Shown piece by piece: positions 1-39,401 of a stretch of 39,401 nt of DNA. The notes under the pieces are model-generated. The model worked only from the letters and a program-made list of their open reading frames with translations, did not search any database and had not been told where the DNA came from. The stretch spans positions 1-39,401 of the forward strand of contig NZ_CADCWD010000089.1 in the NCBI RefSeq assembly GCF_902806315.1, read 5' to 3'. The position numbers and the translations under genes are program-made. The DNA comes from an uncultured Sphingosinicella sp. GTDB taxonomy: Bacteria; Pseudomonadota; Alphaproteobacteria; Sphingomonadales; Sphingomonadaceae. Positions within the stretch are counted from its first letter, which is position 1, and each line of letters begins with the position of its first letter.

Positions 1-67
1 TCGAGGAAGGAAGTGCCTTTCTTCTTCCTTCTTGCCCCGGGCCAAAGTAACACTTTGACCCGATAAT

Positions 68-145
<78 letters not shown>

Positions 146-146
146 C

Positions 147-185
147 ATCTGAAACGAGCCGTCCGGGGGACGGTTCGTTTCAGAT
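147..185. terminator. Long hairpin between tRNA-Pro and the converging M28 peptidase gene
   Basis: Bases 147-162 pair with 170-185 as a 16-bp stem with a single G-U wobble and a 7-nt loop (163-169). It lies 2 nt after the tRNA CCA and 14 nt before the stop of the converging peptidase gene, so it could end transcription from both sides. There is no long T-tract on either flank, so a Rho-independent role is inferred from position and stem strength. It could also serve as a tRNA 3'-processing signal. Confidence 0.6.
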
Positions 186-198
186 CATCCTTCACCGC

Positions 199-1608
199 TC
201 ACTGCCTCGGTGGATTGTGCGTCCAGTTCTCCGGAGCGTCGGCCACGGTTGCGATCATCGCCGTGTAGGCGGCGACGTTCTGCCTGAGCTTGGCGGGATC
301 GATCTTGTCCAGCGTGTCGTCGTGGGTGTGGTGTAGATCGAAATAGTCGGTGCCGTCCTGCTGCAGCGTGACGGCGGGGACTCCGCCGGTCACGAGTGCG
401 CCGATGTCGGGGCCGCCGCGGGCTACGTTGGTGCTGCGCGCAATGCCGAGCGGAGCGAGGGCGGTCTCGAGCCGGTCCGCAACGCTGGCGGCTGATGCCG
501 GGAGCGAGAAGTCGACGCGCCAGATGCGGTCCGCGCCGAAATCGGACTCGGTGGCGGAGGCGTGCAGTTCATTGGCGTGGCGCCTCAGATATTCGTTGCC
601 GCCGAGCAGGCCAACTTCCTCCGCCCCGAACCAGACGACGCGGATGGTGCGGCGGGCGCCACCTGCATCCATGATGCGCTTGGCGGCCGCGGCCGTGATC
701 GCCACGCCCGCGCCGTCGTCAACCGCGCCTGTGCCGAGGTCCCAGCTGTCGAGGTGGCCGCCCACGAGCACGACGCCCGCATTGGGATCGCGGCCGGGTA
801 CTTCGGCGATGACGTTGCCCGACTTGCGGGTGCCGATCTGCCGCGGCGTGAGCAGCAGGCGCATGCGCACCGGCCGACCGCGGGCGAGAATGCGCTCCAG
901 ATTGTCGGCATCGGGATTGGACAGAGCCGCGGCCGGAATGGGCTTCGCGCCCTCGGCCCAGGCCTGCACGCCCGTATGGGGGAAACGATGGCTATCGGTG
1001 CCGATCGAGCGGATCACGATGGCCGCGGCGCCCTTGCTTGAGGCGACTGACGGTCCCTGGCGGCGTGCCGCGCCGAAATAGCCGTAGCTCGAACCGTCCT
1101 GCGTCTTGGTCATCCGGTGCGTGACGAAGACGATCTTGCCGCGCACGGCTTGCGCCGGGGCGGCGGTGAGGGCGGCCATGCTCGGGAAGCCTACCACCTC
1201 CGCTTCGATCCCCCGCGCCGGCGTTGCTCCGGAATTGCCCAGCGCGGTCAGTTGCACGGGCTGGGGGAAGGGCGCGAGGAGCTCGCCCCGCTCTTCGCCG
1301 CGCACCCAGACGGGCATGTCGAATTCCTCGACGCGAACGTTCGAGAAGCCGAGATCGGTCAGCTTACGAACCGCCCAGGCGCGGGCGCGGGCTTCTGCTT
1401 CCGTCCCCGCAAGCCGCGGGCCGACTTCGGTGGTGAGCCCTTCGACGATGTCCCAGGCATAAGTGTCGCGCGCGAGCGCCTCGTCCCGCAAGGATGCGGC
1501 GAGATGACCAACCGTGGGCGGCTGCGGCGGCGGCCCGGGTGGCATGATCGGAGGAGTGGCGAGCGCGAGAGAGGGAAGGGCGAGACTGAGCAACAGAAGC
1601 TTTTTCAT
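199..1608 (-). CDS. Secreted M28-family zinc aminopeptidase/carboxypeptidase
   Basis: The 469-aa product starts with a signal peptide (MKKLLLLSLALPSLALA) followed by a proline-rich stretch, so it is probably exported to the periplasm. Residues ~130-255 look like the PA-type insert common in this family. The M28 catalytic core follows: GGHLDSWD (His285), VDDGAG (Asp297), AEEVGLLG (Glu330/331), an Asp near 356 and a C-terminal HHTHDD motif. These are the expected ligands and base of a di-zinc site. The architecture resembles carboxypeptidase Q-like M28 enzymes that hydrolyse short peptides; the substrate cannot be read from sequence. The gene is monocistronic, converges on tRNA-Pro and is divergent from ettA. 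The ATG at 1608 is fixed by the signal peptide. Confidence 0.9.
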   Translation of the reverse strand: MKKLLLLSLALPSLALATPPIMPPGPPPQPPTVGHLAASLRDEALARDTYAWDIVEGLTTEVGPRLAGTEAEARARAWAVRKLTDLGFSNVRVEEFDMPVWVRGEERGELLAPFPQPVQLTALGNSGATPARGIEAEVVGFPSMAALTAAPAQAVRGKIVFVTHRMTKTQDGSSYGYFGAARRQGPSVASSKGAAAIVIRSIGTDSHRFPHTGVQAWAEGAKPIPAAALSNPDADNLERILARGRPVRMRLLLTPRQIGTRKSGNVIAEVPGRDPNAGVVLVGGHLDSWDLGTGAVDDGAGVAITAAAAKRIMDAGGARRTIRVVWFGAEEVGLLGGNEYLRRHANELHASATESDFGADRIWRVDFSLPASAASVADRLETALAPLGIARSTNVARGGPDIGALVTGGVPAVTLQQDGTDYFDLHHTHDDTLDKIDPAKLRQNVAAYTAMIATVADAPENWTHNPPRQ

Positions 1609-1697
1609 GGCCGTGGCTTAGGCGGTTTGCCAATCCGCCCGCAAGACACTAGGTAGCGGGCGCAATCCCTCGACATCATCCGGAGACCAGCGCCGCC

Positions 1698-3377
<1,680 letters not shown>

Positions 3378-3387
3378 CCCTGCCGAC

Positions 3388-3406
3388 CCGGACTTAGAGC
3401 GTCCGG
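3388..3406. terminator. Short hairpin in the convergent ettA/lipoprotein gap
   Basis: CCGGAC (3388-3393) pairs with GTCCGG (3401-3406) around a 7-nt loop. It fills most of the 33-bp gap between the stops of ettA and the converging lipoprotein gene. No T-run follows on either strand, so its role as a bidirectional terminator is inferred from placement. Confidence 0.4.
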
Positions 3407-3410
3407 AGCC

Positions 3411-3725
3411 TTACTGGCTGTTTCCGCCGCCCGCACTGCCCTGAATGCTGTTGTCGGCGCCTTCGGCTGCATTGCTGACGGCGTTGGCGGCGTTCTGGGC
3501 CAGGTTGCCTGCGTCCTGGGCGACGATGGCGGTGGCCCCTTGGACATTGCCCATGGTGTTCTCGCCGGGGATGATCCCTTCGCTGCCCCCGGCGGTGTTT
3601 TGATCGGTAGCCGGCTCGGTCTGAGTGGCGTTGTTCTGCGCTTCGCCTCCACCGCCGCTGCCGCCGCAAGAAGATAGCAGGAGCACGGCCGCGGATGCCG
3701 TCAGAAATCTGGTGCGCGTCAGCAT
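3411..3725 (-). CDS. Small putative lipoprotein, Gly/Asn/Ala-rich
   Basis: The 104-aa product starts MLTRTRFLTASAAVLLLSSC, a lipoprotein signal with lipobox LSSC, followed by a Gly-Ser linker. The mature part is low-complexity and rich in Asn, Ala, Gln and Gly, with no recognisable domain. The start at 3725 is preferred over in-frame upstream codons because AAGGA lies 8 nt before it and the signal peptide begins there. It would be anchored to a membrane by the acylated cysteine. It is divergent from the DUF892 gene. I do not recognise a family. It is probably a real gene, because of the SD and lipobox, but its function is unknown. Confidence 0.75.
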   Translation of the reverse strand: MLTRTRFLTASAAVLLLSSCGGSGGGGEAQNNATQTEPATDQNTAGGSEGIIPGENTMGNVQGATAIVAQDAGNLAQNAANAVSNAAEGADNSIQGSAGGGNSQ

Positions 3726-3895
3726 GGCGTCCATCCTTTCAAGAGCGAACCCAGTCCGGGGTTCGACTGCTGAAACTCCGCCGCCCCGCATCGGCTCCGC
3801 CCTCATCGGCCGAGGCCGATCGGCACGTCAGTTTGCCCGTCCGGATCATCGTGAGTTCTTTCGGGTTCTACGTTCCGAACCTTTCGGAGACGCCC

Positions 3896-4417
3896 ATGGC
3901 CGCCCAACCTAATCATACCCTTCGCACCGTTTTCGTGACCGGCCTTCAGAACGCCCATGCGGTGGAACACCAGGCACTCTCGCTCCTCGACCGGCAGCTC
4001 GACAGGCTCGTCCGTTATCCCGAGATCGCGGATCGCTTGCGCAGCCACAGGGTCGAAACGGAAGATCAGATCCGGAGGCTCGACGACATTCTAGGTTCGC
4101 TCGGCGAACGTTCGTCGACTTTCAAGGACTTGGCGCTGGGGTTCATGGGCAATATCGCGGCGCTGACTCATGTGCCGGCGGCGGACGAGGTGCTGAAGAA
4201 TCAGTTCGTCAACGCCGCCTTCGAGAATTTCGAAATCGCGAGCTACACGTCGCTCGTGGCACTTGCCGAGGCGAGCGATCTGCCGACGACGGCAGCGCTG
4301 CTCAACGAGACGTTGAAGGAGGAGATCGCGATGGCCGCCTGGGTGCAGGACAGCGTGCCCGCGCTCACCCGCAAATATGTCGATCTGCGCGCGGGAGGCG
4401 GCTCGGCCAGCCGCTGA
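3896..4417 (+). CDS. DUF892 / YciE-YciF-type ferritin-like protein
   Basis: The 173-aa, largely helical product resembles the DUF892 (YciF-like) group. It has a first helix with AVEHQALSLLDRQL, a second with RVETEDQIRRLDDIL, then STFKDLALGFMGNI and a helical pair ending in LNETLKEEIAMAAW. Acidic residues in the AVEHQ and ETEDQ motifs sit where the ferritin-like fold places its di-metal ligands. Homologues are linked to stress responses, often under general stress control, but their biochemical role is unsettled. The start at 3896 has GGAG 7 nt upstream; longer in-frame extensions lack an SD. I found no EcfG-like promoter in front of it. Confidence 0.8.
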   Translation: MAAQPNHTLRTVFVTGLQNAHAVEHQALSLLDRQLDRLVRYPEIADRLRSHRVETEDQIRRLDDILGSLGERSSTFKDLALGFMGNIAALTHVPAADEVLKNQFVNAAFENFEIASYTSLVALAEASDLPTTAALLNETLKEEIAMAAWVQDSVPALTRKYVDLRAGGGSASR

Positions 4418-4482
4418 GGCGTTCATCCTAAGGCAATCCGGGCTCGTCGAAGTTTCCGGGGCATTGGGGAAGGGGACACAGC

Positions 4483-5436
4483 TTGGGGTTCAAGAAGCTT
4501 TCGAAGGCGGCGCTGGCCGTCTGCGTGATCGCGACCTGCACGGCTGCGGCGGCTCAGCAACCGCCGCGGCCCGCCGAGCGGGTCGAAGACATACTCGTCA
4601 CGGGCAGGCGCAGCGGCATCCCGATCTGGCATGTGCACGGGCCGACCACGAGCATCGTGCTCGTCGGCACGATCGATGGCGTTACGAGGGACACCAAGTG
4701 GGACCCGGCAGCTCTCGTCGACGCGCTCCGCAAGTCCGATCGCGTCATGTATCCCGGGACATACGGGCTGAGCGCGTCGCCCTTCGCGATGATCGGTTGG
4801 CTCGTGAAGTTCAAGCGCCAGGCATCGCTGCCGAAGGGGCAGAGCCTCGCTAACATTCTGCCCCGCGATCAGTTCGCCCGACTGGTGGCGCTGCAGAAGC
4901 GCGGCGTGCTGAAGCCTGGCTTTGAGCGAAAGCACCCGTTCCATCTCGCCATGGAGCTGCGCGAGCATGCCAAGGGGAAAGCCGAATATAGCCCGCGCGC
5001 GGACTCGTTCGTCCAGAAGGCCGTCAAGAAATACAAGCTGAAGTCGGTGCCGATCGCCACGGGCAAAGCGAAGCCGATCGTGACCGACCTCTTCGCTTCG
5101 CCGCCGGAAAGCCACGTGCCCTGCCTGATCGCCTCGATCGGCGTAGCCGAGGCCGGCCCCGGCGCGGTTCACGCGCGCTCGCAAGCCTGGGCCGAGCGGC
5201 GAGTACCGGCCGTCCTCTCCTCGCCGGCCGAGCAGCCGTTCTTCAGCTGCTGGCCGGCGAACGTCGCGCACCACTACTTCCCCAAGGGGGTGGTGCGGAA
5301 CACGGTTCGCGGTCTGCTCAATCAGCGCGAGGTGACGATGGCCGTGCTGGATCTCCACACGCTCGCGCGTCCGGGAGGGCTGCTCGACGAGCTGGCCGAA
5401 GCGGGTTTCGACGTGGCCGGGCCGCGCTGGAAGTAG
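4483..5436 (+). CDS. TraB/GumN-family protein with an altered first GTxH motif
   Basis: The 317-aa product begins at TTG (4483), supported by GGGGAAGGGG ending 6-7 nt upstream and by a signal peptide ending near CTAAAAQQ. The mature N-terminus (GIPIWHV...SIVLVGTID, residues 45-65) and the C-terminus (LDLHTLARPGGLLDEL, His292, then GFDV) match the TraB/PrgY/GumN fold. Family members usually read GTxH at the first motif and are proposed metal-dependent proteases or membrane-associated regulators. Here the His is Asp65, while the later His is kept. It may have lost or changed activity. It is probably periplasmic. It converges on the PAS gene with 12 bp between stops. Confidence 0.8.
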   Translation: MGFKKLSKAALAVCVIATCTAAAAQQPPRPAERVEDILVTGRRSGIPIWHVHGPTTSIVLVGTIDGVTRDTKWDPAALVDALRKSDRVMYPGTYGLSASPFAMIGWLVKFKRQASLPKGQSLANILPRDQFARLVALQKRGVLKPGFERKHPFHLAMELREHAKGKAEYSPRADSFVQKAVKKYKLKSVPIATGKAKPIVTDLFASPPESHVPCLIASIGVAEAGPGAVHARSQAWAERRVPAVLSSPAEQPFFSCWPANVAHHYFPKGVVRNTVRGLLNQREVTMAVLDLHTLARPGGLLDELAEAGFDVAGPRWK

Positions 5437-5448
5437 CGGCCGCCGTGA

Positions 5449-6021
5449 TCAGTGCGGGCGCTGCAACCTGCCCGCCTGTTCCTCATATTCGGCCGCCATG
5501 TGCTTCAACGTCTGGGCGGTCTGCCGGTCGCCGATCGAGGCAGCGAGGCGAAGACAGCGCATAGCCTGTGACCTCAGATGCTCGACTTGCTTCAAGTCGG
5601 TGACGTCGACCAGCAGGTTGACCGCGCCGACCAGATCGCCGGCATCATTGAGGATCGGAGTGGGGTAGGGCCGAAACGTGACCCGGCTTCCGTCCGGGCG
5701 TTCGGCAATGGCCTCGGCTCCGCGAATGTCCCGCTTTTCCCGGATCGCGACGGCCATCGGGCATTGATCGTGCGGCAGGAAGGCCCCCTCCTGCGTGTAG
5801 AGCTTCCACGTCACGCACCAGCGATCTTCGCCCAGGGAGGGCATACGCCCGGCGAAGCCGATGCAGGCCTGATTGAAATATGTGACTCGCCCTTCGGCAT
5901 CGGTCACGTAGATCGGCGCGGGCAGGTGATCGAGCACCTCATAGGCGCCTGGACGGGGAGAGGAGATCACGCTGAGCGCCGTGTCCAGGATCTGATCGGG
6001 AGTCGCATTCTCGACGTGCAT
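5449..6021 (-). CDS. Stand-alone PAS-domain protein
   Basis: The 190-aa soluble product contains one PAS domain (about residues 25-130: DHLPAPIYVTDAEGRVTYFN, then FRPYPTPILNDAGDLVGAVNLLVDVTD). A short helical C-terminal tail contains several Gln, Glu and Arg residues. No histidine-kinase, GGDEF, EAL or DNA-binding domain is present. The PAS retains the PAS/PAC ending VTDLKQVEHLR. It may sense a small ligand or redox state and act by protein contact. A candidate EcfG-type promoter lies 60 bp upstream, which would place it in the general stress regulon. The partner is unknown. Confidence 0.85.
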   Translation of the reverse strand: MHVENATPDQILDTALSVISSPRPGAYEVLDHLPAPIYVTDAEGRVTYFNQACIGFAGRMPSLGEDRWCVTWKLYTQEGAFLPHDQCPMAVAIREKRDIRGAEAIAERPDGSRVTFRPYPTPILNDAGDLVGAVNLLVDVTDLKQVEHLRSQAMRCLRLAASIGDRQTAQTLKHMAAEYEEQAGRLQRPH

Positions 6022-6080
6022 CAGTGAGCGCTCGTGTCGCTGGGGAGGGGAACTGATACGCGGGAAAACTGAACTTTGTT

Positions 6081-6105
6081 AACCAAGATCAATAGCCTTC
6101 GTTCC
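6081..6105 (-). promoter_or_regulatory. Candidate EcfG (general stress sigma factor) promoter for the PAS gene
   Basis: Reading the minus strand, GGAAC (6105-6101), 17 bases, then GTT (6083-6081), preceded by G. This fits the GGAAC-N16/17-GTT pattern known for EcfG promoters of alphaproteobacteria. A start near 6073 would leave a ~50-nt leader before the ATG at 6021. A TATAAT on the same strand nearby has no matching -35 element at 16-18 bp. The call rests on pattern alone. Confidence 0.45.
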
Positions 6106-6167
6106 CTCCGGACCGATTATAGCACGAACAAAGATAACGTCTTGTGAGGTTTTCCTCCAGGATTCGA

Positions 6168-6803
6168 TCAGGCGGGTTTGAACGCGCCTTTCCCCTCGTC
6201 GAGCAGGTGAAGCACGCCGTCCGAGATGGCGAAGAAAGCTCCGTGGAGCGTCAGCACTCCGGCCCGCTCGCGCTCGGCGACCCAGGGAAAGGTGCGCAGG
6301 TTCTGGAGGCTGATCCGAACGCCTTCATGCTCCATCGCTCGATAGGCGGCACGGTCGAGCTGGGGATGCTCGGCGCGAATCCGGTCCCGGGCAGGCGTCA
6401 GCATGTTGATCCAGTGGGCGATGAAATGCCCCTCGCCATGCCCCGCTTGGTCGAACTGGCCGGTCAGCGCCGCCGCGCAGCCGCCGCAAAAGCCGTGCCC
6501 CATGACGATGATCTCGCGCACCTGGAGCTGGGTGACGGCGAATTCCAGCGCGGCCGATACGCCATGATAGCTGCCGTCGGGTTCGTACGGCGGCACGAGG
6601 TTGGCAACGTTGCGGACGACGAACATCTCGCCCGGATTGGCATCGAAGATCTGGCCGGGATCGACCCTGCTGTCCGAGCAGGCGATGATCATCACCTTGG
6701 GGCTTTGGCCCTCGGCCAGCAGCGACCAGCGTTCGCGCTGCGCGCTCCAGCCCTGCTCACGAAATCGGCGATAGCCTGCGATGAGTGTGTTGAAATCGGC
6801 CAT
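6168..6803 (-). CDS. Beta-class carbonic anhydrase
   Basis: The 211-aa product interconverts CO2 and bicarbonate in the cytoplasm. Zinc ligands are visible as Cys42 in ACSDSRVDP (with the Asp44/Arg46 dyad) and His103 and Cys106 in GHGFCGGC. Other family motifs include [13 protein letters not shown] and [10 protein letters not shown]. Length is normal for bacterial beta-CAs. The start at 6803 (MADFNTL) is chosen because the in-frame extension toward 6917 would overlap the divergent lipA start and lacks family similarity. The gene is divergent from lipA with 80 bp between starts. Confidence 0.95.
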
Positions 6804-6883
6804 TGATCTTCCCCTGTTCTGGCGCCGGTAGCGAGGAGAGGGGAGGGGTGGCAAGTCGGCCCCGCAATCGCTATTTGGCGCCC

Positions 6884-7807
6884 ATGTCCGAAGCCCTTCT
6901 CCCGATCGCTCCGCCAAGGCAGCGCAAGCCCGACTGGATCCGCGTCAAGGCTCCGACCAGCCTCGGCTTTTCCGAGACCAAGAAACTGATGCGGCGGCTC
7001 AATCTCGCGACGGTGTGCGAGGAAGCGGCCTGCCCGAACATCGGCGAGTGCTGGACCAAGAAGCACGCGACCGTGATGATCCTGGGCGACACCTGCACCC
7101 GCGCCTGCGCCTTCTGCAACGTCAAGACCGGCATGCCGAGGGCGGTGGACCCGCTGGAGCCGGAGCATGTCGCCGTGGCTGCCGCCGAGCTTGGGTTGAC
7201 GCATATCGTCGTCACGTCGGTCGATCGCGACGATTTGCCCGATGGCGGCGCCAGTCAGTTCGTGAAGGTGATCCAGGCGCTGCGCCGGAACACGCCGTCC
7301 ACGACAATCGAGATCCTGACGCCCGACTTCCGCAACAAGAGCCAGGCGGCGGTCGAGGCGATCGTCGAGGCCGGGCCCGACGTCTACAACCACAATCTGG
7401 AGACGGTGCCGCGGCTTTACCCGACCATCCGGCCCGGAGCGCGTTATTATGCTTCGCTTCGGCTTCTGGAGAGCGTGAAGCGGCACGACCCCAAGACCTT
7501 CACCAAGTCGGGTGTCATGGTGGGACTCGGTGAGGAGCGCCTGGAGGTCCATCAGGTGATGGACGACATGCGCTCGGCCGACATCGATTTCCTCACCATG
7601 GGCCAGTATCTCCAGCCGACCCCGCGCCACGCGAAGGTGCAGGAGTTCGTCACGCCACAGGCCTTTTCCGCTTATGCCGCGATTGCGCGTGCCAAGGGTT
7701 TCCTGCTGGTGGCCGCGACGCCGCTCACCCGCTCGAGCTACCATGCCGGCGACGACTTTGCGAAGATGAAGGCCGCGCGCGAAGCCAAGCTGGCGGTGGC
7801 GCGTTAG
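6884..7807 (+). CDS. lipA: Lipoyl synthase
   Basis: The 307-aa radical-SAM enzyme inserts two sulfurs into octanoyl groups on E2/GcvH proteins. The auxiliary cluster ligands are Cys45, Cys50 and Cys56 ([12 protein letters not shown]). The SAM cluster is Cys71, Cys75 and Cys78 (CTRACAFC). The C-terminal RSSY motif that ligates the auxiliary cluster is present. Length matches the family. The start at 6884 ([11 protein letters not shown]) is preferred over the ATG-less upstream extension. The COQ10-like gene begins 8 bp after the stop, an order common in alphaproteobacteria and consistent with one operon. Confidence 0.97.
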
Positions 7808-7815
7808 GACAGGCG

Positions 7816-8292
7816 ATGCCTCGCCATAGTGAAACCCGGAACCTGCCCTATAGCCCGGAGCAGATGTTCGACCTCGTCGCCGACGTGAAGCGATACCATG
7901 ACTTCCTGCCCTGGGTCGCCGCCACGCGGGTGCGCTCCGACAGCGAGACCCTGATGATCGCGGACCTGGTGGTCGGCTTCAAATCGCTGAAGGAGACCTT
8001 CGCGTCGCGCATCGAGAAGCGCCGGCCGACCGATATCACGGTTGACTATATCGAAGGACCGCTCAAATATCTTCACAATAGCTGGCACTTCCGCCCGGAC
8101 GGGAAGGGCGGCACCAACATCGATTTCTGCGTCGATTTCGCCTTCAAGTCCCGCATCTTCGAGGCTCTTGCCGGGCAGATGTTCGATCGCGCGCTGCGGC
8201 GGATGATCGGCGCATTCGAAACCCGCGCCCATGATCTTTACGGCACGGCCGCCCCGGGCATGAGCAGTTCGAGCGCGCACAGCGCCGCCTGA
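7816..8292 (+). CDS. COQ10/RatA-type START-domain protein (ubiquinone-binding)
   Basis: The 158-aa product has the polyketide-cyclase/START-like signature: RNLPYSPEQMFDLVADVKRY near the N-terminus, then FLPWV, GFKSLKETFASR and a C-terminal helix GQMFDRALRRMIGAFETRA. The closest named family is the COQ10/YfjG(RatA) group, in which mitochondrial COQ10 binds ubiquinone and supports respiration. RatA was named as a ribosome-association toxin, but nothing here forms a toxin-antitoxin pair. The gene follows lipA. Its last 55 bp overlap the 3' end of the converging pncC gene. Confidence 0.88.
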   Translation: MPRHSETRNLPYSPEQMFDLVADVKRYHDFLPWVAATRVRSDSETLMIADLVVGFKSLKETFASRIEKRRPTDITVDYIEGPLKYLHNSWHFRPDGKGGTNIDFCVDFAFKSRIFEALAGQMFDRALRRMIGAFETRAHDLYGTAAPGMSSSSAHSAA

Positions 8293-8765
8293 AGACGCAC
8301 TCCGCCACGGCCCAAATCTCCGAACTCCTTGCGGTCGGCCACGATTTCCTTTGGGTCGGCACCTCGGCGGGCACGGGCGAAGACGACGGTGCCGACGGGC
8401 TTGCGCGCTGAACCGCCGTCCGGGCCGGCAATCCCTGTGATGGCTACAGCCACGTCAGCCCCGCTCTTGGCCAAAGCGCCTTGCGCCATCGCCCAGGCAA
8501 CCGCGATCGAGACCGAGCCGAAGGTTTCCACAACGTCCGAGCTCACCTTCAACAGGTCGATCTTGGCCTTATCGCCATAGGTCACGAAGCCGGCCTCGAA
8601 CACATCCGAGGATCCGGGTATTTCGGTGAGAGCGGCGCAGACCAGGCCGCCCGTGCAGCTTTCCGCCACCGCGACGCGCCTGCCCGCGGCGCGGTTCTCG
8701 TCAAGCACGCGCTTCGCCATGTCGATGAGCTCGGACGGCAGGATGGTGTCACGATGGTCCGTCAT
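8238..8765 (-). CDS. pncC: CinA C-terminal-domain protein, nicotinamide-nucleotide amidase
   Basis: The 175-aa product is a stand-alone CinA_C domain that deamidates NMN to nicotinate mononucleotide, recycling pyridine nucleotide. Motifs include [38 protein letters not shown] (residues ~28-65) and [20 protein letters not shown], both strong family signatures. The N-terminal molybdopterin-binding CinA domain is absent, as is usual for this form. The ATG overlaps the ispDF stop by 4 bp (ATGA), indicating translational coupling. The 3' end overlaps the converging COQ10-like gene by 55 bp. Confidence 0.93.
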
Positions 8766-9940
8766 TCGGTCTCCAAGATGCGCACGGTCGCGACCGCTTG
8801 CGCTGCTATTCCTTCGCCGCGCCCCGTGAAGCCGAGCCGCTCGGTGGTCGTCGCCTTGATGCTGACCCGGGTCACCGGCAAGCGCAACAAGGCGGCTACC
8901 CGCGCGCGCATGGCGTCGCGGTGCGGCCCGATACGAGGGGCTTCGCAGATGATGGTGACGTCAACATGGTCGATGCGGCCGCCCTTAGTCGCGACCAAGT
9001 CCCGCGCATGCTCCAGGAAAATGGAGGAAGCGGCGCCGCGCCATTGCGGATCGCTGGGCGGGAAGTGATCGCCGATATCGCCCTCGCCGATCGCGCCCAG
9101 GATTGCGTCGGTGAGGGTGTGGAGCACGACATCGGCATCGCTATGTCCCTTGAGGCCCCGGCTGTGCGGGATGAGGAGACCGCCAAGCCAGAGCTCTTCG
9201 CCGTCGGCAAAGGCGTGGACGTCGAAGCCGAGGCCGGTGCGGCTGACCAGGCTCGCGCTCAAGCGCGCTTCGGCGCGGCCGAAATCTTCCGGAAAGGTGA
9301 GCTTCTCCAGCGAAACATCTCCGTCCACCAGCGCAACCTCCAGGCCCGCTGATCGAGCGACCTGAGCGTCATCGGTCGCCCCGACGTCGCCGGGCCAGCG
9401 ACGATGTGCGGCGAGGATCGTGCCGAACCGGAAGGCTTGAGGCGTCTGGACACGCAGGAGGCGGTCGCGCGACACCGGCTCGCCAAGCACATCGCCGCCG
9501 TGTGCGAGGCTGTCGACCACTGGAAGCACAGGCACCGCGCCTTCATTGGCCCCGAGGCTTTCCAGCAGGGCGTTGATGACCCGGGAAGGCAGGAAGGGAC
9601 GGGCGGCGTCGTGTATCAGGACCCGACCGACGCCGCCTTCCGACGCCATGGCCTCAAGCCCGTTGCGCACGGACTGCTGCCGCGCCGTACCGCCGACGAC
9701 GGGCGAGGGCAGAGAGCGGGCGCCGATAGCCTCTGCATACAATGCTTCCTGACCCGGCCCGATCACCACGCGGACCTCGTCGATCCCGGGGTGGCGGAGA
9801 TGGTCGACCGCGTGCGCGAGCAGCGCCTTGCCGCCGATCCGCACATATTGTTTGGGCAGATCGCCGGCGGCGCGGCTGCCGCTTCCGGCCGCCACCACAA
9901 GCGCGACCGTTTTTCCCGCGCTGTTTGCCGGCGTCTCCAT
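8762..9940 (-). CDS. ispDF: Bifunctional IspD-IspF enzyme of the MEP isoprenoid pathway
   Basis: The ~392-aa fusion carries two MEP-pathway activities. Residues ~10-225 are IspD (4-diphosphocytidyl-2C-methylerythritol synthase) with [27 protein letters not shown] and [10 protein letters not shown]. Residues ~230-390 are IspF (MEcPP synthase) with [40 protein letters not shown] and [11 protein letters not shown], including zinc-site Asp and His residues. This fusion is typical of alphaproteobacteria. ATG at 9940 is preferred; an adjacent GTG at 9943 is possible. The gene is coupled to pncC and divergent from dusB with 67 bp between starts. Confidence 0.96.
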
Positions 9941-10007
9941 CACCGCGCCCCTAGCCGAGGCGAGCCTTGCCCGCCACCGCCTTCAACATTATGTGCGTCG
10001 GCTCCCC

Positions 10008-11006
10008 ATGCAGCAGCTTTCGCCCATCTCCATCGGTCCCGTGCGGATCGACATGCCGGTTATCCTGGCACCCATGACGGGCGTCACCGACCGTCCGTTC
10101 CGCAAGATCGTGAAGCGCTATGGCGCCGGCCTTACGGTGACCGAGATGATCGCCAGCCAGGCAATGATCCGCGAAACGCGCCAGTCGCTGCAAAAGGCGG
10201 CCTGGGACCCGGTGGAGGAGCCGGTCTCGATGCAGCTCGCGGGCTGCGCGCCCACCGAAATGGCGGAGGCGGCGAAGCTGAACGAGGATCGCGGCGCCGC
10301 GATCATCGACATCAATATGGGCTGCCCCGTGAAGAAGGTCGTGAACGGCGATGCCGGCTCGGCTTTGATGCGCCAGCTCCCGCTCGCCACCGCGATCATC
10401 GATGCGACGGTGAAGGCGGTGAAGGTCCCCGTGACGCTCAAGATGCGGATGGGTTGGGATCATTCGAGCCTTAATGCGCCCGAGCTCGCGCGGATTGCCG
10501 AGGATCTCGGCGTCAGGATGATCACAGTCCACGGGCGCACGCGTTGCCAGCTCTACAAGGGTGAGGCGGACTGGCGCTTCGTGCGCAAGGTCAAGGACGC
10601 CGTCTCGTTGCCGGTGATCGTCAACGGCGACATCAACTCGATCGAGGATGCCGAGGCCGCGCTGGAGCAGTCCGGCGCAGACGGGCTGATGATCGGCCGC
10701 GGCGCTTACGGAAAGCCGTGGCTGCTTGGGCAGGTGATACATTGGCTCGAAACCGGCGAGCGGCTCCCCGACCCGAGCATGGACGAGCAATATCACGTCA
10801 TCACAGCGCAATATGACGAGATGCTCGAACATTATGGCAGCGTCATCGGGGCCAATTGCGCGCGCAAGCATATCGGTTGGTACACGCGCGGGCTGCACGG
10901 CTCGGCGGAGTTCCGCAACGCCTTCAACAAGGAAGCCGACCCGAAGCGCGCCAAGGCGATGCTGCGCGACTTTTACGCACCCTGGCTCACCAAGGCGGCT
11001 GCCTGA
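10008..11006 (+). CDS. dusB: tRNA-dihydrouridine synthase DusB (NifR3)
   Basis: The 332-aa FMN enzyme reduces uridines in the tRNA D-loop. Visible motifs are [21 protein letters not shown] at the N-terminus, [10 protein letters not shown] with the catalytic Cys, [20 protein letters not shown] and [20 protein letters not shown] for phosphate binding. The start at 10008 (MQQLSP) fits the family; the in-frame extension to 9828 would run into divergent ispDF and has no SD. In other alphaproteobacteria nifR3/dusB heads the ntrBC-ntrYX cluster; here ntrY follows after 100 bp with no ntrB or ntrC between. Confidence 0.96.
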
Positions 11007-11106
11007 TCCCATTCAGCGCCCAACGCCGTGTCCGGCGCGCCGACCTGAAGAAATATTCGTTAACAGCTGTGTTCTTTTTGTCACGGCCTCGTGGTAGACA
11101 GGCCAC

Positions 11107-13356
11107 GTGAACGCCGAAGCGCCGATTGCCGCCGATACGAGACCCCGCTGGCGGCGGCGCTTATTGATAGCGGTCAAGCGCAGTCGCTTCATTCCATTGA
11201 TTGAGATCGGGACCGTCGTCGCGCTGATCGCGATGGCGACGATCAGCTATTTCATCATCACGGAGCAGGGGACGCCCCAGTCGCTGCTGACGCCCCCGCT
11301 CGTGGCGATGCTGCTGGTGGCGAACCTCGTCCCCGCAATGGCGCTGATGGTGCTCGTGGCGCGGCGGATGGCAATGCGGCGCGCGGCGGACTCGCCGATC
11401 GGGGGAAGGGGGCGGCTCCACGTCCGCCTGGTGGCGCTCTTCTCTGTGATCGCGAGCGTTCCGACGCTGCTGGTCGTCATCTTCGCCTCCTTGCTGTTCC
11501 AGAGCGGAACCCAATTCTGGTTCTCCGAGCCCGCACGCACCGTCATCGAGAATGCGGATCGGGTGGCGCAGGTGTACGCCCAGGAGAACAAAGCGCGGAT
11601 CGAACGCGACATTAATGCGATGGCGAATGACGTCGTCCGCGACATCAACGAGTTCGGCGTCGACAGTTCGGCCTTCACCGATCGCTTCTTCTATCAGGTG
11701 GTCGCACGCGACCTCACAGAAGCGGCCATCATCAATGTCGGACGGAACAACGCTCTCCAGATGATCGCCGGAGTGAACCTGGACGATCGGCCCCTGGAGA
11801 AGCGTTTTCCGGCCAACGCGCTCCGCCGGCTGAGGGGAGGCGAAACCGCTTTCACCGAGGATGCCGGCGACAGGGTGGAGGCTGTCTACCGCCTCGATGC
11901 GAGAGAGGAAGTCTATCTCTACACGTCGCGCACCGTGAATCCGGCGGCGCTGCAGCAGATCCAGGAGGCACGTTCCGCGGCCGGCGATTACCGGAAGGTG
12001 CTCGGCCGCTCGCGCACCCTGCAGTTCCGCTTCAATGCGGTTCTCCTGCTCGTCTCGCTCCTGATCGTAGCGATCTCCATCTGGATCGCGCTGACTCTCG
12101 CCGATCGCCTGGTGCGACCCGTCGGGCAACTGGTCGATGCCGCGCGCAGGGTGACCGCGGGCGACCTCTCAGCGCGAGTGCCGACGTCACGCGTGAACGA
12201 TGAAGTCTCCACGCTCGGCAATGCCTTCAACCGCATGACGCGGCGGCTCGAGGAGCAGACCAAGGACCTCGTCTCGGCGAACACGCAGCTGGACAGCCGC
12301 CGCGCCTTTATCGAGGCGGTGCTTTCGGGTGTGACGGCAGGCGTGATCTCGGTGGATCGCGAACGCCGCATCCGCCTCATCAACAGCTCGGCGGAAGCCC
12401 TTCTGAAGAGCAGCTACCAGGGCGCCGTCGGGCAGCCGCTTTCGCTACTCGCGCCGGAGCTCGATGCCCAGCTCGACAGCCAGGAGCGCGAGGACATCAT
12501 CCAGTTCGCGAGCGGAGGCGAGCCCCGCACGCTCGCGGTGAAGCGCGTCAAGGTGGAAGGCGGCCATGTCATCACCTTCGACGACATTACCGACCAATTG
12601 CTCGACCAGCGCCGCGCCGCCTGGTCCGACGTTGCTCGCCGTATTGCCCATGAGATCAAGAATCCGCTGACACCGATCCAGCTCGCGGCCGAGCGTTTGC
12701 AACGCCGCTACGGCAAGGAGATCACCTCCGACCCGGCTACGTTCGAACGGCTGACCGGCACGATCGTGCGGCAGGTCGGGGACCTTCGCCGCATGGTCGA
12801 CGAATTCTCCTCCTTTGCGCGCATGCCCAAACCCGTGTTCCGCGAGGAGGCGATCGTGGAGGTTGCCCGGCAATCGCTGTTCCTCCACGAGGTCGCGCAT
12901 CCCGACATTCGCTTCACCATGAGCGCGCCGGAACCCTCGCCGACGCTCGTTTGCGATCGCCGCCAGCTCGGCCAGGCGCTCACGAACGTCGTCAAGAATG
13001 CCGTCGAAGCCATTCAGCAGAAACGTGAGTCCGGTGAGGCAGTCGGCGAGGACCGGGTGTCCATGCGCATTCTGGAATCGGATGCAAACCTCTGCATCGA
13101 GATCAGCGACAGCGGTATCGGTCTGCCCGCTGACCGGGGCCGGCTGACCGAGCCCTATATGACGACGCGCGCCAAGGGCACGGGCCTCGGCCTCGCGATC
13201 GTGAAGAAGATCGTGGAGGAGCATTTTGGCGCGATCGAGTTCGACGACGCGCCGGGCGGCGGCACCTTGGTGCGGCTCGTGTTCGACACCGAAACTTTGG
13301 CACGCCTCGGGGATGGCGATGCCGGCCAATCAGAAGAGAGGGCGATAAGCGGCTAA
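11107..13356 (+). CDS. ntrY: NtrY-type sensor histidine kinase
   Basis: The 749-aa inner-membrane kinase has hydrophobic helices near residues 29-52, 62-90, 103-125 and 300-322, with an extracytoplasmic segment between the last two. A HAMP domain follows (RLVRPVGQLVDAARRVTAG), then a PAS domain (~395-490) and a HisKA domain with phospho-acceptor His515 in RIAHEIKNPLTPIQ. The HATPase domain shows NVVKNAVEA, SDSGIGLP and GTGLGLAIVKKI. NtrY with NtrX responds to nitrogen, redox or envelope cues depending on species. The start is GTG at 11107 with AGG 4-5 nt upstream. ntrX begins 1 nt after the stop. Confidence 0.95.
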   Translation: MNAEAPIAADTRPRWRRRLLIAVKRSRFIPLIEIGTVVALIAMATISYFIITEQGTPQSLLTPPLVAMLLVANLVPAMALMVLVARRMAMRRAADSPIGGRGRLHVRLVALFSVIASVPTLLVVIFASLLFQSGTQFWFSEPARTVIENADRVAQVYAQENKARIERDINAMANDVVRDINEFGVDSSAFTDRFFYQVVARDLTEAAIINVGRNNALQMIAGVNLDDRPLEKRFPANALRRLRGGETAFTEDAGDRVEAVYRLDAREEVYLYTSRTVNPAALQQIQEARSAAGDYRKVLGRSRTLQFRFNAVLLLVSLLIVAISIWIALTLADRLVRPVGQLVDAARRVTAGDLSARVPTSRVNDEVSTLGNAFNRMTRRLEEQTKDLVSANTQLDSRRAFIEAVLSGVTAGVISVDRERRIRLINSSAEALLKSSYQGAVGQPLSLLAPELDAQLDSQEREDIIQFASGGEPRTLAVKRVKVEGGHVITFDDITDQLLDQRRAAWSDVARRIAHEIKNPLTPIQLAAERLQRRYGKEITSDPATFERLTGTIVRQVGDLRRMVDEFSSFARMPKPVFREEAIVEVARQSLFLHEVAHPDIRFTMSAPEPSPTLVCDRRQLGQALTNVVKNAVEAIQQKRESGEAVGEDRVSMRILESDANLCIEISDSGIGLPADRGRLTEPYMTTRAKGTGLGLAIVKKIVEEHFGAIEFDDAPGGGTLVRLVFDTETLARLGDGDAGQSEERAISG

Positions 13357-13357
13357 T

Positions 13358-14746
13358 ATGGCGCTGGATATTTTGGTCGTTGACGATGAGCAGGACATTC
13401 GGGACCTCGTCTCGGGCGTGCTCGAGGATGAAGGCTATGCGGCCCGCACGGCGGGAAGCAGCAGCGAGGCGCTGGCGGCGCTTGCGGAGCGCAGGCCCTC
13501 GTTGGTGCTGCTCGACGTGTGGCTGCAGGGCTCCAAGCTCGACGGGCTCCAGCTGCTGGAAGAGATCAAACGCCGCGATCCCTCGCTGCCGGTGCTGATG
13601 ATATCCGGTCACGGCAACCTCGACACCGCCGTTGCGGCCATTCGCCAGGGCGCTGTCGATTTCATCGAGAAGCCGTTCGAGGCCGGTCATCTTCTTCACC
13701 TCGTGGCTCGCGCGACCGAAACCGACCGCTTGCGGCGCGAGAACGAGACGTTGCGCGCGCAGATTGGGCAGGAGACCGAACTCACCGGCGCCAGCGTCGC
13801 CATCAATGCGGTGCGCGCAACACTGAAGCGGGTGGCAGGGACCGGGAGCCGGGTTCTCATCACCGGGCCTGCGGGCGTCGGCAAGGAAGTCGCCGCGCGC
13901 CTGCTTCACAATTGGAGCCCGCGTGTGAAGGCGCCCTTCATCGTCGTCAGCGCCGCCCGCATGACGCCGGAACGCGTGGAGGAGGAGCTGTTCGGAGTGG
14001 AGGAGGGGGGCGAGCTCGCCCGGCCCGGCCTTCTCGAACAGGCGCATGGCGGAACCCTGTTTCTCGACGAAATCGCGGACATGCCGCTTCCCGCCCAGGG
14101 CAAGATCCTGCGCGTCCTCACCGATCAGAGCTTTTCCCGGGTCGGCGGCCAGCGCATTGTGAAGGTCGACATGCGGGTCGTCTCCTCTACGGCGCGCAAC
14201 CTGCCGGAGGAGATTGCCGCAGGTCGTTTCCGCGAGGATTTATTCTATCGTCTCAATGTCGTGCCGGTGCATCTTCCCGCGCTTTCGGAACGGCGCGAGG
14301 ACATTCCCGAACTCGTCGCCCATTTCGCGGCCCGCTACGCCGCCGAGCAGAGGTTCCAAACGCCGAACCTGTCGGACGACGCCGTGGCCGCGCTTCAGGC
14401 TTTCGATTGGCCCGGCAACGTCCGCCAGCTCCGCAACGTCATCGAGCGCACGATCATCCTGGCGCCCGCCTCCCGGGTTGGCTGCATCGAGATCGACATG
14501 CTTCCGCCGGAACTTCTCAACGAGCAGGCGCAGCTGAGCCCCGGCGAAGCCGTGAAAGCCATCATGGGGACGCCGCTGCGGGAGGCGCGGGAGACGTTCG
14601 AGCGGGAGTATCTTCGCGTCCAGATCCGCCGCTTCTCGGGAAACATTTCGCGCACGGCGACTTTCATCGGGATGGAGCGTTCGGCGCTGCACCGGAAATT
14701 GAAGGCGCTCGGTATCGGTGATCCCAAAGTGGGGGAGGGTGAATGA
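13358..14746 (+). CDS. ntrX: NtrX-type response regulator (AAA+ domain without GAFTGA)
   Basis: The 462-aa product has a receiver domain with phospho-acceptor Asp53 (VLLDVWL) and acidic DDE at 9-11. An AAA+ domain follows, with a changed Walker A (GPAGVGKE, 170-177) and FLDEIADMP. A C-terminal Fis-type helix-turn-helix lies at ~420-455 (GNISRTATFIGMERSALHRKLKALG). The L1 loop that in sigma-54 activators reads GAFTGA is replaced at about 214-224 by VEEGGELARPG. Loss of that loop is known in several NtrX proteins and implies it does not remodel sigma-54 polymerase. It pairs with ntrY 1 nt upstream. Confidence 0.95.
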   Translation: MALDILVVDDEQDIRDLVSGVLEDEGYAARTAGSSSEALAALAERRPSLVLLDVWLQGSKLDGLQLLEEIKRRDPSLPVLMISGHGNLDTAVAAIRQGAVDFIEKPFEAGHLLHLVARATETDRLRRENETLRAQIGQETELTGASVAINAVRATLKRVAGTGSRVLITGPAGVGKEVAARLLHNWSPRVKAPFIVVSAARMTPERVEEELFGVEEGGELARPGLLEQAHGGTLFLDEIADMPLPAQGKILRVLTDQSFSRVGGQRIVKVDMRVVSSTARNLPEEIAAGRFREDLFYRLNVVPVHLPALSERREDIPELVAHFAARYAAEQRFQTPNLSDDAVAALQAFDWPGNVRQLRNVIERTIILAPASRVGCIEIDMLPPELLNEQAQLSPGEAVKAIMGTPLREARETFEREYLRVQIRRFSGNISRTATFIGMERSALHRKLKALGIGDPKVGEGE

Positions 14747-14850
14747 AGCCGTGACAGAGTCGGCATATTGAAAGCGGAGGCGGCGCTTCTAAGTCACACC
14801 TGCCGAGGCACGCATTCCTTGCGCCTGCCCGGCCAATAAGGAGAAGGGCG

Positions 14851-15348
14851 ATGGCCGAAAAGGTCAACAATCTCCAGGACATGTTCTTGAACGGGCTGAG
14901 GCGGTCAAAGGCGCCGGTCACGATGTTCCTTGTCAAGGGCGTGAAGCTCCAGGGCATCATCACCTGGTTCGACAATTTTTCCGTGCTCCTGCGCCGCGAC
15001 GGGCAGGCGCAGCTCATCTACAAGCACGCCATCTCGACCATCATGCCGTCGCAGCCGCTGGATCTGCGGGACATCGAGCGCGCTTTTGCCGAGCAGATGG
15101 ACAAAAGGAAGCCGACGCTACTTCAGGAGGTGTTCCTCAGCGCGGTGAGACGCGCCGAGGAGCCGGTGACCATGTTCCTGGTGAACGGCGTCATGCTTCA
15201 GGGTGAGATCGTGGCATTCGACCTGTTCTGCATGCTGCTGCAGCGCGAGGGGCTTTCGCAGCTCGTTTACAAACATGCCATCTCGACCGTGCAACCCGAG
15301 CACCCGGTAAGCTTTATGGAGTCGGACAATGAGGAGGCCGACGCCTGA
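14851..15348 (+). CDS. hfq: Tandem two-domain Hfq RNA chaperone
   Basis: The 165-aa chain contains two full Hfq Sm domains, about residues 8-70 and 91-153, joined by a ~20-residue charged linker. By eye 37 of 63 aligned positions are identical between them. Domain 1 keeps Q9, N14, R17/R18, K32, Q34 and YKHAIST. Domain 2 keeps Q92, R100/R101, Q117 and YKHAIST. It has Ser97 for the rim Asn, Glu103 for the third rim basic residue, Met115 for the distal-site Lys, and Leu125 for the Gln41 equivalent. A ring could contain three chains rather than six. The SD AAGGAG is clear. A weak promoter (TTGAAA 14768, TAAGTC 14790) may lie in the 104-bp gap after ntrX. Confidence 0.95.
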
Positions 15349-16649
15349 GCGGGTTTGACAGAGATGCCGAAGACGTGAGCCGCGGCGCCCGAGCGATCGT
15401 GGCGCTGCCGGAACTCGGCCAGGAGGCACGAAGGAGCACGGAAGCGCGGCTCGATGAGGCAGCCGGGCTCGCGGAGGCGATCGGGGTCGTCGTGGCCGAG
15501 AAGCTGTCCTTTCGTGTCCGCGCGCCCAAGGCGGCGACCTTGTTCGGATCGGGGCAGGTGGAGAACATGGCCGAGGCGGCGCGCCAGGCCGAAGCTGAAC
15601 TCATCATCGTCGACGCGCCGATTACGCCCATTCAGCAGCGCAACCTCGAGACCGCGACCAAGGCGAAGGTGATCGACCGGACGGGGCTCATTCTGGAGAT
15701 ATTCGGCGAGCGCGCCGCCACGGCGGAGGGGCGGCTGCAGGTCGAGCTTGCCCATCTCGATTATCAGGCGGGGCGCCTGGTGCGAAGCTGGACCCACCTT
15801 GAGCGGCAGCGCGGCGGCTTCGGCTTCCTGGGCGGGCCGGGCGAAACGCAGATCGAGGCCGACCGCCGCCTGATCCGCGACCGAATGGCCAAACTTCGCA
15901 AGGAGTTGGACCAGGTCACTCGCACGCGCGCTCTGCACCGTGCACGGCGGCAGCGGGCGCCTTGGCCGGTGATCGCACTGGTCGGCTACACCAATGCCGG
16001 CAAGTCGACCCTGTTCAACCGCCTCACCAACGCTGACGTCATGGCGGAAAACCTGCTGTTCGCCACGCTCGATCCGACAATGCGCGAAATTGCGGTGCCC
16101 GGTTTCGACAAGGCCATATTGTCGGACACCGTCGGCTTCATCTCGGAGCTGCCGACCCAGCTCGTCGCTGCCTTCCGGGCGACCTTGGAAGAGGTGATCT
16201 CGGCCGACATCATCGTCCACGTGCGCGATATCTCGCATCCCGACAGCGACGCGCAGCGCGAGGATGTCGAGCAGGTGCTGAAGGAGATCGGGGCGGGGGA
16301 GGCGGCCGGTCAGGCTATGCTGGAGGCCTGGAACAAGATCGACCTGCTTTCACCTGACGACGCCGAGAGCATTCGCGCCGAGGCCGAGCGGAAGGAGGAT
16401 GTGATCCCGATTTCGGCCTTGAGCGGGGAAGGGATGGACGCCCTCATCCGCACGGCCGCCGAGCAGCTGCGCGAGAACAACCGCGTGCGCACGATCACGT
16501 TGCCGGCATCGGCGGGCGAAGCGATCGCATGGCTGCACGCCAACGGCGAAGTCGTCGACCAGCGTAGCGAAGGTCTTGAGACAGAATATGAGGTGCGCCT
16601 GTCAGATGCCGATTGGGCGCGCTTCCAAACGCATCACCTGAGCGTCTGA
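15345..16649 (+). CDS. hflX: Ribosome-associated GTPase HflX
   Basis: The product splits stalled or stress-arrested ribosomes. It shows an N-terminal HflX domain ([43 protein letters not shown]), the glycine-rich [18 protein letters not shown], and a GTPase domain with [15 protein letters not shown] and NKID. The start is uncertain. The first standard codon is GTG at 15375 (424 aa), but it has a poor SD. CTG at 15345 gives 434 aa, overlaps the hfq stop as CTGA, and is preceded by GAGGAGG (15331-15337) at a 7-nt spacing. I prefer the CTG. The 3' end overlaps converging mazG by 16 bp. Confidence 0.93.
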
Positions 16650-17404
16650 ATCTCGCGTTTGGCGCGCTGCCAGAGCGCCTCGAGTTCATCGATGCTCATG
16701 CCGGAGAGCGGACGTTCAGACAGGATCTCAACCTTGCGGAAGCGCTGCTCGAAACGGGCGGCTGCTTCGCGCAACGCAGCTTCCGGATCGACATCGAGGT
16801 GCCGGGCAAGGTTCACGACCGAGAAGAGCAGGTCGCCCACCTCGGCCGCGCGTTCATCCTGCGTCTGAGCGGCGTCGATCTCGGCAAGCTCCTCGTGGAT
16901 CTTGTCGCGCGGGCCGCCGACGTCCGGCCAGTCGAAGCCGACCCTGGCTGCCCGCCGTTGCAGCTTCTCGGCACGCTTGAGCGCCGGAAGCGCGAGAGCA
17001 ACGCCCGCGAGCGCGCTCGGATCGTCGCGCTGGCCGCGCTCGGCGGCCTTAAGCGCTTCCCAGCCGGGACTCTGGGCCTCGTCGCCAAAGATGTGCGGGT
17101 GGCGGCGGACCATCTTTGCCGAGATGGCGTCGATCACGTCGGCAATGCTGAACGCGCCAAGCTCTTCGGCGATACGAGCATGATAGACGACCTGGAGCTG
17201 GAGATCGCCGAGTTCGTCTTTGAGATCGTCCATGTCGCCGCGCTCGATCGCGTCGGCGACTTCATAGGCTTCTTCGATCGTGTATGGCGCGATCGTAGCG
17301 AAACTCTGTTCGCGATCCCAGGCGCAGCCGGTCTCCGGATCGCGCAGGCGGCGCATGATCTGGACGAGTTCGTCCAGCGCCGAGGAAGGGGAAAGATCAG
17401 ACAA
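16634..17404 (-). CDS. mazG: MazG nucleoside triphosphate pyrophosphohydrolase
   Basis: The 256-aa product hydrolyses NTPs or dNTPs to monophosphates, a house-cleaning role. It has two MazG repeats. The first has CAWDREQSF, YTIEEAYEVADAIE and LKDELGDLQLQVVYHA; the second has KIHEELAEIDAA and EVGDLLFSVVNLARHL. The EExxE and ExxD metal-binding patterns are visible in both. The start is TTG at 17404; in-frame codons upstream reach a stop at 17426-17428 without another start. An 8-base homopolymer (17407-17414, G on the coding strand) sits just before it. It is last in the minus-strand run, with 56 bp to the retropepsin gene. Confidence 0.94.
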   Translation of the reverse strand: MSDLSPSSALDELVQIMRRLRDPETGCAWDREQSFATIAPYTIEEAYEVADAIERGDMDDLKDELGDLQLQVVYHARIAEELGAFSIADVIDAISAKMVRRHPHIFGDEAQSPGWEALKAAERGQRDDPSALAGVALALPALKRAEKLQRRAARVGFDWPDVGGPRDKIHEELAEIDAAQTQDERAAEVGDLLFSVVNLARHLDVDPEAALREAAARFEQRFRKVEILSERPLSGMSIDELEALWQRAKREIQTLR

Positions 17405-17406
17405 AG

Positions 17407-17414
17407 CCCCCCCC
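17407..17414 (-). repeat. Homopolymer tract of eight C (G8 on the coding strand) in the mazG leader
   Basis: Eight identical bases lie 2 nt upstream of the TTG start codon of mazG, where the SD and its spacer would be. Such tracts can gain or lose bases by slippage, which would change SD-start spacing rather than the reading frame. Only its presence and position are seen. Confidence 0.6.
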
Positions 17415-17430
17415 GATCCGCTCGTCTAAA

Positions 17431-17457
17431 AGTGTGATAACATACATTATGTAAAAT
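17431..17457 (-). promoter_or_regulatory. AT-rich palindrome upstream of mazG
   Basis: The perfect palindrome TACATTATGTA (17443-17453) sits in an AT-rich stretch of about 27 bp within otherwise GC-rich sequence, 40-50 bp before the mazG start. It could be an operator or part of a promoter for mazG. No convincing -35/-10 pair with standard spacing was found, so the role is open. Confidence 0.35.
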
Positions 17458-17460
17458 GCG

Positions 17461-18057
17461 TCATGGTTTGAGGATGAGGCGGTTGTGCTCCACCCCCCAA
17501 CCCGACAGCGACGACAAAAAGTTCATGCCAAGCACGTTGGTCTCGCCAAAGCCTTCCGAGATGTGGACGGCAAGATCCCGACGCTCGATGTGGCCGACCC
17601 GGAGCCGCTCGGCGCGGCCGCGCTGGACCGCGATGGTGCCGTTGGCGGTGCGCACGATGGCCGGAATGCTGCCGCTGGGCTCGATGCCGGCGCGCCGGGC
17701 CGTATCGACCGAGATGCTCGTGGTGGTCGCGCCGCTGTCGACCAGGAATCGCGCCGGCTGGCCGTTGATGCGCGCGTCGACCCAGAAATGGCCGTCGAGC
17801 GCTTGCTTGATCTCCAGGTTGCCACCGACAGCCACGCCGGTGCTCTCGGCGCGCCGCTCGTCCAGCACCTGATTGGCAAAGCCGACGATGTCGTCCTTCA
17901 TCTGGAACGCGACGAAGGCGGCAAGGAAGATGACGACCCAGCCCGCGAACATCCTGAGGCCCTGACCGATCGGCACCCTGCGCACCAGGAAAGCGCTGGA
18001 GACGAAGACCAGGATCGCGATCAGGTAGATGAACTCCGCGGTCCGGTCGCCGCTCAC
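17461..18057 (-). CDS. Membrane-anchored retropepsin-like aspartic protease
   Basis: The 198-aa product has two N-terminal hydrophobic helices (about residues 8-24 and 35-52). A clan AA retropepsin domain follows: FLVDSGATTTSISVDTARRAGI with catalytic Asp in DSGAT at ~107, then NVLGMNFLSSL and LILKP. This matches the bacterial TIGR02281-type single-domain aspartic proteases, which dimerise to form an active site; the substrate is unknown. The protease domain probably faces the periplasm. The GTG start overlaps the stop of the MBL hydrolase gene by 4 bp (GTGA), so the two are translationally coupled. Confidence 0.9.
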   Translation of the reverse strand: MSGDRTAEFIYLIAILVFVSSAFLVRRVPIGQGLRMFAGWVVIFLAAFVAFQMKDDIVGFANQVLDERRAESTGVAVGGNLEIKQALDGHFWVDARINGQPARFLVDSGATTTSISVDTARRAGIEPSGSIPAIVRTANGTIAVQRGRAERLRVGHIERRDLAVHISEGFGETNVLGMNFLSSLSGWGVEHNRLILKP

Positions 18058-18818
18058 AGCAGCACCTCCTGGCCGTCATAACCCGGCTCCACGCCCGGCG
18101 GCAGCTCGGCGAGCAGCCCCCGATAATCCATGCTCTGGTCCATGTGCGTCAGGATAGCACGCTTGGGCTGAACGGCAGCGATCCAGCGAAGCGTTTCCGG
18201 AAGGCTGGCATGCGAGGGATGCGGGTGCCGGCGCAGCGCATCGACGATCCAGATGTCGATGCCGCGGAACAGCTCGGCCATCTCGTCCGTCAGCACGTTC
18301 ACGTCGGTCGAATAGCCGATCGACGCCCCGGCGGCATCGAAGCGGATGCCCGCCGAGGTGATGGAGCCGTGCGGTTGATCGACGATCCGCAACGCAAGCG
18401 GACCGACATGGAGGCTGTCGGGCAGAAGGTCCGCCGTCGCGACGGGAGGATATTCGGCCTTGCCTCCGAATATGTAGCCGAACCGAGCGAGCAATGTTTC
18501 GAGCGTCTCGCGGCGGGCATAGCCCGGCACGGGAGCGCCGCGGGCGTGGAAGACCTGGCGTAGATCGTCGATGCCATGGCAATGATCGGCATGATCGTGG
18601 GTCCAGATGACCGCGTCCACCGCAGCGGCGCCGGCGTCGAGCAACTGCTCGCGAAGATCGGGACCGGTGTCCACCAGAACGCTGGCCCCCGCATGCTCCA
18701 CCAGGACGGACACGCGGCGGCGCCGATTTCTGGGCTCGGCGGGATCGCACGTGCCCCAGTCGTTGCCGACGCGCGGCACTCCAGACGACGTGCCGCAACC
18801 CAGGATGCGGAGCTTCAC
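18054..18818 (-). CDS. MBL-fold metal-dependent hydrolase (PhnP-like)
   Basis: The 254-aa metallo-beta-lactamase-fold protein starts KLRILGCGTSSGVPRVG and carries THDHADHCHGIDD, the HxHxDH metal motif. Later come GYSTDVN and ILTHMDQSMDY, which supply further ligands. The N-terminus resembles the PhnP / lipoate-protein-ligase-associated phosphodiesterase subgroup that cleaves cyclic phosphates or similar phosphodiesters. The exact substrate is not known here. The GTG start abuts the tatD stop with no gap. The same tatD-MBL pairing is common near metG in proteobacteria. Confidence 0.9.
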   Translation of the reverse strand: MKLRILGCGTSSGVPRVGNDWGTCDPAEPRNRRRRVSVLVEHAGASVLVDTGPDLREQLLDAGAAAVDAVIWTHDHADHCHGIDDLRQVFHARGAPVPGYARRETLETLLARFGYIFGGKAEYPPVATADLLPDSLHVGPLALRIVDQPHGSITSAGIRFDAAGASIGYSTDVNVLTDEMAELFRGIDIWIVDALRRHPHPSHASLPETLRWIAAVQPKRAILTHMDQSMDYRGLLAELPPGVEPGYDGQEVLL

Positions 18819-19592
18819 TCAGGCTGCCTTGCTGAACAGCGTGTGGAAGTTGGCAGTGGTATATTCGGCCAGCGTGTCGACCGGCTCACCCCGAAGTTGC
18901 GCGAGAAAGCGGGCGGTGTCCGCCACAAAAGCCGGCTCGCACGGCCTGCCCCGATGCGGCACCGGCGCCAGAAACGGAGCGTCTGTCTCGATCAGCAGTC
19001 GATTCGCAGGAACCTCCTTAGCAGTCGCTGCCAAGTCCTTGGCGTTCTTGAAGGTCACGATGCCCGACATGGAGATGTAGAGGCCGAGGTCGAGCGCCTC
19101 GCGGGCAAAGTCCGCGCTGGCGGTGAAGCAGTGGATGACCCCGGTGAACGCCCCCTTTCCCACCTCGTCGCGGAGGATGTCGTGCGTGTCCTGCTCGGCG
19201 TCCCGGGTATGGACGATGATCGGGAGGCCGCTTTCCCGAGCCGCCGCGATGTGAGAGCGAAAGCTCGCGCGCTGCCGGTCGCGGTTCGACCGGTCATAGT
19301 AGAAATCAAGCCCGCTCTCACCGATGCCGATCACCTTCGGGTGCCGCGCGCGCTCGACCAAGGTCTGCGCCTCCACATCGGGGTGAATGTCGGCTTCGTG
19401 CGGGTGAATGCCGACCGATGCCCAGACGTCGGGCTCGCGCTCCGCGACGCCAATCACATCATCCCATTCGCTCGCCCGCGTGGATATGTTGAGCATTTTC
19501 GCGACACCGGCGCCGCGGGCACGCTCCAACACCGCCCCCTGCTCCTCGACGAGACCCTTATAGTTCAGGTGGCAGTGGCTATCGACGAACAT
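18819..19592 (-). CDS. TatD-family metal-dependent deoxyribonuclease
   Basis: The 257-aa TIM-barrel hydrolase has FVDSHCHLNYKGL at the N-terminus, IHPHEADIHP, GIGESGLDFYYD, PIIVHTRDAEQDT, GVIHCFTAS and LLIETDAPFLAPVPHRG. Together these give the His/Glu/Asp metal ligands of TatD/YcfH enzymes, 3'-5' DNases of the amidohydrolase superfamily. ATG at 19592 is preferred because GAGGG lies a few bases upstream; the preceding TTG would sit directly on the SD. Its A is shared with the metG stop (TGATG), so translation is probably coupled to metG. Confidence 0.94.
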   Translation of the reverse strand: MFVDSHCHLNYKGLVEEQGAVLERARGAGVAKMLNISTRASEWDDVIGVAEREPDVWASVGIHPHEADIHPDVEAQTLVERARHPKVIGIGESGLDFYYDRSNRDRQRASFRSHIAAARESGLPIIVHTRDAEQDTHDILRDEVGKGAFTGVIHCFTASADFAREALDLGLYISMSGIVTFKNAKDLAATAKEVPANRLLIETDAPFLAPVPHRGRPCEPAFVADTARFLAQLRGEPVDTLAEYTTANFHTLFSKAA

Positions 19593-21151
19593 CAACCCTC
19601 GGCAGGCATTTCCAGCCTGGGGAAGATGGGCTTCGGCGGCTCAAGCTTAAAGCCCGATGATGCGAGCCGTTGGTAACTCTCCCGGTCGCCCAGAGCCGCG
19701 TAGGTCCGCTCCCCCGCGGGAATTCCCATCTGGTCCAGCAGCTTGGCCGCCGATCCGGGGATGACCGGCTGAACGGCGACCGCCAAGTCGCGTATTGCCT
19801 GATAGAGCGCACCGAGGACCGCATTCATCCGCTCTGAATCGGTCTTGCGGAGCGCCCAGGGCGCCTGTGCGTCGATATACTGGTTGCAGGCGAACACGGC
19901 GCGCAGCCACGCTTCGATGCCCTGGCTCAGCGCCAGCTCCTCGAAATGGCGGCACATCTCTTCGATCGCAAAACTCACGGTTGTGAGAAGCTCCTCGTCT
20001 GCGGCATCCCCCTTCCCTCCGACCGGGAGCACGCCCTCGCAATTACGGGCGATGAAAGAGAGCGTGCGCTGGGCGAGATTGCCGAAGCTGTTGGCGAGGT
20101 CGGCATTGACGCGGGTGACGATCGCCTCGCTGCTGTAGCTGCCGTCCTGCCCGAAGGTGACGTCGCGAAGGAGGAAATAGCGGAGCTGGTCGACGCCCAC
20201 CGTATCGGCGAGCGCAATCGGATCGAGCACGTTGCCAGCCGACTTCGACATCTTCTCGCCGCGGAGCAAGACGTGGCCGTGGCCGAACACCTGGCGCGGG
20301 AGCGGCAAACCGGCCGACATCAGAAAGGCGGGCCAGTAGACGGCGTGGAAGCGCACCACGTCCTTGCCGATGATGTGGATATCCGCTGGCCAGAAGCGCT
20401 TGTAAGCCTCTGATTCCGTGTTCGGGTAACCTATGCCGGTCAGGTAATTGGTGAGCGCGTCGAGCCAGACGTACATGACGTGCTTGTCGCTCCCCGGCAC
20501 CTTGATTCCCCAGTCGAAGCTGGTGCGTGAGATGGAGAGGTCGGAGAGGCCGCCATCCACGAAGCGAAGCACCTCGTTGCGCCGGGAGTCCGGGCGAATG
20601 AAGCCGGGATACTCCTCGTAATGAGCGAGCAGCCGGTCCTGATAAGCGGAGAGGCGGAAGAACCAGCTCTCCTCGACCGTCCACTCGACCTCGGTGCCTT
20701 GCGGCGAGAGGCGCTCCCCGCTGTCCGCGGTGACGAGCTCCTTCTCGTCATAATAAGCTTCGTCCCGAACCGAGTACCACCCCTCGTAGCGGCCGAGATA
20801 GATGTCCCCCCTCTCCTCCATCGCCGTCCAGATCGCCTTGCTGGCGAGGTGGTGATCGGGTTCGCTGGTGCGGATGAAGCGATCGTAAGAGACGTCCAGA
20901 CGATCATCCATCGCCTTGAAATAGGCGGACATTTCATCCGCGAGGGCGAGCGGGGCCACTCCCCTCTCCCGTGCCGTCTGAGCCATCTTCAAGCCGTGCT
21001 CATCGGTGCCGGTCAGGAAAAAGACGTCGCGTCCCTTCTGGCGTTGAAAGCGAGCAACCGCGTCCGTGGCGATTGCTTCATAAGCGTGGCCGATATGCGG
21101 GCGCCCGTTGGGGTAGCTGATCGCAGTGGTGATGTAGAAAGGGTCGGTCAT
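19592..21151 (-). CDS. metG: Methionyl-tRNA synthetase
   Basis: The 519-aa class I synthetase charges tRNA-Met. It has the HIGH signature (GRPHIGHAYEA) near residue 17 and KMSKS (GEKMSKSAGNVLDP) in the C-terminal half, plus FLTGTDEHG and VWLDALTNYLTG. The connective-peptide region contains no cysteine pairs, so this is a MetG form without the zinc knuckle. The C-terminal tRNA-binding (Trbp111-like) domain is also missing, which gives the short length. The start MTDPFYITTAISYPNG at 21151 fits family starts; the longer frame to 21193 adds no homology. It is followed by overlapping tatD. Confidence 0.96.
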   Translation of the reverse strand: MTDPFYITTAISYPNGRPHIGHAYEAIATDAVARFQRQKGRDVFFLTGTDEHGLKMAQTARERGVAPLALADEMSAYFKAMDDRLDVSYDRFIRTSEPDHHLASKAIWTAMEERGDIYLGRYEGWYSVRDEAYYDEKELVTADSGERLSPQGTEVEWTVEESWFFRLSAYQDRLLAHYEEYPGFIRPDSRRNEVLRFVDGGLSDLSISRTSFDWGIKVPGSDKHVMYVWLDALTNYLTGIGYPNTESEAYKRFWPADIHIIGKDVVRFHAVYWPAFLMSAGLPLPRQVFGHGHVLLRGEKMSKSAGNVLDPIALADTVGVDQLRYFLLRDVTFGQDGSYSSEAIVTRVNADLANSFGNLAQRTLSFIARNCEGVLPVGGKGDAADEELLTTVSFAIEEMCRHFEELALSQGIEAWLRAVFACNQYIDAQAPWALRKTDSERMNAVLGALYQAIRDLAVAVQPVIPGSAAKLLDQMGIPAGERTYAALGDRESYQRLASSGFKLEPPKPIFPRLEMPAEG

Positions 21152-21199
21152 TGCGGGGCCATCTATCGGCTGAAACGCCGATGCGCACCCCACAATTGC

Positions 21200-22189
21200 T
21201 CAGGCGGCGCGGCTGTCTTGCCTGGGCGCCAGTGCAGCCAGCATCCCGGCCAGCTCGAAGACTACGCTTTGGGGATCGAGCGAGAGGCGCGTGCCGCTTC
21301 CGGCAAGATCCTGTGCGCGTTCCCACAGGCGGATCGCTTCGGCAAGCGCGCCGCCGCTGCGCTGCTTGGCGATCTCGGCGATCAGCGACGGCGCCCTCGC
21401 CAGGAACGCCTCGTAGCGGGGCTGAGCGGATTTGAGCGAAAGGCTCTGGGCGAGCTGGCTGCGCTTGGAATTGGTCGGGTCGCCTGCTTGTGCGATGTCG
21501 CGCATGACACGGTCCAGCGCGTCGATTTCGAGCCCGCGGAAGGCGATCGCCCGGCCAGGAGATCCCTCCCCTACTTCCGCCAAGGCCTTGATCTCGCTCG
21601 TGTCAGCATCGGGCAAGGCGGCTTCAAGCGCCGACGTCATTGCGCCATGATCGAGGCGTGACAGCCGCAACTGCCGGCAGCGGGAGCGGATCGTGGGGAG
21701 CAGCCGCTCGGGAGAATGGCTGACGAGCAGGAAGACGCTGTTGCTGGGCGGCTCTTCCAAATTCTTGAGGAGTGCATTGGCCGCGGGCCGCTCGAGATCG
21801 TCGATGGCATCGATGATGACGACCCGCCAAGGCGAGAGCGAGGGCGTGGTGGAGAAGAGCCGCTGCAGGCTGCGCACCTGGTCAACGGTGATGCTGCGGG
21901 CCAGCTCGGTGCCGCTGTCCTTGGTCAGCCGCTCCAGGCGCATCAGGTCAGGATGGCTGCCGGCCTCCACCAGCTTCGCGATGGGGTGGCTATCGGGGAC
22001 GTCCAGACCTGGCGCGCTCACCGGCGGACCGGCGCCATCGGCGAGGATGCGCAGCGCCGCCTTGGCCGCGAACAGCGCCTTACCGACGCCTTCGGGGCCA
22101 CTGATCAGCCAGCCATGGTGGAGGCGCTTGTCGCCCAATCCCGTACGCAAGGCGGCGACGGCGTGTTCATGGCCGCAGAGCGGGCTCAT
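21200..22189 (-). CDS. holB: DNA polymerase III delta' subunit
   Basis: The 329-aa clamp-loader subunit begins MSPLCGHEHAVAAL and has a P-loop ISGPEGVGKALFA. The AAA+ core follows with VVIIDAIDDLERPAANALLKNLEEPPSNSVFLLVSHSPERLLPTIRSRCR, containing the sensor and SRC motifs of clamp loaders. The four cysteines of the zinc module seen in many delta' and gamma subunits are not evident. It lies downstream of tmk, an order common in many bacteria. A palindromic repeat of about 90 bp separates it from the tmk stop. Confidence 0.94.
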   Translation of the reverse strand: MSPLCGHEHAVAALRTGLGDKRLHHGWLISGPEGVGKALFAAKAALRILADGAGPPVSAPGLDVPDSHPIAKLVEAGSHPDLMRLERLTKDSGTELARSITVDQVRSLQRLFSTTPSLSPWRVVIIDAIDDLERPAANALLKNLEEPPSNSVFLLVSHSPERLLPTIRSRCRQLRLSRLDHGAMTSALEAALPDADTSEIKALAEVGEGSPGRAIAFRGLEIDALDRVMRDIAQAGDPTNSKRSQLAQSLSLKSAQPRYEAFLARAPSLIAEIAKQRSGGALAEAIRLWERAQDLAGSGTRLSLDPQSVVFELAGMLAALAPRQDSRAA

Positions 22190-22207
22190 AGTATTTCACC
22201 CCAAACA

Positions 22208-22297
22208 CCCGTTCGGGCTGAGCTTGTCGAAGCCCTGCCCTTCTCTTTTCCCGCGAAAGAAGGACAGCCCTTCGACAAGCTCAGGGCGAACGGGGTG
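22208..22297. repeat. Paired palindromic (REP/BIME-like) element between tmk and holB
   Basis: Two inverted copies of a ~40-bp unit built on the core TGAGCTTGTCGAAG face each other: left arm about 22208-22250, right arm about 22252-22297. Each arm also holds a small internal hairpin, GGGCT...AGCCC on the left and GCCCT...AGGGC on the right, so base changes between copies are compensated. Elements with this core are, from general knowledge, very frequent in sphingomonad genomes. The 115-bp gap between tmk and holB is almost entirely this repeat. It could act as a transcript-stability or attenuation hairpin within the operon. Confidence 0.85.
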
Positions 22298-22304
22298 GGG
22301 TATG

Positions 22305-22949
22305 TCACAGCAAATCCCCGACGGCTGCGAACAGCCGTTCGGTGACCTGTTCGGCCGTTCCGGAGGCATCGACTATGCGGAAGCGCTGCGGCTCCTCGTC
22401 CGCAATCGCGCGGAAAGCGGCGGCGACCCCCGCGTGGTAGTCGGCACCTCGCGAGCCGATGCGGTCGCCGGCGTCGCCGTCGCGTTTGGCCGCGCGATCG
22501 GCGGCGGCTTCGGCCGGAAGCTGAAGGAGTAGAGTGCGATCCGGCAGGAAGCCGTGGCTGCCGACCTGGTGGAGCTGGCGGATGGTGGCCGCGCCGAGCC
22601 CGCCGGCTCCGCCCTGATAGGCGATCGAGCTGTCGAGGAAGCGGTCGCTGAGCACCCACTTCCCCGCGTCGAGCGCCGGGCGGATAGAGCGGGCAACATG
22701 ATCCGCCCGGGCGGCGGCGAACAGCAACGCCTCGGCCTCGGCCGTCCACCGCTCCTGCTCGCCTTGGAGAAGCAGGCCGCGGATCGACTCGGCGCCGGGG
22801 CTGCCGCCCGGCTCGCGCGTTTCGACCACTTCGAGGCCGCGGTCTCGAAGGGCCTTGGCGAGCCGCCTCAACTGGGTCGACTTGCCGACGCCCTCCCCTC
22901 CTTCAAGACTGATGAAGCGACCGCGGCTCCTGCCCTCGCGCGCCGTCAC
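22305..22949 (-). CDS. tmk: Thymidylate kinase
   Basis: The 214-aa kinase phosphorylates dTMP to dTDP. It has the P-loop EGGEGVGKSTQLRRLAKAL, EPGGSPGAESIR, and DRFLDSSIAYQGGAGGLG with the DRF motif that binds nucleotide; near the end comes a typical FRAIADEEPQRFRIVDA. The start is GTG at 22949, one base after the stop of the carboxypeptidase gene. It belongs to the minus-strand run; the palindromic repeat follows its stop within 10 bp. Confidence 0.95.
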   Translation of the reverse strand: MTAREGRSRGRFISLEGGEGVGKSTQLRRLAKALRDRGLEVVETREPGGSPGAESIRGLLLQGEQERWTAEAEALLFAAARADHVARSIRPALDAGKWVLSDRFLDSSIAYQGGAGGLGAATIRQLHQVGSHGFLPDRTLLLQLPAEAAADRAAKRDGDAGDRIGSRGADYHAGVAAAFRAIADEEPQRFRIVDASGTAEQVTERLFAAVGDLL

Positions 22950-22950
22950 C

Positions 22951-24120
22951 TCAGGCGAAGAGCGAGGCGATGCCGGCCCAAAGGCGCCCGAAGAAGCCCG
23001 CTTCCTCCACCTCTTGCGCGGCCAGGAGCGGCATCGTCTGGGGCGGCGTGTCGCCGGTCTGGACGACCAGGTTGGCGATATGCTGACCCTTCTTAATGGG
23101 CGCTTTTACGGGGCCGTCATAGACGACGCGGACACGGAAATTGCCGCTCGGGCCCGCGGGCAGCGTGACGCCAAGGTTGCGCGGCGTCACGAGGCCGACC
23201 TCCTCCTCGTCGCCGAGCTGGACCCGCGCCTTGGCGATCTCCTTGCCGGCGCTGAACAGCGGCTGCGCCTTCCAGGCGCGGAAGCCCCAGTCCATGAACT
23301 TGACGCTCTCGTCGATGCGCTGGTTGAAGCTGGAAAGCCCGGCCACGACCATGACGAGGCGGCGACCATTCTGCTCTGCAGAACCGGTGAAGCCATAGCC
23401 CGCTTCCGCAGTGTGGCCAGTCTTCAGCCCGTCCGCGCCGGGAACCTTGCCGAGCAACGGATTGCGGTTGCCCTGGGTGATCGGCTGACCGCCGCCCAAG
23501 GTCCGGCCCCAGGTGAAGCTCTCCTTCTGGTAAAAGGCCTTGTAGAGGTCCGGCGTCTCCTGGATCGTCGCGGCGGCCAGCGTGGCGAGGTCGCGTGCGG
23601 TGGTGAAGGTGACACCGTTGTCAGGCCAGCCGTTCGAATTGCCGAAATTCGAATTGTTCATGCCGAGGCGCTTGGCCTCCTGGTTCATCAAGGCGACGAA
23701 CGCAGGCTCGGTCCCCGCGATACATTCGGAGAGCACCACCGTCGCGTCGTTCCCGGACAGGGTGACGATGCCGTGGAGGAGGTTCTCGACGCTCACCTGC
23801 TCGCCCGCCGAAAGGAACATGGTCGAGCCGGCTTGCGGACCGTGCCACTGCCGCCACGTTTCCGGGCGCACCTGGCACATCTGATTGAGCTTCACCTGCC
23901 CCTGCTTGATGAGGTGGAAGGCGAGATGGGTCGTCATCATCTTCGCCATCGACGCGGGAGGAACGCGCCGGTCGGCGTCCTTGGCGTAAAGCACGGCGCC
24001 CGATGACAGGTCCTTCATGAAAGCGACGGGCGCGGGCGTGTCGAAGGGCGGCGCGGCGGCGACGGCCGGAAGGCTGAGGGCGGTGGCGAAGAGACCGAAA
24101 AGCAAAGCCTTACGCTTCAT
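22951..24120 (-). CDS. D-alanyl-D-alanine carboxypeptidase (PBP5/6-type)
   Basis: The 389-aa periplasmic enzyme trims the terminal D-Ala of peptidoglycan stem peptides. All three penicillin-binding motifs are present: SMAK (Ser57-Lys60), SGN (122-124) and KTG (233-235). A signal peptide (KRKALLFGLFATALSLPAVAAA) starts at 24120. A PBP5 C-terminal beta domain follows, and the last residues (FFGRLWAGIASLFA) form an amphipathic membrane-anchoring helix. An ATG at 24132 is a possible alternative start. It lies between the lytic transglycosylase gene and tmk. Confidence 0.95.
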   Translation of the reverse strand: MKRKALLFGLFATALSLPAVAAAPPFDTPAPVAFMKDLSSGAVLYAKDADRRVPPASMAKMMTTHLAFHLIKQGQVKLNQMCQVRPETWRQWHGPQAGSTMFLSAGEQVSVENLLHGIVTLSGNDATVVLSECIAGTEPAFVALMNQEAKRLGMNNSNFGNSNGWPDNGVTFTTARDLATLAAATIQETPDLYKAFYQKESFTWGRTLGGGQPITQGNRNPLLGKVPGADGLKTGHTAEAGYGFTGSAEQNGRRLVMVVAGLSSFNQRIDESVKFMDWGFRAWKAQPLFSAGKEIAKARVQLGDEEEVGLVTPRNLGVTLPAGPSGNFRVRVVYDGPVKAPIKKGQHIANLVVQTGDTPPQTMPLLAAQEVEEAGFFGRLWAGIASLFA

Positions 24121-24211
24121 GATTGTGACCATTTCCAAAGATGTTGAGCCCCGCGCGGTTGGCCCGCGTCGAAGCATCATTAACCACTCGAAAGGTGCGG
24201 CGCCAGAACCT

Positions 24212-25267
24212 TCAACGGGCAATCGCATCGGCCAGCAGGCCGACCGAGAGCGCGTAGAAATTGGAGCAATTATAGTCGAGAATGGTGCGGTAGTTGGTGG
24301 TCAGCAGATAGGCGGTTTCCGTCGGACCATCCGGCTCCAGCAGGGTGGCCAGCTCATTCTCCGGCAATCCCCGCCCCTGCGGCGCGATGCCGAGGCGGCG
24401 CCACTCGCCCATCGTCTTCCACCCGCTATGCCGCCCGTGGACACGCTCGCAACGCGGACTGGTCACCCGTGCGCCCAGGCCCGAGCGGTTGAGGCCCGCG
24501 GGAACGGTCACCGGCACGCCCCAGGGTACGTTCGGCTTCCACCCGGCACTGCTGAGGTAATTGCCGATCGAGGCGAGCGCGTCGGCCTGGTTGCTCCAGA
24601 TGTTGGCGCGCCCATCGCCATCGCCGTCCGCGGCTACGCGCAGATAGACTGAGGGCAGGAACTGCGGATATCCGGTCGCGCCCGCCCAGCTGCCTTTCAG
24701 CTGGCTCCGCGGATAGCCGCGGTCCATCAGGCGCAAGGTGGCGATGAACTCGTCGGTGAAGAGCTGGCGGCGGCGGCCTTCATAAGCAAGGCTCGCCAGC
24801 GAATTCAGCAGGTCGAAATTGCCGGTGACGACGCCGTAGCTGGTCTCGTGGCCGAAGATGGCGAGCATCACCGTCGGCTCGACTCCATAGCGACGGCCGA
24901 TCTGGCTGAGGCGAGATGCGTTCGCGGCATAGACGCGCTTGCCGTTGCCGATGATCGCGGGGTTTACATGCTCCCGCCGATAGGGCGCGAACGGCGGGAT
25001 CGCCGGGTTGCCTGCGGTTCCTCCAGGCTGCGCCCGGTCCAGCTCGACCGTGCGCGGGCTGAACTGAAGATTCGAGAAAGCGAGGTCGATCGTGCGCTGG
25101 CTGATGCCCGCGCGCTGCGCCTCGCCGCGCAGCTGCGGCAGATAGGCCTGGAAGCCGGCTTCGCTCACCGGTCCGCTCTGAAAGGCGGTAGCGGCCGTGC
25201 CGCCATGATAGGGCGGGAAGGCTGCGAGGGCCATCGCCACCATTTGATCCAACAAACGCATACTCAC
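24212..25267 (-). CDS. MltB-like lytic murein transglycosylase
   Basis: The 351-aa product cleaves peptidoglycan glycan strands to 1,6-anhydro ends. The catalytic Glu141 lies in IFGHETSYGVVTGNFD, and GATGYPQFLPSVYL and DGDGRANIWSNQADALASIGNYL follow as in MltB. The C-terminal NYRTILDYNCSNFYALSVGLLAD is also a family signature. The start is uncertain: GTG at 25267 has AGGAGG five bases upstream, while ATG two codons later is 11 from it; I prefer the GTG. The N-terminal hydrophobic stretch is weak and contains an Asp, so export is less obvious than usual. It heads the minus-strand run. Confidence 0.9.
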   Translation of the reverse strand: MSMRLLDQMVAMALAAFPPYHGGTAATAFQSGPVSEAGFQAYLPQLRGEAQRAGISQRTIDLAFSNLQFSPRTVELDRAQPGGTAGNPAIPPFAPYRREHVNPAIIGNGKRVYAANASRLSQIGRRYGVEPTVMLAIFGHETSYGVVTGNFDLLNSLASLAYEGRRRQLFTDEFIATLRLMDRGYPRSQLKGSWAGATGYPQFLPSVYLRVAADGDGDGRANIWSNQADALASIGNYLSSAGWKPNVPWGVPVTVPAGLNRSGLGARVTSPRCERVHGRHSGWKTMGEWRRLGIAPQGRGLPENELATLLEPDGPTETAYLLTTNYRTILDYNCSNFYALSVGLLADAIAR

Positions 25268-25374
25268 TTGCCCCTCCTCGCGCGGGCCTCTTGGCATAAG
25301 CGCGTGTCGTGCGACACAGGTTCCGTCGCGCGGCTTGCACGAGACGGCGCTTGGCGCTTATGCCCGGCGCAATT

Positions 25375-25464
25375 GGATGGGTGGCCGAGTGGTTTAAGGC
25401 AGCGGTCTTGAAAACCGCCGTGGGTGCAAGCTCACCGTGGGTTCGAATCCCACCCCATCCGCCA
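25375..25464 (+). tRNA. tRNA-Ser (anticodon TGA)
   Basis: The 90-nt tRNA has acceptor stem GGATGGG (from 25375) pairing with CCCATCC (25454-25460), discriminator G25461 and encoded CCA (25462-25464). The anticodon stem GCGGT/ACCGC holds loop CTTGAAA, giving TGA for serine UCN codons. A long variable arm, expected for tRNA-Ser, lies between the anticodon and T arms; the T loop is TTCGAAT. A PilZ gene follows 86 bp downstream. Confidence 0.97.
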
Positions 25465-25550
25465 GCGCCTTCACGCATCGTTAGCCGCCCGGTTTAACCT
25501 GAGTGAAAGGGGCGGCCGGCTATTCTCCTCTTCAAGAGGGGGATTTTCGC

Positions 25551-25847
25551 ATGGAAGCGATCCGCAAGACCAAGCCGAATTACGTGCAGCGCCCGCCGCG
25601 CTGGTCGATCACCGCCGATACGGCAGTGGTGGACGGGTGTGGGCGCCAGCTCCAGACCCGGCTTTGGAACATCTCCAAGGGCGGCTTCATGGCCGAGTGC
25701 GAAGAGAAGCTTCCGATCGGCGCCGAGGTCGTGATCGACCTGCCCGGCCGCGGCCTGGTTCGTGCCGAGGTGCGTTGGGCGCTGGGCTGGCGCTTCGGTG
25801 CGATGATCCTGGGCGACGCTGAACGCAACCCCGCCAACGAGGCGTAA
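25551..25847 (+). CDS. Small PilZ-domain protein
   Basis: The 98-aa product is a single PilZ domain. NISKGGF (40-46) fits the (D/N)xSxxG motif that contacts cyclic di-GMP, followed by GAEVVIDLPGRGLVRAEVRWALGWRFGAMIL. The N-terminal arginine motif is RPPR (14-17), one residue shorter than RxxxR, so c-di-GMP binding is uncertain. A clear SD (GGGGGA, 7 nt spacing) supports ATG at 25551 rather than the frame extension to 25503. The gene stands alone between tRNA-Ser and gcdH, and its output cannot be read from context. Confidence 0.85.
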   Translation: MEAIRKTKPNYVQRPPRWSITADTAVVDGCGRQLQTRLWNISKGGFMAECEEKLPIGAEVVIDLPGRGLVRAEVRWALGWRFGAMILGDAERNPANEA

Positions 25848-25952
25848 GCCGCCCGCAACCTGCTCCCAAGGTTGACCTGATACTCCTCCACGCATAGCGC
25901 TCTGGGGAGCGCCTTCACGGCGCCTTCCCCTGCACAGGCGACGAGGATCGAC

Positions 25953-27143
25953 ATGGCCGAAGCTGCACCCCTTCCGTTCGACTGGGCGGACCCGTTCGGA
26001 CTCGACAGCCAATTGTCGGACGAAGAGCGACTGGTGCGCGACACGGCGGCGGGGTACGCGCAGGAACGGCTCCAGCCCCGCGTCACCGAAGCCTATCTGG
26101 AAGAAAGCTTCGACCGCGCCATCATGAGCGAGATGGGTGAGCTCGGCCTGCTCGGCGCCACGATCCCGACCGAATATGGCGGAGCCGGCCTCAATTACGT
26201 CAGCTACGGCCTCGTCGCGCGCGAGGTCGAGCGGGTCGACAGCGGCTACCGCTCCGCCATGTCGGTGCAGTCCAGCCTCGTCATGCACCCGATCAACGCT
26301 TACGGGACCGAGGAGCAGAAGCGCAAATATCTGCCCAAGCTCGCGACCGGCGAATGGGTCGGCTGCTTCGGTCTGACCGAGCCCGATGCCGGCTCGGATC
26401 CCGGCGGCATGCGCACGCGGGCGCAGCAGGTGCAGGGCGGCTATCTCCTCTCCGGCTCCAAGATGTGGATCACCAATTCGCCGATCGCGGACGTGTTCGT
26501 GGTGTGGGCGAAGTCGGACGCGCATGACGGCAAGATCAAGGGCTTCGTGCTCGAAAAAGGCATGAAGGGGCTGTCCGCGCCGCAGGTGAAGCAGAAGCTG
26601 AGCCTCCGCGCCTCCATCACCGGAGAAATCGTGATGGACGGCGTCGAAGTGCCGGAAGAGAATCTGCTGCCGAACGTCAGTGGGCTTAAGGGCCCGTTCG
26701 GCTGCCTCAACCGCGCTCGCTACGGCATCGCCTGGGGCGCGATGGGCGCGGCCGAGGCCTGCTTCGAAGCGGCGCGCCGTTACACGCTCGAGCGCAAGCA
26801 GTTCGGCCGTCCCCTCGCCGCCACTCAGCTCGTCCAGATGAAGCTCGCCAACATGGCGACCGAGATCACGCTCGGCCTGCAGGCAGCGCTTCGCGTCGGC
26901 CGCCGCTTCGACGAGGGCGAGCTCATTCCGGAGACGATCAGCCTCATCAAGCGCAACAATGTCGGCAAAGCGCTCGATATCGCTCGCGTCGCCCGCGACA
27001 TGCACGGCGGCAACGGCATTTCGGCCGAATTCCACGTCATGCGTCATTCGGCGAACCTCGAGACCGTGAATACCTATGAGGGCACGCATGACGTGCACGG
27101 CCTGATCCTCGGCCGCGCGATCACGGGCATCTCAGCCTTCTGA
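25953..27143 (+). CDS. gcdH: Acyl-CoA dehydrogenase, probable glutaryl-CoA dehydrogenase
   Basis: The 396-aa flavoenzyme has acyl-CoA dehydrogenase motifs [33 protein letters not shown] and RQ-type FAD contacts ([21 protein letters not shown]). The catalytic Glu376 in [19 protein letters not shown] and the [11 protein letters not shown] segment match glutaryl-CoA dehydrogenase, which converts glutaryl-CoA to crotonyl-CoA and CO2. A CoA-transferase gene shares one base with its stop, supporting a glutarate pathway. Upstream, TTGACC near 25874 lacks a good -10 partner. Confidence 0.9.
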
Positions 27144-28246
27144 TGGACAAGCCGCTCGCCGGCCTGAAGGTGGTGGAGCTGGCCCGCATTCTCGCGGGCC
27201 CTTGGGCAGGGCAGCTGCTGGCGGATCTTGGTGCCGAGGTGATCAAGGTCGAAAGGCCCGGAGAGGGAGACGACACGCGGCACTGGGGCCCTCCCTTCGC
27301 GGAGGACGGCGCGGCGGCATATTTCCATGCCTGCAACCGCGGCAAGAAGTCGGTCGCGATCGAGCTGGACACTCCTTCGGGCCAGGAACATGTGCGCGCG
27401 CTGGTCGCGGACGCTGACGTGCTCATCGAGAATTTCAAGGTGGGCGGGCTCGCCAGATATGGCCTCGATTATGCGAGCCTGTCCGCGCTGAACCCCGGCC
27501 TCGTCTATTGCTCGATCACCGGTTTCGGCCAGACGGGGCCGTATGCCTCCCGAGCCGGCTACGACTTCATCATCCAGGGCATGGGCGGCGCCATGTCGCT
27601 GACCGGAGAGCCCGGCGGGGAGCCGCAGAAATCGGGCGTTGCCTATGCTGATCTGTTCACCGGCCTCTACTCCACGGTCGCGATCCTGGCGGCGCTTCGG
27701 GAGCGGGACCGGTGCGGGCATGGAGCGCATATCGACATGGCGCTGCTCGACAGCCAGGTCGCCGTGCTGGCCAACCAGGCGCTCAACTGGATGGTCTCGG
27801 GCAAGGTGCCGCACCGCATGGGCAACGGCCACGCCAATCTCGTCCCCTACCAGGCATTCAAGGTGGCGGACGGTGAAGTGATCGTCGCCGTTGGCAATGA
27901 CCGGCAGTTCGCCCGGCTTTGCGAGATCCTCGGCCAGCCGGAGCTCGCCCAAGACGAACGCTTCCGGACCAACCCGTCTCGCGTCGTCAATCGCGCCGAG
28001 TTGATCGCGAGGTTGCAGGAAGCGATGCTGAAGCGGTCTCGGCTCGAATTCTCGGCAGCCCTCGAAGCGGCGGGGGTCCCCGCAGGCCCGATCAACCCGG
28101 TGGATGCCGTCTTCGCCGATCCCCAGGTGATCGCGCGCGGAATGCAGCTGGACGGGGCACTGCCCGGGCTCGCCTCGCCGATCGTGATCGACGGGAACAG
28201 GCAGGTGGCGGAACGCCGCAGCCCGAAGCTCGGCGCCGACGGCTAG
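27143..28246 (+). CDS. Class III CoA-transferase, possibly succinyl-CoA:glutarate type
   Basis: The 367-aa CaiB/BaiF-family enzyme moves CoA between carboxylic acids. It shows LKVVELARILAGPWAGQLLADLGAEVIKVERPGEGDDTR at the N-terminus, NRGKKSVAIEL, and the catalytic Asp170 in GVAYADLFTGLYS. The ATG overlaps the gcdH stop by one base (TGATG), so the genes are cotranscribed. In eukaryotes and bacteria a paired CoA-transferase activates glutarate for GcdH, so that substrate is inferred from the neighbour, not from the active site. Its stop overlaps the converging GNAT stop within CTAG. Confidence 0.88.
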   Translation: MDKPLAGLKVVELARILAGPWAGQLLADLGAEVIKVERPGEGDDTRHWGPPFAEDGAAAYFHACNRGKKSVAIELDTPSGQEHVRALVADADVLIENFKVGGLARYGLDYASLSALNPGLVYCSITGFGQTGPYASRAGYDFIIQGMGGAMSLTGEPGGEPQKSGVAYADLFTGLYSTVAILAALRERDRCGHGAHIDMALLDSQVAVLANQALNWMVSGKVPHRMGNGHANLVPYQAFKVADGEVIVAVGNDRQFARLCEILGQPELAQDERFRTNPSRVVNRAELIARLQEAMLKRSRLEFSAALEAAGVPAGPINPVDAVFADPQVIARGMQLDGALPGLASPIVIDGNRQVAERRSPKLGADG

Positions 28247-28764
28247 CGCGCCGGGCGCCGGAAGAGCAGGATTGGATCGCCTTTGTAGACTGCGTCCTCG
28301 CGCGAGTTGAAGCCGCAGCGCTCCGCCACTCGGATCGAAGGTGCGTTGGCTGGATCGATGATGGCGACGATTTCCGGCGCGTCCACCGCCTCGTCCGCCC
28401 AGGCGAGCAAAGCCGAGACTGCTTCGGAGGCATAACCCCGGCCGTGTGCGTCGGGCGCGAAGATCCAACCGGCTTCCGGAATGCCCTCGATCGACGGGGT
28501 CATCTCGCGCTTGAAGTCGGCCAGGCCAACCTGCCCCACGAGCAGGCCGTCTTCCTTGCGCTCCACGGCCCAATAGCCGTAGCCGTAGATCAGCCAGAGC
28601 CCGCCCGACATGAGCAGCCGCCGCCACGTATCTTCACGGGCGTGAGGCTGACCGCCAAGGTGCCGAACCGTCACCGGATCCGCCATCACGGCCGACCAGC
28701 GTTCGAGGTCCTGCTCTCGAAATGTCCGGAGGCGGAGGCGCTCGGTCTCGACGATCGGGACCAA
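28243..28764 (-). CDS. GNAT-family N-acetyltransferase (RimJ/RimL-like)
   Basis: The 173-aa product begins IVETERLRLRTFREQDLERWSAVMADP, typical of the RimJ/RimL acetyltransferase_3 group. It continues with GQVGLADFKR, AGWIFAPDAHGRGYASEAV (acetyl-CoA-binding Q/RxxGxG-like segment) and NAPSIRVAERCGF. It probably acetylates a protein N-terminus or small amine; the substrate is unknown. The only plausible start is TTG at 28764, with no strong SD. It lies 14 bp after rpmE and may be read through from it. Confidence 0.85.
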   Translation of the reverse strand: MVPIVETERLRLRTFREQDLERWSAVMADPVTVRHLGGQPHAREDTWRRLLMSGGLWLIYGYGYWAVERKEDGLLVGQVGLADFKREMTPSIEGIPEAGWIFAPDAHGRGYASEAVSALLAWADEAVDAPEIVAIIDPANAPSIRVAERCGFNSREDAVYKGDPILLFRRPAR

Positions 28765-28778
28765 GCGCGCGCTGCCGC

Positions 28779-29015
28779 TTACTTCTTGCCGCCGCCGAGC
28801 GTGAGGCCGCCGAAGCGCTTGTTGAAGCGCGCGACCTGGCCGCCCGCGTCGAGCATCCTGCCGGTGCCGCCGGTCCAGGCCGGGTGCGCGGTGGGATCGA
28901 TGTCGAGTTGCAGCGTGTCGCCTTCCTTGCCCCAGGTGGAGCGGGTCTCGAACACGGTGCCGTCGGTCATCTGCACCTTGATCATGTGATAGTCGGGGTG
29001 GGTGTTGGTCTTCAT
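28779..29015 (-). CDS. rpmE: 50S ribosomal protein L31
   Basis: The 78-aa product starts [19 protein letters not shown] and contains [20 protein letters not shown] and HPAWTGG, the L31 family core. It has no cysteines, so it is the zinc-free form of the A-type L31 found in many alphaproteobacteria. The start at 29015 has AGGA 7 nt upstream. It ends in a short basic tail (GGGKK). Confidence 0.95.
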
Positions 29016-29109
29016 GTCGATGTCCTGAGCTTTGGCTGGTTCCGACCAGCCTCGATGGAAGGCGGGCACTTACCGTTTGAGCTGTTCCATTGCAACCGGC
29101 GAGGCGGCC

Positions 29110-29640
29110 TCAGGCGGCGCGAAGCTCCGCCGGATTTCGCAGCGTTGGCACGAGGCGCTCGGCCACCGCAAAGCCCCCGAAAAGCAGCCCAGTGAAGACG
29201 AGGTCGCCGATCAGGCTGTTCTGGAAGAACGGGATCGCCGCGGCATAGCAGGCCGCAAGGCCGCCCGCCGTCTTGGGATACATGTCGCCGGATGCCCATA
29301 CCCCAAAATTGGTGACGAGATAGAAGAGCACCGAACTTGCCAACGCCGCCACCACGATCCGCCCCGCCGAGCGCTTGGCTGAAAGCAGGAAGCCCATAGC
29401 GACGATCATCGCCACGCTGGCATACACGACCAGCATTTCCCCGTGAAAGCCGAGCACCGCATCGCTCACAAGCATTGCTCCCATAGGCGCCACGAAGGCG
29501 AGCCCGCGCCGCGGCAGATAGGCGCCGCTGAACAAGGCCATGGCTGCAATCGGCGAGAAATTGGGCGGATGCGGCACCAAACGGAAGATCGCCGCCAGGA
29601 AGATTGCGGTGACGAGAACGACGACGCGGGTGTTCAGCAT
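29110..29640 (-). CDS. DUF6580-type small integral membrane protein, candidate corrinoid/cobalt transporter component
   Basis: The 176-aa hydrophobic protein has about five predicted membrane helices. The opening motif is FRLVPHPPNFSPIAAMALFSGAYL, then AFVAPMGAMLVSDAVLGFH and a helix with NFGVWASGDMYPKTAGGLAACYAAAIPFFQNSLIGDL. This is the DUF6580 pattern, annotated elsewhere as a putative transport family similar to ECF S-components. It is divergent from the cobalamin riboswitch-btuB unit (starts 393 bp apart), which suggests a vitamin B12-related role by association only. A promoter candidate lies ~37-65 bp upstream. The start at 29640 is the first that avoids antisense overlap with the riboswitch. 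Confidence 0.75.
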   Translation of the reverse strand: MLNTRVVVLVTAIFLAAIFRLVPHPPNFSPIAAMALFSGAYLPRRGLAFVAPMGAMLVSDAVLGFHGEMLVVYASVAMIVAMGFLLSAKRSAGRIVVAALASSVLFYLVTNFGVWASGDMYPKTAGGLAACYAAAIPFFQNSLIGDLVFTGLLFGGFAVAERLVPTLRNPAELRAA

Positions 29641-29676
29641 GCCTGGCGATCCATTCTTGTGCCGGGAGGGTCGGGT

Positions 29677-29705
29677 CACATAGCCAGGATGGCACGAGAT
29701 CGCAA
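29677..29705 (-). promoter_or_regulatory. Candidate sigma-70-type promoter for the DUF6580 gene
   Basis: On the minus strand TTGCGA (29705-29700) and TATGTG (29682-29677) are separated by 17 bp. A start near 29670 would give a leader of about 30 nt before the ATG at 29640. Matches to consensus are partial. Confidence 0.4.
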
Positions 29706-29757
29706 AAACATAAGGAATCCGGCCTGATCCGCTCTTCGAGGCACCGAATGCCCCTGC

Positions 29758-29786
29758 TTGACAGCCCGCGCCCCCTTCCCTAGCCG
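29758..29786 (+). promoter_or_regulatory. Candidate promoter for the riboswitch-btuB transcript
   Basis: A perfect TTGACA (29758-29763) is followed after 17 bp by TAGCCG (29781-29786). The -10 is poor, but the predicted start, about 7 nt further at 29793, coincides with the first base of riboswitch helix P1. Confidence 0.55.
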
Positions 29787-29792
29787 CCGCCG

Positions 29793-29928
29793 CGACGAAG
29801 GTGCCGCCCACGAGCTTCGGCTCGGCGGGGGCGGTTAAAAGGGAAGCCCGGTGCAAATCCGGCGCTGTGCCCGCAACTGTGTAGGTCGGCTCCACGAGCT
29901 GGCCGAAGTCAGGAACCTGCCTTTGTCG
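29793..29928 (+). ncRNA. Cobalamin riboswitch (compact form)
   Basis: The core motifs of the RF00174-type element are present: GGTTAAAAGGGAAG (29833-29846), a GGTGCAAATCC segment leading to CCCGCAACTGT (29870-29880), and the B12 box AGTCAGGAACCTGCC (29907-29921). P1 is CGACGAAGG (29793-29801) with CCTTTGTCG (29920-29928), 9 pairs with one wobble. Between CAACTGT and the B12 box lies only one short hairpin (GGTCGGCTC with GAGCTGGCC), without the longer peripheral arm of many AdoCbl elements. It should repress btuB when cobalamin is abundant. Confidence 0.93.
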
Positions 29929-29967
29929 GTCGTCCGCACCCGGCCGGGTCCAGCCGCGGATGCGTGG

Positions 29968-30027
29968 TTTCTCCGGCAATCCTGCCGGCGAGCCTCCGTG
30001 ACGGCAATTGGTTCGTCACCGGAGAAA
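29968..30027 (+). promoter_or_regulatory. Expression platform: alternative hairpins that mask the btuB ribosome binding site
   Basis: The SD GGAG (30021-30024) lies 8 nt before the btuB ATG. It can pair with CTCC in a local hairpin (29994-30003 with 30014-30024, one bulge). Alternatively it pairs with a distal segment: TTTCTCCGG (29968-29976) with CCGGAGAAA (30019-30027), nine perfect pairs. The second pairing competes with a CCGGCA/TGCCGG hairpin (29973-29988). This points to control of translation initiation rather than a terminator; no T-tract is present. Confidence 0.65.
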
Positions 30028-30032
30028 TATTC

Positions 30033-31952
30033 ATGATCCTGCCCCTGTTGTTCGCCGCGCAAGCCGCGGCCGTTCCCGCCCCTGCGCCCACCGAAGATGC
30101 ACGACCCGAAGAGATCGTGGTCACCGCCTCGCTTCGGCCGATCCCTGAAGAGGAGTCGCCGGCAACGGTGACCGTGATCGACGAGGAGCGGATTGAGGCG
30201 CTCGGCCTCCCGCTCACCCAGGATCTTTTGCGGCTCGTGCCCGGAGTGTCGGTGGCGACGTCCGGACCGCCCGGAACACAGGCGCAGGTCCGCATCCGGG
30301 GCGCCGAGGCCAACCATACTCTGCTCCTGATCGACGGCATTCGCTTCAACGATCCCGCGTCGGGCAACGAGCCTCGTTTCGAGCTGCTGAGCAACGAGGG
30401 CGTCCGCAGGATCGAAGTGGTGCGCGGCCCTCAATCCGCGCTCTACGGCGCCGAGGCGATCGGGGGCGTGGTCGCGCTCTACACCAACCCGGAGAAGATG
30501 GGCCCGGACGAGATCGGGACGCGCGGCTCGGCACTGTTCGAGGCGGGCAGCCACGATTTCTTCCGCGGCTCCGGCCGGATCGGCTTCGGGACGTCCGATC
30601 GCTCGCTCGGGCTCTATGGCGGCTTTCAGCGAAGCAGCGGAATCGACAGCGTCGGCCAAAGCGGTGAGCGCGACGGCTATGAGAATGCCACGATCGGCGG
30701 CTCGGCCCGGGTCCAGGCTTCCGAGGCAGTCGGCGTTCGCTTCGCAGGGCGCTACGTCAACGCGATCAGCGAATTCGACGGGTCCGACCCGCTGACTTTC
30801 ATGCGAGCGAACACGCTCGACGAGAGCCGAAACCAGATTGGCGCGCTTCGGGTCGCTGCGGACATCGCGCCTGCCGGAAGCGGCCTCAACCTGACCTTCG
30901 GGGGCACCCTGCTCGACTCCACCAACCGAAACCGGTTGGGCGCGGTCCGGATCAACCAGACCGAGGGCCACCGACGCAGCGTCGACGCGCTCGGTTCGCT
31001 CGACCTTGCGACCGGCCCCGTCGCCCACCGCTTCAGCCTGGCCGCCGATTATGAGGACGAAGGCTTCAGGGCCACCGACCAATCGTTCGGGGGCGGCACC
31101 AATCAAGAGCGAAGCCGCGAGCGAACCGCGATCGTCGGCGAGTGGCGCGCAAGTTTGGGCGATCGTCTCACCACCGACATCGCCGTTCGGCATGACGCCT
31201 TCGAAGGCTTCGCAAATGCCACCACGCTCCGCGCTTCAGCGCTGCTCGACATAGCCGGCCCGCTCTCGGCCCTCGTCAGCTACAGCGAGGGCATCGCCCG
31301 CCCAACCTTCTTCGACCTTTTCGGCTTCTTCCCCGGCCGGTTCGTCGGCAACCCCGACCTGAAGCCGGAACGGTCGCGCGGGTTCGAGGCAGGGCTGCGC
31401 TACCGCACGGACCATGTCGCTCTTGGGCTGACGGGCTATCGGCAACGGCTCAGGGACGAGATCGTGGGCACCTTCAACAGCACCACCTTCCTTTCGGGCG
31501 TCGCCAACGCCACCGGCACGAGCCGGCGTCAGGGCGTGGAGATCGAAGGCGAATGGCGCCCGATCGACACCTTCAGCGTGACCGCGAGCTACAGCTTCGC
31601 CGATGCCGAGGACCAGCAGGTCCGCGAAGGATTGCTGCTTCGCGAGGTCAGGCGCCCTCGCCACAGCGCTTCGCTCGGGCTCGACGGTCGCTGGGGGCGC
31701 ATCCGCGCCGGTGCCGCTTTTGCCTATGTCGGCGAGCGGCAGGACCTGGATTTCGACGCTTTCCCGGCTCGCCGCGTCACGCTCCAAGACTATGTCCTCG
31801 CCGAGGCGCGGCTCGCCTATCGGATTTCGGACAGGCTGGAAGCGTTCGGACGCATCGCAAACGCCTTCGATGCCGATTACCGGGACGTCGTCGGATACGA
31901 AACCAAGGGTCGAACCGCCTATGCGGGCATTCGCCTGGCGTTTGGCGACTGA
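30033..31952 (+). CDS. btuB: TonB-dependent cobalamin receptor BtuB
   Basis: The 639-aa outer-membrane receptor has a short signal peptide (MILPLLFAAQAAAVPAPAP), a TonB box region PEEIVVTAS, and a plug domain with DLLRLVPGVSVATSG, QVRIRGAEANHTLLLIDGIRFNDP and RIEVVRGPQSALYGAEAIGGVV. A beta-barrel follows and ends in AYAGIRLAFGD (a terminal Phe near the C-terminus). The plug features resemble BtuB, and the cobalamin riboswitch upstream makes the substrate assignment strong. Its stop is immediately followed by the stop codon of the converging fabZ gene with no spacer. Confidence 0.94.
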   Translation: MILPLLFAAQAAAVPAPAPTEDARPEEIVVTASLRPIPEEESPATVTVIDEERIEALGLPLTQDLLRLVPGVSVATSGPPGTQAQVRIRGAEANHTLLLIDGIRFNDPASGNEPRFELLSNEGVRRIEVVRGPQSALYGAEAIGGVVALYTNPEKMGPDEIGTRGSALFEAGSHDFFRGSGRIGFGTSDRSLGLYGGFQRSSGIDSVGQSGERDGYENATIGGSARVQASEAVGVRFAGRYVNAISEFDGSDPLTFMRANTLDESRNQIGALRVAADIAPAGSGLNLTFGGTLLDSTNRNRLGAVRINQTEGHRRSVDALGSLDLATGPVAHRFSLAADYEDEGFRATDQSFGGGTNQERSRERTAIVGEWRASLGDRLTTDIAVRHDAFEGFANATTLRASALLDIAGPLSALVSYSEGIARPTFFDLFGFFPGRFVGNPDLKPERSRGFEAGLRYRTDHVALGLTGYRQRLRDEIVGTFNSTTFLSGVANATGTSRRQGVEIEGEWRPIDTFSVTASYSFADAEDQQVREGLLLREVRRPRHSASLGLDGRWGRIRAGAAFAYVGERQDLDFDAFPARRVTLQDYVLAEARLAYRISDRLEAFGRIANAFDADYRDVVGYETKGRTAYAGIRLAFGD

Positions 31953-32420
31953 TCAGGCGGGCGGATCGGCAATCATGGCGGTGAAGTTCGCTTCCGCCGC
32001 TAGCTTACCGTCGACGAGCGCGCGGCCGGCGAACTTGCAGACGGTGGCGCGCTTCTGGACGAATTCAACTTCCAGCCGCATCAGGACGCCGGGCTCCACC
32101 GGCGCCCTGAACTTGGCACCGTCGATCGCCATGAAATAGACGAGCTTGCCCGAGCCGGCGAGGCCGAGCGACTCCACCGCCAGCACGCCGGCGGCTTGCG
32201 CCAAAGCCTCGACGATCAGCACGCCCGGCATGATCGGACGGCCCGGGAAGTGGCCCTGAAAGAAGGGCTCATTGATCGTCACCGCCTTGATGGCGGCGAT
32301 CGACCTGTCGGGCACTAGCTCCTCGACGCGGTCGACAAGGAGCATCGGGTAGCGATGCGGCAGCGCCGCCATCACCGCCCGGATGTCGAGCGGCGCGGCG
32401 CTGCCGGTTTCGGAGCTCAC
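31953..32420 (-). CDS. fabZ: 3-hydroxyacyl-ACP dehydratase FabZ
   Basis: The 155-aa enzyme dehydrates 3-hydroxyacyl-ACP in fatty-acid elongation. It shows [13 protein letters not shown], the catalytic His57 in [12 protein letters not shown] and Glu71 in VEALAQAAG. The start is GTG at 32420, overlapping the skp stop by 4 bp (GTGA). It is the last gene of the minus-strand envelope operon; in many Gram-negative bacteria lpxA follows fabZ, but here btuB converges on it instead. Confidence 0.96.
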
Positions 32421-33013
32421 CGGCCGGTGGGCTGCTGTTGCTGTTGCTGCTGCTGCGGCAGCGGCGTCACGCTGAGGCTCGGCAGCTGCTGGTTGAGCTG
32501 AGCGAGCACGTCGTTTGTGACATCGACGGCCGGAGTGGAGGCGAGGACGGAGCCCCTGTCGACGATCAAGGTCGCGCCGCGCTGCTGAAGCACGGTGTTC
32601 ATGATCGGGCGCAGGCGCTCGCTGATCTGGCGGTTCACGTTCAGCTGCGTCGATTCAAGGCGCTGGCGGGCCTGGCCGAGCTCCTGCTGCGCGCTCCGCT
32701 CCTGCGTCTGGAAGGCAGTGATGCGCTGCTGGAGAGCGGCGTCAGGCTGGCGGCCGTTCAGGGCATTGACTGCCGTCTGGATCGGCTGACCCTGCGTCGA
32801 GAGCTGCTGCTGCAGGGTTTGTGCTCGCGTTTGCACCTGCTGGAGCTGGCTCTGGAGCTGCTGCGCAGCCGAACGGCAGGCAGTGCACTCGCTGGAAACG
32901 CGGCCGATGTCCACCACCGCCACAACGGCGGGGCTAAGGCGCTGGGCGGGGGCCGCGGCCGGGATGCCGACGGCAAACGCGGCAAGGGCCGCACCGAAGA
33001 ATAGCTTGGTCAT
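32417..33013 (-). CDS. OmpH/Skp-family periplasmic chaperone
   Basis: The 198-aa product has a signal peptide ([24 protein letters not shown]) and a long Gln-rich coiled coil ([20 protein letters not shown] onward) of the Skp type, which escorts unfolded outer-membrane proteins to BamA. After VVDIGRV a CxxC pair (Cys43, Cys46) occurs, not found in E. coli Skp. The C-terminus ends in eight consecutive Gln (32432-32455) before PTGR. The ATG at 33013 shares a base with the bamA stop. An in-frame stretch further upstream overlaps bamA and is not part of this gene. Confidence 0.9.
32432..32455 (-). repeat. CAG/CAA trinucleotide run encoding eight glutamines
   Basis: Eight glutamine codons (CAG with two CAA) lie four codons before the skp-like stop. 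The tract is imperfect and in frame, so length changes would alter the tail without a frameshift. Confidence 0.8.
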
Positions 33014-35652
33014 CAGAATGCGGTTCCTACGTTGAAAGTGATCAGCTTCGTGTCGTCGCCCTCGGACTTTACCAGCGCCTTGGCGATATCGATCCTGAAT
33101 GGGCCGAACGGCGAATTCCAGTTGACGCCGAAGCCCACCGACACGCGCGGCTTCGGAGTGTCGCCCACAAACCTCTCCTGGAAACCGGGGCTCGCCGTCG
33201 TGCCGGTCGGACACGCCGTGCCGAACGGGACGGAGGTCCGGGCCACGGTGGAGCCGGCAGCAGGATTGCAGAAGGTGACGTTCAGCGTCGGCGGCTTCGT
33301 GACACCGAACACGGCGCCCGCATCGAGGAACACGGACGGCCGCAAGCCGAGCTCGCGCGCGCCGGTGCTCAGCGGAATTTCGAGCTCCGCCCGTCCGAGA
33401 TAATAAGCGCGGCCACCCAGCGCGTCGTCCTGGATCGTCTTGCGGTCTTCGGAAAGGGTTCCGTCGAGATTGGTATAAGGGATGCGCAGCACGCGCGGGC
33501 CGACGCCGCGAATGTCGAAACCGCGAATCTGCGGTTCGCCAAGGAAGAAGCGGTCGGTCAGCCGAACCTTGTCGATCCCCTCGCCGCGGGAGTCCTCGAA
33601 GCTGTGGATGTAGCCGCCTTCGAAGCTCGTGGAGAAGATGAAGCCGCTGCCGAGCGACCAATATTTGGCCGCGTTGAGGCGCGTGCGCAGATATTTCACG
33701 GTTCCGCCCAGGCCCGCGAAATCCTGGCTGAGAACGGCACGATGGCCCGCACTCGGACGGATGCTGTTGTTGAGCGTATTGTAGACGAGCGAGTAGCCGA
33801 CCGAGGAGGTGGTCCGCTCGCCGATCTGGTCGCAGAGGAAGCGTCCTGCCAGCAATGGATCACACTGCAGTGGGGCGGGACCGGGGCCGTCCGGATCCGA
33901 GAAGAAGCTGGCGCGGTCGAGTGAGATCTCGTCGTAACTGAGGCCGTAACGCAGCGCGAGTGCCAGATATTCGGTGATGGTCAGGCCGGCGCGAAGCTGG
34001 CCGCCGGTGGTTATCTGCTCGTAGGTGGTGTTGCGGTTGTTGTTGACGAAGTTGAAGCTCGAATAATCGCGCCGGAAAATATCGAAGCCGACGGCGATGT
34101 TGCGGTCGAACAGATAGGGCTCAGTGAAGCCCAGCTCGACCGACTTGGAATAGCTCGAATAATTGATGCCCGCGCGCAGCTCCTGGCCCTTGCCCATGAA
34201 GTTGCGCTGACGGATCGAGAGATTCACCAGGAACCGCTCGAGCGAGGAGAAGCCTGCCGAAAGCTGGAGTTCGCCGGTCGATTTCTCTTCCACATCGAGG
34301 CCGAGCACCACGCGGTCTGCCGCCGAGCCCTGCGTCTGCTCGATTTCCAGCTTCTCCTGGAAGAATCCCAGCGACTGGATACGGTCGCGCGAGCGCTTCA
34401 CAGCCAGGCTGTTGAACGGGTCACCCTCGGCCAGGCGGAACTCGCGGCGAATGACCTTGTCGCGAGTGACGGTGTTGCCGTTGATGTCGACGCGCTCAAT
34501 ATATTGACGCGGTGTCTCCGCGACCCGGAAGGTCGGGGACATGGTCTTGGTTTCCTTGTCGCGGTCGTAGCCCACCTGGACGTCCGCGAACGCATAGCCG
34601 AACAGGCCGGCGCTTTCGTTCAGCGACGTTACCGTGTCCTCGATACGCTTGGCATCGAACCAGTCGCCGGTCTGGATGGGGATCAGCGGCCGCAGCGTCT
34701 CGGGCTTGAGGTCGCGGATGCCGCTTTCGACCTTCACGTCGCCGAATTTGTAGCGCTCGCCTTCCTCGACCACGTAAGTGATGATGAAGTCGCGCCGGTC
34801 GGGCGTCAGCTCGGCGACGGCGGAGACAACGCGAAAATCGGCATAGCCGTTGGTCAGGTAGAATTGCCTCAGCTTCTGCTGGTCGAAGGCGAGGCGATCG
34901 GGATCGTAGCTCGTGTTGCCGCTCAAGAAGCTGGTGAGACGAGCCTGCTTGGTCACCATCTCGCCGCGAAGATCGCTGTCGGAAAACTGCTCGTTGCCCA
35001 GGATGTTGATCTGCTGGACCCGCGATTTCGGGCCTTCCTGGATTTCGAAGACGAGGTCGACGCGATTCTGTTCGAGCTGGACGATCTTGGGCTCGACGTT
35101 GGCGGCAAAGCGGCCCTGGCGGCGGTAGAGCTCGATGATGCGGGCGACGTCGGCGCGGACTTTCGAGCGGGTGAAGATCTGACGCGGGGCGAGCCGGATC
35201 TCGGGACGGATCTTGTCCTCCTTCAGCCGCTTGTTGCCCTCCAGCACGATGCGGTTGATGACCGGGTTCTCACGCACCTGAACGGTGATGTTGCCGGTGT
35301 CGGCGCCGCCGATCACGACGTCGGCGAAGAGCTCGGTCGCATAAAGGTCGCGAAGCGCCTGGTCGAGCCGCTCGCGCGTATAGGCCTCGCCGACGCGCAG
35401 CGGCATGTAGGAAACGACCGTCTCGGGCTCGAGCCGCTGGTTGCCCGTGACGGTGATCGAGCGGATGACCTGCGCCGGCTGCGGGGCAGCGACGGGAGCC
35501 GTCTCCTGCGCAGTTGCCGCGGGGCTCACGGGCGCAGTGGGCTGCGCCGCCTGCTGCGCGAGGGCGGACGTTGAAACGCCTGCCAGCAGGCTGCCGACGA
35601 TGAATGTGGAAAACAGCCGGCGATTGCCGGTAAATGCCTTGTTCGCTGTCAC
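33013..35652 (-). CDS. bamA: Outer-membrane protein assembly factor BamA
   Basis: The 879-aa core of the BAM complex folds beta-barrel proteins into the outer membrane. A signal peptide (ending near STSALA|QQ, residue 32) is followed by a Pro/Ala/Gln-rich linker. Five POTRA domains span about residues 60-430: SITVTGNQRLEPETVVSYM, INRIVLEGNKRLKEDKI, VQQINILGNEQFSDSDLR, YKFGDVKVESG and IERVDINGNTVTRDKVIRREFRLAEGDPF. A 16-strand barrel follows, ending in LITFNVGTAF with terminal Phe. The start is GTG at 35652. It lies between rseP and skp. Confidence 0.96.
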   Translation of the reverse strand: MTANKAFTGNRRLFSTFIVGSLLAGVSTSALAQQAAQPTAPVSPAATAQETAPVAAPQPAQVIRSITVTGNQRLEPETVVSYMPLRVGEAYTRERLDQALRDLYATELFADVVIGGADTGNITVQVRENPVINRIVLEGNKRLKEDKIRPEIRLAPRQIFTRSKVRADVARIIELYRRQGRFAANVEPKIVQLEQNRVDLVFEIQEGPKSRVQQINILGNEQFSDSDLRGEMVTKQARLTSFLSGNTSYDPDRLAFDQQKLRQFYLTNGYADFRVVSAVAELTPDRRDFIITYVVEEGERYKFGDVKVESGIRDLKPETLRPLIPIQTGDWFDAKRIEDTVTSLNESAGLFGYAFADVQVGYDRDKETKTMSPTFRVAETPRQYIERVDINGNTVTRDKVIRREFRLAEGDPFNSLAVKRSRDRIQSLGFFQEKLEIEQTQGSAADRVVLGLDVEEKSTGELQLSAGFSSLERFLVNLSIRQRNFMGKGQELRAGINYSSYSKSVELGFTEPYLFDRNIAVGFDIFRRDYSSFNFVNNNRNTTYEQITTGGQLRAGLTITEYLALALRYGLSYDEISLDRASFFSDPDGPGPAPLQCDPLLAGRFLCDQIGERTTSSVGYSLVYNTLNNSIRPSAGHRAVLSQDFAGLGGTVKYLRTRLNAAKYWSLGSGFIFSTSFEGGYIHSFEDSRGEGIDKVRLTDRFFLGEPQIRGFDIRGVGPRVLRIPYTNLDGTLSEDRKTIQDDALGGRAYYLGRAELEIPLSTGARELGLRPSVFLDAGAVFGVTKPPTLNVTFCNPAAGSTVARTSVPFGTACPTGTTASPGFQERFVGDTPKPRVSVGFGVNWNSPFGPFRIDIAKALVKSEGDDTKLITFNVGTAF

Positions 35653-35734
35653 GCGTCCCCGCCTCTAAACACTTCGACCGCTTCTACTCTCGCGGCCGGT
35701 TTACCCTGTCAGTTCAAGCCCTGCCCGATGACGG

Positions 35735-36862
35735 TCAGCCGATCAACCCGCCTAGCGCCTTCCACACCCCGAAAGAGGCCAGATCGTTGAGCGTCACGAA
35801 GATCATCAATGCCAGCAATGCGGCAAGCCCAGTCCTGAACGCCCATTCCTGCGCCTCCGCCTTCAGCGGCTTACGCCTCACGCCCTCGATCAGGTAGAAG
35901 AGGAGATGGCCGCCGTCGAGCAGAGGGATTGGCAAGAGGTTGATGAACCCCAAGTTAATCGAGATTACTGTCATCAGCCAGAAGAAGGGAAGCCAACCAA
36001 GGCTCGCCTGCTGGCCGGAGACTTGAGCGATCTTCAGCGGACCGCCCATTTCCTTCACGGATCTTTGGCCGGTAACGATCTGTCCAAGCGTAACCACCAT
36101 CATCTCGACGGTATTGACGGTCTGCTCCACCGCCGTCCCGAACAGCTTTTGCGGAGGGAGCTTCTCCGGGACTACCGCGCCCCTCACGCCGAGCTTGCCG
36201 AGCTTTGCCGTGTTCCCGAACTGGTCGCGCACGGTCTCGGGTGCGGGCGTGCCTTGGAGCGCGATATCCTGGCCCTGCCGGCGGACCGAGAAATCCAGCC
36301 TCTGCCCGGGCCGGATCCGGACATAATCGTAGAGCTCGGCGAAGGTATCCATCCGCCGGCCGTCGATTGCGACGACATGGTCTCCGGATTTGAAGCCGGC
36401 TTCGTCCGCGGCGCTGCCCGCCTCGATCTGCGAGAGCACTGCCGGGCTTGAAGGAAAGCCGATCGTGGCAAAGATGATCATGAAGGCGATGATCGCGAAC
36501 AGGAAGTTCACCATCGGGCCGGCCGCGACGATGATGAAGCGCTGCCAGACGGGCTTCGACTGGAATGTCTTGTTGCGCTCCTCAGGCGGCAGCGCGAGCC
36601 ACTCCTTGGAAGGCGTGCTGGCCGGGTTCATGTCGCCTGCGAACTTGACGTACCCGCCGAGGGGCAGCCAGCCGATCTTCCACCGCGTGCCGCGCTTGTC
36701 GGTCCAGCCGGCAATCTCCTTGCCGAAGCCGATCGAAAAGGCGTCGGCCTTCACGCCGAACCAGCGGCCGGCGAAATAATGGCCAAGCTCGTGCACGAAG
36801 ATCAGCGGGCCGATGACCAGCAGGAAGCTCAACACCGTCATCAGAAGGCCGGGACTGCTCAA
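35735..36862 (-). CDS. rseP: RseP-type site-2 intramembrane zinc metalloprotease
   Basis: The 375-aa inner-membrane protease has FVHELGHYFAGRWFGV with the zinc HExxH (His24, Glu25, His28) in the first helix. A PDZ domain (IEAGSAADEAGFKSGDHVVAIDG, ~145-215) and the LDGGHLLFYLIEGV segment supplying the third ligand in a later helix follow. It cleaves membrane-spanning anti-sigma factors or signal-peptide remnants. The start is TTG at 36862, which overlaps the dxr stop as TTGA; GGAAAG 8 nt before it supports this start over the ATG at 36841. Confidence 0.95.
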   Translation of the reverse strand: MSSPGLLMTVLSFLLVIGPLIFVHELGHYFAGRWFGVKADAFSIGFGKEIAGWTDKRGTRWKIGWLPLGGYVKFAGDMNPASTPSKEWLALPPEERNKTFQSKPVWQRFIIVAAGPMVNFLFAIIAFMIIFATIGFPSSPAVLSQIEAGSAADEAGFKSGDHVVAIDGRRMDTFAELYDYVRIRPGQRLDFSVRRQGQDIALQGTPAPETVRDQFGNTAKLGKLGVRGAVVPEKLPPQKLFGTAVEQTVNTVEMMVVTLGQIVTGQRSVKEMGGPLKIAQVSGQQASLGWLPFFWLMTVISINLGFINLLPIPLLDGGHLLFYLIEGVRRKPLKAEAQEWAFRTGLAALLALMIFVTLNDLASFGVWKALGGLIG

Positions 36863-38022
36863 TTCAGCATCTTTCCAATCACTTGGCCCGCAATGTCGCG
36901 CGCCTGCCGATCCACTTCAAGAACCTCGTCCAGCGAGCTGGGCGGCGGCGGGTCGCAGCTGGCCAGGGTCTCGCGGGCAACCGAGGCAATATCGAGGAAG
37001 CCGATGCCGCTGTCCAGAAACGAAGCCACAGCCACTTCGTTGGCAGCATTCAAGATGGCTGGCTTTGCGCCCCCTTCCCTCAGCGCTTCCTTGGCAAGGC
37101 CGAGCGCGGGAAAGCGCTCAAGGTCGGGCTCCTCGAAATCGAGCGCACCGATCCTGACGAGGTCGAGCCGCTCGCAGGGAGTCTCCATCCGCTCGGGATA
37201 AGCGAGCGTGTAAGCGATCGGAATTCGCATGTCCGGTGCGCCGAGCTGGGCGAGCACCGAGCCGTCGACATATTCGACTAGCGAGTGGATCACCGATTGC
37301 GGATGGACGACGACGTCGAAGCCGTCCGGCTCCAGCGGAAACAGGTGATAGGCCTCGATCAGCTCGAGGCCCTTGTTCATCAAAGTGGCTGAATCGACCG
37401 AGATCTTGGCCCCCATCGACCAGTTCGGGTGAGCGACCGCCTGCGCCGGGGTCACCGCGCGCATATCTTCCAATGAGGTGCGGCGGAACGGACCGCCGCT
37501 GGCCGTGAGGATGATCCGGCGCACCGATCCGGGCTGAGCACGGTCGAAGCACTGGAAAATAGCGTTATGCTCCGAATCGACCGGCAGCAGCCTTGCGCCG
37601 CTCTTCCTGGCGACCTGCACCATGATGTCGCCGGCGGAAACGAGGGCCTCCTTATTCGCCAGAGCCACCGTTGCCCCTTTCTCCAGCGCCGCCATAACCG
37701 GGCGCAATCCGGCGCAGCCGACGATCGCGGCCATTGTCCAGTCGGCACCCGAAGCTGCCGCCTCGATGATCGCTTCGTCTCCAGCCGCCGCTTCGATGCC
37801 GCTCCCGTTGAGCTCGGCCTTGAGCGGCTCGTAGAGCGCCTCGTCTCCGATGACGGCGCGTTTGGCGCGAACCTTCTTCGCCGCTTCGGCCAGGCCGGAG
37901 ACGTCCTGGCGCGCAGTGAGCGCAAGCACTTCGAACTGTTCCGCGTTGCGTTCGATGAGGTCGAGCGTCGACCTGCCTACGGAACCGGTGGCGCCGAGGA
38001 TCGAGACTGTGCGGGTGCTCAA
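36859..38022 (-). CDS. dxr: 1-deoxy-D-xylulose-5-phosphate reductoisomerase
   Basis: The 387-aa NADPH enzyme makes MEP from DXP, the first committed step of the non-mevalonate pathway whose later steps are provided by ispDF. It shows SILGATGSVGRSTLDLIERN (NADPH binding), ANKEALVSAG, LPVDSEHNAIFQC (metal-binding Asp/Glu) and TASGGPFR. The start is TTG at 38022, seven bases after a GGTGA-like SD in the cdsA end; no nearby ATG exists. rseP overlaps its stop by 4 bp. Confidence 0.96.
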   Translation of the reverse strand: MSTRTVSILGATGSVGRSTLDLIERNAEQFEVLALTARQDVSGLAEAAKKVRAKRAVIGDEALYEPLKAELNGSGIEAAAGDEAIIEAAASGADWTMAAIVGCAGLRPVMAALEKGATVALANKEALVSAGDIMVQVARKSGARLLPVDSEHNAIFQCFDRAQPGSVRRIILTASGGPFRRTSLEDMRAVTPAQAVAHPNWSMGAKISVDSATLMNKGLELIEAYHLFPLEPDGFDVVVHPQSVIHSLVEYVDGSVLAQLGAPDMRIPIAYTLAYPERMETPCERLDLVRIGALDFEEPDLERFPALGLAKEALREGGAKPAILNAANEVAVASFLDSGIGFLDIASVARETLASCDPPPPSSLDEVLEVDRQARDIAGQVIGKMLN

Positions 38023-38029
38023 CGAGGGC

Positions 38030-38863
38030 TCACCCGGTCCACAGACCCGCCATCAGCAGCCCAAGCGTGACGACGGCAACCGGCAGCAGCCCGTCGAGCC
38101 GATCGAGCGCGCCGCCGTGCCCCGGGAGTAACGTCCCGCTGTCCTTCACCCCCGCGCGGCGCTTCATCCAGCTTTCGTAAAGGTCGCCGCCCTGCGCGAT
38201 CACGCCCATCAGTCCGCCCAACTGAAAGAAGGGCGAGCCCAGATCCAACACATAAGCGACAAAAGCCCCGACGATCGCCGCCCCCACAACGCCGCCGGCG
38301 AGCCCCGCCCAGGTTTTGCTCGGGCTGATCCGAGGCGCAAGCTTCGGGCCTCCGATCGAGCGGCCGGCGAAGTAAGCGAAGATGTCGGTCGACCAAGTCA
38401 CGACCATGACCCAGAAAAGGATCGCGAACCAGGCCCAGCTGAGCACGACCAGCGCGAAAGCGGGAATGGCGATGTAGAGAAAGCCTCCAGCCATTGTCGG
38501 CCGCCGCGTGACGAGCCCGAGCAGCAATGCGAGGCCCGCCGCGACCGCGAAGCCCTGCCAGGTCGGATCGAAGCTTGCAGCGGAGATGAACTCGTCCTGC
38601 AGTGCGGCCGGGAACAGCGTCTCGGTGACGATCAACAACAGCACCGTCAGCAGCGGAATGCCAAGATAGGCCCAGATGCGCCGCACGCGGTGCATGTCCG
38701 CCCATTCGATCAGCATCACCGACGCGCCGGCAAGCACCAGCAGGCGGAACAGCCAACCGCCGACATAGATGGCGACCAGAGCCACAGCGATCATCACTAC
38801 GGCCATCACGAATCGGGTAGGCAGATCGGACTTGGGGATCGGATCCTCGGCGTCGCCGCTCAT
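38030..38863 (-). CDS. cdsA: Phosphatidate cytidylyltransferase CdsA
   Basis: The 277-aa integral membrane enzyme makes CDP-diacylglycerol for phospholipid synthesis. It has about seven to eight membrane helices, the ISPSKTWAGLAGG motif and the C-terminal signature KRRAGVKDSGTLLPGHGGALDRLDGLL with the conserved Asp residues. The start at 38863 (MSGDAEDP) overlaps the uppS stop by 4 bp. The longer frame toward 39007 is antisense-free but would lie inside uppS and is not family-like. Confidence 0.95.
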   Translation of the reverse strand: MSGDAEDPIPKSDLPTRFVMAVVMIAVALVAIYVGGWLFRLLVLAGASVMLIEWADMHRVRRIWAYLGIPLLTVLLLIVTETLFPAALQDEFISAASFDPTWQGFAVAAGLALLLGLVTRRPTMAGGFLYIAIPAFALVVLSWAWFAILFWVMVVTWSTDIFAYFAGRSIGGPKLAPRISPSKTWAGLAGGVVGAAIVGAFVAYVLDLGSPFFQLGGLMGVIAQGGDLYESWMKRRAGVKDSGTLLPGHGGALDRLDGLLPVAVVTLGLLMAGLWTG

Positions 38864-39401
38864 AGGCCCCCGTAGCGGCGCTCGCGGGCGGCGAACTCGG
38901 CCAAAGCGGAGCGGAGCGCTTCGCCGTCGAAATCGGGCCAGAGCGTCGGCACGAACAGCAGTTCGGCATATGCCGATTGCCACAGCAGGAAGTTGGAGAG
39001 ACGGCACTCGCCGGACGTGCGGATAAGGAGGTCGAGCGGCGGCAGGTCCCGCGTGTCGAGCGCGCTCTCGATCGCCGCGTCGTCGATCTGCTCGGCGGTG
39101 ATTTCTCCCGCCGCCACGCGCCGGGCAAGCGTACGAGCGGCCAGCACCATCTCGGTTCGCGCCCCGTAATTGAGCGCGACCGCCAAGGTCATTCGCGTAT
39201 TGCCGGCTGTCTTCGCCACCGCCTCGTCCACCAGCCGCGCCACATCGGGCTGGAACGCCCTGTGATCGCCGATGATCTTGAGACGAACGCCTTCCTTGTG
39301 GATCGCATTGAGCTCCGAGCCGATATAGAAGCGCAGCAGGCCCATGAGATCGTTGATCTCGCTCTGCGGGCGCCGCCAGTTCTCGGACGAAAAGGCGTAG
39401 A
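38860..39401 (-). CDS. uppS: Undecaprenyl diphosphate synthase UppS (5'-truncated by the window edge)
   Basis: The visible 179 residues are the C-terminal part of a cis-prenyltransferase making the C55 carrier lipid for cell-wall and polysaccharide synthesis. The frame is open to base 39401 and includes YAFSSENWRRPQSEI, the typical substrate-binding motif, followed by LNYGARTEMVLAAR, DLLIRTSGECRLSNFLLWQSAYAEL and RRYGGL. The N-terminal catalytic Asp motif (DGNGR) would lie beyond the edge. It is the first visible gene of the uppS-cdsA-dxr-rseP-bamA-skp-fabZ operon. Confidence 0.95.
   Translation of the reverse strand, partial: YAFSSENWRRPQSEINDLMGLLRFYIGSELNAIHKEGVRLKIIGDHRAFQPDVARLVDEAVAKTAGNTRMTLAVALNYGARTEMVLAARTLARRVAAGEITAEQIDDAAIESALDTRDLPPLDLLIRTSGECRLSNFLLWQSAYAELLFVPTLWPDFDGEALRSALAEFAARERRYGGL

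Follow-up and report, generated by a model that had tools for sequence, protein, structure and literature searches.

Tandem Hfq in Sphingomonadaceae: a residue pattern that points to two Sm domains with divided work

Hfq assists small RNAs in reaching their targets and has one Sm domain in most bacteria. An Hfq protein with two Sm-like domains was reported for Zymomonas mobilis (ZMO0347) in 2010, and the accessible text of that report (PMC2877685) mentions six other Sphingomonadales species whose Hfq has two such domains. It also describes stress phenotypes after mutation of Z. mobilis hfq and asks for a structural test of whether three chains would suffice for a hexamer. The words hexamer, trimer, and tandem are absent from the accessible portions of two later papers on Z. 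mobilis hfq (PMC9797736 and PMC7546472). No structural or biochemical study of a tandem Hfq appeared among the titles listed, although most subscription journals lay outside the search and such a study may exist, and no papers on the distal-site residues by name were found in the literature search. The tandem architecture is already known. A residue-level division of labor between the two domains, in contrast, was not found described in the literature searched, and what could be consulted of PMC2877685 on Z. mobilis differs from the present analysis in this respect. In a homohexamer each mutation is made six times, so that the number of working distal and rim sites an Hfq ring needs is a hard question to ask.

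The window analyzed here is a stretch of 39,401 nucleotides from an uncultured Sphingosinicella sp. (contig NZ_CADCWD010000089.1). Its hfq gene (positions 14851 to 15348, forward strand) is an open reading frame with an ATG start that encodes 165 amino acids (18.8 kDa), and an AAGGAG that resembles a ribosome-binding site was read by eye at 14838 to 14843 on the same strand. The original prediction held that this single chain contains two complete Sm domains. This was confirmed with the Pfam Hfq model (PF17209; curated cut-off, 27 bits), which matched in two stretches of the forward strand, domain 1 at 14872 to 15060 (E 3.1e-30; 105.4 bits) and domain 2 at 15121 to 15309 (E 7.7e-24; 84.9 bits), both exceeding the cut-off far beyond chance. 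The two matches are separated by a linker (15061 to 15120), and the sequence ends in an acidic C-terminal tail (15310 to 15345). The identity between the halves that had been counted by eye, 37 of 63 positions, is exact (residues 8 to 70 against 91 to 153). The protein also has the architecture of NCBIfam NF010691 (PRK14091.1, "RNA chaperone Hfq", 176 positions), which it matched over its full length and in a single stretch (protein residues 1 to 163, profile positions 16 to 175; 291.9 bits against a cut-off of 270). Z. mobilis ZMO0347, likewise from the Sphingomonadales, has the same two Sm-like domains in one chain according to the consulted text of PMC2877685. No other Hfq was found with the Pfam Hfq model in the whole genome (97 contigs, 2,685,486 bases, completeness 95.8%), the sole two matches being the halves of this gene. 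Within 15100 to 15130, an in-frame ATG (Met84) precedes domain 2 and an AGGAGG stretch is present just inside it; an internal start is conceivable.

AlphaFold2 predicted two complete Sm folds, both in the window protein (mean pLDDT 89.2, pTM 0.84; one of the five models was poor, with a pLDDT of 43.4) and in a Novosphingobium tandem Hfq (pLDDT 89.5, pTM 0.85). The N-terminal helix and five strands of the Sm fold were predicted in both halves, and a further helix was predicted in the linker (residues 73 to 85). The high pTM suggests that the relative placement of the halves in these models is confident. The fold search does not decide between ways of packing the halves, because the best 50 of its 1171 matches were all single Hfq chains. 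Among solved structures, Caulobacter crescentus Hfq (PDB 6gwk) was the best relative both in sequence (114.8 bits) and in fold, and domain 1 aligns with it over 2 to 74. The single Hfq of Caulobacter and other Alphaproteobacteria differs from the tandem form in having one domain per chain, on which Lys31, Asn28, a complete rim, and an acidic tail occur together.

We compared the two halves residue by residue, using E. coli Hfq numbering unless stated otherwise. The 182 tandem loci yielded 154 distinct domain pairs, 145 in the main set and 9 in a divergent clade, and the 22 single Hfqs used for comparison came from the window's family (11), other families of the order (7), and other orders of the class (4). 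Position 31 is a distal-face contact. Domain 1 carries lysine at both 28 and 31 in 145/145 main tandem proteins, domain 2 carries asparagine at 28 and methionine at 31 in 145/145, and the singles have Asn28 (22/22) and Lys31 (100%). Compared with a single Hfq, domain 2 has thus lost one lysine, and domain 1 has acquired one at another position of that loop. The accessible text of PMC11770335 describes positions 25, 29, and 30 as exposed on the distal face; its introduction groups K31 with the proximal residues, which is taken here as a slip. At position 63, domain 2 has glutamine in 145/145 and domain 1 has methionine in 140/145.

The rim also differed between the halves. Positions 16, 17, and 19 are all basic in domain 1 of every main tandem protein (145/145) and in every single (22/22) but in only 3/145 domain 2s, and Arg16 alone is retained in domain 2 in 101/145. 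Position 47, which the part of PMC5379935 available to us also counts to the lateral site, is arginine in domain 1 in 145/145 and mostly glutamate (89) or glutamine (41) in domain 2, with arginine in 10 and other residues in the remainder. In the window protein itself, domain 1 has lysine at 28 and 31 and a basic rim of Arg17, Arg18, and Lys20 (own numbering), and domain 2 has Asn28, Met31, and, at rim position 19, Glu103. The changes at RNA-contact positions of the second half that had been predicted from the window sequence are present, namely, Met115 at position 31, Leu125 at 41, Ser97 at 13, and Glu103 at 19. The residue that Leu125 replaces, however, is not glutamine as proposed but asparagine, which occupies position 41 in domain 1 and in 95% of the 22 singles. 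Two features had been missed: domain 1 also departs from the singles on the distal loop, by Lys29 of the window protein (position 28), and domain 2 keeps Arg100 and Arg101 at rim positions 16 and 17.

Other determinants are common to the halves. The proximal residues Q8, K56, and H57 are present in both in 145/145 main tandem proteins, and F42 is present in 145 and 144 of 145. Domain 2 keeps Q33 in 144/145, Q52 in 145/145, and T61 in 145/145. Positions 11, 12, 24, 26, 54, 59, and 62, named as ring-interface positions in the portion of PMC11770335 consulted, are hydrophobic in both halves in 143 to 145 of 145. Covariation between the halves at interface positions gave a median p of 1 among the results listed, the independent changes being too few to give the analysis power. 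The C-terminal tail is acidic in 145/145 main tandem proteins, with a mean net charge of -5.5 compared to -4.4 in the singles. The linker (17 to 24 residues in the main set) is not acidic, with a mean charge of -0.17 and only 26/145 at -2 or below.

As a sequence pattern, these results show a division of work between the two halves. Domain 1 keeps the determinants of the distal site, which binds A-rich RNA, together with the full basic rim. In domain 2 the proximal uridine pocket and the residues of the ring interface are conserved, but the lysine of the distal site and, in most cases, some of the rim are gone; this half also carries the acidic tail. Three chains would supply six Sm domains, which matches the number in an Hfq ring. 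We propose that three tandem chains close into a ring in which domains 1 and 2 alternate, because the interface and proximal residues are kept in both halves and the complete rim in only one, because every complete rim is matched by one acidic tail, and because the lysine lost in one half is gained in the other. Such a ring would have a complete uridine pore, with proximal pockets from both kinds of domain, and in place of six single distal lysines there would be three pairs, formed by residues 28 and 31 of domain 1. Three fully working annealing rims would remain, all on domain 1 positions. According to the accessible text of PMC6561178, the acidic tip of a Caulobacter Hfq protomer touches the basic rim of its neighbor; applied to an alternating ring, this would set the domain 2 tail beside the domain 1 rim, which the tail could then gate.

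We assign a probability of roughly 0.62 to this reading as a whole, in which the Hfq of this genome is the tandem form, its halves divide the work, and three chains form an alternating six-domain ring with tails gating the rims. The three-chain pseudo-hexamer, an idea already raised in 2010, is a plausible arrangement that agrees with the residue pattern. A stricter version is that the ring has two kinds of position by design, with six working proximal pockets, with distal and rim function on three tail-gated domain 1 positions, and with N28K in domain 1 compensating for K31M in domain 2 at a shared distal site. This version we hold tentatively, at slightly below even odds. If the alternating ring is correct, a whole bacterial group would possess a natural Hfq in which fewer rims are complete and the distal face is regrouped. 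Since both kinds of position would be encoded by one gene, mutants could be made at alternate positions only. Eukaryotic Sm and Lsm rings are hetero-heptameric, with seven subunits encoded by separate genes. An alternating Hfq ring would be a simple bacterial parallel to these mixed rings, which are also mentioned in the accessible text of PMC2877685. The likeness, if the alternating ring is right, would lie in ring positions that differ chemically; the difference is that here there are one gene, two joined domains, and presumably six positions. If the alternating ring is wrong, the tandem protein remains a known Hfq variant.

The main alternative is that six chains assemble as a stack of two rings, with domains 1 in one ring, domains 2 in the other, and the linkers connecting them; Met31 of domain 2 would then be a hydrophobic contact between the rings. 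This would agree with the invariance of that methionine (145/145), with ring-ring contacts through the region of the distal loop and strand 2 in other Hfq crystals (as described in the accessible part of PMC5379935), and with the linkers, whose 15 to 24 residues would allow it. Stacking gives no account, however, of the lysine gain in domain 1 that is paired with the loss in domain 2 or of why each complete rim comes with a single acidic tail. Nor would a distal face engaged in stacking require the Q33, Q52, and T61 that domain 2 retains almost without exception. We therefore consider stacked rings unlikely.

It could also be argued that domain 1 alone forms an ordinary Hfq hexamer, with domain 2 as an appendage that is decaying or has a purely structural role, since the domain 2 rim is far more variable and both halves have diverged in nine loci. 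The conservation of domain 2 elsewhere speaks against decay: Q8, K56, H57, Q52, and T61 are present in 145/145, the interface residues are kept, and the domain is present in 202/213 genomes of the family. In the divergent clade, His57 is kept in 9/9 domain 2s compared to 5/9 domain 1s. The appendage reading is left with a small chance. Release of the halves as two separately acting Hfqs, by cleavage or from an internal start before domain 2, is very improbable; an in-frame ATG (Met84) does precede domain 2 in the window protein, but methionine occurs in just 57/145 linkers.

We examined the distribution of the tandem form in the window's order, using a sample of 296 genomes, of which 213 belong to the window's family by family code. 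Tandem Hfq was found in 202 of these 213 genomes and single Hfq in 11. The 202 consist of 193 genomes with a best E below 1e-45, assigned by E-value unless the sequence was fetched, and 9 diverged tandems that were examined; the latter came from the 20 family genomes that scored like single Hfq and were fetched, the other 11 being singles. A single-domain assignment of the nine low-scoring genomes, all in genus code g13, was thus rejected. The 11 singles are spread over seven other genus codes, and none of the family's single-domain Hfqs had an E-value below 5e-35. A match was present in 77 of the 83 genomes from other families of the order, each time at a single-like E-value, and was absent from 6. 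One genome of the order (G001, family code f2) has two Hfq matches, in a family with single-domain Hfq. Tandem-level matches (E < 1e-45) were confined to the window's family in samples of the class (385 genomes, of which 279 matched at E 1e-22 or better and 5 at tandem level) and of the phylum (398 genomes, of which 144 matched at E 1e-20 or better and 18 at tandem level), both of which were judged by E-value, so that a divergent tandem of other origin could escape, as could anything beyond the samples.

Among at least 591 confirmed stretches, 80 named loci were kept, and the tandem form was present in 80/80. Their genera include Sphingomonas (27), Novosphingobium (15, in agreement with the tandem Hfq mentioned for this genus in the original prediction), Sphingopyxis (7), Sphingobium (6), and Erythrobacter (4). 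By family, 72 are placed in Sphingomonadaceae (48), Erythrobacteraceae (10), Sphingopyxidaceae (7), Sphingobiaceae (6), and Sphingorhabdaceae (1), and 8 have no family rank. From these named relatives, the window's family code probably corresponds to Sphingomonadaceae and close kin. The window assembly is in 97 contigs, but a sequencing or assembly error fusing two hfq genes, which had been raised as a concern, is refuted by the tandem form in the 202 family genomes, some of them in one contig, and in all the named loci, and we give it practically no weight. Four loci (L201 to L204), in which the match runs past a stop to query residue 109 to 139, were considered as pairs of adjacent hfq genes and rejected, as each has one Hfq domain by the search used here. 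Of 72,556 plasmid records, 85 matched, and the best was a tandem hfq on an 880-kb Sphingomonas parapaucimobilis record; the other nine of the best 10 were two-piece matches within 234 to 270 bases, which we read as single Hfqs matched by both halves of the query.

The nine divergent loci (L042 to L050) form one clade (support, 99) inside genus code g13 in a tree of HflX, the product of the gene next to hfq. Their linkers have 15 or 16 residues. Domain 1 has K28, R31, and Q33 in 9/9 and Tyr42 in 8/9; His57 is replaced by glutamine in 4/9, and the basic residue at 19 is gone in 6/9. In domain 2, H57 is present and Q33 lost in 9/9, and position 31 is M, S, L, A, or R. This pattern agrees with distal binding that resides in domain 1. 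None of the nine short tails is acidic (net charge, -1 to +2), which, together with the loss of the basic residue at 19 in most members, indicates that tail gating would not be general. The tandem Hfqs of this clade evolve fast in both halves, a relaxation in a global RNA chaperone.

Duplication of an Sm domain within the gene is the best explanation for the origin of tandem Hfq. The phylogeny of the halves, proposed earlier as a check, was built from separate domains (96 rows, 59 columns) and has many unresolved inner forks and long divergent rows. All domain 2s fell on one side of a branch (100/92), as did all singles (91/88), and a single clade of domain 1s was not rejected (p-AU 0.488). 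The HflX tree, inferred by a quick method with 62 tandem rows, bears on the number of origins. When it was left free, 10 of the 11 family singles were placed between a small basal set of eight tandem rows and all others (support, 83), and the remaining single (L036) joined the outgroup, where long branches meet. Taken literally, this placement needs two changes of the tandem state. Constraining the 62 tandem rows together gave a likelihood 7.79 above that of the free search (p-AU 0.697). The data are compatible with one origin in Sphingomonadaceae and close kin, which is neither rejected nor proved. The singles of the window's family carry Asn28 like those outside it (22/22), and every tandem domain 1 has Lys28, which makes loss of the second half in the family singles less likely.

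The gene order around hfq in the window is dusB, a histidine kinase gene, ntrX, hfq, and hflX, with mazG on the opposite strand. The upstream neighbor ntrX (13358 to 14746, forward strand) matched NCBIfam NF051870 at 744.8 bits (cut-off, 600), and the downstream neighbor hflX (15375 to 16649, forward strand) matched TIGR03156 at 453.2 bits (cut-off, 216.75). The histidine kinase reached no NCBIfam cut-off among the best 25 of 46 families; from its place before ntrX, we assume that it is NtrY. An HflX match was present in the stretch fetched around hfq in 80/80 loci from L001 to L080, whether hfq is tandem or single, indicating that hfq has stayed in place. A second fused gene lies near hfq, a bifunctional IspD-IspF fusion on the reverse strand (8762 to 9943; NCBIfam NF006899, 466.6 bits against a cut-off of 417).
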